From the NCBI GenBank assembly GCA_000701725.1, contig JNJQ01000018.1, positions 1 to 52,358 on the forward strand: 52,358 nucleotides of DNA, written 5' to 3'. The stretch's first letter is position 1, and each line of letters begins with the position of its first letter. The notes beneath the pieces are model-generated. The model had not been told where the DNA came from. It worked only from the letters and a program-made list of their open reading frames with translations, and made no database searches. The translations under genes were made by a program, and so were the position numbers. Of the stretch, positions 1 through 52,358 are shown piece after piece. The stretch is from Erysipelotrichaceae bacterium NK3D112 (GTDB lineage Bacteria > Bacillota_I > Bacilli_A > Erysipelotrichales > Erysipelotrichaceae).

Positions 1-832
1 CGACAGGATATTCCGGAAGTTGAGCAGCCAGTGAGTTCATATCCACGCGGAGTTTCTCCACATGCTCAGATTCAAGGTTCAGCTGCTTGATACTGAAGCG
101 GATGAGATCTCTGTAACCATTCTCCTTCGGGAGGGTTGCCACGAGGCTTTTAGAGGCACTATATATCTCTTCAGCCTTCAGTTCATTGAAGATATAGCCG
201 TGCTTCTTACAGAAAGCCGTGTAACGCTCTTTAAAGGTATTGAGGCTGAGTTTGCGGACACAGTCCACATGCCAGAAAGAATACGCAAAATCGACCCATT
301 TCTCGCTTCCGTCAGCACGTACAGGGGAATCAAACAGATTGTTGACTCCAGGGTAAGTCTGATCCAAAAGAGCGATCAGGTTGGATTTGGCGGCTGTCTT
401 CTGCTTCATGAAGAAGTCAAACTGGGTATTCATGGTTTTCAGTTGTTCACGCTTGGAATCCATGTCTGAATACTCGCTGAGTTCGTGCCAGTTGTCAAGA
501 GCGTACCGGGCAATCTTCTTAGCATCCGCAGGATCTGTCTTAACTTTGCGGATCGTATTATTGCCAAAGTTCCTGATCAGATGCGGATTGACAGCTGATA
601 CAAAGATATCTGCTCTATGCAGAGTTTCAACGATTGGCCGATGATAGCGGCCGGTACATTCGAGAACAGCTTTTGTATCACCATCCAATGATTTGATAAA
701 AGTCACAAGATCATTCAGAGCATTCTGATTGTGATACACATCGAAAGGCTTACGGATTACAACACCGCCGGGCTGCAGGACCGCAACGGTGCTTCTGCCC
801 TTCGACACATCAATTCCTACTGCGTTTAACAT
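1..832 (-). CDS. IS110-family transposase, 5' part only (cut by window edge)
   Basis: Reading the minus strand from an ATG at 832 gives 277 codons without a stop, running off the left edge. The N-terminal DEDD (RuvC-like) transposase domain of IS110 elements is clear: GIDVSKG near residue 6 (first Asp), LECTGRYH near residue 58 (Glu) and KTDPADAKKIARYA near residue 97 (Asp pair). The C-terminal serine-containing Tnp_IS116/IS110 domain would lie outside the window, so intactness cannot be judged. A GGAGGA ribosome site sits 8-9 bases before the start. IS110 enzymes work as RNA-guided recombinases using a bridge RNA from the element's own non-coding end. The neighbouring non-coding stretch (833 to about 1030) is in the right place for that. 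Confidence 0.9.
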   Translation of the reverse strand, partial: MLNAVGIDVSKGRSTVAVLQPGGVVIRKPFDVYHNQNALNDLVTFIKSLDGDTKAVLECTGRYHRPIVETLHRADIFVSAVNPHLIRNFGNNTIRKVKTDPADAKKIARYALDNWHELSEYSDMDSKREQLKTMNTQFDFFMKQKTAAKSNLIALLDQTYPGVNNLFDSPVRADGSEKWVDFAYSFWHVDCVRKLSLNTFKERYTAFCKKHGYIFNELKAEEIYSASKSLVATLPKENGYRDLIRFSIKQLNLESEHVEKLRVDMNSLAAQLPEYPV

Positions 833-1030
833 GCTGATTGTCCTCCATGAAATTGTATGTGCAATGGTACCGGCATTTCCTCATTGCTTATTCAATCTCC
901 TGGGGTATCACACGAACGCATATCCGGAATACGGTTCAACCTGCTTAAATCGAACAACTGCGAATGAGTGACCGGCTGACTGGCTTTCCAACGGACGCAA
1001 TATGGTCCAAGGAGAAAAACGTCACACCAA
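833..1030 (-). ncRNA. IS110 non-coding end, candidate bridge-RNA region
   Basis: This stretch upstream of the transposase start holds no convincing ORF. In the IS110 subgroup the left non-coding end (commonly around 200 bases) encodes the bridge RNA that selects target and donor DNA. Visible structure includes a 6-bp stem GCAATG/CATTGC (861-866 with 882-887) and a stem CGTAT/ATGCG with one G-U pair around 918-934. The outer boundary of the element cannot be fixed by eye because IS110 elements lack terminal inverted repeats. The assignment rests on position and family knowledge, not on a covariance match. Confidence 0.4.
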
Positions 1031-1035
1031 TGCCA

Positions 1036-1063
1036 TCTCATTCTAACAGTTCCAACAATGAGA
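1036..1063. repeat. Inverted repeat TCTCATT/AATGAGA between the IS and the LysR gene
   Basis: Seven-base perfect arms (1036-1042 and 1057-1063) enclose a 14-base loop. No T-run follows on either side, so this is not a standard terminator. It lies where the IS110 end should be or just outside it, and could be part of the old LysR upstream region. Confidence 0.4.
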
Positions 1064-1126
1064 GGATGTAGACCTGGCTGGCTATCAGGTATTACACCCT
1101 GTACCTATATAGTAGGAGGAGAAAAT

Positions 1127-2014
1127 ATGCTGGATACAAAACTTTATACACTATTGAAAGTCGCGGAGTACCGCAATTACACCCAGGCAGCCAGATCGCT
1201 GAATCTGACCCAGCCGGCTGTTTCCCAGCATATTCATGCGCTGGAACATGAGCTTGGCGTCAAACTGTTCGAACGGTCGGGAAACCGGCTGATTCTGACC
1301 AGGGCGGGAGAAAAGTGTGTCTCGGCTGCCCGGGCGATTTCCAATCTTTACAGCAATCTGCGTTTTGAACTGTCCGGCAGCGCGGCCGGGATCCGTGAGG
1401 TCAATATCGGCATCACCCATACGGTTGAAAGCAATCACATCTCCGAAGCGCTTGCCAAATACGCATCGGACAACCAGGATGTGAAGATCAAGCTGATCAC
1501 GGACACCCAGGCGAACCTGAAAAAGAAACTGAAAAACTATGAGCTGGATCTGGCCATCATTGACGGATCGGTGACGGACACTTCTTTTGAAACAAGGCTT
1601 CTTGATACGGACCGTCTGGTATTTGTGACAGACGTCTCTCATCCGCTGGCTGAAAAGTCATCAGTGACCCTTGATGAAATCCGTAAGGAAAAGCTGATTC
1701 TGCGTCTGCCCGGCTCAGGCACCGCCAACATGTTCATCGCGGCCCTTGAGGCAAGAGACATCTCCATTGAGGCATACAATGTCATCCTGGAAGTTGACAA
1801 TGTGGCAACGATCAAGGATCTGGTCATGCAGAAATACGGTGTTTCGGTTCTGGCGGAAAGCGCGTGCCTGGATGAGATCATGAAAAACAGACTGGCCGCT
1901 CTGCCGATTGACCAACTGCAGATGAGAAGGGAGATCAATATTATCTATACAAAGAATCTTCAGTATATGGATTTCCCGGATGAAATCATCCGCGCATACA
2001 ATGATGTCAGATAA
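1127..2014 (+). CDS. LysR-family transcriptional regulator
   Basis: A 295-residue protein of normal LysR length. The N-terminal winged helix-turn-helix covers about residues 2-60, with the typical segment NYTQAARSLNLTQPAVSQHI and then ELGVKLFER. The rest is a periplasmic-binding-protein-like effector domain (about 88-290). The start is set at 1127 because AGTAGGAGGAGAAAAT directly precedes that ATG; an upstream in-frame ATG at 1058 would add 23 residues of unlikely sequence. The target cannot be told. LysR genes usually control a divergent neighbour, but here that side is occupied by the IS110 element, so the original divergent target may have been displaced. The next gene downstream (lipoprotein) has its own ribosome site and may or may not be co-transcribed. 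Confidence 0.9.
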   Translation: MLDTKLYTLLKVAEYRNYTQAARSLNLTQPAVSQHIHALEHELGVKLFERSGNRLILTRAGEKCVSAARAISNLYSNLRFELSGSAAGIREVNIGITHTVESNHISEALAKYASDNQDVKIKLITDTQANLKKKLKNYELDLAIIDGSVTDTSFETRLLDTDRLVFVTDVSHPLAEKSSVTLDEIRKEKLILRLPGSGTANMFIAALEARDISIEAYNVILEVDNVATIKDLVMQKYGVSVLAESACLDEIMKNRLAALPIDQLQMRREINIIYTKNLQYMDFPDEIIRAYNDVR

Positions 2015-2081
2015 TTTATATCGAATTCAGTTGTGTGAAATGTTATGATTGTCCATGTATTGAATGTTCATGGAGGATCAT

Positions 2082-2507
2082 ATGAACAGACTGAAAAAGA
2101 TATTCACAGCTGTCATGGCGGTTATCATGCTCAGCAGCTGCAGTTCCACTAAAGATTATTCCTTTCTGACAACGGGAGCCGGCAGTGTTTCAACCATCAC
2201 CGCATCCGGCGGAATTCTGGAAGAACCGTACAATCTCGGCGGTTCGGGCATCACCGAATTCTGTTCCGCTATGAATCTGATTCAGAAGCTGGTTGTCATT
2301 GACAAGGATGAGATTCCGGAAGATACCGGATATGAACTGCTGATCTATACAAGAACCGGTCATACCACCATGCATGTGGCGCCGCCTTATATCGCGGTTG
2401 CGGACAACTGGTACAGAATTGATGATGAGGAAGGTCTTTACTATCTCAATATGATGGTGAAAGTCATTGAACGTCAGAATATTCTTGATCCCGAAGCGAA
2501 TTCGTAA
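2082..2507 (+). CDS. Small secreted lipoprotein, function unknown
   Basis: A 141-residue protein with a type II signal peptide: MNRLKKIF, a hydrophobic core, and a lipobox LSSC with Cys at about residue 20. The mature part begins with a short Ser/Thr-rich linker and continues as a compact acidic domain of about 100 residues that I do not recognise. The start at 2082 is chosen because TGGAGGATCAT precedes it; the longer frame from 2064 adds six residues ahead of the positive signal-peptide start. It is predicted to be anchored to the outer face of the membrane. It lies 67 bases after the LysR gene and converges on the deoxyribosyltransferase-like gene. Confidence 0.75.
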   Translation: MNRLKKIFTAVMAVIMLSSCSSTKDYSFLTTGAGSVSTITASGGILEEPYNLGGSGITEFCSAMNLIQKLVVIDKDEIPEDTGYELLIYTRTGHTTMHVAPPYIAVADNWYRIDDEEGLYYLNMMVKVIERQNILDPEANS

Positions 2508-2508
2508 A

Positions 2509-2558
2509 AAAAGAGCTCTATGAGAGAATCTCAGCGATTTTCTCAAAGAGCTCTTCTT
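2509..2558. terminator. Candidate bidirectional hairpin between convergent genes
   Basis: AAGAGCTC (about 2511-2518) pairs with GAGCTCTT (about 2547-2554), flanked by an A-run on the left and CTTTT on the right. The convergent genes end here, and the stem overlaps the last codons of the minus-strand gene. The loop is long (about 28 bases), with an inner GAGA/TCTC pairing possible. Confidence 0.5.
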
Positions 2559-2928
2559 TTGTTTCATAAGCAATCACATGGAAGTAAGGATCACCGGTGA
2601 TCATGGCGGATAAATGAACCTGGCTTCTGCGGTAGAACACATAGCATGGCTTGTTCAGCTTTTCCGCAAAGGCGAGCTCATATCCGACTCCGATCGAAGG
2701 GGTTGTGCACTCGGCAATGAGCAGGTCGCACTCCTTGAGCCAGGAGGTATCCTGTTCATAGATATTCCGGTCCCGTTCCGCCTGTTCAAAAGAGGAAAGC
2801 GAGAGATCGCCGATATGTTCGGTGAGAACGGTATCGGTCTGTTTGATGAAACTGATCACATCATGATAAAGCTGCGCGTCCGCCCGTCCGCCGCGGATGG
2901 AAGCCGCAAAATATACTTTCTGATTCAT
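2518..2928 (-). CDS. Nucleoside 2-deoxyribosyltransferase-like protein
   Basis: A 136-residue protein starting MNQKVYFAASIRGGR, the phosphate/nucleoside-binding opening typical of the nucleoside 2-deoxyribosyltransferase/DNPH1 (Rcl) family. ECTTPSIGVGYELAFA carries the family's catalytic-type Glu region and CYVFYRR follows, as in the Rossmann-like fold. Members cleave or exchange the N-glycosidic bond of deoxynucleosides or deoxynucleoside 5'-monophosphates; which one applies here cannot be told. The start at 2928 follows TGGAGGTT. A longer frame reaching 3153 is antisense to the NUDIX gene and is discarded. It is divergent from the NUDIX gene, both being nucleotide-metabolism enzymes of the house-cleaning type. 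Confidence 0.85.
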   Translation of the reverse strand: MNQKVYFAASIRGGRADAQLYHDVISFIKQTDTVLTEHIGDLSLSSFEQAERDRNIYEQDTSWLKECDLLIAECTTPSIGVGYELAFAEKLNKPCYVFYRRSQVHLSAMITGDPYFHVIAYETKEELFEKIAEILS

Positions 2929-2950
2929 AATGAACCTCCATGGATTATCG

Positions 2951-2956
2951 TATAAT
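2951..2956 (+). promoter_or_regulatory. TATAAT -10 element before the NUDIX gene
   Basis: A perfect TATAAT lies between the two divergent genes. No good -35 box is seen 17 bases upstream. Transcription would begin near 2963, leaving a very short leader with GGAG at 2964-2967. Confidence 0.5.
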
Positions 2957-2980
2957 GATGGCAGGAGAATGAAAAGTGTT

Positions 2981-3523
2981 ATGAAACTCAAAGAAGAACA
3001 GGTGAGCGCTGAATATGTGTTCAGAGGAAAGATCATCAATGTGAGATGCGACAAGGCGAAGATCTTCGATGGCAGGATCGTCGACCGTGAAGTGGTTGAA
3101 CATCCCGGCGGCGTCGGCATCGCCCTTGAGGATGATGAAGGCAGATTCTTCATGGTTACCCAATACCGCTATGCCCAGGAACAGATCATGCTGGAATATC
3201 CTGCCGGCAAGAAGGAAAAGGGTGAAGATCCTCTGACGACCGCAAAGCGAGAGATCGTCGAGGAAACCGGCTATGAGGGCAGAGACTTTGTCTATCTTGG
3301 AAACATGGTTCCCACTCCGGCCTATGACACGGAAGTGATTGAACTCTATTACGCCAGAACCGGAAAATATATCGGCCAGCATCTTGATGATGACGAAAGC
3401 ATCCGTCTGTCCAGACTGACTCTGGATGAGATTACCGAAAAGATTGTCAAAGGCGAAATCAATGATGCCAAGACAATGGGCATGACATTCCTGATCAAGG
3501 AATTCAAGGAGCGCAATCAATGA
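2981..3523 (+). CDS. NUDIX hydrolase, ADP-ribose pyrophosphatase type
   Basis: A NUDIX protein of about 180 residues. The NUDIX box is GEDPLTTAKREIVEETGYEG, matching the family pattern with REIVEETG. It is preceded by EYPAGKKEKGE and followed by TPAYDTEVIELYYA, as in the NudF/ADP-ribose pyrophosphatase group. The expected reaction is ADP-ribose to AMP plus ribose 5-phosphate, Mg-dependent, in the cytoplasm. The start is uncertain. ATG 2969 lies only one base after GGAG; ATG 2981 gives MKLKEEQ, which matches the usual family N-terminus, but spaces GGAG 13 bases away. The stop codon overlaps the start of the S9 peptidase gene (ATGA), so the two are translationally coupled. Confidence 0.85.
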   Translation: MKLKEEQVSAEYVFRGKIINVRCDKAKIFDGRIVDREVVEHPGGVGIALEDDEGRFFMVTQYRYAQEQIMLEYPAGKKEKGEDPLTTAKREIVEETGYEGRDFVYLGNMVPTPAYDTEVIELYYARTGKYIGQHLDDDESIRLSRLTLDEITEKIVKGEINDAKTMGMTFLIKEFKERNQ

Positions 3524-5496
3524 AAAAGAAACCTGTGAAAATTGAGGATCTGTTTGATTACAGATATCCGGAAAATCTGACTTACAGTCCCGATGGAAAA
3601 ACGCTTGCCTTTACTCTGGCAAAAGCGGACAAGGAAAAGGATAACTATCATCGTGATGTGTGGATCATCCGTGATGGAAAAGTGTCGCAGCTGACATCCG
3701 CTTTCTCCTCATCCATCGTGTTCTGGGATGATGATACCCATCTCGTGATCAGAAGGGCGAAAGAGGAACATGAGCCCGGTGTCACAGAGCTTTATAAGAT
3801 TGATATCAATGGCGGCGAGGCGATGGAATGGCTGAAGCTTCCGCTGCCCGTGGACGGAATCAAAAAGGTGAGCGATTCCCTTTATGCGGTTGCCGCAATG
3901 ATTGACAAGAATGATCCGGACGCATGGAAGAAAGATCCGGAAACACGCAAAAAGGAAGCGGAGGAAAAGAAAAAGCAGGGAAATGTCCAGGTTGTGGATG
4001 AAGTTCCTTACTGGTTCAACGGCGCCGGCTTCACAAACGGAAACAGAACCGCTCTGTTCATTCTGAATACAGCGGACGAAAACAAAATCAAAAGAATCAC
4101 AGCGGCTGATTTTTCCATGGGTGAATTCATTGTGGATGACGGGGTTGTCTACTACACAGGCAATGTCATGAAGACCGTGCAGAGTCTTTACAGCCGTGTT
4201 TACAGCTACAATACAAAGACAAAGAAGAAAGAAACCGTTTATAAAAAGGAAGATCATGAAATCTACGCATTGATGAAAGACAATGACCGTCTTGTGGCGC
4301 TGGCCAGCGATATGAAGGAATACGGCGTCAACCAGACACCCGATCTGGTTGAGATCAGAGACGGTAAGATCAGGACCATCCTCGATCCGCACAGACAGTT
4401 CGGCTCCAGCGTGGTCGGCGATACATTGCTTGGCGGCGGAAAGAGCGGTGTCATGAAGAACGGCTCCATCTATGTGATCGTCACCGAAGAGGATCATAAT
4501 GCCATTTGGAAATACGATTCCGCTTATGAGAAAACGGTTGTGTATGATGCGCCTGGCAAAGTCGCGATGATCGATGTGAACGGCGAAAAGATTGCGTTTG
4601 TGAAAGAGGATGCCGGCAGCCTTGGCGAAATCTATGAAATGAATCCTGACGGTACGGAATGCGTGAAGCTGACTGATTTCAACAGTGCATGCCTGAAAGA
4701 TAAATATGTCGCTCTTCCGCAAAGAGTGGATTATGTGTCAAACGGCACAGAACTGCACGGCTGGGTGCTTCTGCCTGAAAACTATGAGAAGAAAAAGAAG
4801 GTTCCGGCGGTTCTGGATGTCCATGGCGGTCCGAGATGCGTCTATGCCGAAATGTTCTTCCATGAAATGCAGGTCTGGGTATCACGCGGCTACGCGGTAT
4901 TCTTCACCAATATTCCGGGTTCCGACGGCAGAGATGACGCCTTTGCGGATATCCGCGGAAAATACGGTACAATTGATTATGAAGCACTGATGGATTTCAC
5001 CGACGCGGTGCTGAAAAAATACGACAGGATTGATCCGGAAAAGGTCTGTGAAACCGGCGGCTCCTATGGCGGCTTTATGACCAACTGGATCATCACCCAT
5101 ACTGACCGTTTCTGCGCGGCTGCTTCCCAGCGTTCGATTTCCAACTGGATTTCCATGTCATTCATCTCCGATATCGGCCCGTACTTCGGACCTGACCAGT
5201 GCGGCGCACCCGGTCTTTACGGGGATGAGAATACAAGGCTGATGTGGGAAAGAAGCCCGCTGCGCTATGCGAAGAACTGCAAGACACCGACACTCTTCAT
5301 CCACAGTGATGAGGATTACAGATGTCCGCTGCCTGAGGGCATGCAGATGATGCAGGCGCTGGCAGCCAATGGCGTGGAAACAAGAATGGTGATCTTCCAC
5401 GGGGAAAACCATGATCTTTCCCGCGGCGGAAAACCGCTCAACCGGATCAGAAGACTGAAAGAAATCTCAGACTGGTTCGATGCGCACACAAAATAA
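3520..5496 (+). CDS. S9 family (prolyl oligopeptidase-type) serine peptidase
   Basis: A 658-residue protein with an N-terminal beta-propeller-like region (DLFDYRYPENLTYSPDGKTLAF onward, about residues 5-400) and a C-terminal alpha/beta-hydrolase domain. The catalytic triad is visible: Ser515 in GGSYGGFMTNW, Asp599 in HSDEDYRCP, and His631 in GENHDLSRGG. This is the S9C acylaminoacyl-peptidase/dipeptidyl-peptidase arrangement. No signal peptide is seen, so it probably trims short peptides in the cytoplasm. A charged Lys/Glu-rich insert near residue 130-155 is a likely surface loop. It overlaps the NUDIX gene by 4 bases. Confidence 0.92.
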   Translation: MKKKPVKIEDLFDYRYPENLTYSPDGKTLAFTLAKADKEKDNYHRDVWIIRDGKVSQLTSAFSSSIVFWDDDTHLVIRRAKEEHEPGVTELYKIDINGGEAMEWLKLPLPVDGIKKVSDSLYAVAAMIDKNDPDAWKKDPETRKKEAEEKKKQGNVQVVDEVPYWFNGAGFTNGNRTALFILNTADENKIKRITAADFSMGEFIVDDGVVYYTGNVMKTVQSLYSRVYSYNTKTKKKETVYKKEDHEIYALMKDNDRLVALASDMKEYGVNQTPDLVEIRDGKIRTILDPHRQFGSSVVGDTLLGGGKSGVMKNGSIYVIVTEEDHNAIWKYDSAYEKTVVYDAPGKVAMIDVNGEKIAFVKEDAGSLGEIYEMNPDGTECVKLTDFNSACLKDKYVALPQRVDYVSNGTELHGWVLLPENYEKKKKVPAVLDVHGGPRCVYAEMFFHEMQVWVSRGYAVFFTNIPGSDGRDDAFADIRGKYGTIDYEALMDFTDAVLKKYDRIDPEKVCETGGSYGGFMTNWIITHTDRFCAAASQRSISNWISMSFISDIGPYFGPDQCGAPGLYGDENTRLMWERSPLRYAKNCKTPTLFIHSDEDYRCPLPEGMQMMQALAANGVETRMVIFHGENHDLSRGGKPLNRIRRLKEISDWFDAHTK

Positions 5497-5539
5497 ACTT
5501 ATCGGTATTCAGATAACAGAATAATCAGGAGGTTTCAAT

Positions 5540-6376
5540 ATGACTTATCGTATTGTATCGGATTCCACATCCAATTTATTCACGCTCAGCGGGAATATTG
5601 ACTACAGAACAGTTCCGCTGAAAATCCTGGTGGACGGCATCGAGTATGTGGATGAGCCGGGACTGGATACAGAAGCGCTTGTCGCCAAAATGGAAGCCAG
5701 TCAATGGGGATCATCGACTTCCTGCCCGGCAATCCAGGAATGGCTGGATGCCTTTGAAGGCGCGGATTATATCTTCTGTGTCACAATCACATCAGGACTT
5801 TCCGGCAGCTACAACTCCGCCCTCAATGCCAGGGACATCTATGTCAGTGAACATCCCGAAGCGAAAATCTATGTGGTTGATTCACTTTCCACCGGCGGAG
5901 AGATGGAGCTGATCATCGAAAAGATCAGAGAATGCATGGAGAAGGATCTTCCCTTTGAGGAAGCCGTCCAGATCATTCAGGATTATCAGACGCATACTCA
6001 TCTGCTGTTTACGCTGGAATCACTGAGCAATCTTGCCAAAAACGGCCGTGTTTCCCCGGCGGTTGCCAAAGTCGCCGGACTGCTCGGTATCCGTTTCCTT
6101 GGCAGAGCAAGTGAGGAAGGAACTCTTCAGCAGGCGCATATCTGCAGAGGTCCGAAGAAGACGCTGACCATGTCATTCTCCGAAATGGTCAAGATGGGCT
6201 ACAAGGGCGGCAAGGTGAGAATTCATCACTGCCTCAATCAGGCCGCGGCTGAAAAGCTCAAGAATCTCATTCTCTCCGAATATCCTCATGCGGATGTCAC
6301 CGTGACACCTTGCACGGGCTTGTGTTCCTATTATGCGGAGCGCGGCGGAATGATCTTCGGATTTGAAGATTATTGA
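5540..6376 (+). CDS. DegV-family fatty-acid-binding protein
   Basis: A 278-residue DegV protein. The opening YRIVSDSTSNL matches the family's N-terminal strand and phosphate-side loop. VTITSGLSGSYNSALNA and VVDSLSTGGEMELI are the fatty-acid pocket motifs, and RVSPAVAKVAGLLGIRF is the conserved central helix. Family members (FakB) present fatty acids to the kinase FakA for phosphorylation; no fakA is in the window. The start follows CAGGAGGTTTCAAT. It is 43 bases after the S9 peptidase and may share its transcript. A strong bidirectional terminator follows. Confidence 0.92.
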   Translation: MTYRIVSDSTSNLFTLSGNIDYRTVPLKILVDGIEYVDEPGLDTEALVAKMEASQWGSSTSCPAIQEWLDAFEGADYIFCVTITSGLSGSYNSALNARDIYVSEHPEAKIYVVDSLSTGGEMELIIEKIRECMEKDLPFEEAVQIIQDYQTHTHLLFTLESLSNLAKNGRVSPAVAKVAGLLGIRFLGRASEEGTLQQAHICRGPKKTLTMSFSEMVKMGYKGGKVRIHHCLNQAAAEKLKNLILSEYPHADVTVTPCTGLCSYYAERGGMIFGFEDY

Positions 6377-6395
6377 TTTCAAAAAAATAAACATC

Positions 6396-6423
6396 AAAAA
6401 ATCGTCCCGACGGACGATTTTTT
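6396..6423. terminator. Bidirectional intrinsic terminator (degV / MFS)
   Basis: ATCGTCC (6401-6407) pairs with GGACGAT (6412-6418) around a CGAC loop, with six A on the left and six T on the right. It serves both convergent genes. Confidence 0.9.
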
Positions 6424-6447
6424 AGTGATTTCATATCAATGTTCAGA

Positions 6448-7656
6448 TCATTTGCGGCTGTATGCCGTGATGATGATAAAGGTGTTTAATCCGAGGATTG
6501 CCAGCATCATGATGAGAGTTGTCGCATAGCTTCCCGAAGCGTCAAACATGAAGCCGATCAGGGAAGAAAACAATGCGTTCGCAATGGTTCCGGCAAGTGA
6601 GATGGTCGGATAGGTGCGGCTGTAGTTTTCCAGACCGAATGTATCCTTTGTGATCATGACAACACCGACTGTGCCCAGGGAATAAACCAGGCCGAAGAGC
6701 GCAGCGCCGACATACATTGCGAATGTGGCGTGAACAGTCAGAAGGATTGCGGCAGCGGCAATGGTCAGAGCACAATACAGCAGCAATGAGGTTCTTGAGC
6801 CGAGCTTGTCACCAAGCGCACCCAGGACGATCTTTCCGGCGCTGTTTGCGATCATGCAGATTGACAGCATGAGCGCGCCGACCGAAGCGGCCATGTTATA
6901 GGAGCCAGCAATTCCCGGGAAATGCTGGGGAAGCGCAGTTGCGCCGCAGGCTAAGAATGAATAGACAATCGCCATGGCGAAGAGAAGTTTGTTGATTTCC
7001 TTTCCGCCTGTTTTTGTTTCGGAAGGAGTGTTTGTTTTCTGTTCTGCTTTTTCTTCATATCCCAGCGGAACCATCCCCTTTGTTTTCGGATCAAGGGAAG
7101 GCAGGAAGAAGATCGCCGGCAGATTGAGTACCGCCATCAGGATGGCCACAAACACATAGCCTGCCCGCCAGCCCATGCTTTCAATGACGGATGAAATAAC
7201 CGGTGAGAATAATGCGCCGGCAAGTCCCGAGCAGCTCATGGCAATGCTTGTCGCAAGACCGACATTGGCGATGAACCAGTTGTTGATGACCATGGTCACC
7301 ATGACAAAGCCGAGGATACCGCAGGCAAATCCGCGAAGTGCGTTAAGCACATACATCACAAAGATATTCGGGGAAAGGGCAAGCAGGGCGGTGGAGCCGG
7401 CAATGACGGCCGTTCCCGCAATCAGAAGGACTTTCAGCTTGTCCTCTTTGAGCAGCTTAGGTGCAACCAGTCCGCCAAGGGCGAACACGATATTGCAGAT
7501 GGTCAGGGTCATACTGACAGAGCCTTTGAGAATTCCGAATTCTTCCGCCACCGGTGTGAAGAACAAGCCGGCGACATTGGTCGGCAGACCGACCGAAGTG
7601 GCGATGAGTCCTGACATGGCGATCAGGATGAGCAGATATCTTCCTTTGATTTTCAC
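6448..7656 (-). CDS. MFS transporter, OFA (oxalate/formate antiporter) type
   Basis: A 402-residue membrane protein with about twelve predicted hydrophobic segments split by a charged central loop (about residues 190-215). The N-terminal half resembles the OFA family: GLPTNVAGLFFTPVAEEFGI, then ALRGFACGILGFVMVT and WRAGYVFVAI. The natural substrate is probably a small organic anion, but members vary and it cannot be fixed here. The frame opens at a TTG (7662), but AGAGGAG lies 7 bases before the GTG at 7656, so that GTG is preferred. Two hairpins lie in its leader (7681-7735). Confidence 0.85.
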   Translation of the reverse strand: MKIKGRYLLILIAMSGLIATSVGLPTNVAGLFFTPVAEEFGILKGSVSMTLTICNIVFALGGLVAPKLLKEDKLKVLLIAGTAVIAGSTALLALSPNIFVMYVLNALRGFACGILGFVMVTMVINNWFIANVGLATSIAMSCSGLAGALFSPVISSVIESMGWRAGYVFVAILMAVLNLPAIFFLPSLDPKTKGMVPLGYEEKAEQKTNTPSETKTGGKEINKLLFAMAIVYSFLACGATALPQHFPGIAGSYNMAASVGALMLSICMIANSAGKIVLGALGDKLGSRTSLLLYCALTIAAAAILLTVHATFAMYVGAALFGLVYSLGTVGVVMITKDTFGLENYSRTYPTISLAGTIANALFSSLIGFMFDASGSYATTLIMMLAILGLNTFIIITAYSRK

Positions 7657-7680
7657 AACCAATCTCCTCTGTTTGTTCTG

Positions 7681-7735
7681 ATAACGGAAGGAAGCGTCTT
7701 TCCTTCGTTATTGCGGACAGCGTTGGGCAGTCCGC
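7681..7735 (-). repeat. Two tandem hairpins in the MFS leader
   Basis: The first pairs ATAACG-GAAGGA with TCCTTCGTTAT (7681-7711, one bulged G). The second pairs GCGGAC (7713-7718) with GTCCGC (7730-7735). Neither is followed by a T-run in the minus direction, so they are not plain terminators. They lie between the probable promoter and the ribosome site of the MFS gene, consistent with a leader RNA structure or operators. Confidence 0.5.
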
Positions 7736-7950
7736 TATGGTTTTCTTTTCAACGATTACAGTTTAGTGCAGACGGAGAATGATTACCAATGCCTGTTTCA
7801 CATATAAAACCATACGAAAAAAGTATTATTATCCTTTGACGCATTATATGAGAATGTCAGTGATCAGTATTTGTGATGAAACGGATCTGAAAACGGAATT
7901 GAAAATACAGTGCACGCATGCAAGAATACTCATGCAAAACGGAGGAATGT

Positions 7951-9336
7951 ATGACCGGATGGCTTGAAAGATGGATTGAACCGAATATTCAGATTGATGA
8001 AAGCAGGAAAAGATTTTCCAATCATCAGCTTCGCAGAATGATGATTCCGCTGTTTATCGAACAGCTGCTTCTGATGGTGGTCGGACTGGCTGATACCATG
8101 ATGGTTTCGCATGCCGGTGAAGCTACCGTTTCAGGTGTTTCCCTGGATACGATGATCTATACAATTTTCATTCTGATTTTCTCATCGCTTGGCGCCGGAG
8201 GCGGTGTCATTGTGGCGCAGTATATCGGCCGCAAGGACCGTGAGAACGGCAATACAGCCGCTTCACAGGTATTTCTCGTCTCCTTTTCCGTTTCGATTGT
8301 TCTGATGATTCTGCTGCTGTTAGGCGGCAATACAATCCTGCATCTGCTTTATCCGGGTGTTGATCCGGCAGTCATGGAAGCGTGCAGAACATATCTCTGG
8401 ATTGTGACGCTTTCCTTTCCTGCCAATGCGGTCTATAACGCGGGAACAGCCTTATACAGATCGATGGGAAAGACATCGGTGACAATGCGTGTGTCGATGA
8501 TGATGAACGTGATCAATATCGTCGGCAATGCCATCGGTATCTTTGTATTGCATGCGGGTGCGGCAGGCGTCGCGTGGCCGACCACCATTTCATGGTATGC
8601 GGCAGCGTTTGTGATGACATATCTCTGTTTCTCTTCTGAGAATATGGTTCATATTGAGTGGAAAAAGATCTTCACTGTCAACAGGGAAATGATTTCCAGA
8701 ATCATGAGCGTTGCGGTTCCCAATGCGGTTGAAGGCGGACTGTTCCAATTGGCAAAGGTTGTGCTGGGATCCCTCATCGCCACCTTTGGCACCGCACAGA
8801 TCGCAGCCAACGGAATCGGTCAGACAATCTGGTCGCTCGCGGCGGTTGTGGTCAGCTCCATGAGCCCGATCTTCATCACCGTCATCGGTCAGTGCATCGG
8901 CGCCAGGGATACAGAGGCTGCCCGCTATTATCTCTGGAAACTTCTGCGCATGACGACGGCATTGACATTTGTGTGGAATATTCTGGTATTGCTGGCACTG
9001 CCGTTATTATTGCCGCTGTATGATATCTCTGAAGAAACAAGACATCTTCTGATCATCATTGTCATCATTCACAATGTCTTCTGCGGCACCATCGGCGCTT
9101 TCTTCGGACCGATGTCCGCCGGCTTCAGAGCTGCGGGAGATGTGAAATTCGCCATGTATGTATCGATATTCTGTACGGTCATCTTCCGCACATCCATGTC
9201 ATTCCTGCTCTGTTCGGGATTCCGTCTTGGTGTGATCGGCATTGCGATTGCCATGGTCATGGACTGGTCGCTTAAAGGAATCATATTGATGATCCGCGAA
9301 AGAAGCGGAAAGTGGCTCAGCCATCAGCTGATCTGA
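7951..9336 (+). CDS. MATE-family multidrug/toxin efflux transporter
   Basis: A 461-residue polytopic membrane protein with about twelve hydrophobic segments. It opens like MATE proteins, with RRMMIPLFIEQLLLMVVGLADTMMVSH, and continues with GAGGGVIVAQYIGRKD and later QLAKVVLGSLIATFGTAQIAANGIGQ. Family members export cationic drugs or metabolites using a Na+ or H+ gradient. The start at 7951 follows ACGGAGGAATGT; the frame open from 7918 adds eleven unlikely residues. It is divergent from the MFS gene and ends at a bidirectional terminator. Confidence 0.92.
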   Translation: MTGWLERWIEPNIQIDESRKRFSNHQLRRMMIPLFIEQLLLMVVGLADTMMVSHAGEATVSGVSLDTMIYTIFILIFSSLGAGGGVIVAQYIGRKDRENGNTAASQVFLVSFSVSIVLMILLLLGGNTILHLLYPGVDPAVMEACRTYLWIVTLSFPANAVYNAGTALYRSMGKTSVTMRVSMMMNVINIVGNAIGIFVLHAGAAGVAWPTTISWYAAAFVMTYLCFSSENMVHIEWKKIFTVNREMISRIMSVAVPNAVEGGLFQLAKVVLGSLIATFGTAQIAANGIGQTIWSLAAVVVSSMSPIFITVIGQCIGARDTEAARYYLWKLLRMTTALTFVWNILVLLALPLLLPLYDISEETRHLLIIIVIIHNVFCGTIGAFFGPMSAGFRAAGDVKFAMYVSIFCTVIFRTSMSFLLCSGFRLGVIGIAIAMVMDWSLKGIILMIRERSGKWLSHQLI

Positions 9337-9338
9337 TA

Positions 9339-9388
9339 AAAAATAAGACTGTTCCGGTTAAGCATTGCTTTTGCGGATCAGTCTTTTT
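9339..9388. terminator. Bidirectional terminator between MATE and the galactoside locus
   Basis: AAGACTG (9345-9351) pairs with CAGTCTT (9379-9385), with an inner TCCG/CGGA stem. T-runs lie outside on both strands, so it can also close the long minus-strand operon. Confidence 0.85.
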
Positions 9389-9460
9389 CGTGAACTGGTT
9401 CAGCCTGCCGCGATTGGCTGAAAGCAGCTCTGTGATATAGGTGTCAGTATTTTGAAAACA

Positions 9461-11389
9461 TTAATTCCATTCGATCACGATTTCAGCTGATTCATTCTTT
9501 ACTTCACAATCGATGAAGCAGAGATTGTCACAGATCTGAAGATCATCCGTGCGATCAATTCCATTAACTCTCAGTCTTGAGACTGAAGATCCGGTGCAGA
9601 AGCAGAACGGGCCTGATTCTTTCAGGACAATCCGGTCGTGATCATCGGATTCATCCCATTCTTTGACAGCGGTGAAACCTGCATATAGATCGCTTCTGCC
9701 GATCACAGCCATATGTCTGCCTTGCGGCGCAAGAACATACCATCCGTATTCTGTGGCATCAAGCGTGAGTGAACTGATATCCTGCTTTGTCAGGATTTTT
9801 CTGCTGAACCAGTCATAAACAACATAGTTCAGCGAGGAATCGAGCTCTTCGATTTCATCCGGACTGAAGCTGCACGGCAGTTTTGAATCCGTCAGGTTGA
9901 ACAGAAGGAATCCGCCGCTGACGCGATCAGCTGTCATTCCGTAATTGTGAAGCTTCAATACTGTGTGATCCAGAGGGTCTTCAAAGACACATGAATCAGA
10001 GGGTATCAATGATCTTTCCAGCGAAGGAATTTCTCCGTTCAGATAAGTCATCGGCCTGAAGATGGAAGTAACACTTTCATCCACGCGGTCGCTGAAATAT
10101 ACCGGTCCGCCGGAAAGGGCACGGATCAGGCTGTGCTTGACGGCATCGGCTTCCTTTGTCCAGAACATATCCCAGTCACAGGTGTACAGAATGTTGTGAT
10201 AAAGGGAATTCCATGCGTTCTGCAGAAGATGTTCCCTGAAACCGTCCATGCCTTTGGCAGGCACAAAGTCATCTGAATTGCGGGAAATGCCGGTCAGTTT
10301 TCTGGCGGCGATGGATTCCATTGCCATACCCATGCAGTTGATCACATTGCAATCAAACAGCTGCGATGCGGTTTCAATATCATGGGCGATTCCTTCCGCA
10401 GCCTTTGGTGCAGGCATATAGTTGCGGAAGAAGTTGGCAACAGTACTCTGTCCGTCAACCTTGACGAAGCTGATTCCGTCCTTTTTCAGATATTCATACC
10501 AGTTCATGTAGAACGGTGTGCCCTTGACCGGATCGGGATAGATATTGCCGTCTTCTGTGAAATGCAAAGCCTCATCGCAGTCCAGGCTGTTTTCAGATGC
10601 GATTCCTTCCCAGAAACCGCATACCGCATGCCAGACACCGAACCATTCGATTTCAGACATTTTGCGGATTTTTTCAGTCATCGGAAGGAATCCGTGAGGG
10701 AATTTGACGCGGTCCGGTTCATACGCTTTCAGTTTCATTCCTTCGGTGCTGAGCCAGCCGTCATCAATCAGCATCCATCTCGCCGGAATCTTCTTTGCGG
10801 AAAGTTCTTCCGCCTTGGCAATCAGGCCTTCCTCATTCACATCACGGTAGAATGCGTCCCAGCTGCACCAGCCGAGATATTTCAGCATTTCCGGAACAGG
10901 TCTTTCCGTGCGCAGAGGCAGATTCATAAACTCTGCCATTGTGCACATGGCTTTTCCGGCTGCCCTGCGGGCGCTGATATCATGTGACATCACGAATAAG
11001 GGCTGATCGCATTCTTCATGAATATCTGTATTTGAGAATACCCGGAGTCCGAAAGAAGTATCTGTACCGGCTGCCAGCTGTGTTTTGAAATTCTGATAAG
11101 CAAGCGGAAGGATGCAGAAACATTCCTTCTCACTCTGGATCAGAAGCACCTGGGTGCGCTTTGGGATGTCCTGGAATGACCGGATGAAGGCAGGTCTTGT
11201 CCACCAGTCATTGAGCATATACAAAGCCGTCATCTTCACAGGCTTCAGATCTGTTTCAGTCAGAATCTCATACGGCTCTTTCTGATCCGCAGAGGTTTCA
11301 CCCTTATGCATGAATACAATGGTGCTTTCTCCGTATTCACTGCATCTGAATGTGCAGTTTTCAATATTCACCGGTTTGAAGTCAAACAT
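9461..11389 (-). CDS. Sip1/raffinose-synthase-type GH36 alpha-galactosidase
   Basis: A 642-residue enzyme of the raffinose synthase/Sip1 branch of GH36. Diagnostic pieces are YLGWCSWDAFYRDV, WMLIDDGW, and GISFVKVDGQS, whose Asp is the expected nucleophile. ISRNSDDF has the expected acid/base Asp pair. Plant relatives make raffinose-family sugars, but bacterial relatives in sugar operons are taken to be alpha-galactosidases; the activity here is inferred. ATG 11389 is preferred over GTG 11395 because AGGAAGG overlaps the latter and is well spaced for the former. It lies 2 bases after galE, so translation is probably coupled. No signal peptide is seen; cytoplasmic. Confidence 0.85.
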   Translation of the reverse strand: MFDFKPVNIENCTFRCSEYGESTIVFMHKGETSADQKEPYEILTETDLKPVKMTALYMLNDWWTRPAFIRSFQDIPKRTQVLLIQSEKECFCILPLAYQNFKTQLAAGTDTSFGLRVFSNTDIHEECDQPLFVMSHDISARRAAGKAMCTMAEFMNLPLRTERPVPEMLKYLGWCSWDAFYRDVNEEGLIAKAEELSAKKIPARWMLIDDGWLSTEGMKLKAYEPDRVKFPHGFLPMTEKIRKMSEIEWFGVWHAVCGFWEGIASENSLDCDEALHFTEDGNIYPDPVKGTPFYMNWYEYLKKDGISFVKVDGQSTVANFFRNYMPAPKAAEGIAHDIETASQLFDCNVINCMGMAMESIAARKLTGISRNSDDFVPAKGMDGFREHLLQNAWNSLYHNILYTCDWDMFWTKEADAVKHSLIRALSGGPVYFSDRVDESVTSIFRPMTYLNGEIPSLERSLIPSDSCVFEDPLDHTVLKLHNYGMTADRVSGGFLLFNLTDSKLPCSFSPDEIEELDSSLNYVVYDWFSRKILTKQDISSLTLDATEYGWYVLAPQGRHMAVIGRSDLYAGFTAVKEWDESDDHDRIVLKESGPFCFCTGSSVSRLRVNGIDRTDDLQICDNLCFIDCEVKNESAEIVIEWN

Positions 11390-11391
11390 AT

Positions 11392-12414
11392 TCACCTTCC
11401 TGCATCATATCCGTCCGGATTCTGACTCTGCCATCTCCAGGCATCGCGGCACATGTCCTCAAGATTCTTTTCAGCCTTCCAGCCAAGCACATCATATGCC
11501 TTGGAAGGATCGGAATAACATGTGGCGATATCGCCGGGACGTCTTGGATCGATGACATAGGGAATCTCTTTTCCGCATGCCTGAGAGAAAGCCTTGATGA
11601 TATCAAGCACGGAATAGCCTGTGCCTGTGCCGAGGTTGAAGATATTCACACCGTCGAGCTTTTCCATTCCTTCAATTGCCTTGACATGTCCCTTGGCCAG
11701 ATCCACGACGTGGATGTAGTCTCTGACACCTGTTCCGTCCCGTGTGTCATAGTCATTGCCGAAGACATGGACCATTTCAAGCTTTCCGCCGGCAACCTTT
11801 GCCACATAGGGAAGCAGGTTGTTGGGAATGCCCTTGGGGTCTTCACCGATTAATCCGCTCTCATGCGCACCGATGGGATTGAAATATCTGAGCAACATGA
11901 CTTTCCACTCATTGTCCGATTTCCAAAGGTCCGTCAGGATTCTTTCCTGCATGGATTTGGTTTCGCCATAAGGGTTGGTAGTAATTCCCTTGGGACATTC
12001 CTCTGTGATCGGAATGAAGGCGGGATCGCCATAGACAGTCGCGGAGGATGAGAAGACGATCTTCTTACAGCCATGGTTTCTCATGACATCGGTGAGAACC
12101 AGAGTGGAAACCAGGTTGTTGTAATAATATTCAATCGGCTTGCGGGTGGATTCACCGACTGCCTTGTATCCGGCAAAGTGAATCACGGCATCAATGCTTT
12201 CCTTATCAAACAGATCGTTCAAAGCCTCTCTGTCACAGACATCGATCTCATAGAACTTCGGGCGTTTTCCCGCGATTTTCTCAATGCGGTCAATGACCAG
12301 GGCTTTGGAATTATAAAGGTTGTCGGCGACGATGACGTCATAGCCGCTTTCAATCAGTTCAACACATGTATGGCTGCCGATGAAGCCGGCACCGCCTGTC
12401 ACAAGAACACTCAT
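11392..12414 (-). CDS. galE: UDP-glucose 4-epimerase
   Basis: A 340-residue SDR-type epimerase. The NAD-binding motif is VTGGAGFIGSH at the N-terminus, FSSSATVYG holds the catalytic Ser, and YGETKSMQE holds the Tyr-x3-Lys pair. RYFNPIGAHESG and the C-terminal RRPGDIATCYSD are typical GalE. It interconverts UDP-galactose and UDP-glucose, closing the Leloir pathway together with the adjacent galT and galK. It lies 13 bases after galT with AAGAGGTAAGAG as ribosome site. Confidence 0.97.
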   Translation of the reverse strand: MSVLVTGGAGFIGSHTCVELIESGYDVIVADNLYNSKALVIDRIEKIAGKRPKFYEIDVCDREALNDLFDKESIDAVIHFAGYKAVGESTRKPIEYYYNNLVSTLVLTDVMRNHGCKKIVFSSSATVYGDPAFIPITEECPKGITTNPYGETKSMQERILTDLWKSDNEWKVMLLRYFNPIGAHESGLIGEDPKGIPNNLLPYVAKVAGGKLEMVHVFGNDYDTRDGTGVRDYIHVVDLAKGHVKAIEGMEKLDGVNIFNLGTGTGYSVLDIIKAFSQACGKEIPYVIDPRRPGDIATCYSDPSKAYDVLGWKAEKNLEDMCRDAWRWQSQNPDGYDAGR

Positions 12415-12427
12415 AATCTCTTACCTC

Positions 12428-13918
12428 TTATACTTTTTTCAGGAAGCGGATAAAACCGTCTCTTCCTTCCTGATTCCGTTTGTAGACACCTGCGTCTTCA
12501 AGAACCCGGGCAAACACTTTGCCTGTTTCAGTCTGCAGGATTTCATTCACATTCTCAGAAGTGACATCATAGGATGACGCGATCTTTTCCGCCCATTCAC
12601 GATGCTTTGCAATATCCGGCCCGTATTCATCAAAGGGAGTTTTCTGAACAAGCGCTTTTGCCAGTTCATCGAATTCCTTTTTCAGTCTTCCGGGCAGCAC
12701 GGCAAGTCCCATGACTTCGATCAGACCGATGTTTTCCTTTTTGATATGATGCAGATCGCTGTGCGGATGGAAAATGCCGAGGGGATGTTCCTCACTGGTG
12801 AGATTGTTTCGAAGCACAAGGTCCATCTCATAATCATTTCCTCGTCTGCGGCAGATCGGCGTGATGGTGTTGTGAGGCACATCATCAGTCATTGCATAGA
12901 TACCGCAGGTCTCATCGGTATGACTGCGCCATGCGCTTAGAATTTTTGCGGAAAGCTCCGCGATCTTTGCGGCGTCCGCACTTCTCAGACGGATCACACT
13001 CATCGGCCAGCGGACAATTCCCGCATGAACATCCTCATAACCTTCAAAGGTCCATTCCGTTTCAACCGGCGCCTTTGCCATGGCAAATGTGTATCCGCCG
13101 CCCTGATAATGTTCATGGCTGAGAATACTTCCTCCGACGATCGGAAGATCCGCGTTGGATCCGATGAAATAGTGGGGGAACTGCGTTACAAAATCGAGCA
13201 GGGTACGGAACGTTGCACCGGAGATGGTCATCGGCTGATGGTTTTCATGGAAGACAATGCAGTGCTCATTGTAATAAACATAAGGACTGTATTGCAGGAA
13301 CCAGTGTTCACCGTTGAGCTCAAGCGGAATGATTCTGTGATTTTCTCTGGCGGGATGATTGGTTCTTCCCGCATAGCCTTCATTCTCAGCGCACAGCTGA
13401 CATTTCGGATAACCGGACTGGACGGCGTTTTTCGCGGCTGCGATCGCTTTCGGGTCTTTTTCCGGCTTGGAAAGGTTGATGGAAATATCCAGGTCTCCGT
13501 ATTCCGTTGCGGTCTGCCAGCGGATATCTTTCGCAATTCTGTCAACACGGATGTAGTTCGTATCGCGGCTGAAACCGTAATACCATCGGGTTGCCTTCTG
13601 AGCGCCTTCGCTTTCGTAAATCCTGCTGAAACGATCACGGATTACGGAAGGCCAGGGGGTCAGGCAGCCCATCAGTTTTGTATCAAACAGATCACGGGAA
13701 ACAATATTATCTTCACAGATGCCCTTGCGCACCGCCTCATCCGTGAGGTTTTTGAGGATATCGCAAAGAGGCAGATCCTGATCCGTGAATGATTCCGTAT
13801 AGTCGTCCTGTTCCATCACGCTGAGCAGCTGATTGCGGACAAATACGATATCAGCAGACCGGATCAGCTGTTTTTCAATGCCATAGCGGACCAGCAATGC
13901 AATCATCTTATCAATCAT
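12428..13918 (-). CDS. galT: UDP-glucose--hexose-1-phosphate uridylyltransferase, class II (Bacillota type)
   Basis: A 496-residue protein, the length of the class II GalT of Bacillota rather than the roughly 350 residues of E. coli GalT. Characteristic segments are NHPARENHRIIPLELNG, LSHEHYQGG, and FHPHSDLHHIKKENIGLIEV followed by GLAVLPGRLK. It transfers UMP from UDP-glucose to galactose 1-phosphate. The gene starts 12 bases after galK, with AAAAGGAGAATTTC before the ATG. Confidence 0.95.
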   Translation of the reverse strand: MIDKMIALLVRYGIEKQLIRSADIVFVRNQLLSVMEQDDYTESFTDQDLPLCDILKNLTDEAVRKGICEDNIVSRDLFDTKLMGCLTPWPSVIRDRFSRIYESEGAQKATRWYYGFSRDTNYIRVDRIAKDIRWQTATEYGDLDISINLSKPEKDPKAIAAAKNAVQSGYPKCQLCAENEGYAGRTNHPARENHRIIPLELNGEHWFLQYSPYVYYNEHCIVFHENHQPMTISGATFRTLLDFVTQFPHYFIGSNADLPIVGGSILSHEHYQGGGYTFAMAKAPVETEWTFEGYEDVHAGIVRWPMSVIRLRSADAAKIAELSAKILSAWRSHTDETCGIYAMTDDVPHNTITPICRRRGNDYEMDLVLRNNLTSEEHPLGIFHPHSDLHHIKKENIGLIEVMGLAVLPGRLKKEFDELAKALVQKTPFDEYGPDIAKHREWAEKIASSYDVTSENVNEILQTETGKVFARVLEDAGVYKRNQEGRDGFIRFLKKV

Positions 13919-13930
13919 GAAATTCTCCTT

Positions 13931-15220
13931 TTACAGAACACGGATACCGCCGTAAGGACGGATTGCCATGATATGGCAGGAGCCTTTGCCGAGGACCGCT
14001 TCTGTTTTTTCAATCATTTCGGCTGTCATTTCCAGCGGCACATATGCCTGCACAGTGCCGGCGAAACCGCCGCCATGCACTCTGACCGCTCCTTTTCCGC
14101 CCAGGATCTGTCTGATCAGTGCAATCGTCAGCGCGACGGCCTGCTCTTTGATTTCACCCGCGGGAGTGATGTTCTGCAGATATTCCCAGCTGCTGTGGGC
14201 GGATTCATTCACAAGGTGCAGGAAGCGCTCATAATCGTGCTGTTCAAGGGCGTCGGCTTCTTCAGCCGCACGTCTGTTTTCATTGAAGAAATGAATGGCA
14301 CGAAGCAATGCGCGGCCTGAACAGGTCTTTCTCAATTCAGGAAGCTTATCCATGAAGAGATCTTCGGGGACTTCCCTGAGATATTCATAACCGCATGCTT
14401 TTGCGACACTGATGCATTCCGCCGGCACCGCTGCGTATTCATCCGTAAGATCCGCATGATCCGCACCGGAATCAACAATGACAAGTGCCAGACCGGCTTC
14501 TGCGGGATTCATTTCAATCTGCTTTACGGAAGGGTTCAGAGGATCTTTGAAATCCATACGGACCGCACCGCCGAAGGAGGATGCCATCTGATCCAGCAGA
14601 CCGCAGGGCTTGCCGAAATATTCGTTCTCTGTTTTCTGGCCGATCTTTGCGATTTCAATGGCGTCTGCTTTGTTCTCACCCATGAACAGTTCATTCATGA
14701 CAGTCGCAAGAAGGGTTTCGAATGCGGCGCTGGAAGAGATGCCGCTGCCTCCCGGCACATTGGATGAGATATAAAGATCAAGTCCGCAGAGTGATGCGCC
14801 TTTATCGCGGAATGCTCTGCAGATGCCGCGCAGGATGGAAATGCTTGTTCCGTATTCAGCCGGATTGATATCAAGATCATCCAGGCTGACACAGCAGGGC
14901 TCATAGCCTTCGCTCTTCAGGCGCATCTGCGAGCTCTGATTGGCTGAAACAGCCGCAATCATATCCATATTGACGGAAGCTGCGATGGCGATGCCATGCT
15001 GGTGATCGGTGTGGTTTCCGCCGATTTCCGTTCTGCCGGAGGCACTGAACAGGGCAGCTGTATCATGGTGTCCGTATTCAGACTCAAGACCGTCGAGTAC
15101 ATGGAGATATCTTTGCGCATGGTCTTCTGCCTTCTTTTTATCGCAGCAGTACAGGCGTGAGAGTTTACTCAGGGTTTCTCTTTCCGTGAGTGATGTTTTC
15201 AATTGATTGACCGGGATCAT
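13931..15220 (-). CDS. galK: Galactokinase
   Basis: A 429-residue GHMP kinase. The galactokinase signature GRTEIGGNHTDHQHG lies near residue 65, the ATP-binding PGGSGISSSAAFE near residue 155, and the C-terminal GHMP motif VRVHGGGFAGTVQAYVP near residue 380. It phosphorylates galactose released by the GH36 enzymes. Its ATG follows AAGGTATTAAAAA. It is first in the galK-galT-galE-GH36 run and lies only 33 bases downstream of an apparent intrinsic terminator, which suggests attenuation or partial read-through. Confidence 0.96.
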   Translation of the reverse strand: MIPVNQLKTSLTERETLSKLSRLYCCDKKKAEDHAQRYLHVLDGLESEYGHHDTAALFSASGRTEIGGNHTDHQHGIAIAASVNMDMIAAVSANQSSQMRLKSEGYEPCCVSLDDLDINPAEYGTSISILRGICRAFRDKGASLCGLDLYISSNVPGGSGISSSAAFETLLATVMNELFMGENKADAIEIAKIGQKTENEYFGKPCGLLDQMASSFGGAVRMDFKDPLNPSVKQIEMNPAEAGLALVIVDSGADHADLTDEYAAVPAECISVAKACGYEYLREVPEDLFMDKLPELRKTCSGRALLRAIHFFNENRRAAEEADALEQHDYERFLHLVNESAHSSWEYLQNITPAGEIKEQAVALTIALIRQILGGKGAVRVHGGGFAGTVQAYVPLEMTAEMIEKTEAVLGKGSCHIMAIRPYGGIRVL

Positions 15221-15253
15221 TTTTTAATACCTTCTTTCTGCTCGGAATTTCTG

Positions 15254-15319
15254 AAAAAAGCAGCACGGATGAACGTCCTCTCTTTTTGAAAAAGATTTTT
15301 GAGTGATCATCTGTGCTGC
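15254..15319 (-). terminator. Intrinsic terminator/attenuator ahead of galK
   Basis: On the minus strand GCAGCAC (15319-15313) pairs with GTGCTGC (15266-15260), extended by GATGA/TCATC across one A-C mismatch, and followed directly by TTTTTT (15259-15254). The loop is A/T-rich. The galK ATG begins at 15220, leaving little room for a separate promoter downstream of the hairpin. Confidence 0.7.
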
Positions 15320-15325
15320 ATCACA

Positions 15326-15362
15326 CCGTCATATCGCAGTGCACGTGAGGATATCCACGGTG
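15326..15362 (-). repeat. Second hairpin downstream of the transporter ATPase gene
   Basis: ACCGT-GGATATC pairs with GATATG-ACGGT across a small bulge, just after the ATPase stop codon and just before the galK attenuator. It may protect the 3' end of the upstream message. Confidence 0.4.
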
Positions 15363-15383
15363 TTTATTTGTTATGCGGCTGTA

Positions 15384-16580
15384 TTATGCCTCCAGGTTGA
15401 TACCTGTTTCCTTGGAGAACAGGTGGCAGACATTGCCGGGGAAGTCAAATTTGACATCCGCTCCGTGATTGAGAGAATCAAGCTCTTCGGTTGTCATGTT
15501 CAGGGTCGAAACGATCAGGATCACATCCTGTCCGAATGAATTCACATGCAGGTGAACGGAGGAACCCATCATTTCCGTTACATCGACTTTCGCATCGATT
15601 CCGCTTGCACTGAGACTGATATGTTCAGGACGGACACCGAGGGTAACGGGCTGCGCAGCGACATTTTTCGCGCTCAGGGCTGCCTGTTTGTCTTCTGAGA
15701 GCTCAACGGTGTAATCACCGAGTTTCACACTGTATCTGCCGTTGTTTTTCAGAAGCTCGGCATTTTCGAACAGATTCATCTGCGGTGTGCCGATGAAGGT
15801 TGCAACGAAGATATTGTAAGGATGATTGAATACTTCCTGAGGAGTGCCGATCTGCTGGATAAAGCCGTCTTTCATAATGACGATTCTGTCTCCGAGTGTC
15901 ATCGCTTCGGTCTGATCGTGAGTGACATAGATGAATGTGGTGTCAATTGTATTGCGAAGCTTGATGATCTCGGCACGCATCTGGTTGCGCAGTTTTGCGT
16001 CAAGGTTGGACAGAGGTTCATCCATTAACATGACCTGCGGTTCTCTGACAATGGCACGTCCGATCGCGACACGCTGTCTCTGACCGCCGGAAAGAGCTTT
16101 CGGCTTTCTGTCAAGATACTGCATGATATCGAGCACGGATGCGGCTTCACGGACCTTGATGTCAATTTCATCCTTCGGGATCCGGCGCAGTTTCAGCGCA
16201 AAGGCAAGGTTTTCATAGACAGTCATATGCGGATAGAGCGCATAGTTCTGGAAAACCATGGCGATATCTCTGTCTTTCGGCGCAACGTCATTGACCAGCT
16301 TGTCACCGATGTAAAGCTCGCCGCCTGAGATATCCTCAAGACCTGCGATCATTCTGAGTGTGGTGGATTTTCCGCAGCCGGAAGGACCGACCAATACGAT
16401 GAATTCCTTATCCGCAATATCAAGAGAGAATTCCTGGACTGCGACGACCCCCTCATCTGTGATCTGCAGATTCACCTGTTTCTTTTCAGGTTCATCGTCT
16501 TTTTTCTTCTTTGCTTTTTTCTGTTCGTCGCTGCTGAACGGATAGATCTTCTTGATATTCTTCAGTGTTAAAGATGCCAT
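15384..16580 (-). CDS. Sugar ABC transporter ATP-binding protein (MsmK/UgpC type)
   Basis: A 398-residue ABC ATPase. The Walker A is GPSGCGKST, the Q-loop MVFQNYALYPHMT, the signature LSGGQRQRVAIGRA, and the Walker B VMLMDEPLSNLD. A C-terminal regulatory (TOBE/MalK-like) domain covers about residues 260-398. It energises carbohydrate ABC importers and is often shared between several of them. An unusual Lys/Glu-rich insert (about residues 15-37, including KKAKKKKDDEPEKK) splits the first strand from GVVAVQEF. The start at 16580 (MASLTLKNIKK) fits the family but lacks a clear ribosome site; the frame is open to 16670. Confidence 0.92.
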   Translation of the reverse strand: MASLTLKNIKKIYPFSSDEQKKAKKKKDDEPEKKQVNLQITDEGVVAVQEFSLDIADKEFIVLVGPSGCGKSTTLRMIAGLEDISGGELYIGDKLVNDVAPKDRDIAMVFQNYALYPHMTVYENLAFALKLRRIPKDEIDIKVREAASVLDIMQYLDRKPKALSGGQRQRVAIGRAIVREPQVMLMDEPLSNLDAKLRNQMRAEIIKLRNTIDTTFIYVTHDQTEAMTLGDRIVIMKDGFIQQIGTPQEVFNHPYNIFVATFIGTPQMNLFENAELLKNNGRYSVKLGDYTVELSEDKQAALSAKNVAAQPVTLGVRPEHISLSASGIDAKVDVTEMMGSSVHLHVNSFGQDVILIVSTLNMTTEELDSLNHGADVKFDFPGNVCHLFSKETGINLEA

Positions 16581-16594
16581 TATGTTCTGACTCT

Positions 16595-16694
16595 GTGCAT
16601 GCTGAATCCTCAATCCATGCACTCGCGCGGTCCCGGGCAAAACGTTACCGGCATTACGGCAGGTCTCCACACTGCCGCACCGTGAGCCGACGGT
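16595..16694 (-). other. Highly structured leader of the ABC ATPase gene
   Basis: Three hairpins lie in 100 bases between the alpha-galactosidase stop and the ATPase start: ACCGT/ACGGT (16694-16690 with 16683-16679), CGGCAG/CTGCCG (16677-16672 with 16662-16657), and GTGCATG/CATGCAC (16622-16616 with 16601-16595). The last ends 15 bases before the ATG. A good AAAGGAGATA ribosome-site-like motif occurs at about 16704-16695 with no start codon at the right distance. None of the hairpins has a terminator T-run. Confidence 0.5.
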
Positions 16695-16745
16695 TATCTC
16701 CTTTCTGATCGGTTTATGAAATACGTGGAGAACTTTTCGTTATTT

Positions 16746-18980
16746 TTATTTCTGGTCAACTTTTTCCAGATGAATCTGGAAGGCTTCGTACAGGGATGCG
16801 CCGCGCACCCAGTCATGACCGGACATTTTGACTCTCGGAATCGTGATACCTGTTGTCATCAGCACATTGGCAGGGTAGATAATGCCGGTCTCAGTATCAC
16901 GGTAGGACGCATTGCGGTCCAGTCCGTCCAGACGGATATAACGTTCCGGTCTGTTTCCTGTGACATCGAGCACGACGATATTGAGAAGCGCCTCACTCTG
17001 ATCTTCCGAGACCATCATCCAGGCGGCTTCCTTTGTGTTTTTCATGACATCGGTGAGCCGGTAATACAGTCCGTTGTGCAGAAGGCTGCTGTATTTTCTG
17101 AATGTGATGATCTGCTGTCTGACTTCTTCCTTTTCCTCATCTGAAAGATGATTCAGATCGAGTTCATAGCCGAAGGTGCCTTCCATGGCAACGACTGCTC
17201 TGGTATTGATCGGTGTGCTGCGCCATGTGTCATAGTTGGGACATGCGGATACATGGGCGCCCATGGTGCGGATGGGATAGCCGAAGCTTGTTCCGTACTG
17301 GATTCTGATTCTGTCAATCGCGTCGGTATTGTCGCTGCACCAGATCTGCGGGGTGTAATACATCATGCCGGCATCGAATCTGCCGCCGCCTGAACTGCAT
17401 CCTTCCAGAAGCAGATCCGGATAGCGTTCGAGCAGTTTTTCCATGAAGCGGTATACACCGAGAACATATTTATACTGAAGCTTTCCTCTGCTCTGTGTTG
17501 AACTGCCATGGGAGTACACATCAACCAGAGGTCTGTTCATATCCATCTTGACGTAGTCGGCTTTGCATTCATCAAGAACCTTGCAGATATCATCGAGAAT
17601 GCGGTCAACGACTTCTTCTCTTGAGAAGTCCAGAACCAATTGGCTTCTGCCAAGCACCGGATCGCGTCCGGGGATCTGCAGAGCCCAGTCGGGATGTTCA
17701 CGGTACAGGTCACTGTCTTCATTGACCATCTCCGGTTCAATCCAGATGCCGAATTTCATGCCCAGGGAACGGATCTGATCAGCCAGTTCGCCCATGGTGC
17801 ATCCGAGTTTTTTCGTATTGACATACCAGTCGCCAAGACCTGAATAGTCATCGTCTCTCTTGCCGAACCAGCCGTCATCCAATACCATCATGTCAACACC
17901 GAGCTCGGCGGCTTTCTTTGCGATGGAAATAATCATTTCGCCATCGAAATAAGGACCGGTCGCTTCCCAGTTGTTGATGAGAACGGGACGGGGGCGGTTT
18001 TTCCAGGGACCTCTGCACACATGATCAGCGATCAGTCTGTGATAGATCCGGCTCAGGCTGCCAAGACCGTTTTCACTGTAAGCCAGGGCGATTTCCGGCG
18101 CCTGGAAGATTTCTTCCGGCTCCAGAGGATAATCGAAGTGTTCCGGCTGAATGCCCATGACCGCTCTGACACTGCCGAAGGCATCTGCGCCGGCATTGCA
18201 GCTGAAGGATCCGCTGTAAAGCAGATTCATGCCATAGCACTGGCCGTAACGCTCATCCGCATTTCTTTCGGCGATGATGACAAATGAATTCTGGTGATGG
18301 CTGCTGACACCGCGGCGGGTGCCGACCAGCTCTTCACGCTGGGATAAAGATACTCTTTCAAATGTTCTTTCTCCTGCATGGCGTCCGCTGAAATGAATCA
18401 GATCCCATTCGCCGGAAAGAATATCGAGAGATGCGCTTGCGGCATTTTTCACGATGATTTTCTGAGCGGTGCGGTTCTCAATGCGGGCTGCTCTTGTGAT
18501 CACATCCAGTTCAGGGAACACACCGTATTGCAAGGTGACAAAGATATCAGAGAATCTGTCTTTCAGTGTGACTTCAAGCGTCTGCGCCTCTTCATCCGTT
18601 CCATATACGGCAGGAAGACCTTCCAGGGAGTATTTTCCCTGCAGGATGCGGTGGCTGTGATAACGCATGTCAGCCATGAATGTTCCGTCATCTGCAGTAA
18701 TGCTCAGGGCAGGTGCGCGGAAATCACCGGCAGCTTCACATGGATATTCCAGCGGAATGGTATCGGCGGATACATCTCTGCATCTGCCGGCATCATGCGG
18801 GTTGGGGGAGAATCCGTGGTCGCGGTAAACGATACTGACAGACGCATCGCCGCTGATTTTCGGACCGTAGTATGTGTGAAGGAGGAATCCGTAAGGACCG
18901 ATCTTCATTTGGTAGCTGGTGTTCTCTGTGTTGAGGGTGATTGTTGAATTCTGTTCATTGTAGATAACTGACATAGTCAT
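16746..18980 (-). CDS. Alpha-galactosidase, GH36
   Basis: A 744-residue enzyme of normal GH36 length, with an N-terminal beta-sandwich (about 1-320), a TIM barrel (about 330-640) and a C-terminal beta domain. VLINNWEATGPYFDG, MVLDDGWFGKRDDD and GIWIEPEMVNEDSDLY are barrel motifs. Asp480 in DYVKMDMNRP is the nucleophile, and Asp550 in WCSDNTDA the acid/base. It cleaves alpha-1,6-linked galactose from melibiose, raffinose and similar sugars. No signal peptide, so it works on imported oligosaccharides. Its start overlaps the stop of the YesL-like gene (TAATG), and the transporter genes lie directly upstream. Confidence 0.95.
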   Translation of the reverse strand: MTMSVIYNEQNSTITLNTENTSYQMKIGPYGFLLHTYYGPKISGDASVSIVYRDHGFSPNPHDAGRCRDVSADTIPLEYPCEAAGDFRAPALSITADDGTFMADMRYHSHRILQGKYSLEGLPAVYGTDEEAQTLEVTLKDRFSDIFVTLQYGVFPELDVITRAARIENRTAQKIIVKNAASASLDILSGEWDLIHFSGRHAGERTFERVSLSQREELVGTRRGVSSHHQNSFVIIAERNADERYGQCYGMNLLYSGSFSCNAGADAFGSVRAVMGIQPEHFDYPLEPEEIFQAPEIALAYSENGLGSLSRIYHRLIADHVCRGPWKNRPRPVLINNWEATGPYFDGEMIISIAKKAAELGVDMMVLDDGWFGKRDDDYSGLGDWYVNTKKLGCTMGELADQIRSLGMKFGIWIEPEMVNEDSDLYREHPDWALQIPGRDPVLGRSQLVLDFSREEVVDRILDDICKVLDECKADYVKMDMNRPLVDVYSHGSSTQSRGKLQYKYVLGVYRFMEKLLERYPDLLLEGCSSGGGRFDAGMMYYTPQIWCSDNTDAIDRIRIQYGTSFGYPIRTMGAHVSACPNYDTWRSTPINTRAVVAMEGTFGYELDLNHLSDEEKEEVRQQIITFRKYSSLLHNGLYYRLTDVMKNTKEAAWMMVSEDQSEALLNIVVLDVTGNRPERYIRLDGLDRNASYRDTETGIIYPANVLMTTGITIPRVKMSGHDWVRGASLYEAFQIHLEKVDQK

Positions 18981-19768
18981 TAACCTGCTTTTCTGTTTTT
19001 AAGGAGCTGTGCCGACCGTTCGGAAAGAACCTTTTCGATCTCGAAGATTTCATCGATCTTCGGATAGATCAACTGGAAACAGCACAGAAGAGGAAGCCAG
19101 AGTCCTGCTGTGATCATCAGAAATACGGAACCCGGAAACAGCGCTGCTGCGATAATCAGATAGACGATCATGACAGCTGAAGCAGCCAGCGAGTTTTTCA
19201 GGAAGCGGAAGAACAGCAGAACACTGTTTTTAAGAAGGGCGGAAGTTTTCAGCTCGATCAGGGAGTGCTGCGCAAGCGCCCATAAGAAGATTCCGATGGA
19301 AACGCACATGCTGATGAGCTGGCAGATGATCAGCCATCCGCCGCCTTCAAGCACCGGCAGGTGCATGAGTACAAATAACTGCAGGGAGAAGATGAATCCG
19401 AAGATGCATCCCGGAAGGAGCGTTTTGATCCAGTTGGTTTTCACGGCACGGCTGTAGCGGTGCCACCAATATCCCGGCTCATCCCGAAGACTTCTGAGAA
19501 GAGTATCCGAGAGACCGTAGAAACAGGGTGCTGCGATCATACCGCCGACGATTCCGCCGATCATTGCGATCAGCAGACTGTGTGTCACATATGCCCAGCC
19601 GATCAGGAACAGAAACGGTATCAATGACAGGAAATTCAGTATGCCCGCCCGCCAGAAAGCAGTGTAATCTCTTGAGATCATCTCCCAAATTCTCGGTAAG
19701 CCCGTCGCCCGCGGCGCGTCTTCCGGAATACCGGGACCGGGTGTGCTGTAATTTGAGAAAAATAACAT
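18980..19768 (-). CDS. YesL-like (DUF624) membrane protein
   Basis: A 262-residue protein with about six hydrophobic segments. The first half has YTAFWRAGILNFLSLIPFLF and ends in a DTLLRSLRDEPGYWWHRYSRA motif typical of the YesL/DUF624 family, which is found next to LplABC-type sugar ABC transporters. Its molecular role is not known; an accessory role in the transporter is inferred from context. The ribosome site is CAGGAGGAATT. A very stable hairpin (19811-19842) separates it from the permease gene upstream. Its last base overlaps the alpha-galactosidase start. Confidence 0.75.
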   Translation of the reverse strand: MLFFSNYSTPGPGIPEDAPRATGLPRIWEMISRDYTAFWRAGILNFLSLIPFLFLIGWAYVTHSLLIAMIGGIVGGMIAAPCFYGLSDTLLRSLRDEPGYWWHRYSRAVKTNWIKTLLPGCIFGFIFSLQLFVLMHLPVLEGGGWLIICQLISMCVSIGIFLWALAQHSLIELKTSALLKNSVLLFFRFLKNSLAASAVMIVYLIIAAALFPGSVFLMITAGLWLPLLCCFQLIYPKIDEIFEIEKVLSERSAQLLKNRKAG

Positions 19769-19810
19769 AATTCCTCCTGCAGTGAGATTTCACAGTTCAA
19801 TTTGATATGG

Positions 19811-19842
19811 TTCCCCTCCCTCCGTTACCGGAGGGAAGGGAA
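19811..19842 (-). repeat. Very stable intercistronic hairpin after the permease gene
   Basis: Arms 19811-19824 and 19829-19842 pair at 13 of 14 positions around a four-base loop, mostly G-C. No T-run follows on the minus strand, so it looks like an mRNA-stabilising or processing hairpin within the operon rather than an intrinsic terminator. Confidence 0.7.
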
Positions 19843-19852
19843 TCATTATGAA

Positions 19853-20734
19853 TCAGCCTTTGACACTTCCCAGGGTAAGACCCTTTGTGAAGTAACGCTG
19901 AAGGAAGGGATAAACCATCATGATCGGCAGTGCGCCAAGGAACAGCTGGGCGGCACGTCCGGTGCGGGCATTCATCTTGGAAAGGATTTCCTGGATGTTG
20001 CCTGATGTGTCAGACTGCAGAAGCTTTTCAAAGTCGACAAGCAGTGTCTGCAGATAAGTCTGAAGCGGATAGTTCATCGGTTCACTCATGTAAATCATTC
20101 CGGAGAACCAGTCATTCCAGTGGCCGACCATACTGAACAGGCCGACTGTCGCAAGGCTTGGTCCAAGCAGCGGGAAGATGACATGCACGAGTGTGCCGAA
20201 CGGGGATGCACCGTCAATCCAGGCCGCTTCCTCAAGTTCATGAGGAAGTCCGCGGATGAAGTTCATCAGGATAATCATGTTGTATACAGGCAGCGCACCC
20301 GGAAGGATGAGAGCCCAGATGGTGTCTTTCAGGCCAAGACCTGAAACGAGCAGGTAAGTCGGGATCATACCGCCGCCGATGAGCATCGTTACGACGAAGA
20401 ATCCGGAGAGGAATCCGCGTCCGGGCAGATCACTCTTGGCCAGCGGATATGCAGTCAGCACCATGAGTACGATATTGAGCAGTGTTCCGAGAATGACTCT
20501 TTCAATGGAGATTCCCATCGCATGCAGGAAACGTCCTCCGGTGATGACATATTCATAGGATACCGTTGTGAATTCCACCGGCAGGAAGCCGACTTTGCCG
20601 GCTGCCACTGCCGAGCTGCTTGAGAAGGAAACCGCAAGCAGATGAACAAACGGAAGTACGCAGGTGATGCAGATAATACCGAGACCGATGGTCAGACAGA
20701 TATTGAATACGGAGATTTTATTCTTCTTTTTCAT
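19853..20734 (-). CDS. Carbohydrate ABC transporter permease (LplC/YtcP type)
   Basis: A 293-residue permease with six predicted membrane segments. The cytoplasmic EAA loop, which docks on the ATPase, is EEAAWIDGASPFGTLVHVIF. ILPGALPVYNMIILMNFIRGLP just before it is typical of LplC-like permeases. The start at 20734 follows TGGAGGATGAT; ATG 20746 would give a TAATG overlap with the upstream permease but lacks a ribosome site. It forms the membrane channel together with the partner permease. Confidence 0.93.
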   Translation of the reverse strand: MKKKNKISVFNICLTIGLGIICITCVLPFVHLLAVSFSSSSAVAAGKVGFLPVEFTTVSYEYVITGGRFLHAMGISIERVILGTLLNIVLMVLTAYPLAKSDLPGRGFLSGFFVVTMLIGGGMIPTYLLVSGLGLKDTIWALILPGALPVYNMIILMNFIRGLPHELEEAAWIDGASPFGTLVHVIFPLLGPSLATVGLFSMVGHWNDWFSGMIYMSEPMNYPLQTYLQTLLVDFEKLLQSDTSGNIQEILSKMNARTGRAAQLFLGALPIMMVYPFLQRYFTKGLTLGSVKG

Positions 20735-20745
20735 ATCATCCTCCA

Positions 20746-21651
20746 TTACAGAATTCTGTAGCCTGCCAGCTTGTCAGCCAGACGGTAGGAAGTGACAACC
20801 ATGATCGCGGAAACAAGTGATTTGAACAGACCGACAGCAGCACCGACGGAATACTGGGCCTGCTGGATACCGAGACGGTATACATAGGTGTCGATGATAT
20901 CGCCCGTTTCCCATACAGCCGGGCTGTACAGGTTATAGACCTGATCGAATCCGGCGTTGAGTACGCTTCCCAAAGAGAGGACAGTCATCAGGATGATTGT
21001 CGGCATCAGCAGCGGGATGGTGATGTTTTTGATCTGCTGCCAGCGGGTGGCGCCATCCAGCATCGCTGATTCGTAGAGACTCGGATCAATACCAAGCAGG
21101 GCTGCCAGGTAAACGATTGTGCCGTAGCCGAAGCCTTTCCAGACATCAGATACAATCATTGTCCAGGGGAACACTTTCGCATCGCCAAGGAAGTTGACTG
21201 TTCCCATGCCGAGTTTTGCGAGAATGGTATTGATCGCTCCGGTGCTGCTGAGGATATCCATGAGAACGCCGGCCATGATAATCCATGACAGGAAGTTCGG
21301 GATGTAAATCAATGTCTGATAGAAACGCTTCAGTTTTTCTGAACGCATTTCGTTCAGAAGAACCGCGATGGTCACCGGAACAATGATTCCGAGTGCCAGT
21401 TTCCAGACAGAGATGAAGAGTGTGTTCCAGATTGTGCGGGTGAATGTCGGCTGGCTGAACAGATAACGGAAGTTTTCAAGTCCGACCCAGGGGGAATTGA
21501 ATCCCATGCCGACATTGTATTTTTCAAACGCGATGATGACACCGTACAGCGGTATATAGCTGAAGATGAAGGTCAGTACAACACCGGGAATGAGCATGGC
21601 GTAATACTGCCAGAGAGTGCTGATGTTGAATTTCTTTTTCTTACCTTTCAT
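20746..21651 (-). CDS. Carbohydrate ABC transporter permease (LplB type)
   Basis: A 301-residue permease with six membrane segments. The N-terminal MLIPGVVLTFIFSYIPLYGV and IAFEKYNVGMGFNSPWVGLENF are typical of LplB-like proteins. The EAA loop is ESAMLDGATRWQQIKNITIP. It pairs with the downstream permease gene. The stop codon TAA overlaps a possible ATG of the next gene. Together with the solute-binding protein, this is the LplABC-like importer class for oligosaccharides. Confidence 0.93.
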   Translation of the reverse strand: MKGKKKKFNISTLWQYYAMLIPGVVLTFIFSYIPLYGVIIAFEKYNVGMGFNSPWVGLENFRYLFSQPTFTRTIWNTLFISVWKLALGIIVPVTIAVLLNEMRSEKLKRFYQTLIYIPNFLSWIIMAGVLMDILSSTGAINTILAKLGMGTVNFLGDAKVFPWTMIVSDVWKGFGYGTIVYLAALLGIDPSLYESAMLDGATRWQQIKNITIPLLMPTIILMTVLSLGSVLNAGFDQVYNLYSPAVWETGDIIDTYVYRLGIQQAQYSVGAAVGLFKSLVSAIMVVTSYRLADKLAGYRIL

Positions 21652-21676
21652 AAAACCAGACTCCTATGATAAGGGA

Positions 21677-23320
21677 TCAGCCGCCGTAGATTTCGTTGAC
21701 TTCCTGAGTAGCCTTTTCTCCGCCTGCTGTCTTCCACTGTTCAACAAGTTCGTCAAAGTAATCGATTGTTTTTTCGCCTGTGATGATCTTTGTGAAGCCT
21801 TCGATCAGAATGTCATTGAGAGTGCTGCCTGCAGACTGAAGAGTCGGTGTATCCGGTCCCCACTTGGCATCCTGCACATACTGTTTCTCATCGACATATT
21901 TCTTGGCGATTCCGTATGCGGAGCGATCATTGCCCTGCTGCAGCCAGTCGCCGACACCGTTGGGATCCTGTGATGTGAGCCAGTTGACGCAGCTTTCATA
22001 CTTGGCAACGTTTGTGCCCAGCTCGCTTGTGTCAACGTCTTCGCCTGCCTGATATGCGTCAACGGCAGCCTTGACCTGGATGTACTGGTTGTAGTCGTTC
22101 ATCGGGTTGATGATACGTGTTTCTCTGACGCAGTTCGGATAGTTGAAGCTGTGCAGGGAGGAGAGATATTCATTTGTTTCGACGCCGACTGCATCATTGA
22201 CTGTGTAAGCATAGAAGTTGACGATTTTCATGATCGCTTCCGGATTGACGCAGTCTTTTCTGATGACAACATAGCCTTCATTGGAGAACTTGACGCTGCC
22301 GAGGATGTCGCTGCCGTCCTGTGTCGGAATCTCATACGGATAGAAGATCGCTTCCGGTCCCTGGTTCTTGATCAGGTCGGGCAGAGGGTTATAACCGAAC
22401 CACTGTGCAAACGGGATGACACCGCATTCGCCGTTGATCATGCCCTGCATCATCTTGTCCCAGTTGAGTGTTGTGAAGTTCGGATTGATGATGCCGTCCT
22501 TATACCATTGTGCATACTGGGCAAGAGCTTCTTTCATTTCCGGCTGAATCATTCCGTATTCAATTGTGCCGTCATCCTTTGTTACCCAGATATCAGGATG
22601 TGCGCCCCAGCTGAGTGCGAGTCTGAAGAGGTTTTCGAGAGTCTGGCATTCAGGCAGTGCATATCCGCCGTATTTTTCAGCGAAGGTTGTGGCGATCTTG
22701 ATGACATCGTCCATTGTCTTGGGAGCTTCAAATCCGCATTCCTTCATCCAGTCCTGACGGATCCAGATGTACTGGAACTGGTCGATGATGCCGTAGCTCA
22801 TCTGCGGCATGCCGTAGAGTTCGCCGTCGAAGCATCCGGTTTCCCATGTTTCCGCATAATCCTTACGGTAGTTCTTAAGTACGTCGGAAGCGTATTTGTC
22901 AAACACTTCCTCGAGGTTCATGATCAGGCCTGCTTCATGCAGGGTGTTGAGACGGGCCGAATCGACATAGAAGACATCCGCGAGATCCTTGTCGGCGATG
23001 GCAAGATTCAGCTTTGTGTCATAGTCGTTGGAGACCCACTTGTTCTGAAGATTGATATTGAAGCGTTCCTTGTAAGCACGGTACCAGGGGTTGTTGCCAT
23101 AGTCGTCGTCGCCCTGGAATTCTGTTCCGCTGTTTTCCGGAACAAATGCTGTGACTGTGACTTCCTCGTCATAGGGTGCCCAGATATCTGCCGGCGGTTC
23201 AACTCTGGGTGTGGTGTCAGCGGTCGGTGTGCTGGGCTTGGACATGCATCCGGTCAGCGCGCTGAGAGCGATCAGCGAACTCAGTGATGCTTTGAATAAA
23301 CGAGAGATGTTTTTCTGCAT
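21677..23320 (-). CDS. Extracellular solute-binding lipoprotein of the sugar ABC importer (LplA type)
   Basis: A 547-residue protein with a type II signal peptide (MQKNISRLFKAS, hydrophobic core, lipobox ALTGC with Cys near residue 25). It is long, like the LplA-type binding proteins for oligosaccharides. It is held at the outer membrane face, where it captures substrate for the two permeases. Given the two GH36 enzymes and Leloir genes downstream, an alpha-galactoside such as raffinose, stachyose or melibiose is the probable ligand (inference). First gene of the minus-strand operon; ribosome site AGAAGGAGAAAGAAA. Confidence 0.92.
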   Translation of the reverse strand: MQKNISRLFKASLSSLIALSALTGCMSKPSTPTADTTPRVEPPADIWAPYDEEVTVTAFVPENSGTEFQGDDDYGNNPWYRAYKERFNINLQNKWVSNDYDTKLNLAIADKDLADVFYVDSARLNTLHEAGLIMNLEEVFDKYASDVLKNYRKDYAETWETGCFDGELYGMPQMSYGIIDQFQYIWIRQDWMKECGFEAPKTMDDVIKIATTFAEKYGGYALPECQTLENLFRLALSWGAHPDIWVTKDDGTIEYGMIQPEMKEALAQYAQWYKDGIINPNFTTLNWDKMMQGMINGECGVIPFAQWFGYNPLPDLIKNQGPEAIFYPYEIPTQDGSDILGSVKFSNEGYVVIRKDCVNPEAIMKIVNFYAYTVNDAVGVETNEYLSSLHSFNYPNCVRETRIINPMNDYNQYIQVKAAVDAYQAGEDVDTSELGTNVAKYESCVNWLTSQDPNGVGDWLQQGNDRSAYGIAKKYVDEKQYVQDAKWGPDTPTLQSAGSTLNDILIEGFTKIITGEKTIDYFDELVEQWKTAGGEKATQEVNEIYGG

Positions 23321-23422
23321 TTTCTTTCTCCTTCTGAATAATCATGCATTCCGATTGATGATAAGCTGCTGTGATATTGATGCAGAATCATCCGCGTATC
23401 GTGCACTATACGGGGATGTTTC

Positions 23423-23436
23423 TGTATGCGCTTTCA
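23423..23436 (-). promoter_or_regulatory. Candidate cre (CcpA) site for the sugar operon
   Basis: The minus-strand TGAAAGCGCATACA matches the cre consensus TGWAANCGNTNWCA at all but one fixed position. It lies just downstream of a TAATAT -10-like box, a roadblock or initiation-blocking position for the solute-binding-protein operon. Confidence 0.6.
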
Positions 23437-23443
23437 TATTAGC

Positions 23444-23550
23444 CTGTTGAAATATCGAAATAGAGTGTATAATGCGATTATTTATATCTCAGTTTTGATA
23501 TATTTAACTGATTTTCAGATATTAAGTCACATTATGATATATAATTGAAT
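23444..23550. promoter_or_regulatory. AT-rich divergent control region with repeated GATAT elements
   Basis: Between the divergent operon and the AraC gene lie several copies of a GATAT(A/T)T-like element, on both strands: near 23451, 23487, 23519 and 23536. AraC-type regulators bind pairs of such repeats, so these are candidate operators. TATAAT (23540-23545) can serve as -10 for the AraC gene, with no good -35. Confidence 0.45.
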
Positions 23551-23556
23551 TAGGAA

Positions 23557-23570
23557 TGTAAGCGGTTACC
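23557..23570 (+). promoter_or_regulatory. Candidate cre (CcpA) site before the AraC gene
   Basis: TGTAAGCGGTTACC matches the cre consensus at all fixed positions except the last and is nearly palindromic. It lies 17 bases before the AraC start codon, downstream of the TATAAT box. Confidence 0.65.
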
Positions 23571-23586
23571 GGAAAAGGAAAGTATT

Positions 23587-24450
23587 ATGAAGAAACGTTT
23601 TTATGATGAAAAGGAAAACAAATACCGTTTCTACGTGGCACAGGATCAGCTGTTCATCGATCTGAATCTGATTCAGTTCGGTTGGGAACACTGCGATTCA
23701 CTCCATTCTTATGGACCGGCAGTCAGAAATCATTTTCTGTTTCACTATGTGATTGACGGGAAAGGAACGCTGGATACCAGCGGTAAAACCTTTACCATCA
23801 CAAAAGGACAGGGGTTTCTGCTCTGTCCCGGTCAGACGAGCATGTACGCGGCGGATGAGGATGATCCCTGGTATTACGCATGGATCGAGTTTGATGGCAT
23901 GCAGGCAAGACAGATGATGACACTTGCAGGCATGAGTGAAAGCCAGCCGGTATATACGCCTGTCGATTCATCGGATATGGAGATTGAGAAACTTCTCCTG
24001 AAAATTGTTGAAGAGGCGGAAAAATCCCCGATCAGGCTGGTCGGAATGGCCATGATTCTGATTGACAGAATTGTAGAGACCAGCAAAACCAGAATCCATG
24101 AGGAAAAAAAGAAGCTCCGTGACTTCTATATGAGAGAAGCGATCAATTTTATTGATGGAAATTACATGCGTGATATTTCCGTTGAGGAAATCGCGGACAG
24201 CAGCGGTCTGAACAGAAGCTATTTCAGCCGCATATTCAAAGACACATTCGGGGAATCGCCGCAGCGCTTTCTGCTGAAATACCGCATGTACAAGGCATCC
24301 GAGCTGCTGAAAAACACAAAGATGCCGGTTGCGGAGGTCGGTGCATCCGTCGGATATGATAATCAGCTTCATTTTTCCAGGGCATTCCGGAACATCTTCG
24401 GAATCTCACCGAAGAATTACCGTGACAATCACAGACTCAGTCAAAAATAA
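23587..24450 (+). CDS. AraC-family regulator of the alpha-galactoside locus
   Basis: A 287-residue regulator. The N-terminal half is a cupin-like sugar-sensing domain (HYVIDGKGTLDTSG, then GQGFLLCPGQTSMY). The C-terminal AraC domain (about 185-285) has two helix-turn-helix parts: SVEEIADSSGLNRSYFSRIF and MPVAEVGASVGYDNQLHFSR, followed by FGISPKNYR. This is the MsmR/RafR type, which activates sugar uptake operons when the substrate is present. The divergent position and the shared control region make the neighbouring operon its likely target. The ribosome site is AAAGGAAAG. Confidence 0.92.
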   Translation: MKKRFYDEKENKYRFYVAQDQLFIDLNLIQFGWEHCDSLHSYGPAVRNHFLFHYVIDGKGTLDTSGKTFTITKGQGFLLCPGQTSMYAADEDDPWYYAWIEFDGMQARQMMTLAGMSESQPVYTPVDSSDMEIEKLLLKIVEEAEKSPIRLVGMAMILIDRIVETSKTRIHEEKKKLRDFYMREAINFIDGNYMRDISVEEIADSSGLNRSYFSRIFKDTFGESPQRFLLKYRMYKASELLKNTKMPVAEVGASVGYDNQLHFSRAFRNIFGISPKNYRDNHRLSQK

Positions 24451-24477
24451 TTAGCACTCACTACTTGACAGTGCTAA
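24451..24477 (+). promoter_or_regulatory. CIRCE operator (HrcA) before hsp20
   Basis: TTAGCACTC, nine bases, then CAGTGCTAA: one mismatch from the consensus TTAGCACTC-N9-GAGTGCTAA. It contains TTGACA (24465-24470), which with TAGAAC 17 bases further (24488-24493) forms a plausible promoter. HrcA binding would cover the -35 box. Confidence 0.92.
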
Positions 24478-24606
24478 AAAAGTGAGCTAGAACATAATTG
24501 CAAAGGAAAAGAGAAGATCCCCGAAAAGAATCCGAACCCTCCTTCCCTTGTTCAGACACATAGTTTATTTCGATAAGCAATGAAGAAGAACAGGAGGTGA
24601 ATGACT

Positions 24607-25059
24607 ATGTTGTTACCGGAAATTTTCAATGACAATCTGTTTGATGACTGGATGGATGATTTTTTCCCCGCAAGGTTTCATGACATTGACAGAAAGCTCT
24701 ATGGCAGACATGCCAACAGAGAAATGCTGACGGATGTCAGAGATCATGAAGATCACTATGAAGTGGAGATTGATCTGCCAGGATTTAAGAAGGATCAGAT
24801 CCATATTGAGCTGAACAACGGCTATCTGAGCATCACCGCTGCCAAAGGCCTGGAAAAGAATGACAATGACAAGGAAGGCAGATATGTGCGTCAGGAGCGT
24901 TATTCAGGAATGATGAAGAGAAGCTTCTATGTCGGTGAACAGATCACCGAAGCAGACATCACCGCGAAGTTCGAGGATGGCGTACTGAAACTGAATGTTC
25001 CGAAAAAGGAACCGGTGAATGAGATCCCCGAAAAACATACGATCATGATTGAAGGCTGA
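24607..25059 (+). CDS. Small heat shock protein, Hsp20/alpha-crystallin family
   Basis: A 150-residue protein with an alpha-crystallin domain from about residue 40 to 135. It opens DVRDHEDHYEVEIDLPGFKK, contains the strand YLSITAAKG, and ends with the family motif EDGVLKLNVPKKEP. It is an ATP-independent holdase that prevents aggregation of unfolded proteins. ATG 24607 is preferred because AGGAGG is 9 bases upstream; ATG 24601 is only 3 bases from it. CIRCE upstream implies HrcA heat-shock control. It is monocistronic, closed by a strong terminator. Confidence 0.95.
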   Translation: MLLPEIFNDNLFDDWMDDFFPARFHDIDRKLYGRHANREMLTDVRDHEDHYEVEIDLPGFKKDQIHIELNNGYLSITAAKGLEKNDNDKEGRYVRQERYSGMMKRSFYVGEQITEADITAKFEDGVLKLNVPKKEPVNEIPEKHTIMIEG

Positions 25060-25072
25060 TTCAAACGACAGG

Positions 25073-25102
25073 GATTCCGGAAAACCGGAATCTTTTCGTT
25101 TT
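25073..25102 (+). terminator. Intrinsic terminator of hsp20
   Basis: GATTCCGG (25073-25080) pairs with CCGGAATC (25085-25092) around AAAA, followed by TTTTCGTTTT. Confidence 0.9.
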
Positions 25103-25185
25103 GACGCAAATACGGAAAAGTATACCGGCGGTTTATTTTCTTCCTTATTTATAAATGCTTAAATGAAACTGCAAATCGGAAACAG

Positions 25186-25250
25186 AGTCCCGGAGGTAAA
25201 GACAGTCAGACAGGATGAGTGCGTCTGTATGACATCCGGGGCTTTTGTGT
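25186..25250 (+). ncRNA. Structured RNA element with terminator-like end
   Basis: AGTCCCGGA (25186-25194) pairs with TCCGGGGCT (25235-25243, one G-U). Inside is a second helix GTCAGAC/GTCTG-GAC with a small bulge, and a short T-run (TTTT) follows. It lies about 100 bases before the ATG of a hypothetical gene. It could be a leader attenuator or a small RNA. It resembles no riboswitch class that I can recognise by eye. Confidence 0.4.
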
Positions 25251-25348
25251 TCCTGAATGAACGGAACATGAAAAAAAGCGTTTTCCGCAGTCATATAAGA
25301 TGTATCCGCAATGAAAGGTCTGACTGATCAGAAAAGGAGACAGAAAGA

Positions 25349-25723
25349 ATGAAAAAAATCAACGATCTGCAGGTAACTGACATCACCTTCAATCCCCGCT
25401 GTGTACAGATCACATGGGTATCTGAAAAAAATGATCTCACCGCACAGAGCTGCCTTTATCAGCACTCGGACGGCAGCTGGGCAGTCGACCCGATGACAAG
25501 AAGTCTTGGCGCCGAAGCCGGTGAGCAGATTCTGAGACAGCTCATGAAGCATTTCCTCGATCAGGCATTTCCTTACAATGATTCATCGCATATGAGTCAC
25601 AGTGAGGTCGACCGTGTCGAAGGCATCCTCAAGAAAGAGGAGATGTATCTGAACAGCCTCAAAAAACCGAAGGCTTCCAAAAAGAAGTCAAAGCCAATCA
25701 TCCGTGTATGGCGGGCTGATTGA
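25349..25723 (+). CDS. Hypothetical protein, 124 residues
   Basis: A soluble acidic-then-basic protein. The first 60 residues look like a small beta-rich domain (ITFNPRCVQITWVSEKND, then SDGSWAVDPMTRSL). A helical middle follows (QILRQLMKHFLDQAF), and a strongly basic tail (KKPKASKKKSKPIIRVWR) could bind nucleic acid. I do not recognise the family. The ribosome site is AAAAGGAGACAGAAAG. It sits between two terminators, so it is probably monocistronic. The structured element at 25186-25250 lies in its leader. Confidence 0.7.
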   Translation: MKKINDLQVTDITFNPRCVQITWVSEKNDLTAQSCLYQHSDGSWAVDPMTRSLGAEAGEQILRQLMKHFLDQAFPYNDSSHMSHSEVDRVEGILKKEEMYLNSLKKPKASKKKSKPIIRVWRAD

Positions 25724-25729
25724 CTTTCC

Positions 25730-25750
25730 ACCGGCATTGCCGGTTTTTTT
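25730..25750 (+). terminator. Intrinsic terminator upstream of queT
   Basis: ACCGGC-ATT-GCCGGT (25730-25744) followed by a T-run to 25750. TATAAT at 25767-25772, 17 bases after the T-run, is the probable -10 of queT. Confidence 0.9.
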
Positions 25751-25802
25751 CTTTGGCGCAAAGGCATATAATGATGCTTGTTTTGACAACAGGAGTAATT
25801 GC

Positions 25803-26327
25803 ATGAACACAAAAAACTTTACGAGAATTGCCATGATTGCGGCAATCTATACAGCAATCTGCTTTGTGCCGGGGCTTTCCATGATTGCCTTCGGACAGAT
25901 CCAGGTGAGAATCGCGGAGGCTCTGACACTGCTGCCTCTGCTGGATAAGCGGGCAATCGCGGGCGTGACGCTCGGATGCTTTCTGACCAATCTGCTTGGC
26001 GCAATGCTCGGTCTCAATCCGACCGGTTTCATTGACGCAATTGTCGGCACCCTTGCGACATTCCTGGCTGCGGTATGCACTTATCGTCTCAGAAATGTGA
26101 AAACAGCAGGTATCCCGGTTCTTTCGATCCTGATGCCGGTGATTTTCAATTTCTTCATCGTCGGAGCGGAGCTGGCAGTTCTGTTCATGCCGGACAACGT
26201 GATCGTGGGCACACTGATCAACGGAGCCTATGTGGCGATCGGTGAACTGATTGCGGTGATTGCCGGATGGTTCATGATCAAAGCGCTGGAAAAGACAGAA
26301 CTGTTCGATAAATCCGCATTGTCATGA
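25803..26327 (+). CDS. queT: QueT-type queuosine-precursor transporter
   Basis: A 174-residue membrane protein with five to six hydrophobic segments. FGQIQVRIAEALTLLPLLDK and LGCFLTNLLGAMLG are typical of the QueT/DUF988 family, taken to be the substrate-binding S component of an ECF importer for queuosine precursors (preQ1/preQ0). The shared ECF module is not in the window. The start at 25803 follows ACAGGAGTAATTGC; an open frame from 25704 crosses the terminator and is discarded. QueT genes often carry a preQ1 riboswitch, but the leader here is only about 25 bases and shows none. Confidence 0.85.
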   Translation: MNTKNFTRIAMIAAIYTAICFVPGLSMIAFGQIQVRIAEALTLLPLLDKRAIAGVTLGCFLTNLLGAMLGLNPTGFIDAIVGTLATFLAAVCTYRLRNVKTAGIPVLSILMPVIFNFFIVGAELAVLFMPDNVIVGTLINGAYVAIGELIAVIAGWFMIKALEKTELFDKSALS

Positions 26328-26374
26328 CGGTTTCGTCAACCGGTTTGTGATAACATACATTCGGAGAAATGAAT

Positions 26375-27199
26375 ATGGCAAAGAAAAAAAGTCCAAAAAG
26401 AAGAATTCGATTTGACCGGATTGCCATGATTGTCATTCCGGTTCTGCTCATAGCGATTGGTGTGCTGCTGATTATTTCGCTGTTCAGCGGAAATAAAGGC
26501 AAGACAAAACCGTCGCCGGAACCAACGGCCGAGACCACGCCTGAGCCTGCAGCGACACCGACCCCTGAACCTACACCGGAGCCGACCACTGATCCGGAAA
26601 CCGATTCCCGTTTCTTTGATACGGACAGTTATCTGATCATTGCCAATAAGAAGCACAAACTGCCTGATGGCTATGTGCCTGCCGATCTGGCCTATCCGGA
26701 AGTGGATATGCGTTACAACAACTGGACGATGCGCTGGGATGCGGCAGTGGCGCTTGAGGAAATGTTTGCGGCAGCTGCTGAGGAAGATGTGCATCTGGTC
26801 ATGGGATCAGGCTATCGCGGTGAGGATTTCCAGAAAGTTCTGTATGACGGCTATGTGGCGGAAGGCGGTCAGTCCTATGCGGATTCGATCAGTTCAAGAC
26901 CCGGCTATTCCGATCATCAGACCGGACTGGCAACCGATCTCTGCGGTCAGGACAGCGATTATGATCTGACCCAGGATTTTGAAAACACCAAAGAAGGCAA
27001 ATGGCTCGCAGCCAATGCCCACAAGTACGGATTCATCATGCGCTATCCCAAAGGCAAGGAAGATATTACCGGCTATGCCTATGAGCCGTGGCACTTCCGC
27101 TATATTACAAAGGAAGAGGCGCAGAAGCTTCACGATGCCGGAGAGAATATGACATTCGAGGAATTCTATGGCCTCTCGGGAGGCGATTATGCCGAATAA
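26375..27199 (+). CDS. Membrane-anchored D-alanyl-D-alanine carboxypeptidase, M15 (VanY-like)
   Basis: A 274-residue protein with a basic start, one membrane segment (about residues 17-38), a Pro/Thr/Glu-rich linker (about 47-77) and an extracellular M15B domain. The zinc-site motifs are SDHQTGLATD (His181, Asp188) and EPWHFRY (His240, with Glu237 as catalytic base), with GYR upstream as in VanY/LdcB. It trims the terminal D-Ala of peptidoglycan stems. ATG 26375 is preferred to 26369, since GGAG is too close to the latter. Its end overlaps the next gene's start by 11 bases, indicating coupled expression. Confidence 0.92.
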   Translation: MAKKKSPKRRIRFDRIAMIVIPVLLIAIGVLLIISLFSGNKGKTKPSPEPTAETTPEPAATPTPEPTPEPTTDPETDSRFFDTDSYLIIANKKHKLPDGYVPADLAYPEVDMRYNNWTMRWDAAVALEEMFAAAAEEDVHLVMGSGYRGEDFQKVLYDGYVAEGGQSYADSISSRPGYSDHQTGLATDLCGQDSDYDLTQDFENTKEGKWLAANAHKYGFIMRYPKGKEDITGYAYEPWHFRYITKEEAQKLHDAGENMTFEEFYGLSGGDYAE

Positions 27200-28436
27200 A
27201 AAAAGAAGAAGGAAAAGAAGCGTGAATGTCCGCAACCTTCTGATTGTGGTCATCGGCGCCATTGCGGTTCTTGGGATCGCGGTATTTGCAATCAGCCGTA
27301 TTTTCGCACCGAGGGAACCGGAAAAACCGGCAGTTGAAACGATTGATCCCGCGGAAGCGGAAGCTGCTGAACAGCAGGAGGAATCCGCACCGCAGGAGAG
27401 TCCGCAAAGCGCCTCCAATGAAACACGCGTATCCCTGTTTCTGAGCGGGGACGGCCTGCTTCATGAATCCGTTTATGAGGATGCCGCAAATGCGGATGGA
27501 AGCTTTGATTTCGCAAAGCAGATGGACAGAATCACTGCCGTTGCGGAAAAATATGATCTGCAGTTCTATAACCAGGAAACCATTCTTGGGGGAACAGAAC
27601 TCGGATTAACGGGTTATCCGGTATTCAACAGTCCGCAGGAATTCGGCTCATATATGGTTTCCAAGGGATTCAACCTTGTCTCAACCGCAAACAATCATTG
27701 TCTTGATATGGGATTCACCGGTGTCACCAATTCCAGAAACTTCTGGAACGCTCAGAGCGGCGTGCTCATGCAGGGCACCAATACATCCCAGGAAGAATAT
27801 GATGAAATTGCCGTGACAGAGGTCAACGGCATGAAGATTGCATTCCTTGCCTATTGTGAAAACACCAACGGCATCGCGCCGGATTATAACTGGGAAGTGA
27901 ATTATTTCCCGGGTTATGAAGAGGAAATGCTTGCCAAGGTCGCAAAGGCGGATGCGGAATGCGACGCTGTGATCGTCTCCATGCATTGGGGAACGGAATA
28001 TTCATTTGATGTCAATGAAACCCAGAAGAGCCTGGCACAGCGTCTTGTTGATGCCGGCGCGGATGTGATTGTCGGCAATCATGTCCATGTCATTGAACCG
28101 TTTGAATGGATTGACGGCACACCTGTCTTCTATGCGATGGGAAATCTCATCAGCTCACAGATTGACGTTGAAAACAGAATCGGCATGATGGCCGGTATGG
28201 ATCTTGTGAAAACGGTCAATGCGGACGGCACAAGCGAAGTGAAAGTTGAAAATCTCAGAGCGGATCTTCACTATACCTATCTGGAAGGGGAATATCCCGA
28301 ACTCAGAACCAATATCCGGGTATATCCTTTCACGGAAATGGATGATTCCATTCTGGAAGGATATCAGAGCACATACGAGGAATTCAAACAGATCATCACA
28401 TCCATGGATCAGAATATTCAGATCGGGGGAGTATAA
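27189..28436 (+). CDS. CapA-family (PGA_cap metallophosphatase-like) membrane-anchored protein
   Basis: A 415-residue protein. It begins with a basic tail, one membrane segment (about 18-38) and an acidic linker, then an extracellular calcineurin-like domain of the CapA family. The domain carries LSGDGLLHE, STANNHCLDMG, VSMHWGTEYSF, and GADVIVGNHVHVIEP, the metal-binding His/Asp/Asn sites. CapA relatives take part in poly-gamma-glutamate capsule export, but CapB/CapC are not nearby, so the substrate is unknown. The ribosome site GGGAGG lies inside the M15 gene. PPIase follows 5 bases downstream, suggesting a surface-protein operon. Confidence 0.87.
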   Translation: MPNKKRRRKRSVNVRNLLIVVIGAIAVLGIAVFAISRIFAPREPEKPAVETIDPAEAEAAEQQEESAPQESPQSASNETRVSLFLSGDGLLHESVYEDAANADGSFDFAKQMDRITAVAEKYDLQFYNQETILGGTELGLTGYPVFNSPQEFGSYMVSKGFNLVSTANNHCLDMGFTGVTNSRNFWNAQSGVLMQGTNTSQEEYDEIAVTEVNGMKIAFLAYCENTNGIAPDYNWEVNYFPGYEEEMLAKVAKADAECDAVIVSMHWGTEYSFDVNETQKSLAQRLVDAGADVIVGNHVHVIEPFEWIDGTPVFYAMGNLISSQIDVENRIGMMAGMDLVKTVNADGTSEVKVENLRADLHYTYLEGEYPELRTNIRVYPFTEMDDSILEGYQSTYEEFKQIITSMDQNIQIGGV

Positions 28437-28441
28437 GAAAT

Positions 28442-29086
28442 ATGAAAACAGCAAAGATTATGACAGCCTTCCTGCTCGCATCTCTTCTTGCAGGATGCGC
28501 TCAGAAGACACAGACAACATCCCAGACAGACGGCGCATCGGAAAAACCGCAGGAAACAGCGAAAGCAGAGACACAGGACCTCATTGAGGAAACCGTCTAT
28601 GTTGAAATGGAAGTGGAAAACTACGGCACCATTCTGCTGGAGCTTGACGGCAAGGCGGCACCGGTCACGGTCACAAATTTCGTGAACCTGGTCAATGACA
28701 AATTCTATGACGGCATTACTTTCCACCGGATCATGGACGGCTTCATGATCCAGGGCGGCGATCCCACCGGAACAGGCTACAACGGCAGCGGAACAACCAT
28801 CACCGGAGAATTTGCGCAGAACGGATATGACAATCCGATTTCCCACACTGCCGGAACCATTTCCATGGCCCGCAGCAACGATCCCAACAGCGCAAGCTCC
28901 CAGTTCTTCATCTGCGTCGCGGATGATCAGTTCCTGGACGGCAGCTACGCCGCATTCGGACATGTCATTGAAGGCATGGATGTCTGTCTGAAGATCGCAT
29001 CTGACGCAAAGCCTGTGGATGACAACGGCACCATCAAGCCCGAGGAACAGCCCGTCATCAAATACGCCAAAGTCGTGGAGCACTGA
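28442..29086 (+). CDS. Lipoprotein peptidyl-prolyl cis-trans isomerase (cyclophilin)
   Basis: A 214-residue protein with a type II signal peptide (lipobox LLAGC, Cys near residue 19) and a Ser/Thr/Glu-rich linker to about residue 50. The cyclophilin domain has APVTVTNFVNLVNDKFYDG, TFHRIMDGFMIQGGDPTGTG and FFICVADDQFLDGSYAAFG. The catalytic Arg is in FHRI. It folds exported proteins on the outer membrane face. Last gene of the M15-CapA-PPIase run; a hairpin with TTTT follows. Confidence 0.94.
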   Translation: MKTAKIMTAFLLASLLAGCAQKTQTTSQTDGASEKPQETAKAETQDLIEETVYVEMEVENYGTILLELDGKAAPVTVTNFVNLVNDKFYDGITFHRIMDGFMIQGGDPTGTGYNGSGTTITGEFAQNGYDNPISHTAGTISMARSNDPNSASSQFFICVADDQFLDGSYAAFGHVIEGMDVCLKIASDAKPVDDNGTIKPEEQPVIKYAKVVEH

Positions 29087-29095
29087 TATGAACAC

Positions 29096-29116
29096 AAACC
29101 GGAGAAATCCGGTTTT
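29096..29116 (+). terminator. Terminator after the cyclophilin gene
   Basis: AAACCGG (29096-29102) pairs with CCGGTTT (29109-29115) with a short T-run. A TAAAAT box (29127-29132) follows and may start the next operon. Confidence 0.7.
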
Positions 29117-29161
29117 AATAATGTGCTAAAATGTTAATACAAAGCAGGAGAAACAATCATA

Positions 29162-30340
29162 ATGAGTGAACTGGGCATATCGGTGTATCCGGATCTGAGA
29201 CCGATGGATGAAATCCGGGAGTACATGAAGCTGGCAGCCTCGCACGGATGCACAAGAGTGTTTTCAAGCATGTTTTCCGTCGAAGGAACCAACGAGGAAA
29301 TCATCAGTTATTTCAGGCAGATGATCAAAGATGCGCACGCATGCGGTCTGCAGGTGTCGCTGGATGTCAATCCGCAGTTTCTCGAAAGACTCGGCGTCAC
29401 ACCGGATAATCTCTCTTTGTTCCATGAGATCGGATGCGACATTTTGAGAATGGATCTTTCCTATGGAAAGGAAAAGGATCTGATCCTTTGCCGGAATCCG
29501 TACGGAATCAGAATCCAGCTCAACGCCTCGATGGGAATTGAGAAGGAACTTCGGTATTTAAAAGAAAACGGCGTCACAAAAGACAGACTGCTGCTGGGAC
29601 ATAACTTCTATCCCCAGCGCTATACCGGTTTGAAATGGAATGCCTTTGTGCAGACCAATGAAGCATTGAAACAGTACGGTTATCCGATCGATGCGTTCAT
29701 CGCCAGCCATAATGAAAACACCCATGGTGTCTGGGATGCCAGGGATGGTCTGCCGACAGTGGAGAAGATGCGCGACTACAGTGCGGATCTTGCATATCGT
29801 GTTCTGGATGCGATGGGAATCGACTGCATTCTGTTCGGCAATGCATATGCGTCGGAAGCGGAATTCTCGGAAATCGAAGAAATCCGCAAAGGCGGCAGAA
29901 AGATCGAAGACTCTCCGCTCTATGAGATGTTCAGATCCTTTCAGGCAATGTTTGCTCAAAGCAGAAACATCGTTCTCAAAGTGATCACGGATCCGGAAAT
30001 CACTGAGATGGAAAAATACATGATGTTTGAATGGTTCCCGCAGATTGATTTCGGTGATTCCAGCGAATGGATCTGGCGCAGCCGCACAGGCAGATTCGGC
30101 AATGAAAAGCGGGAAATCCCGGTTCGCAGAGTGCCCGGTGAATATTTCGAAAAAGGCGATGTGGTCATGGTCAATGACTCTTATAAACATTACTCCGGTG
30201 AACTGCAGATTGTCAGGATTCCGATCCGTAATGACGGACAGCGCAACCGCGTCGGAAAACTTGCGGAAAATGAGACTGATCTGCTCGATCTGATCAGTGA
30301 CGGAAACATCGTAACCATAAAAGAAATGAAGAAAGGGTGA
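29162..30340 (+). CDS. MupG-like (DUF871) TIM-barrel phospho-glycosidase
   Basis: A 392-residue protein with an N-terminal TIM barrel (LGISVYPDLRPMDEI, VFSSMFSVEG, VSLDVNPQFLERLG, LRMDLSYG, LLGHNFYPQRYTGL, ASHNENTHG) and a C-terminal cyclophilin-like domain from about residue 275. This is the DUF871 family, whose characterised member MupG hydrolyses MurNAc 6-phosphate-GlcNAc in wall recycling. It lies 6 bases before a GH1 gene predicted to act on 6-phosphosugars, so a phosphorylated disaccharide is a likely shared substrate. No PTS gene lies in the window, so the source of phosphorylation is unseen. Confidence 0.85.
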   Translation: MSELGISVYPDLRPMDEIREYMKLAASHGCTRVFSSMFSVEGTNEEIISYFRQMIKDAHACGLQVSLDVNPQFLERLGVTPDNLSLFHEIGCDILRMDLSYGKEKDLILCRNPYGIRIQLNASMGIEKELRYLKENGVTKDRLLLGHNFYPQRYTGLKWNAFVQTNEALKQYGYPIDAFIASHNENTHGVWDARDGLPTVEKMRDYSADLAYRVLDAMGIDCILFGNAYASEAEFSEIEEIRKGGRKIEDSPLYEMFRSFQAMFAQSRNIVLKVITDPEITEMEKYMMFEWFPQIDFGDSSEWIWRSRTGRFGNEKREIPVRRVPGEYFEKGDVVMVNDSYKHYSGELQIVRIPIRNDGQRNRVGKLAENETDLLDLISDGNIVTIKEMKKG

Positions 30341-30346
30341 AACATT

Positions 30347-31759
30347 ATGGATTACAAGACGTTGAAACCATTCCCCGAAGGATTCCTCTGGGGAGCCTCC
30401 TCAAGCGCCTATCAGTGCGAAGGCGCGTATCTGGAAGACGGAAAGACACTTTCTGTTTCCGATACTGCACCGGTACCCGAAGGCACAACAGATTTCAAAG
30501 ACGGAATTGATCACTATCACCGTTTCCGCGAGGACATCGCGCTGATGGCCGAAATGGGATTCAGGGAATTCCGCTTCTCCATCGCATGGCCGAGAATCAT
30601 TCCGAACGGCAGCGGAGAAGTCAATCAGGTCGCGGTGGATCATTATCATGAAGTCATTGATGAATGTCTGAAGTACGGCATTGAGCCGGTTGTCACACTG
30701 TATCATTTTGATCTGCCCCAGGTTCTCCAGGACAGATATCACGGCTGGACAGACCGTCAGTGCATCACAGATTTCGTTGAATACTGCAAAGTCTGCTTCA
30801 GAGAATACGGCAAAAAGGTCAAGTACTTCCTGACCATCAATGAACAGAATATGATGGTGCTCTATCAGGGCCATATGTACGGGGATGAAAAGGATGTCTG
30901 GAAAGCCAATCACCATATGCTCGTGGCACAGGCGCAGGCAATGATCGAATGTCATCAGATCTGCCCGCAGGCCAAGATCGGTCCGGCTCCCAACATCACC
31001 GCAATCTATCCCGCTTCCTCTTCTCCTGAGGATAATCTTGCGGCAATGGACTTCGATCAGATGCGCAACCGTCTCTTCCTCGACACAGCCGTATTCGGAA
31101 CCTATCCTGAAGCGCTGCTGAACTGGTGGAAGGACAGAGGCGTCGCCCCTGAAATTCCGGAAGAGGATCTGGCTGTATTGAAAGCGGGCAATCCCGACTT
31201 CATCGCCTTCAACTACTATGGCGCCGGATGCGTGAAGTATGTCGGTGTTGAAGAAGGTGAAAAACTGAAAGCGGAAGCGAAGGAAAAGAAGGACTTCATG
31301 ACAGGCCTCATGACTTATCCGGGTCTTTGCACAGCAGTGAAGAATCCGCTCCAGGAACAAACTTCCTTCGGCATGGGCATTGACCCCGTCGGTCTGAGAG
31401 TCACATTGAGACAGCTTTGGGAAAGATATCATCTGCCGCTGCTGATCACGGAAAACGGATGCGGTGTTCCTGACAAACTGGAAGAGGACGGATCCATCCA
31501 TGATGATTATCGTATCGATTATCTGAGAAGACACATCATTGCCTGCCGTGAAGCGATCACAGACGGCGTTGATCTCATGGGATATTCACCCTGGAGCGCA
31601 TTTGATCTGATTTCCACACATCAGGGCATCACCAAGAGATACGGATTCATCTATGTCAACCGCGATGAATTTGATCTCAGGGATATGAAGAGACTGAAGA
31701 AAGACTCATTCTTCTGGTACAAGAAGGTATGTGAGTCCAACGGAGAACAGCTGGACTGA
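30347..31759 (+). CDS. GH1 6-phospho-beta-glycosidase
   Basis: A 470-residue GH1 enzyme, cytoplasmic. It starts FPEGFLWGASSSAYQCEGA. The acid/base Glu166 is in TINEQN and the nucleophile Glu369 in LLITENG. Ser423, Lys430 and Tyr432 in LISTHQGITKRYGFIYV occupy the spacing (S-x6-K-x-Y) used by 6-phospho-beta-glycosidases to bind the substrate phosphate. So a 6-phosphorylated beta-glucoside or beta-galactoside is the likely substrate; the sugar itself cannot be told. The ribosome site AGAAAGGGTGAAACATT overlaps the end of the MupG-like gene; the two form an operon. Confidence 0.92.
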   Translation: MDYKTLKPFPEGFLWGASSSAYQCEGAYLEDGKTLSVSDTAPVPEGTTDFKDGIDHYHRFREDIALMAEMGFREFRFSIAWPRIIPNGSGEVNQVAVDHYHEVIDECLKYGIEPVVTLYHFDLPQVLQDRYHGWTDRQCITDFVEYCKVCFREYGKKVKYFLTINEQNMMVLYQGHMYGDEKDVWKANHHMLVAQAQAMIECHQICPQAKIGPAPNITAIYPASSSPEDNLAAMDFDQMRNRLFLDTAVFGTYPEALLNWWKDRGVAPEIPEEDLAVLKAGNPDFIAFNYYGAGCVKYVGVEEGEKLKAEAKEKKDFMTGLMTYPGLCTAVKNPLQEQTSFGMGIDPVGLRVTLRQLWERYHLPLLITENGCGVPDKLEEDGSIHDDYRIDYLRRHIIACREAITDGVDLMGYSPWSAFDLISTHQGITKRYGFIYVNRDEFDLRDMKRLKKDSFFWYKKVCESNGEQLD

Positions 31760-31796
31760 TCGGTTTCATAATTCATTAATATTAAAAAGTGAGATA

Positions 31797-31823
31797 TTGA
31801 TTAAAGCGCTTACATGCTATAAT
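31797..31823 (+). promoter_or_regulatory. Promoter with embedded cre site for the 84-residue protein gene
   Basis: TTGATT (31797-31802), a 15-base spacer, and an extended -10 TGCTATAAT (TATAAT at 31818-31823). The cre-like TTAAAGCGCTTACA (31801-31814, one mismatch from TGWAANCGNTNWCA) lies between the boxes, a repressing position. Confidence 0.7.
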
Positions 31824-31851
31824 AAATTCACAGAAAAGGAGATTCAAGAAA

Positions 31852-32106
31852 ATGTTAGTTAATATCAGTGCACCTATGAAGCGCGATGAAATCAAGGCGC
31901 TCCTCGAAGCAAGCGAGAATCCCACATTCAAGTTCGTCAAGATGAAGACTCCGATGGAAATGCAGTTCGAAGTCACATACGCTGACGGAACAGAAGGCGA
32001 TCCGACTTCCTATGCCAAGAAGCTCATCAAAGGCCAGCCGTGGGGAGCAGTCCTGATGGTTCGTGCTCTGATCGAAGGTCAGGCATTCACAGGCGGAAAG
32101 ATCTAA
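31852..32106 (+). CDS. Small conserved-looking protein, 84 residues, function unknown
   Basis: A compact soluble protein without signal peptide. It has a helical start (APMKRDEIKALLEASENP), a beta-rich centre (FKFVKMKTPMEMQFEVTYAD) and a C-terminal helix (WGAVLMVRALIEG). I do not recognise the family. It has its own promoter with extended -10 and cre, a good ribosome site (AGAAAAGGAGATTC), and its own strong terminator. This is the pattern of a well-expressed monocistronic gene under carbon control. It follows a phospho-glycosidase operon. Confidence 0.8.
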   Translation: MLVNISAPMKRDEIKALLEASENPTFKFVKMKTPMEMQFEVTYADGTEGDPTSYAKKLIKGQPWGAVLMVRALIEGQAFTGGKI

Positions 32107-32118
32107 AATTCAATCCGG

Positions 32119-32145
32119 AACCCATCCAGGCGATGGGTTTTTTTT
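32119..32145 (+). terminator. Intrinsic terminator of the 84-residue protein gene
   Basis: AACCCATC (32119-32126) pairs with GATGGGTT (32132-32139) and continues into a run of T to 32145. Confidence 0.92.
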
Positions 32146-32196
32146 GCGTCATTTACGCAGAAACACATAAATCGTTTCTTTTTCACTTCCGTCTGC

Positions 32197-32202
32197 TACA
32201 AT
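32197..32202 (+). promoter_or_regulatory. Extended -10 promoter of the phosphatase gene
   Basis: TGCTACAAT gives an extended -10 (TACAAT 32197-32202). No clear -35 is seen. Confidence 0.5.
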
Positions 32203-32226
32203 ACTTTCTCAGGGGAGAAGAAACCT

Positions 32227-32988
32227 ATGAAAACAGCAGATATCAGAAAACATCTGAATTTCCGCGAACTGGGAGGCTATGAGTCCGCAGACGGAAGAAA
32301 AGTTGTGCACGGACAGTTTTTCAGAAGCGGGCCGCTCGCTGATCTGAATGAAGAGGAAATGGCATACGTGAAATCGCTCGGTATCCGTCATGTGTTTGAT
32401 TTCAGAAGTGAGTATGAGGCAAATGAGGTTCCGGATCCCGATATCGGCGCAGAACACCATCTGATCAATGCGATGGTGGACGGCAGCGGCAATCAGGTGC
32501 AGTTCGATCCGAAAAGCATCGAGGAGGCGGCGAAAGACCATGAGCAGGCCAACGGCTTCATTGAGCAGATGTATGGAAATCTGCCTTTCTGTCAGGCTTA
32601 CAAGGAAATGTTTGAAGTCATCAAGGCAGAACAGACACCCATCCTGTTTCATTGCTCGGCAGGCAAAGACCGCACCGGCATCGCAGCCGTGCTGATTCTG
32701 CTTCTGCTCGGGGTGGATGAGAAGACAGCCCTGGATGATTATGAACTGACCAATGAATACCGTAAGGAACTCATTGAGAAATTCTTTGCAAGAGTGGCGC
32801 ATATCATCGGCGATGATATGGAGCTGAAACAGAAAATGCAGGCGTTCGAAGGCGTGAACCGTTCTTCTGCCGAGTATTCTCTGAAAACAATCAAAAGCCG
32901 CTATGCGGACTATGGCGCATACTTTGAGGATGTGTTCGGCATCGATAAAGAGATGCGTAAAAAACTTCAGGATAAATACCTGATCTGA
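32227..32988 (+). CDS. Tyrosine-protein phosphatase, Y_phosphatase3 type
   Basis: A 253-residue cytoplasmic phosphatase. NFRELGGYESADGRKVVHGQ is the family opening. LGIRHVFDFRSEYE follows, and the P-loop is HCSAGKDRTG, with Cys143 as nucleophile and Arg149 binding phosphate (C-x5-R). Relatives act on phosphotyrosine or on phosphoinositide-like substrates; the substrate here is unknown. The ribosome site is CAGGGGAGAAG. The next gene lies 50 bases on and may be co-transcribed. Confidence 0.9.
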   Translation: MKTADIRKHLNFRELGGYESADGRKVVHGQFFRSGPLADLNEEEMAYVKSLGIRHVFDFRSEYEANEVPDPDIGAEHHLINAMVDGSGNQVQFDPKSIEEAAKDHEQANGFIEQMYGNLPFCQAYKEMFEVIKAEQTPILFHCSAGKDRTGIAAVLILLLLGVDEKTALDDYELTNEYRKELIEKFFARVAHIIGDDMELKQKMQAFEGVNRSSAEYSLKTIKSRYADYGAYFEDVFGIDKEMRKKLQDKYLI

Positions 32989-33038
32989 AACGTCAATCAG
33001 CAGAGTTGACACAATTGTTTCAGTGCCCGGGAGGTTTT

Positions 33039-34307
33039 ATGGCACAGGAAAAAACAGACAGACGAACACCGGAACAGAAAGATTACAGGGCAAGGCCCTC
33101 TGTATCCGGTGCGAAAAGCCCGCAGACAGCTGATAAAAAAAAGACTCTTCAGTCTGAACTGGATGATCTGAATTTTGACTTCGAAGCGGTCGGGGATGAA
33201 CGGAATCCGGAGACGGAAGACACGAAACTTTCGCTCAAACTGATGATTGATGAGCTGACCGATGAGGCGGTTGAAAACACAAAGAGTTCAGAATTAAGCT
33301 TCAAGGATGAACTGGTTCCTTTGTACAAGGTGGAACTGGAGGATGATGAGGATACCGCTGAACCGGAACGATTCCGCTGGGAAATCCTGATCCCGGCAGT
33401 ACTGGCAGTGATCGTATTGATTGCGGGGGTTCTGATCATATTGAACAGAAGTAACGATCAGTCTGCGGAAGCACCGGCTGAAACCCCGGCGCAGGAAACA
33501 GCTGAAATACCTGAAACCGAAACAGCTGAGACAGCGGAGGAACCGGCAGAAGAAGCGGCCGATCCCGCAGAAGCGAGAATGACAGAACTGAATGAGTCAG
33601 TCGCTGCTCTTCTGAAAGATGCGGACGGCACATGGTCGGTATATGTGAAAGATCTTGATTCCGGACGCTCGTTTGTGATCAATGACAGCCAGATGTCAAG
33701 CGCCAGCCTGATCAAGCTGTTCACGGCAGGCAAGTATCTGGATATGGTTGAAAAGGGTGAACTCATTGAAACAGAGGATTCCGCCTACAACCTGATGGCA
33801 ATGATCTCATGGTCGGACAACGACGCCTGGGAAGCGATTGAAACAGACATCGGATACGGCGATTATGTCAGCGGACTGATAGCCGTGACGGAATTTGCCC
33901 AGAGTCATGGCTTCATTCAGTCGGGAAGGGATATCGGCGCCGAAACAGTCTATGATCCGGGGGCGGACAACCTGACAACCGCGGCGGAAGTCGGTGAGCT
34001 TCTTGAACAGATTTACCGGGGATCCTATGTCAGCGCATCAGCTTCGGAAAGACTTTACGGGCTGATGGGAATGCAGGGATACATCAACAAGATTCCGGCC
34101 GGTCTTCCCGAAGGCTTTGAATACGCATCCAAGGCGGGAGATCTTCCCGGCATTGAAAATGATGCGGCAATCATCAGCGGACCGGATACAGACTACATTC
34201 TTGTGGTCATGTCCAATGATATCTATGACAACAGCGTGGCGGTGAATAAAATCGTTGAAATCTCAAATCTCTGCGCCAGAACGCTGAATCCTTCCAAACA
34301 GCAGTAA
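33039..34307 (+). CDS. Membrane-anchored serine hydrolase, class A beta-lactamase-like
   Basis: A 422-residue protein. A long acidic cytoplasmic N-terminus (about 1-112) is followed by one membrane segment (about 116-136), a Pro/Glu/Thr-rich linker (about 140-180) and an extracellular beta-lactamase-like domain. The S-x-x-K motif is SLIK (Ser223, Lys226), the S-D-N motif is Ser259-Asp260-Asn261, and SKAGDLPGIENDAAI stands in for the K-T-G strand. It may be a penicillin-binding or carboxypeptidase-like enzyme rather than a resistance enzyme. The start at 33039 follows CGGGAGGTTTT. The roughly 110-residue cytoplasmic tail is unusual for this family. Confidence 0.82.
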   Translation: MAQEKTDRRTPEQKDYRARPSVSGAKSPQTADKKKTLQSELDDLNFDFEAVGDERNPETEDTKLSLKLMIDELTDEAVENTKSSELSFKDELVPLYKVELEDDEDTAEPERFRWEILIPAVLAVIVLIAGVLIILNRSNDQSAEAPAETPAQETAEIPETETAETAEEPAEEAADPAEARMTELNESVAALLKDADGTWSVYVKDLDSGRSFVINDSQMSSASLIKLFTAGKYLDMVEKGELIETEDSAYNLMAMISWSDNDAWEAIETDIGYGDYVSGLIAVTEFAQSHGFIQSGRDIGAETVYDPGADNLTTAAEVGELLEQIYRGSYVSASASERLYGLMGMQGYINKIPAGLPEGFEYASKAGDLPGIENDAAIISGPDTDYILVVMSNDIYDNSVAVNKIVEISNLCARTLNPSKQQ

Positions 34308-34317
34308 TCAGACCGAA

Positions 34318-34353
34318 TATGTCGTCCTGTGAATCAGGATGATTTTTTTTGCG
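34318..34353. terminator. Bidirectional terminator (serine hydrolase / acyltransferase)
   Basis: TCGTCCTG (about 34323-34330) pairs with CAGGATGA (about 34337-34344) with one G-U pair, followed by eight T. It overlaps the last codons of the minus-strand acyltransferase. Confidence 0.75.
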
Positions 34354-35386
34354 GATGTGATATGCCGGCAAGGGAAGAAACAGGCGGCATATGCGTTTCA
34401 ATGAATGAGGCGATCAATGCCAGAATCCATACAGCCGCAAACGGAAGAACACAGAACAGCAGTCCGCCGAAATACATATTGTCGCAGATCAGCACCGCAC
34501 AGCATTTGTTGATCAGTGAAAGCGTCAGCTGATGCGCGGCATAAATAAAGAATGTGTATCTGAACCAGAATGCCGGAGCGGGGAAATGAATATTGGCAGC
34601 CGCAATCATCAGGCATGCGCCGCAGATTGTGCGCATGAGCTGAAGCGCATAGATATTGCCGTTATGAATAAATATGCCGGTGAGGATGAAAGGGAGCACG
34701 GCGGATATTGCGCAGATGCCCCACGGTATATGCGTCTGTTCAAAAAGAGCGTGTTCATGTCTGCCGCAATGACAGCCGAAAAGGAATCCGCCTCCGGAAA
34801 GAACATACGGATAAATCACATGAAGCCCATGGCCTAACGGATGGTAATACATGCGGATGCCGAGAAGGAAGACGAGAATGACCGCAATGATTCCGCCGGC
34901 CCGTTTCCTTGTCACAAGATCAATCAGCGGTGTCAATGCCATGAAAATGATCAGATGTTCCATGAACCAGAAGACCGGATTGTATTTATAAAAGATCACG
35001 GCATCGATGAAATCCTGCACGGAAAGAGAAATATCCTTGCCGGCAAAGAGCAATTTGATCACAGGTGTTACCGAACAGATCAGATACAGCAGATAGATCA
35101 TCAGATTCCAGAACAGAAACGGAATCACCAGTGTGTGAATGCGTCTGCGCAGCTTGTTTATAAGATCCTCAGGTTTGAAATTGCGGAAGAAAAGATATCC
35201 GGAAATAAAGAAAAAACCCGCAACGCCGATATAGGCGAAACTTCTGGTAAGAATATCCTCACACTGTGCGATCCACGGAACCTGATCCGCACGGAACCAG
35301 TCTGTATTCCGGGCATGGACCGTAACGACCATGAAACAGAGAATTGCCCTGATCCAGCAGATGCGGTTTCTGACTTGTCTGTCCAT
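34334..35386 (-). CDS. Acyltransferase-3 family integral membrane protein
   Basis: A 350-residue protein with about ten hydrophobic segments. The family's first-helix pattern is WIRAILCFMVVTVHARN, with the conserved His. FFISGYLFFRNF and KLRRRIHTLVIPFLFWNLMIYL follow. Members move acetyl or other acyl groups onto surface sugars or peptidoglycan across the membrane; the target here is not known. The ATG at 35386 has an in-frame stop two codons upstream and no ribosome site. Instead TAATAT lies exactly six bases before it, suggesting a leaderless message. Confidence 0.87.
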   Translation of the reverse strand: MDRQVRNRICWIRAILCFMVVTVHARNTDWFRADQVPWIAQCEDILTRSFAYIGVAGFFFISGYLFFRNFKPEDLINKLRRRIHTLVIPFLFWNLMIYLLYLICSVTPVIKLLFAGKDISLSVQDFIDAVIFYKYNPVFWFMEHLIIFMALTPLIDLVTRKRAGGIIAVILVFLLGIRMYYHPLGHGLHVIYPYVLSGGGFLFGCHCGRHEHALFEQTHIPWGICAISAVLPFILTGIFIHNGNIYALQLMRTICGACLMIAAANIHFPAPAFWFRYTFFIYAAHQLTLSLINKCCAVLICDNMYFGGLLFCVLPFAAVWILALIASFIETHMPPVSSLAGISHPQKKSS

Positions 35387-35392
35387 GTGTCA

Positions 35393-35398
35393 ATATTA
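35393..35398 (-). promoter_or_regulatory. TAATAT -10 placed six bases before the acyltransferase ATG
   Basis: Minus-strand TAATAT (35398-35393), then TGACAC, then ATG at 35386. Initiation would fall at or next to the A of the start codon. The -35 region is weak. Confidence 0.45.
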
Positions 35399-35432
35399 AC
35401 AGATACCAGCGCATCATTGTTCATCAGCGCAG

Positions 35433-35465
35433 TAAAAAACCCCCGATCAGAAATCAGGGGGCGTA
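35433..35465 (-). terminator. Intrinsic terminator of the zinc-ribbon gene
   Basis: CCCCC/GGGGG (35440-35444 with 35457-35461) plus an inner GAT/ATC with one bulged A. On the minus strand it is followed by TTTTTT. Confidence 0.85.
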
Positions 35466-35486
35466 TTTTCGGGCTTTCAGAAGCGG

Positions 35487-36428
35487 TTACTGCTCAGAGG
35501 TGCCGGGCTTTTTGGCGGCAGGGGTGATACGTTTTACACCGCTGCCGATATTGGCAGGCATCTGTTCACCGCATGCGGAACAGAACTTTCCGGTATTCTC
35601 CTGGCCGCAGTTTGGACAGAACCATCTGACAGACGTTGGCTTTTCCTTTCCGCACCCGCTGCAGAATTTGCCCGTGTTGCCTTTCTGACCGCAGCTGGGG
35701 CAGTCCCATGTGACAGTTCTTTCTTTTCCGCAGGCAGAACAGAATCTGCCGAGGTTGCCTGTCTGTCCGCACGAACATGTCCATGTTTCAGCGTCGATCG
35801 GGATGGCGGTGACAGGTTCTTCTTTTTCCGGTTCCGGATAGAGCCTCGGACACAGGACATGCTGGATCATACGGCATGTGTATTCCAGCCGGTTGTAATT
35901 CTCATCGTTTTTGTTTTCCGGTTTTTCCCCGTCAACTACCGTATAGCTGATTTCGGAGAAATACGGAGAATCGACTGTGATCTTCATGGTGAAGGTATAG
36001 TCATATTCGTAGCGCTTCGGATCGTAGCTTTCCTTTTTCTCCTCGTCCTTATAAATTTCATCGGCTCTTTCAGCAACTTTGTATTCCGCGTTGACAACCT
36101 GGCTGCGGCTGATGATGTCAGGATTGCCGTCTCTGAAATTAGACCTGGAAGAAACCAGGAAGACTTCTTTGGATGAGTCGTAATAGAGTTTTTTGTCCGT
36201 TCCCAAAACAACATCCGGATTGAATAAGGCAAGTGCCGCCTGATTCTTTTCTCTGTATTCGAGGTGGCGCTTTACCTCGGCCGTTGTCATCTTGTTGATT
36301 CTGGTGGCGTAAGGGGAAAATTTGTGTTTGCAGTCATTGCATAAATGGCCGTCCGCGATGGAAGAACCTCCGAGAAGCCCGAACTGCTTTCCGCAGATAA
36401 CGCACTGTTTCTTATCGAATAAACCCAT
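35487..36428 (-). CDS. Zinc-ribbon protein with N-terminal DUF4428-like domain
   Basis: A 313-residue soluble protein. It starts with CVICGKQFGLLGG and HLCNDC, a four-Cys zinc site of the DUF4428 type. A central beta-rich domain (about 75-200) includes KLYYDSSKEVFLVSSRS and TFTMKITVDSPYFSEISY. Then come three tandem zinc ribbons: CSCG-FCSACG, CPSCG-FCSGCG and CPNCG-FCSACG (about 223-300). The C-terminus is basic. Function is unknown; such proteins often bind protein or nucleic-acid partners. It is divergent from the HTH-RCC1 membrane protein, sharing a 250-base control region with a perfect inverted repeat. The ribosome site is CAGGAGGATTAC. Confidence 0.82.
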   Translation of the reverse strand: MGLFDKKQCVICGKQFGLLGGSSIADGHLCNDCKHKFSPYATRINKMTTAEVKRHLEYREKNQAALALFNPDVVLGTDKKLYYDSSKEVFLVSSRSNFRDGNPDIISRSQVVNAEYKVAERADEIYKDEEKKESYDPKRYEYDYTFTMKITVDSPYFSEISYTVVDGEKPENKNDENYNRLEYTCRMIQHVLCPRLYPEPEKEEPVTAIPIDAETWTCSCGQTGNLGRFCSACGKERTVTWDCPSCGQKGNTGKFCSGCGKEKPTSVRWFCPNCGQENTGKFCSACGEQMPANIGSGVKRITPAAKKPGTSEQ

Positions 36429-36496
36429 GTAATCCTCCTGAAATATTCAATAATGATCTGATTATGATTTGAAAATGCTCTGACACAGATGTTTAT

Positions 36497-36517
36497 AAAT
36501 TCATTCTAGATGAATTT
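36497..36517. promoter_or_regulatory. Perfect inverted repeat AAATTCAT-N5-ATGAATTT, candidate operator
   Basis: Eight-base perfect arms (36497-36504 and 36510-36517) around TCTAG lie in the divergent intergenic region. On the minus strand it overlaps TATAAA, a possible -10 for the zinc-ribbon gene. Short symmetrical AT-rich repeats are typical operators of XRE-type regulators, and such a protein is encoded next door. Confidence 0.55.
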
Positions 36518-36680
36518 GAGGATAGGGTAAACAGATTCAGTGAGGCAATTGTAAGGAATGGAGGAAAATGAAGCGTTTTCAGATCTTAAAATCATGCATA
36601 AACATTCATGAGACCTGTATATTTTCAGCTTTTTTGATATAGAATAAAAAGATAGCAGAGGCAGAAAGGAGATGAAGTTT

Positions 36681-38786
36681 ATGAATAACAAGCTTCCTGA
36701 AAAACTGACGCTGCTGCGAAAACATTTCAGTTATGCGCAGGGTGATGTCGCGGCCAGACTCGGCATCCCTGTGACTGAATATATGAAATGGGAAAACGGC
36801 AATACAATCCCTCCTGTTCTGAAGCTGAAAGAGATCAGCGATCTGTACAAGGTCACACTGGATTCACTTGTCAACAACACCGAATCCGTGATTCTTCCGG
36901 CTCTGGATCAGGATGTCAGCGTGGATATTCCGTTCATAGCTGATGACAGCGAAAAGACACAGATCATCACAAAGCAGATGAATCAGGTGTCAGGTGAAAC
37001 CAAAACAATTGATCTCGGTGAAACAAAGATCATTGATACCCAGCCGATTCAGGAAACAATGGTGACTGAAATCGTGGATACCGGAGCGTACAGCGAACCC
37101 GCAATCGAGGCGGAAAGTGTCGCGGACAAAAAGAAAAAAAGAAGCCGGATGATCATCGGCAGCTCCATCGGAGCCGCACTGCTTCTTCTGCTTGTGATTC
37201 TTGTACTCAGTATGGCAGGCAAAGATGACAGCGCAGTGCGCAATGATGTGAACAGACTCGCACTCGGTGATAAATATTCCATCTACGTGGATAAAGGCGG
37301 AAACTTTGTGAAGCACGGTCTGTTTGAGCCGCCGATCAGTTTCAGCGGTTCCGTGCAGGTGGATGCGTATTATGATCACGCCCTCGGCCTGAAAGCCAAC
37401 GGCGGCGTGGTAACCAGTGACAACGATCAGAACATCGTGACCTGGAATGAGATCACAATGATCGCGGCAGGACGCACACACAGCGTCGGTCTGAAAACCG
37501 ACGGAACGGTTGTCTGTTCCGGTTCAACGGCAGCCTGCCAGGTGAACACATGGGAAAATGTCGCATCAGTTTATGCCGGCAATGCCGTAACCATCGGTAT
37601 TACACAGGACGGAACAGTGCTGGCCAGCGGTGAGGGACTTGATCCCGTCAGAGGCCAGACCGGAATCCGCTCAGCCGCCATCGGCGACAGCCAGGTTCTT
37701 CTGGTTCACAATGACGGTCATGTTACATCCTATTCCCTGGCATCGGAAACTCCGTTTGACACATCGTCATGGACGGATGTGGAAGAAGCCGCGGTCGGCA
37801 GTTCGGTTGCGGTCGGACTCAGATCCGACGGAACGGTTCTGGCAGCCTCTTCCGATGACAAACTGGTCAAGCGGGTTCAGTCATGGACGGATATCCGCTA
37901 TGTGGACGCATGCGGTTCCACAGTTGTCGCACTGAATAAAACCGGCGCGCTCAAGGGTGCCGGGCCGAATGATTACAACCAGTATGAATCTTCCGAGCAG
38001 GAGGATATCACTACGGAAACCGAACAGCTGGAATCTGTCCAGAATATCACATTCACCGAAACAACCGCGAATGTGCAGATCAAATGGGACAAGGTCAAGA
38101 ATGCGGATTATTATGAAGTCACCTTCTCGCCTTCCCTGACTGTCGGCATTCCCCGCACGGCAAGCAATTCAGCCAGTGTTCCGGCCAGCACATTAAACGA
38201 TGGCACGACATATACCGTTACAGTTGTGGCAAGGGCAAATGATGAGGAGGAATTCACACCGAGTGAGCCTTCCGCAATATCATACACATTCAATGCCAAG
38301 ACGGTTCAGCTGAGCGCTGTGACAGGTATCAAGGGCACAGGCGATGTGGCAAGCTGGTATATTGACTGGAACGCGGTGGATCATGCGGACTACTACATCA
38401 TCAACATTGACGGTCTGCTGGAAGACAGAACAGACAGAGCGGTGTACATCATGGACCTGACCGGATATGAATGGGCGGACGGTTCCGTCCACACAGTCAG
38501 CGTGACTGCGGGATCGGATTCCGATACCTATACGCAGAGCGACGCATCCGTGGCGGAGCTTCAGTTCAATCTGCCCCGCTACAATGTGACCGTGAATATC
38601 GCCGGCGGCCAGCAGGTGATTCAGCTGCCTTCGGGACATTACACACTTGCGGAAATCCTGAGTTACATCAGTGTTCCGGAAGGATTCAGAGTCACGGATG
38701 ATGTGAACACCGAATATGAGATCACCACCAATTACGGCATCACGATCAACGGTACAACTGATGATGCGCCGGGTGAAGGAGATTAG
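36681..38786 (+). CDS. Membrane-spanning HTH protein with extracellular RCC1-like and fibronectin-like domains
   Basis: A 701-residue protein of striking build. Residues about 5-65 form an XRE-type helix-turn-helix (YAQGDVAARLGIPVTEYMKW, then ENGNTIPP). A Thr/Asp/Gln-rich linker follows (about 70-145) and then a basic stretch KKKKRSR. One membrane segment covers about 157-180. Outside lie about five RCC1-like beta-propeller repeats (AAGRTHSVGLKTDGTVV, YAGNAVTIGITQDGTVL, AVGSSVAVGLRSDGTVL), two fibronectin-III-like domains (about 455-550 and 560-650), and a small unknown C-terminal domain. ATG 36681 is chosen because AAAGGAG is 9 bases upstream; ATG 36672 abuts it. It is probably a one-component sensor-regulator. 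A 71-residue GYF_2 gene follows and is coupled. Confidence 0.85.
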   Translation: MNNKLPEKLTLLRKHFSYAQGDVAARLGIPVTEYMKWENGNTIPPVLKLKEISDLYKVTLDSLVNNTESVILPALDQDVSVDIPFIADDSEKTQIITKQMNQVSGETKTIDLGETKIIDTQPIQETMVTEIVDTGAYSEPAIEAESVADKKKKRSRMIIGSSIGAALLLLLVILVLSMAGKDDSAVRNDVNRLALGDKYSIYVDKGGNFVKHGLFEPPISFSGSVQVDAYYDHALGLKANGGVVTSDNDQNIVTWNEITMIAAGRTHSVGLKTDGTVVCSGSTAACQVNTWENVASVYAGNAVTIGITQDGTVLASGEGLDPVRGQTGIRSAAIGDSQVLLVHNDGHVTSYSLASETPFDTSSWTDVEEAAVGSSVAVGLRSDGTVLAASSDDKLVKRVQSWTDIRYVDACGSTVVALNKTGALKGAGPNDYNQYESSEQEDITTETEQLESVQNITFTETTANVQIKWDKVKNADYYEVTFSPSLTVGIPRTASNSASVPASTLNDGTTYTVTVVARANDEEEFTPSEPSAISYTFNAKTVQLSAVTGIKGTGDVASWYIDWNAVDHADYYIINIDGLLEDRTDRAVYIMDLTGYEWADGSVHTVSVTAGSDSDTYTQSDASVAELQFNLPRYNVTVNIAGGQQVIQLPSGHYTLAEILSYISVPEGFRVTDDVNTEYEITTNYGITINGTTDDAPGEGD

Positions 38787-38788
38787 GC

Positions 38789-39004
38789 ATGGATAAAGTC
38801 TGGTATTACATGACAGCCGCCAACCGCAAAAAATACGGTCCTTATGATGATCAGGAACTGATCGCCCTGATTCATCAGGAAATCCTTCTGGCGAATGATT
38901 ATATCTGGATGCCGGATCTGAAAGGATGGATCAGAATCGGTGATTCGATCTATTCCTTCTATCTTCCGGAAAACCAGCCGACGATTGAAAACACATTGAA
39001 ATGA
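38789..39004 (+). CDS. GYF_2 (DUF4339) domain miniprotein
   Basis: A 71-residue protein consisting of one GYF_2 domain: VWYYMTAANRKKYGPYDDQELIALI, then YIWMPDLKGWIRIGDSI. The conserved W-Y-Y, G-P-Y, E-L and W-x2-L-x-G-W positions are present. GYF_2 domains are thought to bind proline-rich or membrane partners and usually occur fused to membrane proteins; a free copy is less common. It begins 2 bases after the HTH-RCC1 gene, with GAAGGAG inside that gene, so it is almost certainly its partner. A terminator follows. Confidence 0.85.
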   Translation: MDKVWYYMTAANRKKYGPYDDQELIALIHQEILLANDYIWMPDLKGWIRIGDSIYSFYLPENQPTIENTLK

Positions 39005-39008
39005 TCAG

Positions 39009-39044
39009 AAAAAAGGCATGTTTCATTAAGAGAGACATGCTTTT
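39009..39044. terminator. Bidirectional terminator (GYF_2 / SDR)
   Basis: GCATGTTTC (39016-39024) pairs with GAGACATGC (39032-39040, one G-U), with A-run on the left and TTTT on the right. Confidence 0.85.
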
Positions 39045-39070
39045 CATTATTATTGTATTCAGCCAGGTAA

Positions 39071-39799
39071 CTATCTGAGTCTGCGTCCGCCGTCAATGGT
39101 GAACACCGAACCGGTGGCGCGTTCGGAAAATTCCGTGAGGATGGATCTGACAAAGGAGGCGATCTCTTCCGGTTCGCCCACCCATCTCAGCGGGATTTTT
39201 TCTTTTGCCTGTTCCATGTGTTCGGGATGTTCGATCCAGTCACGGTTCATCGGGGTGCGCACCGCTCCGTATGAAATCGCGTTGACGGTGATTCCTTTTT
39301 CCGCCAGCACCAGCGCCGCCTCTTTTGTCAGCATCGCTATCCCTGCCTTAGAAGCGTCATAGGCATATTTGTTGAGACGGGGCTGTTCATAATGAACAGA
39401 TAACATGTTCAGAATGGTTGAACCCGGTTTCATGATTTCGCACAATGTGCGGATGGCCGCGAAAGTGCCGATGAGATTGACATTGATATCATTGGCGAAG
39501 TCCTTCACGGTGAAATCAAAGAAATTCTTCTCCGTCTGTCTGGCGGCATTGTTCACAAGGATATCCAGTGAGCCGTATTCCGAGACGATATGATCCCTGA
39601 GCGCGATCAGATCATTTTCATCGGAAATATCGGTTTTGAAAAAATCACATCCGAGCCTTTGCGCGGTTTCGCGTCCGGCTTTTTCATCGACATCCGCGAT
39701 GATTACCCTGGCGCCGTTTTCTTTCAGAAGCGCGGCACAGGCTTCGCCGATGCCCATGGCGGCACCGGTCACGACAATCGTTTTGTTTTTCAGTTCCAT
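39071..39799 (-). CDS. Short-chain dehydrogenase/reductase
   Basis: A 242-residue SDR of the classical type. The NAD(P) motif is TGAAMGIGEA, NNAA occurs near residue 85, and the catalytic Tyr/Lys pair is in YAYDASKAG. Asp in IIADVDEKAG after strand 2 suggests NAD(H) preference. The C-terminus ends in GSVFTIDGGRRLR, as in FabG-like enzymes. The expected catalytic Ser lies in NMLSVHYEQ. The substrate is unknown. It is 21 bases from the end of the gene for the YdcF-like protein, possibly in one operon. Confidence 0.9.
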   Translation of the reverse strand: MELKNKTIVVTGAAMGIGEACAALLKENGARVIIADVDEKAGRETAQRLGCDFFKTDISDENDLIALRDHIVSEYGSLDILVNNAARQTEKNFFDFTVKDFANDINVNLIGTFAAIRTLCEIMKPGSTILNMLSVHYEQPRLNKYAYDASKAGIAMLTKEAALVLAEKGITVNAISYGAVRTPMNRDWIEHPEHMEQAKEKIPLRWVGEPEEIASFVRSILTEFSERATGSVFTIDGGRRLR

Positions 39800-39820
39800 A
39801 AAGTTAAAAATCTTTCGTAA

Positions 39821-40858
39821 TCAATAATGGTAGGCGACGGTCATCAGGGTCAGAATGACGCCGATGACGATGAGGGTCAGGAAATACGGTCTCCAGTAGT
39901 ATTTGATCAATGCGACGTATTCGCGGATCATCGCGGAAGGCCAGTAATACAGAGCGGTATGGGCACCGATTCCGGTTTCCGGGAAATTCAGTTTCGATGC
40001 GTAGATGTTTGCACGCAGAATGTGATAGCCGCTTGAGACAACCGCGGTAAACTGTCTGCCTCCGCGTTTCCGGATGATCTCCTGGGAATTTCTGAGATTC
40101 TCCATGGTATTGACCGACTGATCCTCAAGAATGATATCCTTCGGGGAAACACCGTGTGTTTCAATCAGGTAATTCTTCATCGCTTCCGCCTCGGATATAT
40201 TTTCATCAGGCCCTTTACCGCCGGAGCAGATGATCTTGCATGCGCTCATGGAACGGTCATAGACCTTGAATGCCTTGTCCAGTCTGTCACCAAGCAGTCT
40301 GCTGACCTGATCGCCGTTGATCAGTCCGCAGCCAAGCACGACAACGTAGTCGAAATCGACTCTTCTCGGCAGCCAGCGGATGCCGGTGGAATAAAACATG
40401 AAGGCAAGGAATACGAATGAAATATAGAAGACACTGTATCCCGTCAGCATCAGCCCCACACTGACCCAGGTCAGATGGGCGGGGAAATCGTTGTACAGAA
40501 AGACAAGCAGTGCGATCTCTCCGCTGAAAATAAAGACGGCAAACAGAGCGGCCAGCAGCGAGGAAAGTGAGAAGCCCTCCCGCTTGATCATCAGAAAGCC
40601 GTCATATATGAGCAGACACGGCACAATCAGCACCAGAAAAAACACCACGGCACTGAGAATCATGGCGATCGCGCTGCGCGTATCCGGATCTTTGGCTGCA
40701 ACAAGCAGCCACAGGCAGAATGTGAGCAGTGTCAGCATCAGCAGCATCGCATTGCGGAATCTGCGCGGTTCTTTGATGACGGACACCACAAGCGCGCCGG
40801 CACTGATCAGAAAGGCAAAGAGATTGAAGTTTTCCCTGATAAAATCAAAAATCGGCAT
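39821..40858 (-). CDS. YdcF-like (DUF218) membrane protein
   Basis: A 345-residue protein. About five hydrophobic segments (residues 10-165) are followed by a DUF218/ElyC-SanA-like domain (VVVLGCGLINGDQVSRLLGDRL, ICSGGKGPDENISEAEAM, ILEDQSVNTMENLRNS, VVSSGYHILRA) and a final membrane segment. Relatives (SanA, ElyC) affect envelope integrity; the reaction is not known. The start MPIFDFIREN at 40858 is preferred to one 12 residues upstream. It lacks a ribosome site, and GATAAT lies six bases before it, so the message could be leaderless. Confidence 0.83.
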   Translation of the reverse strand: MPIFDFIRENFNLFAFLISAGALVVSVIKEPRRFRNAMLLMLTLLTFCLWLLVAAKDPDTRSAIAMILSAVVFFLVLIVPCLLIYDGFLMIKREGFSLSSLLAALFAVFIFSGEIALLVFLYNDFPAHLTWVSVGLMLTGYSVFYISFVFLAFMFYSTGIRWLPRRVDFDYVVVLGCGLINGDQVSRLLGDRLDKAFKVYDRSMSACKIICSGGKGPDENISEAEAMKNYLIETHGVSPKDIILEDQSVNTMENLRNSQEIIRKRGGRQFTAVVSSGYHILRANIYASKLNFPETGIGAHTALYYWPSAMIREYVALIKYYWRPYFLTLIVIGVILTLMTVAYHY

Positions 40859-40864
40859 AACAGT

Positions 40865-40870
40865 ATTATC
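40865..40870 (-). promoter_or_regulatory. GATAAT -10 placed six bases before the YdcF-like ATG
   Basis: Minus-strand GATAAT, then ACTGTT, then ATG at 40858. TGGAAA, 17 bases upstream of the box, matches TTGACA at four of six positions. Confidence 0.4.
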
Positions 40871-40897
40871 GCATCTGACCCGCTGTGTTTCCACATG

Positions 40898-40934
40898 ACA
40901 AAAAAAGAAAATCCGGCAGAATCATCTGCCGGAA
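40898..40934 (-). terminator. Intrinsic terminator of the 117-residue repeat protein gene
   Basis: On the minus strand TCCGGCAGA pairs with TCTGCCGGA (40925-40933 with 40912-40920) around TGAT, followed by TTTTCTTTTTTT. Confidence 0.92.
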
Positions 40935-40947
40935 GCGGTAATCATGA

Positions 40948-41301
40948 TTATTCGTCTTTGGAACCGAGCATGTCTTTGACTTTGTCAACGGCACCCTTGG
41001 CAGCGCCGACTGCGCCTTTGGCTGCGTCGATGGCATTGTCCTTGATGCGGTTGACATCTTCCATGTCAAACTTTCCGTCTTCACCGAGGATTGCCTTTCC
41101 GACTTTTGTGCCGGCGAAGTCATCGCCCATTCTCTTGAGATCTTCCTTGCCGAGTTTTCCGTCCTCGCCGAGGATTTCCTTTCCGACAGCGGAAGCCTTG
41201 AACTTTTCAGCGACATTTGCGCCGACTTCCTTTGCCTTATCGAATGCTTCCGCAGCTTTTTCAGTTACCTGATCCATTAATTCTTTCTTTTCTTCGGACA
41301 T
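40948..41301 (-). CDS. Small helical protein with internal repeat, 117 residues
   Basis: A charged, Ala/Lys/Glu-rich soluble protein, mostly helical by composition. A near-duplicate segment occurs twice: GKEILGEDGKLGKEDLKRM (about residues 40-58) and GKAILGEDGKFDMEDVNRI (about 67-85). The EDGK part recalls an EF-hand loop, but the expected first Asp ligands are absent. The ends (AAEAFDKAKEVGANVAEKF; AAKGAVGAAKGAVDKVKDML) resemble amphipathic stress- or LEA-like helices. The family is not recognised. The ribosome site is AAAGGAGGCATG. Own strong terminator, so monocistronic. Confidence 0.75.
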   Translation of the reverse strand: MSEEKKELMDQVTEKAAEAFDKAKEVGANVAEKFKASAVGKEILGEDGKLGKEDLKRMGDDFAGTKVGKAILGEDGKFDMEDVNRIKDNAIDAAKGAVGAAKGAVDKVKDMLGSKDE

Positions 41302-41448
41302 TTTTCATGCCTCCTTTGAATTCATTATAGATATGCGCTGACCGGCGGTCAACACATAATATTTTTAAGATGAAACTGACCGCGGATTGTATGCATGCCC
41401 GCAAAGTGTTTATTTCCGTTTTGAATGATTTGATATATACTGATTGAA

Positions 41449-41650
41449 ACCGGTGAGAAGGAATAGTAGCGCAGGCATCCGCTGCCATAAGAGAGGAACA
41501 GACAGGTGAAAGTGTTCCGCTGAAGGAACTGTGTGAATGCGCCTTTGAGGGTTTCCCCGACAAGTAGGGGAGAACGTGATGCCGCGTTAAGGCGAAGAGT
41601 GAAAAGAAAAGTGGAACCGCGCTGAGGCGCCTTTTTGGCAGGGCGTTTTT
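41449..41650 (+). promoter_or_regulatory. T-box riboswitch of cysS
   Basis: The leader carries the T-box core TGGAACCGCG (41612-41621), preceded by a stem III hairpin CCCC/GGGG (41555-41558 with 41567-41570) and a long stem I beginning near GAAGGAATAGTAG. A TGC at 41538-41540 (GTGAATGCGCC) is a good candidate for the Cys specifier codon. Terminator pairing around 41627-41650 ends in TTTTTT. Uncharged tRNA-Cys would stabilise the antiterminator and switch on cysS. A TATACT box (41436-41441) is the probable -10. Confidence 0.93.
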
Positions 41651-41665
41651 TATTTGGAGGAGAGT

Positions 41666-43000
41666 ATGATCAGACTTTATAATTCCAGAACTTTGAAAGT
41701 GGAAGACTTTGTGCCGATTCATGAGGGACATGTGGACATGTATGTCTGCGGACCGACCGTTTACAACTATGCGCATATCGGCAATGCAAGACCGATGGTT
41801 GTGTTCGATGTGCTGAAGAGACTGTTTGAGGCGGAAGGCTATACCGTCACTTATGTGTCCAACTTCACGGATGTTGATGACAAGATCATCAAAAAGGCAG
41901 CCGAGGAAGGCACAACTGAGAATGTCATTGCGGAAAGATACATTGAGGCCTACCAGCAGGTCAGAACCCAGCTGAACACCGAACTGCCCGATATCACACC
42001 GCGTGTCACGGAAACAATGGATGAGATCATTGCGTTTGTGGATGAGCTGGTAAAGAGCGGACATGCCTATGTAGTGGACGGGGATGTCTATTTCAGCGTG
42101 GACAGTGTTCCCACATACGGGGAAATCTCCCACCAGAAGCTTGATCAGCTTGAGGCAGGCGCCAGAATTGAAACCAATGACCAGAAGAAGAATCCGTATG
42201 ACTTCGCATTGTGGAAAAAGACGGATATGGGCATCAAGTGGAATTCCCCCTGGGGTATGGGAAGACCGGGCTGGCACACAGAGTGCGTGGTCATGATCAA
42301 TGACAACCTCGGTGAGAAGATCGATATTCACGGCGGCGGAATGGACCTGAAATTCCCCCATCATGAAAATGAGGCGGCCCAGCAGGAGGCGTGCCACGGC
42401 AATGCCCTGGCCAACTATTGGATTCATAACGCGATGGTCAACATCAACGGTGAAAAGATGTCCAAGTCCCTTGGAAACACCATGTGGGCAAAGGATGTCG
42501 TTGATGCGCTCGGCACAAATCTGACCAGATGGCTTGTTTCAAGCGTTCACTACCGCAAGGAGCTCAACTTCTCCGATGAGACCATTGAAACCGCCCGCAA
42601 GGAGCTTGACAAAGTTCTTACTCCGCTGAAACAGGCGGATATCAAGGCAGCTCTTGCCAATGCGGATATGGGTGAGGCATATGATGAGGCGGAATACCGC
42701 GCATTCCTTGATGCGATGGATGATGATATGAACACTCCCAACGCATATGCGGTCATCTTTGAGACCGTCAAGAAGCTGAACCAGACACTCAGACAGCGTG
42801 AAATCAACTTCGAGGCAGCCGGCACATACCGCAACGCGGTGGAAAAGATGCTCAATATCCTCGGCATCGTTGTGGAAAAACCGGTGATCACGGATGAGGA
42901 CAGAGAACTGTTCGCAAAGTGGAATGAGGCCAAGAAGGCTAAGGATTTCGCCAGTGCCGATATTTACCGCGCGCAGCTGAGTGAGAAGGGACTGCTTTGA
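41666..43000 (+). CDS. cysS: Cysteinyl-tRNA synthetase
   Basis: A 444-residue class I synthetase. YVCGPTVYNYAHIGNARP contains the zinc Cys28 and the HIGH-type motif HIGN (37-40). DIHGGGMDLKFPHHENE carries further zinc-site and substrate residues, and KMSKS lies at 264-268. It joins cysteine to tRNA-Cys. The start at 41666 follows TTGGAGGAGAGT; the upstream TTG lies inside that ribosome site. The T-box leader controls it. The stop overlaps the ATG of mrnC (TGATG), as in the usual cysS-mrnC-rlmB order of Bacillota. Confidence 0.98.
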   Translation: MIRLYNSRTLKVEDFVPIHEGHVDMYVCGPTVYNYAHIGNARPMVVFDVLKRLFEAEGYTVTYVSNFTDVDDKIIKKAAEEGTTENVIAERYIEAYQQVRTQLNTELPDITPRVTETMDEIIAFVDELVKSGHAYVVDGDVYFSVDSVPTYGEISHQKLDQLEAGARIETNDQKKNPYDFALWKKTDMGIKWNSPWGMGRPGWHTECVVMINDNLGEKIDIHGGGMDLKFPHHENEAAQQEACHGNALANYWIHNAMVNINGEKMSKSLGNTMWAKDVVDALGTNLTRWLVSSVHYRKELNFSDETIETARKELDKVLTPLKQADIKAALANADMGEAYDEAEYRAFLDAMDDDMNTPNAYAVIFETVKKLNQTLRQREINFEAAGTYRNAVEKMLNILGIVVEKPVITDEDRELFAKWNEAKKAKDFASADIYRAQLSEKGLL

Positions 43001-43383
43001 TGAGTCCGAATGAATGTTCAGGAAGAACGCTGGCATTCCTCGGTGATGCGGTCTGGTCCATGTATGTGCGGCAGTCGCTGATCATGAACGGTCAGGGAAA
43101 GGGAAGCCAGCTTCAGAAGCTGAGCATTGCCTATGTGTCCGCAAAGGCGCAGGCGCATATCTACGAAAAACTGCACGAAGAGGGTTTCTTCACCGAAGAG
43201 GAGGAAGAGATCTACCGCCGCGGCCGCAACGCGAACGGCGGTGCCGTTCCGAAAAGCACGGATGTGCAGACATACCGGATGTCCACCGGTTTTGAAGCAG
43301 TCATCGGCGCATTGAAACTGAACGGCGATGAGCGAAGAATCGAAGAAATCTGGGAAGAAACAGGGAGAATTCTGGAGGTGTGA
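43000..43383 (+). CDS. mrnC: Mini-ribonuclease III
   Basis: A 127-residue protein, an RNase III catalytic domain without the RNA-binding domain. LAFLGDAVWSMYVRQ holds the conserved Asp, and GFEAVIGALKL the partner Glu. RRGRNANGGAVPKSTDVQTYR is typical of MrnC. It matures the 3' and 5' ends of 23S rRNA. It overlaps cysS by one base, with rlmB next. Confidence 0.95.
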   Translation: MSPNECSGRTLAFLGDAVWSMYVRQSLIMNGQGKGSQLQKLSIAYVSAKAQAHIYEKLHEEGFFTEEEEEIYRRGRNANGGAVPKSTDVQTYRMSTGFEAVIGALKLNGDERRIEEIWEETGRILEV

Positions 43384-43385
43384 TT

Positions 43386-44105
43386 ATGGCACAATATGTA
43401 TACGGGAAAAACGTTGTCAGGCAGATGCTGAGCGACCATGCACAGATCAAAACGATCTGGATGGCAGCTGATGACAGGGAAATCTCCTCGATGGCGGAAA
43501 AGAACCGTGTTGCCGTAAAAAAGACAGACCGCAGAACCCTTACAAAAATGACCGGCACAGACCGCCATCAGGGAATTGCGGCGCTTGTGGATGACTATAA
43601 GCTTTACAGCGTCGATGAGATGATCAGTTCTGTTCCCGAAGGACAGTACGGTCTGATCATCATGCTGGATGAGCTTGAGGATCCGCACAATCTCGGCGCG
43701 GTTCTCAGAACGGCAGATGCTGTCGGAGCCACCGGTGTCATATTCAAGAAGACCCATGCGGTCGGACTGACACCGACGGTTGCGAAAGTCAGCGCCGGAG
43801 CGATCGATACCGTCAAATGCGCAGCAGTCACAAACCTTTCCAGGACACTGGATGATCTGAAAAAGAAAGGCTACTGGGCAGTCGGAGCGGATATGGACGG
43901 TCAGGATTACCGGACTTTGAACTACGATTTCAATACCGTGCTGATCATCGGCAATGAAGGCAAGGGAATCTCAAGGCTCTTAAGCGAAAAATGCGATTAC
44001 ATCGTCTCGCTTCCGATGGCCGGAAAGATCTCCTCGCTCAATGCCTCGGTCAGTGCCGGCATCCTGATGTATTCCATCTATGACAAACGTTTTCCCGTTA
44101 GTTAA
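43386..44105 (+). CDS. rlmB: 23S rRNA (guanosine-2'-O-)-methyltransferase RlmB type
   Basis: A 239-residue SPOUT (TrmH-family) methyltransferase. The N-terminal substrate-binding part starts YVYGKNVVRQML. The trefoil-knot motifs are LDELEDPHNLGAVLRTADA (motif 1), VLIIGNEGKGIS (motif 2) and VSLPMAGKISSLNASVSAGI (motif 3). It methylates the ribose of a conserved guanosine in 23S rRNA. The start at 43386 follows TGGAGGTGTGATT. Confidence 0.94.
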   Translation: MAQYVYGKNVVRQMLSDHAQIKTIWMAADDREISSMAEKNRVAVKKTDRRTLTKMTGTDRHQGIAALVDDYKLYSVDEMISSVPEGQYGLIIMLDELEDPHNLGAVLRTADAVGATGVIFKKTHAVGLTPTVAKVSAGAIDTVKCAAVTNLSRTLDDLKKKGYWAVGADMDGQDYRTLNYDFNTVLIIGNEGKGISRLLSEKCDYIVSLPMAGKISSLNASVSAGILMYSIYDKRFPVS

Positions 44106-44116
44106 CGGGAGGGCAT

Positions 44117-44719
44117 ATGCTGAATAACAATCCCTACGAACTTCTTTACATGAGCCGTCTGAAGGACCGTTATGCCTTCGAGGCTCTTTTTACGCAGACC
44201 CGCGGAATTCTGTACAATGTCGTTTCGCAGAGCATAGACAGCTACAAGCCTCTGGCTCCGCACAAGGAAGACATTCTGCAGGAGGCCAGCATATCGATCT
44301 GGAGAGCCATCGAAACCTACCGTGAGGACAAGGATGCGAGTTTCTACACATTCTTTCTTCTTCTGGCACGCAGAAAGGTATGGAACATCTGCAAGCATTA
44401 CAGCCGCAAAGTGATTCCGCTGTCGGAAATGACAAGCCTTGATGAGATGGTCATGGAGGGTGACAGCCTTTATGAGGCGGTTGCCCAGAAGGACCCGATG
44501 AACGATCCGGTTTATGCGATGAACTACCGCATGGCTGAGGAAAGGCTTGATGCCTTGAAGAAAGACATGAGCGAAACCGAGACGGATGCGCTGGACGCGT
44601 GGGAGCGCGGCGAATCTTACAGAGAGGGTGCCGAAAAGCGCGGGCTCAGCTGTAAAACGTGGGATGGACGCAGGTTCAGAGTCAGAAGAAAGGTCCGCAA
44701 GGCTGTTCTGAAAGACTGA
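44117..44719 (+). CDS. Sigma-70 family RNA polymerase sigma factor (SigH-like by position)
   Basis: A 200-residue protein with sigma region 2 (YAFEALFTQTRGILYNVV, then HKEDILQEASISIWRAIETYRED and FYTFFLLLARRKVWNICKHYSRK) and region 4 at the C-terminus (TETDALDAWERGESYREGAE, then GLSCKTWDGRRFRVRRKVRKAVL). Its place after cysS-mrnC-rlmB matches that of sigH in Bacillus. Region 4 is somewhat divergent, so the promoter set cannot be predicted. The ribosome site GGGAGG overlaps the end of the rlmB stop region. Confidence 0.88.
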   Translation: MLNNNPYELLYMSRLKDRYAFEALFTQTRGILYNVVSQSIDSYKPLAPHKEDILQEASISIWRAIETYREDKDASFYTFFLLLARRKVWNICKHYSRKVIPLSEMTSLDEMVMEGDSLYEAVAQKDPMNDPVYAMNYRMAEERLDALKKDMSETETDALDAWERGESYREGAEKRGLSCKTWDGRRFRVRRKVRKAVLKD

Positions 44720-44792
44720 TCAATTGATGGTATACTGTCTGTGCCGAAAAAACGGCAGTTGAAAAACACTGCTGTCATTATAGAGGACGCCT

Positions 44793-46016
44793 ATGAAAAA
44801 GATATTCAAAGAAGCTGATTTTCTGATTCCAAACGACAACGATCTTCTTTTATGGCCCGTGATTGCGGTTGATCAGTACACCTCACAGCCGGAATACTGG
44901 GAGAACATCAGGAATACCATAGGCGGTGCGCCGTCTTCCTTGAACTGTGTTTTTCCGGAGGTGTATCTCGGCGATACCGAACTGGATGAAATCCGCAGAA
45001 TTCACGGACAGATGAAAGCCTATCTGGCATCCGGTCTGTTCAGGGAATTCAGGGATTCCTATATCTATATTGAAAGAACCGTTTCGTCGGGACGTGTGCG
45101 CAAAGGAATTCTCGGCAGTATTGATCTTGAGGCATATGACTATGCCGATTTCACGGATCTTCCGATACGTGCAACCGAAAAGACCGTCACCGAACGGCTG
45201 CCTTCGCGCATCGCCATCCGTGAGGGAGCTCCGATGGAGCTGAGCCATGTCATCCTGTTATGCGATGATGAAAAAAAGCAGCTGATCGAATCCGTTGATC
45301 CAGAAAGACTGCCCTTGATCTATGATCTTGAACTGACGGGCAACGGCGGACATATCAAAGGATGGCTCATGGCGGGCAGAGATGCTGAAGCGTTCAATGA
45401 ACGGCTGAATCAGTATTATGAAGACAAAAAAGGTCATTCCCTTCTGTTTGCGGCAGGGGACGGAAATCATTCCATCGCCAGCGCGAAGGAAGTCTACGAA
45501 AAACTGAAAAAGGCACATCCGGATGTCGATTACACAGACAGACCGCAGCGCTATATGAGTGTGGAGCTGGAGAACATCCATGATCCGATCCAGGAATTCG
45601 AACCGATCCACCGGATTGTATATCACGTGGATCCGCTCCATGTGCTTGAGAAACTGGAGGAGGAATGCGGAGATGAGAACGGAATCAGCGTTCCGTGGTA
45701 TTCCTCACAAAACAGCGGAATTGTGAAAATCGACATTTCAGACAGCGGCTATGCGGCCGGAACCGTCCAGAAATTTCTGGACAGATATATGTCACTTTAC
45801 GGCGGAGAAATTGATTATATCCATGATCATGACAATCTGGTGAGCCTTTGCGCGCAGCCGGAAACGATCGGATTTGAACTGCCGCCGCTCGATAACAGCG
45901 CATTCTTTTCCACCATTGAAAAGAACGGTGTCTATGTCAGAAAGACATTCTCAATCGGGGAATCGGATGACAAACGGTATTATCTGGAAGCGAGAAGGAT
46001 AACAGAAGATATATGA
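44793..46016 (+). CDS. DUF1015 family protein
   Basis: A 407-residue cytoplasmic protein of the DUF1015 family, recognised by LWPVIAVDQYTSQPEYWE near the start and the family core motif LLFAAGDGNHSIASAKEVYEK near residue 225. Lengths of about 400 are usual. The biochemical role is not established. A GT2 glycosyltransferase gene overlaps its stop (ATGA), which may indicate a common transcript but not a common role. Two small hairpins (GCCG/CGGC and GCAGT/ACTGC, 44743-44772) lie in its leader. The ribosome site is TAGAGGACGCCT. Confidence 0.88.
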   Translation: MKKIFKEADFLIPNDNDLLLWPVIAVDQYTSQPEYWENIRNTIGGAPSSLNCVFPEVYLGDTELDEIRRIHGQMKAYLASGLFREFRDSYIYIERTVSSGRVRKGILGSIDLEAYDYADFTDLPIRATEKTVTERLPSRIAIREGAPMELSHVILLCDDEKKQLIESVDPERLPLIYDLELTGNGGHIKGWLMAGRDAEAFNERLNQYYEDKKGHSLLFAAGDGNHSIASAKEVYEKLKKAHPDVDYTDRPQRYMSVELENIHDPIQEFEPIHRIVYHVDPLHVLEKLEEECGDENGISVPWYSSQNSGIVKIDISDSGYAAGTVQKFLDRYMSLYGGEIDYIHDHDNLVSLCAQPETIGFELPPLDNSAFFSTIEKNGVYVRKTFSIGESDDKRYYLEARRITEDI

Positions 46017-46924
46017 ATGTTTCAGTTGTAATGACAACATACAACGGTGCAAACAAACTTCTTCCGCAGCTGATCTCTCTTCGGGATCAGAGCAGAAAAG
46101 CGGATGAGGTATTGATCTTCGATGATTGTTCGAAGGATCAGACGGTGGAGGTCATTCAGAATTTCATCTATGAAAATCATTTATATGACTGGACACTGAT
46201 TGAAAATGAACATAACAAGGGTCTGCGCAGAAACTTCGCCGATGCCCTCAATACAGCAAGAGGAGATCTGATTTTCCTTTGTGAGCAGGACGGGGAGTGG
46301 AAGGCGGACCGGATTGAAAAAATGGCCATGATCATGGAGGAGCGCGATGAAATCAAAGTGCTTTCCTCGGATTATGACATCCGCCGCGGCAATCAGGCGG
46401 TCCGTTTCAGAAAAGGCGTGCCGCAGCCGTATGGCAGACAGAGAATCGAAAAAGCGGAAGTCAGCGCGTGCACGATCGACCCGCTGCGTCCGGGATTCAC
46501 CTATGTGCTGCGCAGGGAAATGATCCATCAGATCAAATCCGTGACAGAGGCGGATGATGAATATGACCGCGTGATCTGGGAGAGCGCCTTATTAAGCGGC
46601 GGTCTTTATCTGCTCAACGAAAAACTGTCCGTGCAGATCCGCTACAAGGATCATGAACGGATCAGCGCGGCTGATGAGAAAAACAGAAGAATCCGGAAGA
46701 TCCGCGAACAGTGCGCATTGACAGAGCGTCTGCTTGCCCGCATTGAAACTGTGGAAAACCGGCAATGGCTGGAAGAATACATCCGCATTCAGAAAGAGCG
46801 TGCGGATGCCGTTGAGAACGGCTCCGTCCGTAATCTTTATGCGCTGTCAAAAAACAGCGGCTTCATGCCGCAGTCTTTCACCTGGCTTGCGGATGCCGTG
46901 TCCGTGATCCGTGCAAAGCTTTAA
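46013..46924 (+). CDS. Glycosyltransferase family 2
   Basis: A 303-residue GT-A fold enzyme. It begins VSVVMTTYNGANKLLPQLISLRDQ, then DEVLIFDDCSKDQT. The expected DxD-type site is represented by FLCEQDGEW, the form seen in rhamnosyl- and related transferases. It adds a sugar from a nucleotide-sugar donor to a surface glycan; donor and acceptor are unknown. It overlaps the DUF1015 gene by 4 bases and converges on the polysaccharide genes to its right. Confidence 0.9.
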   Translation: MNVSVVMTTYNGANKLLPQLISLRDQSRKADEVLIFDDCSKDQTVEVIQNFIYENHLYDWTLIENEHNKGLRRNFADALNTARGDLIFLCEQDGEWKADRIEKMAMIMEERDEIKVLSSDYDIRRGNQAVRFRKGVPQPYGRQRIEKAEVSACTIDPLRPGFTYVLRREMIHQIKSVTEADDEYDRVIWESALLSGGLYLLNEKLSVQIRYKDHERISAADEKNRRIRKIREQCALTERLLARIETVENRQWLEEYIRIQKERADAVENGSVRNLYALSKNSGFMPQSFTWLADAVSVIRAKL

Positions 46925-46949
46925 AAAAAGACGTCTTATAAGTAAGACG
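46923..46949 (-). terminator. Terminator of the minus-strand polysaccharide operon
   Basis: On the minus strand CGTCTTA pairs with TAAGACG (46949-46943 with 46938-46932) around a short loop, followed by TCTTTTTTT. It overlaps the last codons of the glycosyltransferase gene. Confidence 0.8.
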
Positions 46950-48060
46950 CCAATTTCTGTTTGAACTGTTCTTCGGACAGATGATCGCGGTGGAAGGCAA
47001 TCACATTGTGACGCATCGACTGATAATCCTCTTCTTTGACGGAGAGGATTTTTTCAATGTCGGCGGATGAGCCGCTGATATTGAAACCGAGACAGTTCTC
47101 CTCAACCATCTTCCAGGTATCGGCCGGCACATTGTTGAGAACCGGCAGATCATAGGCAAAATAATCCAGCGACTTCATGGTCAGGCCGATGCATGTTGTA
47201 TCCCGCATCATATTGAAGCCATAGTGGCACTTTGCGAAGATCTTCCGCTTTTCCTCTTCATCAAACACGAGCCCGTGGTATTCATAATCAATCTGTTCTC
47301 TGTCCAGCATTTCCAGCAGCCTTGCCCTGGATTCGCCGTCCCCGATGATATGGAATTTCAGCGGCACACGTTTTTTGATTTCCGTCAATGTCTGCGCAAT
47401 CGCATCCACATCCACGACGTGGTTCAAAGAACCGACATAGGCGAATGTCAGCACATCCGAATCCACCGGAAGCACCTCTTTGACGATCTGTCTGCGGCAC
47501 AGCCAGAAGGTTTCCATGATATCTTCCGGAACATATTTCCGGATCATATCGGCAAACAGACCGCACTCGCTCATGATCAGATCCGCATATTTCATATATC
47601 TGTTTCTGAGTCCCGCCCAAACGGAGAAGGGTGCGGCGAGCACCGGTTTCATTCCCTTGACCGGGAAGGATTCGGGCCACATATCGCAAAGGTCAAAGAT
47701 CAGTCTGTAAGAAGGATCCTTTTTATGATGTTTTCCGAACTGAGCCGCCATGGAATTGGGCGGCACCATCACATAGACCAGATCCGCCGGATCCTTTTTC
47801 TGGATATCAAGGCAGCTCTTGGCAAATTTCATATGTGAGCGGATACGGGCGAATGAGAAGTTTCTGGAATAAGGAAGCACATCGATATATTCGGCATCCT
47901 TGCGCTTTGTTTTGTATTTCTCTTTGTGGAAATGATCAAAATCACTCAGATACATGGTCACCTGATATCCCTTTTCCGCAAAGACATCACGGACATATCT
48001 GAGCCTGATTTCATAATCATCATAGACATCAAAGATATATGCTTTTTTCTTTTCACTCAT
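46936..48060 (-). CDS. Glycosyltransferase, GT4-like (GT-B fold)
   Basis: A 374-residue protein with two Rossmann-like halves. The N-terminal part holds KKAYIFDVYDDYEIRLRYVRDVF and LIFDLCDMWPESFP. The C-terminal part holds LTFAYVGSLNHVVDVDAIAQ, FHIIGDGESRARLLEML and YHGLVFDEEEKRKIF, which form the nucleotide-sugar side. It is a retaining glycosyltransferase for surface polysaccharide. The start overlaps the end of the sugar-phosphate transferase gene by 4 bases. Confidence 0.88.
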   Translation of the reverse strand: MSEKKKAYIFDVYDDYEIRLRYVRDVFAEKGYQVTMYLSDFDHFHKEKYKTKRKDAEYIDVLPYSRNFSFARIRSHMKFAKSCLDIQKKDPADLVYVMVPPNSMAAQFGKHHKKDPSYRLIFDLCDMWPESFPVKGMKPVLAAPFSVWAGLRNRYMKYADLIMSECGLFADMIRKYVPEDIMETFWLCRRQIVKEVLPVDSDVLTFAYVGSLNHVVDVDAIAQTLTEIKKRVPLKFHIIGDGESRARLLEMLDREQIDYEYHGLVFDEEEKRKIFAKCHYGFNMMRDTTCIGLTMKSLDYFAYDLPVLNNVPADTWKMVEENCLGFNISGSSADIEKILSVKEEDYQSMRHNVIAFHRDHLSEEQFKQKLASYL

Positions 48061-48740
48061 TTCAATACGGCTCCGACTGTCGCAAACATGGTTTTCAGAT
48101 CATTGATCAGGGAGAAATCACGGATTGACTGCAGGTTGTATTTCATCTTTTCCGGCAGGATTTCCTCCACATACGTCTTATCCGGATCGGCTGCGTTTTC
48201 AAGCAGCTCGGCCTCATCTTTATAAAGAATCGAGGCAACCGATGTGATGCCGGCCGGCAGAAGCAGGGTGGCCCGCATTTCGGGGGTGTACTGCTTTACA
48301 TATTTCACCGCTTCGGGTCTGGTGCCGACAAAGGACATTGTGCCTTCAAGCACATCGATCAGCTGGGGCAGCTCATCCAGTCTTGTCTTTCTCAGGAAAT
48401 GACCGGCTTTGGTGATCCGGGGATCCTCACCCACGGTGACGGCAGTTCCGATTTTCTCGGCATTGGTGACCATCGTTCTGAATTTGTGGATGCGGAATTC
48501 CTTTCCGTATGTTGTGACACGGCGCTGTCTGTAAAAGATAGGTCCTTCGGAATCGGTTTTGATATAAACCGCGATGATGATCATCGGTATGAGAAGAATA
48601 ATAAAAAGGATCAATGCGATGAGAATATCGAAAATCCTTTTCAGGAAGAGACTGCCTTTTTTCTTCGAAAGAATATCGTAGTATTCTTTCACTTCAGGCT
48701 GTCTGATCCATTCGTCAAGGTTTTCCCATTTTCTCAGCAT
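48057..48740 (-). CDS. Initiating undecaprenyl-phosphate sugar-phosphate transferase
   Basis: A 227-residue protein of the bacterial sugar transferase (PglC/WcaJ-type) family. It has one hydrophobic helix (RIFDILIALILFIILLIPMI, about 36-58), then GPIFYRQRRVTTYGKEFRIHKFRTM and LRKTRLDELPQLIDVLEGTMSFVGTRPE, both diagnostic. It transfers a sugar 1-phosphate to undecaprenyl phosphate, starting a glycan repeat unit. Short form (no CpsE-like N-terminal membrane domain). An aminotransferase gene lies just upstream. Confidence 0.94.
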   Translation of the reverse strand: MLRKWENLDEWIRQPEVKEYYDILSKKKGSLFLKRIFDILIALILFIILLIPMIIIAVYIKTDSEGPIFYRQRRVTTYGKEFRIHKFRTMVTNAEKIGTAVTVGEDPRITKAGHFLRKTRLDELPQLIDVLEGTMSFVGTRPEAVKYVKQYTPEMRATLLLPAGITSVASILYKDEAELLENAADPDKTYVEEILPEKMKYNLQSIRDFSLINDLKTMFATVGAVLK

Positions 48741-48749
48741 ATTTGATCC

Positions 48750-49961
48750 TCAGAGTTTTCCGCAAGCGTCAACTGCCTCACGCAGAGTTTCGATGACGTA
48801 TTCAACGTCCTCATCGCTCAGCAGAGTGTGAAGCGGAAGTGTGATTTCATTGAGATAATGCCTGTATGCATTGGGGAAGGAGCTGATTGACCATCCCAGT
48901 TTCTTATAGGCTGTCATCATCGGCAGCGGCTTGTAGTGCACATTGCAGGCAACCCCGTTCTCGGCCATGCGGACGATGATCTTGTTGCGGATGGCAGCGT
49001 CGATGCCGGGAATGTTGATGATGTAGAGATGACCGCTTCCTGAGAAGTCATCGCCATAATGTGTCAGATGATGAATGCCCATTTCATCCATCGCCTTATC
49101 ATAGCGCGCAATGATTTCTTTTCTTCTTGCGAGCATGCCCGGATAGCGTTTCAGCTGGGCAAGTCCGATCGCAGCGGCGATATCGGTCATATTGCATTTG
49201 TACCAGGGTTCGACAATGTCATATTCCCAGTTGCCGATGGTCTTGGACATCGCATCCTTGGACTGACCGTGCAGGCTCATCAGCTGAAGCCTGTAATAAA
49301 GATCCTCATTGTCGATTCCTTCGATATTCTTCCAGGTGACACATCCGCCTTCTGCGGTGGTGAAATTCTTGACCGCATGGAAAGAGAATGAGGAGAAGTC
49401 ACCGATCTGTCCGGCCATCAGTCCATGGCGTTTCGCACCTAAAGCGTGGGCGCAATCGCTGACAACGATCACACGGTTCAGAATCTGCTGGATTTTATTG
49501 TCAGAAGCTTTGAACAGGTGCTTTTTGTTTTCAACCGCCTGGTAAATGCGGTCATAATCACAGACGATACCGCCGAGGTCAACTGGCACAATCGCCTTTG
49601 TTTTCTCGTTGATTGCGGCTTCCATCGCATCATAGTCCATTTCAAGACTGTTTTCCTGGCAGTCAATGAAGCGGACAGTGGCTCCCGCATGGATTGCGGC
49701 GGAAGCGGAAGCGGAATATGTATATGCGGGAACGATCACTTCATCCCCTTCGCCGATGCCGAGCAGATGGAATGTCAGTTCTTCCGCAGCCGTTCCTGAA
49801 TTCAGGCAGACGACTTTTTCAGTATGAAAAAAGTTCGCGAGCTCCTTTTCCAGGAGCTTTGTGCGCGGACCGGTTGTGATCCATCCGGAGCGCAGTGCTT
49901 CGCTAACTTCATTGATTTCGTCTTCGCTCATATCAGGCGGGCTGAATGGAATATTGCGCAT
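48750..49961 (-). CDS. DegT/DnrJ/EryC1/StrS aminotransferase
   Basis: A 403-residue PLP-dependent sugar aminotransferase. It begins IPFSPPDMSEDEINEVSEAL, then GWITTGPRTKLLE and NSGTAAEEL. The Asp for PLP nitrogen lies in VVSDCAHALGA, and the PLP Lys in SFSFHAVKNFTTAEGG. The UDP-4-amino-sugar subgroup (PglE/ArnB-like) acts on nucleotide-linked 4-keto sugars. With the adjacent PglC-like transferase this suggests a diamino- or 4-amino-sugar as first sugar of the glycan, an inference. A TTG at 49994 is open but lacks support; ATG 49961 matches the family start. Confidence 0.9.
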   Translation of the reverse strand: MRNIPFSPPDMSEDEINEVSEALRSGWITTGPRTKLLEKELANFFHTEKVVCLNSGTAAEELTFHLLGIGEGDEVIVPAYTYSASASAAIHAGATVRFIDCQENSLEMDYDAMEAAINEKTKAIVPVDLGGIVCDYDRIYQAVENKKHLFKASDNKIQQILNRVIVVSDCAHALGAKRHGLMAGQIGDFSSFSFHAVKNFTTAEGGCVTWKNIEGIDNEDLYYRLQLMSLHGQSKDAMSKTIGNWEYDIVEPWYKCNMTDIAAAIGLAQLKRYPGMLARRKEIIARYDKAMDEMGIHHLTHYGDDFSGSGHLYIINIPGIDAAIRNKIIVRMAENGVACNVHYKPLPMMTAYKKLGWSISSFPNAYRHYLNEITLPLHTLLSDEDVEYVIETLREAVDACGKL

Positions 49962-50301
49962 CAGTTCTTTATCCTTCCGGAAGCTGTATAACAACTCTTA
50001 ATGTATTCTATCATAATCCTGTCAAAAAGGATAACAGATGGAAGCAGTATAGCATAAACCTTAAAAGAAATCTTCCACGGTTTAAAATGCCGGGGATGAT
50101 CCGCTCTGTTCAGACAAAAACGGAATCCCTGAAATAATAATCATAATAGCACTCATGCATGAAAGCGGGGAGGTTTATGCGGCCGCAACTGTTATGCATG
50201 GACTCTTGAAAAGAGTTCAGACAGGCGTTTTTTAAACGGACCGCAGGTGGTAAAAGACTACAGTATTTGGTATGATTACTCTGATTTGGAGATGAGATAA
50301 G
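49962..50301. other. Long divergent intergenic region of the polysaccharide locus
   Basis: No full gene. It holds promoter-like AT-rich stretches (TAATAATCATAAT around 50135-50147; TATGAT near 50270), a 10-codon ORF with a strong ribosome site (50177-50209), and a hairpin ACTCTT/AAGAGT (about 50202-50216) followed by a T-run near 50230. The arrangement suggests a transcribed leader for the rfbD operon. Confidence 0.5.
50177..50209 (+). other. Ten-codon ORF with strong ribosome site, possible leader peptide
   Basis: GGGGAGGTTT precedes ATG; the ORF reads MRPQLLCMDS and stops. The hairpin ACTCTT/AAGAGT starts inside its last codons, with TTTTTT further on. It could be a leader peptide or chance. 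Confidence 0.3.
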
Positions 50302-51219
50302 ATGACCAGATTTTTTGTAACAGGAGTCGGCGGCCAGCTGGGCCACGATGTGATGAATGAATTATATAAAAGAGGATATGAAGGGATCGGAAGCGATGTC
50401 GCGGAACACTACAGCGGCATTCAGGACGGCACTCCGGTCGTGAATATGCCCTATGTTTCACTGGATATCACCGATGCGCAGGCGGTCATGAAGACGATCA
50501 CAGAGGTCAGACCGGACGTGATCATCCATTGCGCCGCATGGACAGCGGTCGATCTGGCTGAGGATGATGACAAGGTGGAGAAAGTCCGTGCGGTCAATGC
50601 CGGCGGAACAATGAATATCGCCAAAGCCGCAAAGGAAACCGATGCGAAGATGATTTATATTTCCACCGACTATGTGTTTGACGGACAGGGAAGCGAACCC
50701 TGGAAACCCGACTGCAAGGACTATAAGCCCCTCAACGTCTACGGACAGACCAAACTGGAAGGGGAGCTTGCGGTTGCGCAGACGCTTGAAAAATACTTCA
50801 TCGTGCGCATTGCGTGGGTGTTTGGTGTCAACGGTTCCAATTTCATCAAGACAATGCTCAGAGTCGGCAAAAACCGTGATGAGGTCCGGGTTGTCAACGA
50901 TCAGTTCGGCACACCGACCTACACTCTCGATCTGTCCAGACTGCTTGTCGATATGGCAGAGACAGAGAAGTACGGCTATTATCACGCAACCAACGAGGGC
51001 GGCTATATCTCCTGGTATGATTTCACATGCGAAATCTATAAACAGGCAGGCTATACAACAAAGATAACCCCTGTCACAACCGCGGAATACGGTTTAAGCA
51101 AGGCTGTCCGTCCGTTCAACAGCAGACTGGACAGATCCAAGCTTGTCGAAAGCGGATTTGAACCGCTTCCTACATGGCAGGACGCATTAAGCAGATATTT
51201 AAAGGAGATCGAATACTGA
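50302..51219 (+). CDS. rfbD: dTDP-4-dehydrorhamnose reductase
   Basis: A 305-residue SDR-type enzyme. The NADP motif is FVTGVGGQLGHDVMNEL, the active-site Ser/Thr region is YISTDYVFDGQG, and the Tyr-x3-Lys is in YGQTKLEGEL. PDVIIHCAAWTAVDLAEDD is diagnostic of RfbD/RmlD. It makes the last step of dTDP-L-rhamnose. One base separates it from rfbC. rfbA and rfbB are not in the window and may follow to the right. The ribosome site is TTGGAGATGAGATAAG. Confidence 0.96.
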   Translation: MTRFFVTGVGGQLGHDVMNELYKRGYEGIGSDVAEHYSGIQDGTPVVNMPYVSLDITDAQAVMKTITEVRPDVIIHCAAWTAVDLAEDDDKVEKVRAVNAGGTMNIAKAAKETDAKMIYISTDYVFDGQGSEPWKPDCKDYKPLNVYGQTKLEGELAVAQTLEKYFIVRIAWVFGVNGSNFIKTMLRVGKNRDEVRVVNDQFGTPTYTLDLSRLLVDMAETEKYGYYHATNEGGYISWYDFTCEIYKQAGYTTKITPVTTAEYGLSKAVRPFNSRLDRSKLVESGFEPLPTWQDALSRYLKEIEY

Positions 51220-51220
51220 T

Positions 51221-51829
51221 ATGGGACAGATCAAAGTTGAAAAAGACGTTAACGGAATCAAAGGACTGTGTGTCATCACTCCGGCGGTGCACGGTGATTC
51301 CCGCGGATATTTTATGGAAACCTATTCACAGCGCGATATGGAGGAAGCAGGCATTGATATCACTTTTGTGCAGGACAATCAGTCCATGTCGACAAAAGGC
51401 GTATTGAGAGGCCTTCATTTCCAGAAACAGTATCCGCAGACAAAGCTGGTGCGGGCAATCCGCGGCACAGTCTTTGATGTGGCGGTTGATCTGAGAAAAG
51501 ATTCCGAAACATACGGAAAATGGTATGGCGTGGAGCTCAGTGAGGAAAACAAAAAACAGTTCCTGATTCCGAAAGGCTTTGCCCACGGTTTCCTGGTGCT
51601 GACTGACACAGCTGAATTCTGCTACAAGTGCGATGATTTCTATCATCCCAATGATGAAGGCGGACTGGCCTGGAACGATCCGGAAATCGGCGTTGACTGG
51701 CCGCAGCTCAAAGGTGATTACAAAGGCACCGCATCCGCGGAAGGATATACGCTTGAGGACGGCACCCCGCTCAATCTGAGTGAGAAGGACCAGAAGTGGT
51801 TCGGTCTGAAGGATACATTCAGTTTCTGA
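51221..51829 (+). CDS. rfbC: dTDP-4-dehydrorhamnose 3,5-epimerase
   Basis: A 202-residue cupin-type epimerase. VHGDSRGYFMETYSQRD, VLRGLHFQKQYPQTKLVR (with the catalytic His) and FDVAVDLRKDSETYGKW are the family motifs, and LIPKGFAHGFLVL follows. It forms dTDP-4-keto-L-rhamnose, the substrate of RfbD. Slightly longer than average, but the core is intact. The ribosome site AAAGGAGATC lies inside rfbD. Confidence 0.96.
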   Translation: MGQIKVEKDVNGIKGLCVITPAVHGDSRGYFMETYSQRDMEEAGIDITFVQDNQSMSTKGVLRGLHFQKQYPQTKLVRAIRGTVFDVAVDLRKDSETYGKWYGVELSEENKKQFLIPKGFAHGFLVLTDTAEFCYKCDDFYHPNDEGGLAWNDPEIGVDWPQLKGDYKGTASAEGYTLEDGTPLNLSEKDQKWFGLKDTFSF

Positions 51830-51867
51830 ACATCATGACTGATGAAGAACAGTCATAAGGAGAACAT

Positions 51868-52275
51868 ATGGAAGTAAAGATGTATACTTTTGAACCTCAC
51901 GGGGACGCCAGAGGCCAGCTGGTCGCGATTGAGGCAAACAAGGATATTCCTTTCGAGGTGAAGCGTGTTTATTACATGTATGACACAACCCCCGGTGTTG
52001 CCAGAGGCCATCATGCCCACAAGGAGCTGGAACAGATCCTGATCTGTGTGCACGGTTCATGCAAAATCCTTCTCGACAACGGAAAAGAGAAGGAAACGGT
52101 TGTGCTTGATGAGCCCAACAAGGGCCTGTATATCTCTTCGGATATGTGGAGAGTGATGTATGATTTCTCACCGGATGCCGTATTGATGGTCATGGCATCC
52201 ACTTATTATGAGGAATCGGATTATATCAGAGACTATGATGAGTTTCTGAAATATGTGGAAAGCAGAGGAGAATAA
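51868..52275 (+). CDS. dTDP-4-oxo-6-deoxyhexose 3,4-ketoisomerase (FdtA/QdtA-like)
   Basis: A 135-residue cupin of the WxcM/FdtA family. It starts FEPHGDARGQLVAIEANKDI. The His cluster is GVARGHHAHKELEQ, and YISSDMWRVMYDFSPDAVLMVMAS ends the fold. It moves the keto group of dTDP-4-keto-6-deoxyglucose from C4 to C3, ready for amination to a 3-amino-3,6-dideoxy sugar (Fuc3N or Qui3N). FdtA and QdtA differ in product stereochemistry and cannot be separated here. It is followed 3 bases later by an aminotransferase gene. The ribosome site is AAGGAGAACAT. Confidence 0.9.
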   Translation: MEVKMYTFEPHGDARGQLVAIEANKDIPFEVKRVYYMYDTTPGVARGHHAHKELEQILICVHGSCKILLDNGKEKETVVLDEPNKGLYISSDMWRVMYDFSPDAVLMVMASTYYEESDYIRDYDEFLKYVESRGE

Positions 52276-52278
52276 ATC

Positions 52279-52358
52279 ATGAAAGTACCTTTTGTGGATC
52301 TGAAACCGATGCATTCGGAAATACAGAATGACCTCGAAGAGGCATTTGCGAATGTTCT
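52279..52358 (+). CDS. DegT/DnrJ-family aminotransferase, first 26 codons only
   Basis: The frame opens MKVPFVDLKPMHSEIQNDLE, the usual N-terminus of DegT/DnrJ/EryC1/StrS aminotransferases, and runs off the right edge. Placed just after the ketoisomerase, it is probably the FdtB/QdtB-type enzyme that aminates C3. AGCAGAGGAGAATAA upstream provides a ribosome site inside the previous gene. Confidence 0.8.
   Translation, partial: MKVPFVDLKPMHSEIQNDLEEAFANV

Follow-up and report, generated by a model that had tools for sequence, protein, structure and literature searches.

The window, by which we mean the whole stretch of 52,358 nt of Erysipelotrichaceae bacterium NK3D112 that was analysed, contains a galactoside operon on its minus strand. 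The order on that strand is: solute-binding protein, two permeases, a 262-aa protein with a weak match to the MusI family (under the cut-off), GH36 alpha-galactosidase, malK-I RNA, ABC transporter ATPase, galactokinase-like protein, GalT, GalE and a raffinose-synthase-family protein. The RNA was found by a cmscan search of the whole window as a match to Rfam RF03069 (malK-I) at 16748–16575 (minus strand), with 94.6 bits and an E-value of 2.5e-16, the gathering cut-off being 60.3. The match is full length (model positions 1–181) and the type of the family in Rfam is cis-regulatory; the 5′ end of the model lies inside the stop codon of the upstream gene and its 3′ end on the AUGGCA of the ATPase. 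A T-box leader at 41444–41637 (plus strand, 100.3 bits) is the second of the two Rfam matches in the window. The genes and RNA elements referred to below are the following (SD: Shine-Dalgarno sequence; P1: the closing helix of the RNA).

21677–23320, minus strand: solute-binding protein (operon)
16746–18980, minus strand: GH36 alpha-galactosidase (melibiase), the upstream gene (PF02065, PF16875, PF16874)
15384–16580, minus strand: MalK/UgpC-type sugar ABC transporter ATPase, 398 aa (PF00005, PF17912 OB_MalK, PF08402 TOBE_2; NF008653 above cut-off)
9461–11395, minus strand: raffinose-synthase-family protein (operon)
16575–16748, minus strand: malK-I RNA, whole (Rfam RF03069)
16718–16752, minus strand: 5′ hairpin, weak, with AU-rich outer stem GAAAUA/UAUUUC (RNAfold); overlaps the stop codon of the upstream GH36 gene
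16725–16730, minus strand: CUCCAC, complementary to GUGGAG at 16670–16665 and, through its CUCC, to the GGAG of the SD
16698–16704, minus strand: SD, AAAGGAG (sequence; SD core in 203/203 relatives)
16679–16694, minus strand: hairpin A, ACCGU/ACGGU (5 bp; strands 16694–16690 and 16683–16679), loop CGGCUC (sequence and relatives)
16684–16688, minus strand: P1 5′ strand GGCUC, within the loop of hairpin A (alignment and covariation)
16657–16677, minus strand: hairpin B, CGGCAG/CUGCCG (6 bp; strands 16677–16672 and 16662–16657), loop UGUGGAGAC (sequence and strand combinations)
16625–16652, minus strand: hairpin C, variable (folds)
16595–16622, minus strand: hairpin D, GUGCAUG/CAUGCAC (7 bp; strands 16622–16616 and 16601–16595), apical GA(GGAU)UC (sequence and folds)
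16589–16593, minus strand: P1 3′ strand GAGUC, with the AUG 8 nt downstream (alignment and covariation)
16578–16580, minus strand: ATPase start codon AUG (AUGGCA, the final Rfam model positions; alignment)

The leader before the ABC ATPase is almost certainly a malK-I RNA. Since malK-I is an already known family, the window copy is a new member of it, and the span 16581–16704 singled out by the first-pass annotation becomes the SD-to-AUG part of a known cis-regulatory RNA. That annotation had proposed an RNA switch or a translation control element inside the operon, which the presence of a cis-regulatory RNA between the GH36 stop codon and the ABC ATPase supports. The three perfect stems of 5, 6 and 7 bp on which it drew are found on the minus strand as hairpins A, B and D. 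Its orphan ribosome site is the AAAGGAG at 16704–16698, which no start codon adjoins, and the ATPase ATG (16580–16578) indeed has no normal ribosome site, the four-base SD core being absent from positions −17 to −5. Two elements were absent from it: the 5′ element with CUCCAC (16730–16725) and the pseudoknot strand GAGTC (16593–16589). The family was reportedly first described by Weinberg and colleagues in 2017. A literature search, beyond whose reach that original description lay, found no study of malK-I function; in a software preprint, malK-I serves as a training family (PMC11507696).

Concerning the fit of the window copy to the family, the position directly 5′ of a MalK-type ATPase and the inclusion of both SD and AUGGCA within the model are common to RF03069 and the window copy. 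The conserved loop UGUGGAGAC and the 5′ CUCCAC are both present in the Rfam alignment of the window copy. In the same alignment many pairs of the 5′ hairpin stem are marked as non-standard; RNAfold gives the AU-rich alternative listed above and predicts the CUCCAC to be unpaired in an internal loop. The closing helix P1 comprises seven model positions, of which the window copy has five contiguous pairs, the outer two being a mismatch and a deletion. P1 is drawn in the structure line of Rfam, which shows no pairing for either strand of hairpin A or for the CUCCAC:GUGGAG match. The window copy differs from other RF03069 members in lying inside a galactoside operon, in its weak 5′ hairpin and in having 14 listed genus-mates without malK-I.

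The distribution of malK-I across bacterial lineages is uneven. The window's genome contains one copy; in its family malK-I is found in 16 of 195 genomes and 4 of 59 genera, and none of the 14 other genomes of the genus among those listed contains it. The RNA is more frequent in the family of one Christensenellaceae carrier (66/103 genomes) and in the family of another carrier (44/120, 43 of them above cut-off), and it is found in 20 of 295 genomes (19 above cut-off) of the order of Anaerotruncus sp. G3 and in 4 of 391 of its class. Searches over 40 genomes used stricter filters, by which weak matches are lost; under these filters, samples of the window's class and phylum (395 and 392 genomes) contained malK-I in the window's genome only. 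The patchy occurrence within the genus suggests that the RNA may have been acquired together with the operon. Two genomes (G1398 and G1436) contain three malK-I copies each.

The neighbouring genes were surveyed for ten proteins of five loci (L069, L046, L018, L014 and L076). In L069 and L046, both from Clostridia, the non-sugar neighbours of the ATPase are an amidase, a RadA-like protein (a label that is a reading of the domains), TauE and a phosphoribosyltransferase. In L076 (Solobacterium) the ATPase follows two permeases and a lacto-N-biose phosphorylase.

For the comparison of leaders, sequences were collected from a pattern scan (at least 120 loci), from 45 covariance-model loci and from the window, and 69 more loci were added later; the counts cover covariance-model matches listed with a locus. 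The first set contains 149 leaders (L139 and L162 unparsed, duplicates left out) and the final set 205 distinct leaders, with L140 (cut) and L162 left out and L206 unparsed (the element is present but the locus end is too near). Counts of the SD, of CUCC and of hairpin A refer to 203 leaders, as L008 and L067 are too short upstream, and the AUG was located in 199 of the 205. The pattern scan fixes loop B, and the loop-B parser requires 6 of 9 loop matches; statements on loop B are therefore limited to model-found loci. Some individual leaders are unusual. L162 (G1165:C29, 47 bits) looks, by eye, like a malK-I leader reduced to its 5′ half: the 5′ hairpin, the SD and hairpin A are followed by the first strand and loop of hairpin B and then, with no ATPase start, by possible coding sequence; either a rearrangement or an assembly join would explain this. 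Eight leaders of the window's family (L205, L207 and L209–L214) have a hairpin B of the type CAGCAU/AUGCUG with the loop CGUGGAGAC or AGUGGAGAC, and their Rfam scores (75–94 bits) are below those of most Clostridia copies. Among Clostridia leaders, L011, L022 and L095 have a compact GC hairpin just 5′ of the 5′ hairpin, perhaps the terminator of the preceding gene (by eye).

The folding energy of the single leader is unremarkable (z = −1.43; 13 of 200 shuffles fold equally well), and the case for structure beyond chance comes from the match to the Rfam covariance model and from covariation among relatives. An alignment of the leader across relatives, which the first-pass annotation had put forward as the way to check its stems, gives covariation in stems A and B and in the pseudoknot helix P1 (205 distinct leaders). 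Hairpin A is paired at four of four positions in 202 of 203 relatives, with 11 types of 3′ strand; when the 3′ strands are re-dealt among the leaders, the mean is 136.8 and the maximum 148 (500 deals). This high background is due to GCGG, the 3′ strand in 139 of the 203; among leaders with another 3′ strand, 64 of 64 are paired, against a permuted mean of 29.8 and a maximum of 40. P1, formed by the last five bases of loop A and a strand close before the AUG, is fully paired in 171 of 197 leaders, as compared with a mean of 51.3 and a maximum of 63 when the loops are re-dealt (300 deals). Restricting the comparison to 107 non-redundant leaders gives 90 paired against a permuted mean of 23.8 and a maximum of 36 (1000 deals). 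The register of the helix is specific in the same 107 leaders: sliding the strand by +1 to +3 leaves 3–6 paired, by −2 leaves 18 and by −3 leaves 13, while −1 still leaves 54, as expected if the helix extends. Among the 132 first-set leaders in which P1 is fully paired, 128 have 6–9 nt between the end of P1 and the AUG.

As the 5′ strand of P1 lies within the loop of hairpin A, A and P1 together form an H-type pseudoknot. Hairpin B is found in 19 strand combinations among 86 model-found leaders, and of the 107 non-redundant relatives 105 have two more hairpins (C and D) between B and P1, an arrangement seen in 48% of shuffles. The comparison of relatives thus demonstrates a conserved order of SD, pseudoknotted domain of about 100 nt (A, P1, B, C and D) and AUG.

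There is also a clear difference in the placement of the SD between leaders and related genes. An SD core is found upstream of the domain in 203 of 203 leaders (GGAGG in 189, AGGAG in 10, AAGGA in 3 and GAGG in 1), at a linear distance from the AUG of 100–184 nt (median 118; 197 leaders). At the AUG itself (−17 to −5), none of 199 leaders has a five-base core and 28 have a four-base core; of 18 leaders listed with a four-base core there, 12 owe it to a GGAG overlapping the P1 strand (by eye). The control consisted of 31 loci of malK homologues of the same family without the RNA, of which L190 has no start by our rule (n = 30); L198 was excluded because it carries a malK-I RNA. Among these homologues the five-base core is present at the start in 25 of 30 and the four-base core in 28 of 30, and GTGGAGA is absent from the 220 nt before the start in all 30. 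The two homologues lacking the four-base core include L197 (G000:C5:17500-21500), a paralogous MalK-type ATPase of the window's own genome, 68% identical and without malK-I RNA, which has AAAGGGG about 14 nt before its ATG. Softer controls, which use uncurated starts or the first ATG, give a four-base core at 28 of 38 ORFs of the window and at 246 of 452 ORFs in the relatives' loci. By this comparison of leaders and homologues, genes with malK-I lack the SD close to the AUG and have one beyond the domain instead.

This placement can be read as a split ribosome-binding site, and there is about an even chance that malK-I works in this way. The 30S subunit would bind the upstream SD, and formation of hairpin A and P1 would bring the AUG near enough to it in space; the folded state would be ON and the unfolded state would be without a usable SD. 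In the window, SD and AUG are separated by 117 nt of sequence; in the folded state 3 + 8 = 11 unpaired nucleotides plus the pseudoknot would be left; across 140 leaders this residual unpaired spacing is 10–22 nt (median 16) plus the width of the pseudoknot. A known precedent exists in phage T4: intervening structures shorten the SD–AUG spacing from 22 to 5 nt in gene 38 and from 27 to 11 nt in gene 25, and destabilising mutations lower initiation (PMC3014915). In the T4 split sites an RNA structure between SD and AUG cuts an over-long spacing; malK-I has the same layout, with no five-base SD at the AUG. The two cases differ in scale, the T4 spacings of 22 and 27 nt comparing with about 118 nt and a pseudoknotted multi-hairpin domain in malK-I, where the shortening is our reading of the sequences. 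Unlike the T4 genes 38 and 25, malK-I also spans several bacterial families, by record titles. In the Escherichia coli alpha-operon (S4) and rpsO (S15) a pseudoknot at the ribosome-binding site controls initiation; in those operators the SD is part of the pseudoknot or next to it, close to the start, whereas in malK-I it lies 5′ of the whole domain.

Several observations count against a split site. The residual spacing mostly exceeds the 5 and 11 nt reached in T4, the spacer between SD and hairpin A is loose (2–13 nt), and the SD-to-A and P1-to-AUG spacers barely compensate for each other (r = −0.14). Also, the SD is not unusually open by RNAfold without pseudoknots (mean unpaired 0.50 vs a leader baseline of 0.41 in 40 leaders), and in the RNAfold prediction for the window it is paired with the first codons.

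Concerning the 5′ region, CUCC is followed by AC, AU, GC or GU, which makes a six-pair match to GUGGAG, in 179 of 203 leaders, against 334 of 1076 CTCC in downstream coding sequence; the leader count favours CUCCA where several CUCC occur, while the coding-sequence control does not. CUCC followed by UU, which would instead extend the pairing with the SD, was found once, and CUCC is absent from 7 of the 203, a further point against the proposed mechanism. Where CUCCA is present, a hairpin loop contains all of it in 155 of 179 leaders. Its partner GUGGAG is invariant in parsed model-found leaders except L160; because loop B is invariant, the proposed CUCCAC:GUGGAG contact rests on complementarity and not on covariation. 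In most relatives the loops end in GGAG (loop B as GU-GGAG-AC in the Rfam line, loop D as GC-GGAG-GC in 118 of 198), so that such leaders, with GGAG in both B and D loops, contain three GGAG copies and one CUCC.

The 5′ CUCCAY element may be a switch. Pairing of CUCCAC with the GUGGAG of loop B would leave the SD free (ON), and its release would allow CUCC to cover the GGAG of the SD (OFF); a ligand or protein reading GUGGAGAC would set the balance. Joined with the split site this gives a more specific proposal, possible rather than probable, of an ON-when-folded switch: a sensor of about 100 nt between SD and start would assemble the ribosome site, and CUCCAC would choose between the GUGGAG loop (ON) and the SD (OFF).

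The same elements could act with the opposite sign, which we consider rather unlikely. The folded pseudoknot would block the 30S subunit at the position of the SD duplex, so that folding by the ligand would mean OFF, and CUCC would mask the upstream SD. It is consistent with this that P1 occupies the usual SD position, that the CUCC of the 5′ element could base-pair with the GGAG of the SD and that many known translational riboswitches are OFF switches. The unfolded AUG, however, would make a poor ON state with a five-base SD core in 0 of 199 leaders, and there would be no evident use for the SD that 203 of 203 leaders retain. It is still less likely that the SD is a ribosome standby site, or an mRNA-stabilising one (a type of SD site known as STAB-SD), which is never brought to the AUG, so that the ATPase starts without SD help. 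The loose spacing between SD and hairpin A fits this. A −10-like hexamer also occurs in the segment before the leader in 109 of 199 cases, compared with 33 of 199 for segments further upstream, so that a transcription start may lie near many copies; the window copy, however, is operon-internal. Such a site would also leave unexplained the conservation of P1 and A just 5′ of the AUG together with the SD, and the five-base core is missing at the AUG in 199 of 199 genes with the RNA and present in 25 of 30 without it.

Other functions for the SD or the hairpins are far less probable. The first-pass annotation had named a GTG near 16670 as a possible different true start, and the SD could serve this GTG as the start of an N-terminal extension, or a leader peptide GTG CGG CAG TGT GGA GAC CTG CCG TAA. 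In the window the reading frame runs open from the GTG at 16670 into the ATPase, and 112 of 149 relatives have a GTG on one side of hairpin B and a TAA on the other. Both readings are nevertheless very improbable, as judged from the relatives. Of 143 relatives, 56 have this GTG in the reading frame of the AUG and 42 have the frame open; in 37 of 149 the GTG or the TAA of the leader peptide has changed to other sequence, and 3–13 nt after the SD an ATG is found in 2 of 148 and any start codon in 25 of 148. Transcription attenuation, with the hairpins forming a terminator, has a similarly slight probability; there are stable hairpins and alternative pairing partners, but a consensus scan of window positions 12000–22000 gave no terminator-like site on the minus strand within 16570–16750. 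Least probable of all, and extremely so, is control of the CsrA type, in which the GGA motifs of the SD, loop B and loop D would be CsrA sites. GGA and ANGGA can be read as such sites by the CsrA motif, and loop D contains GGA in 160 of 198 leaders and the SD region ANGGA in 197 of 205; the CsrA domain PF02599, on the other side, is found in 5 of 32 carrier genomes and is absent from the window's own.

Two further candidates were rejected. Translational coupling to the upstream gene would have to bridge the 165 nt between the GH36 stop codon and the AUG, and in 54 of 205 relatives (7 more are too short) no open frame of at least 70 codons ends within 200 nt before the SD. The GGAG of loop D was also discarded as the real SD: many relatives have other bases there, the window itself having GGAU, and the position is in the loop of a hairpin.

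For the organism, a split ribosome-binding site in malK-I would have the consequence that the output of the ATPase is set apart from that of the remaining galactoside operon. The comparison of relatives reduces malK-I to one simple claim, namely that the SD on the ‘wrong’ side of the domain is the real one and would be used only on folding. If true, malK-I would be a natural case of an RNA sensor that assembles a ribosome-binding site instead of hiding it, and it would provide one control point for sugar import, via the ATPase, in gut Clostridia and Erysipelotrichaceae.
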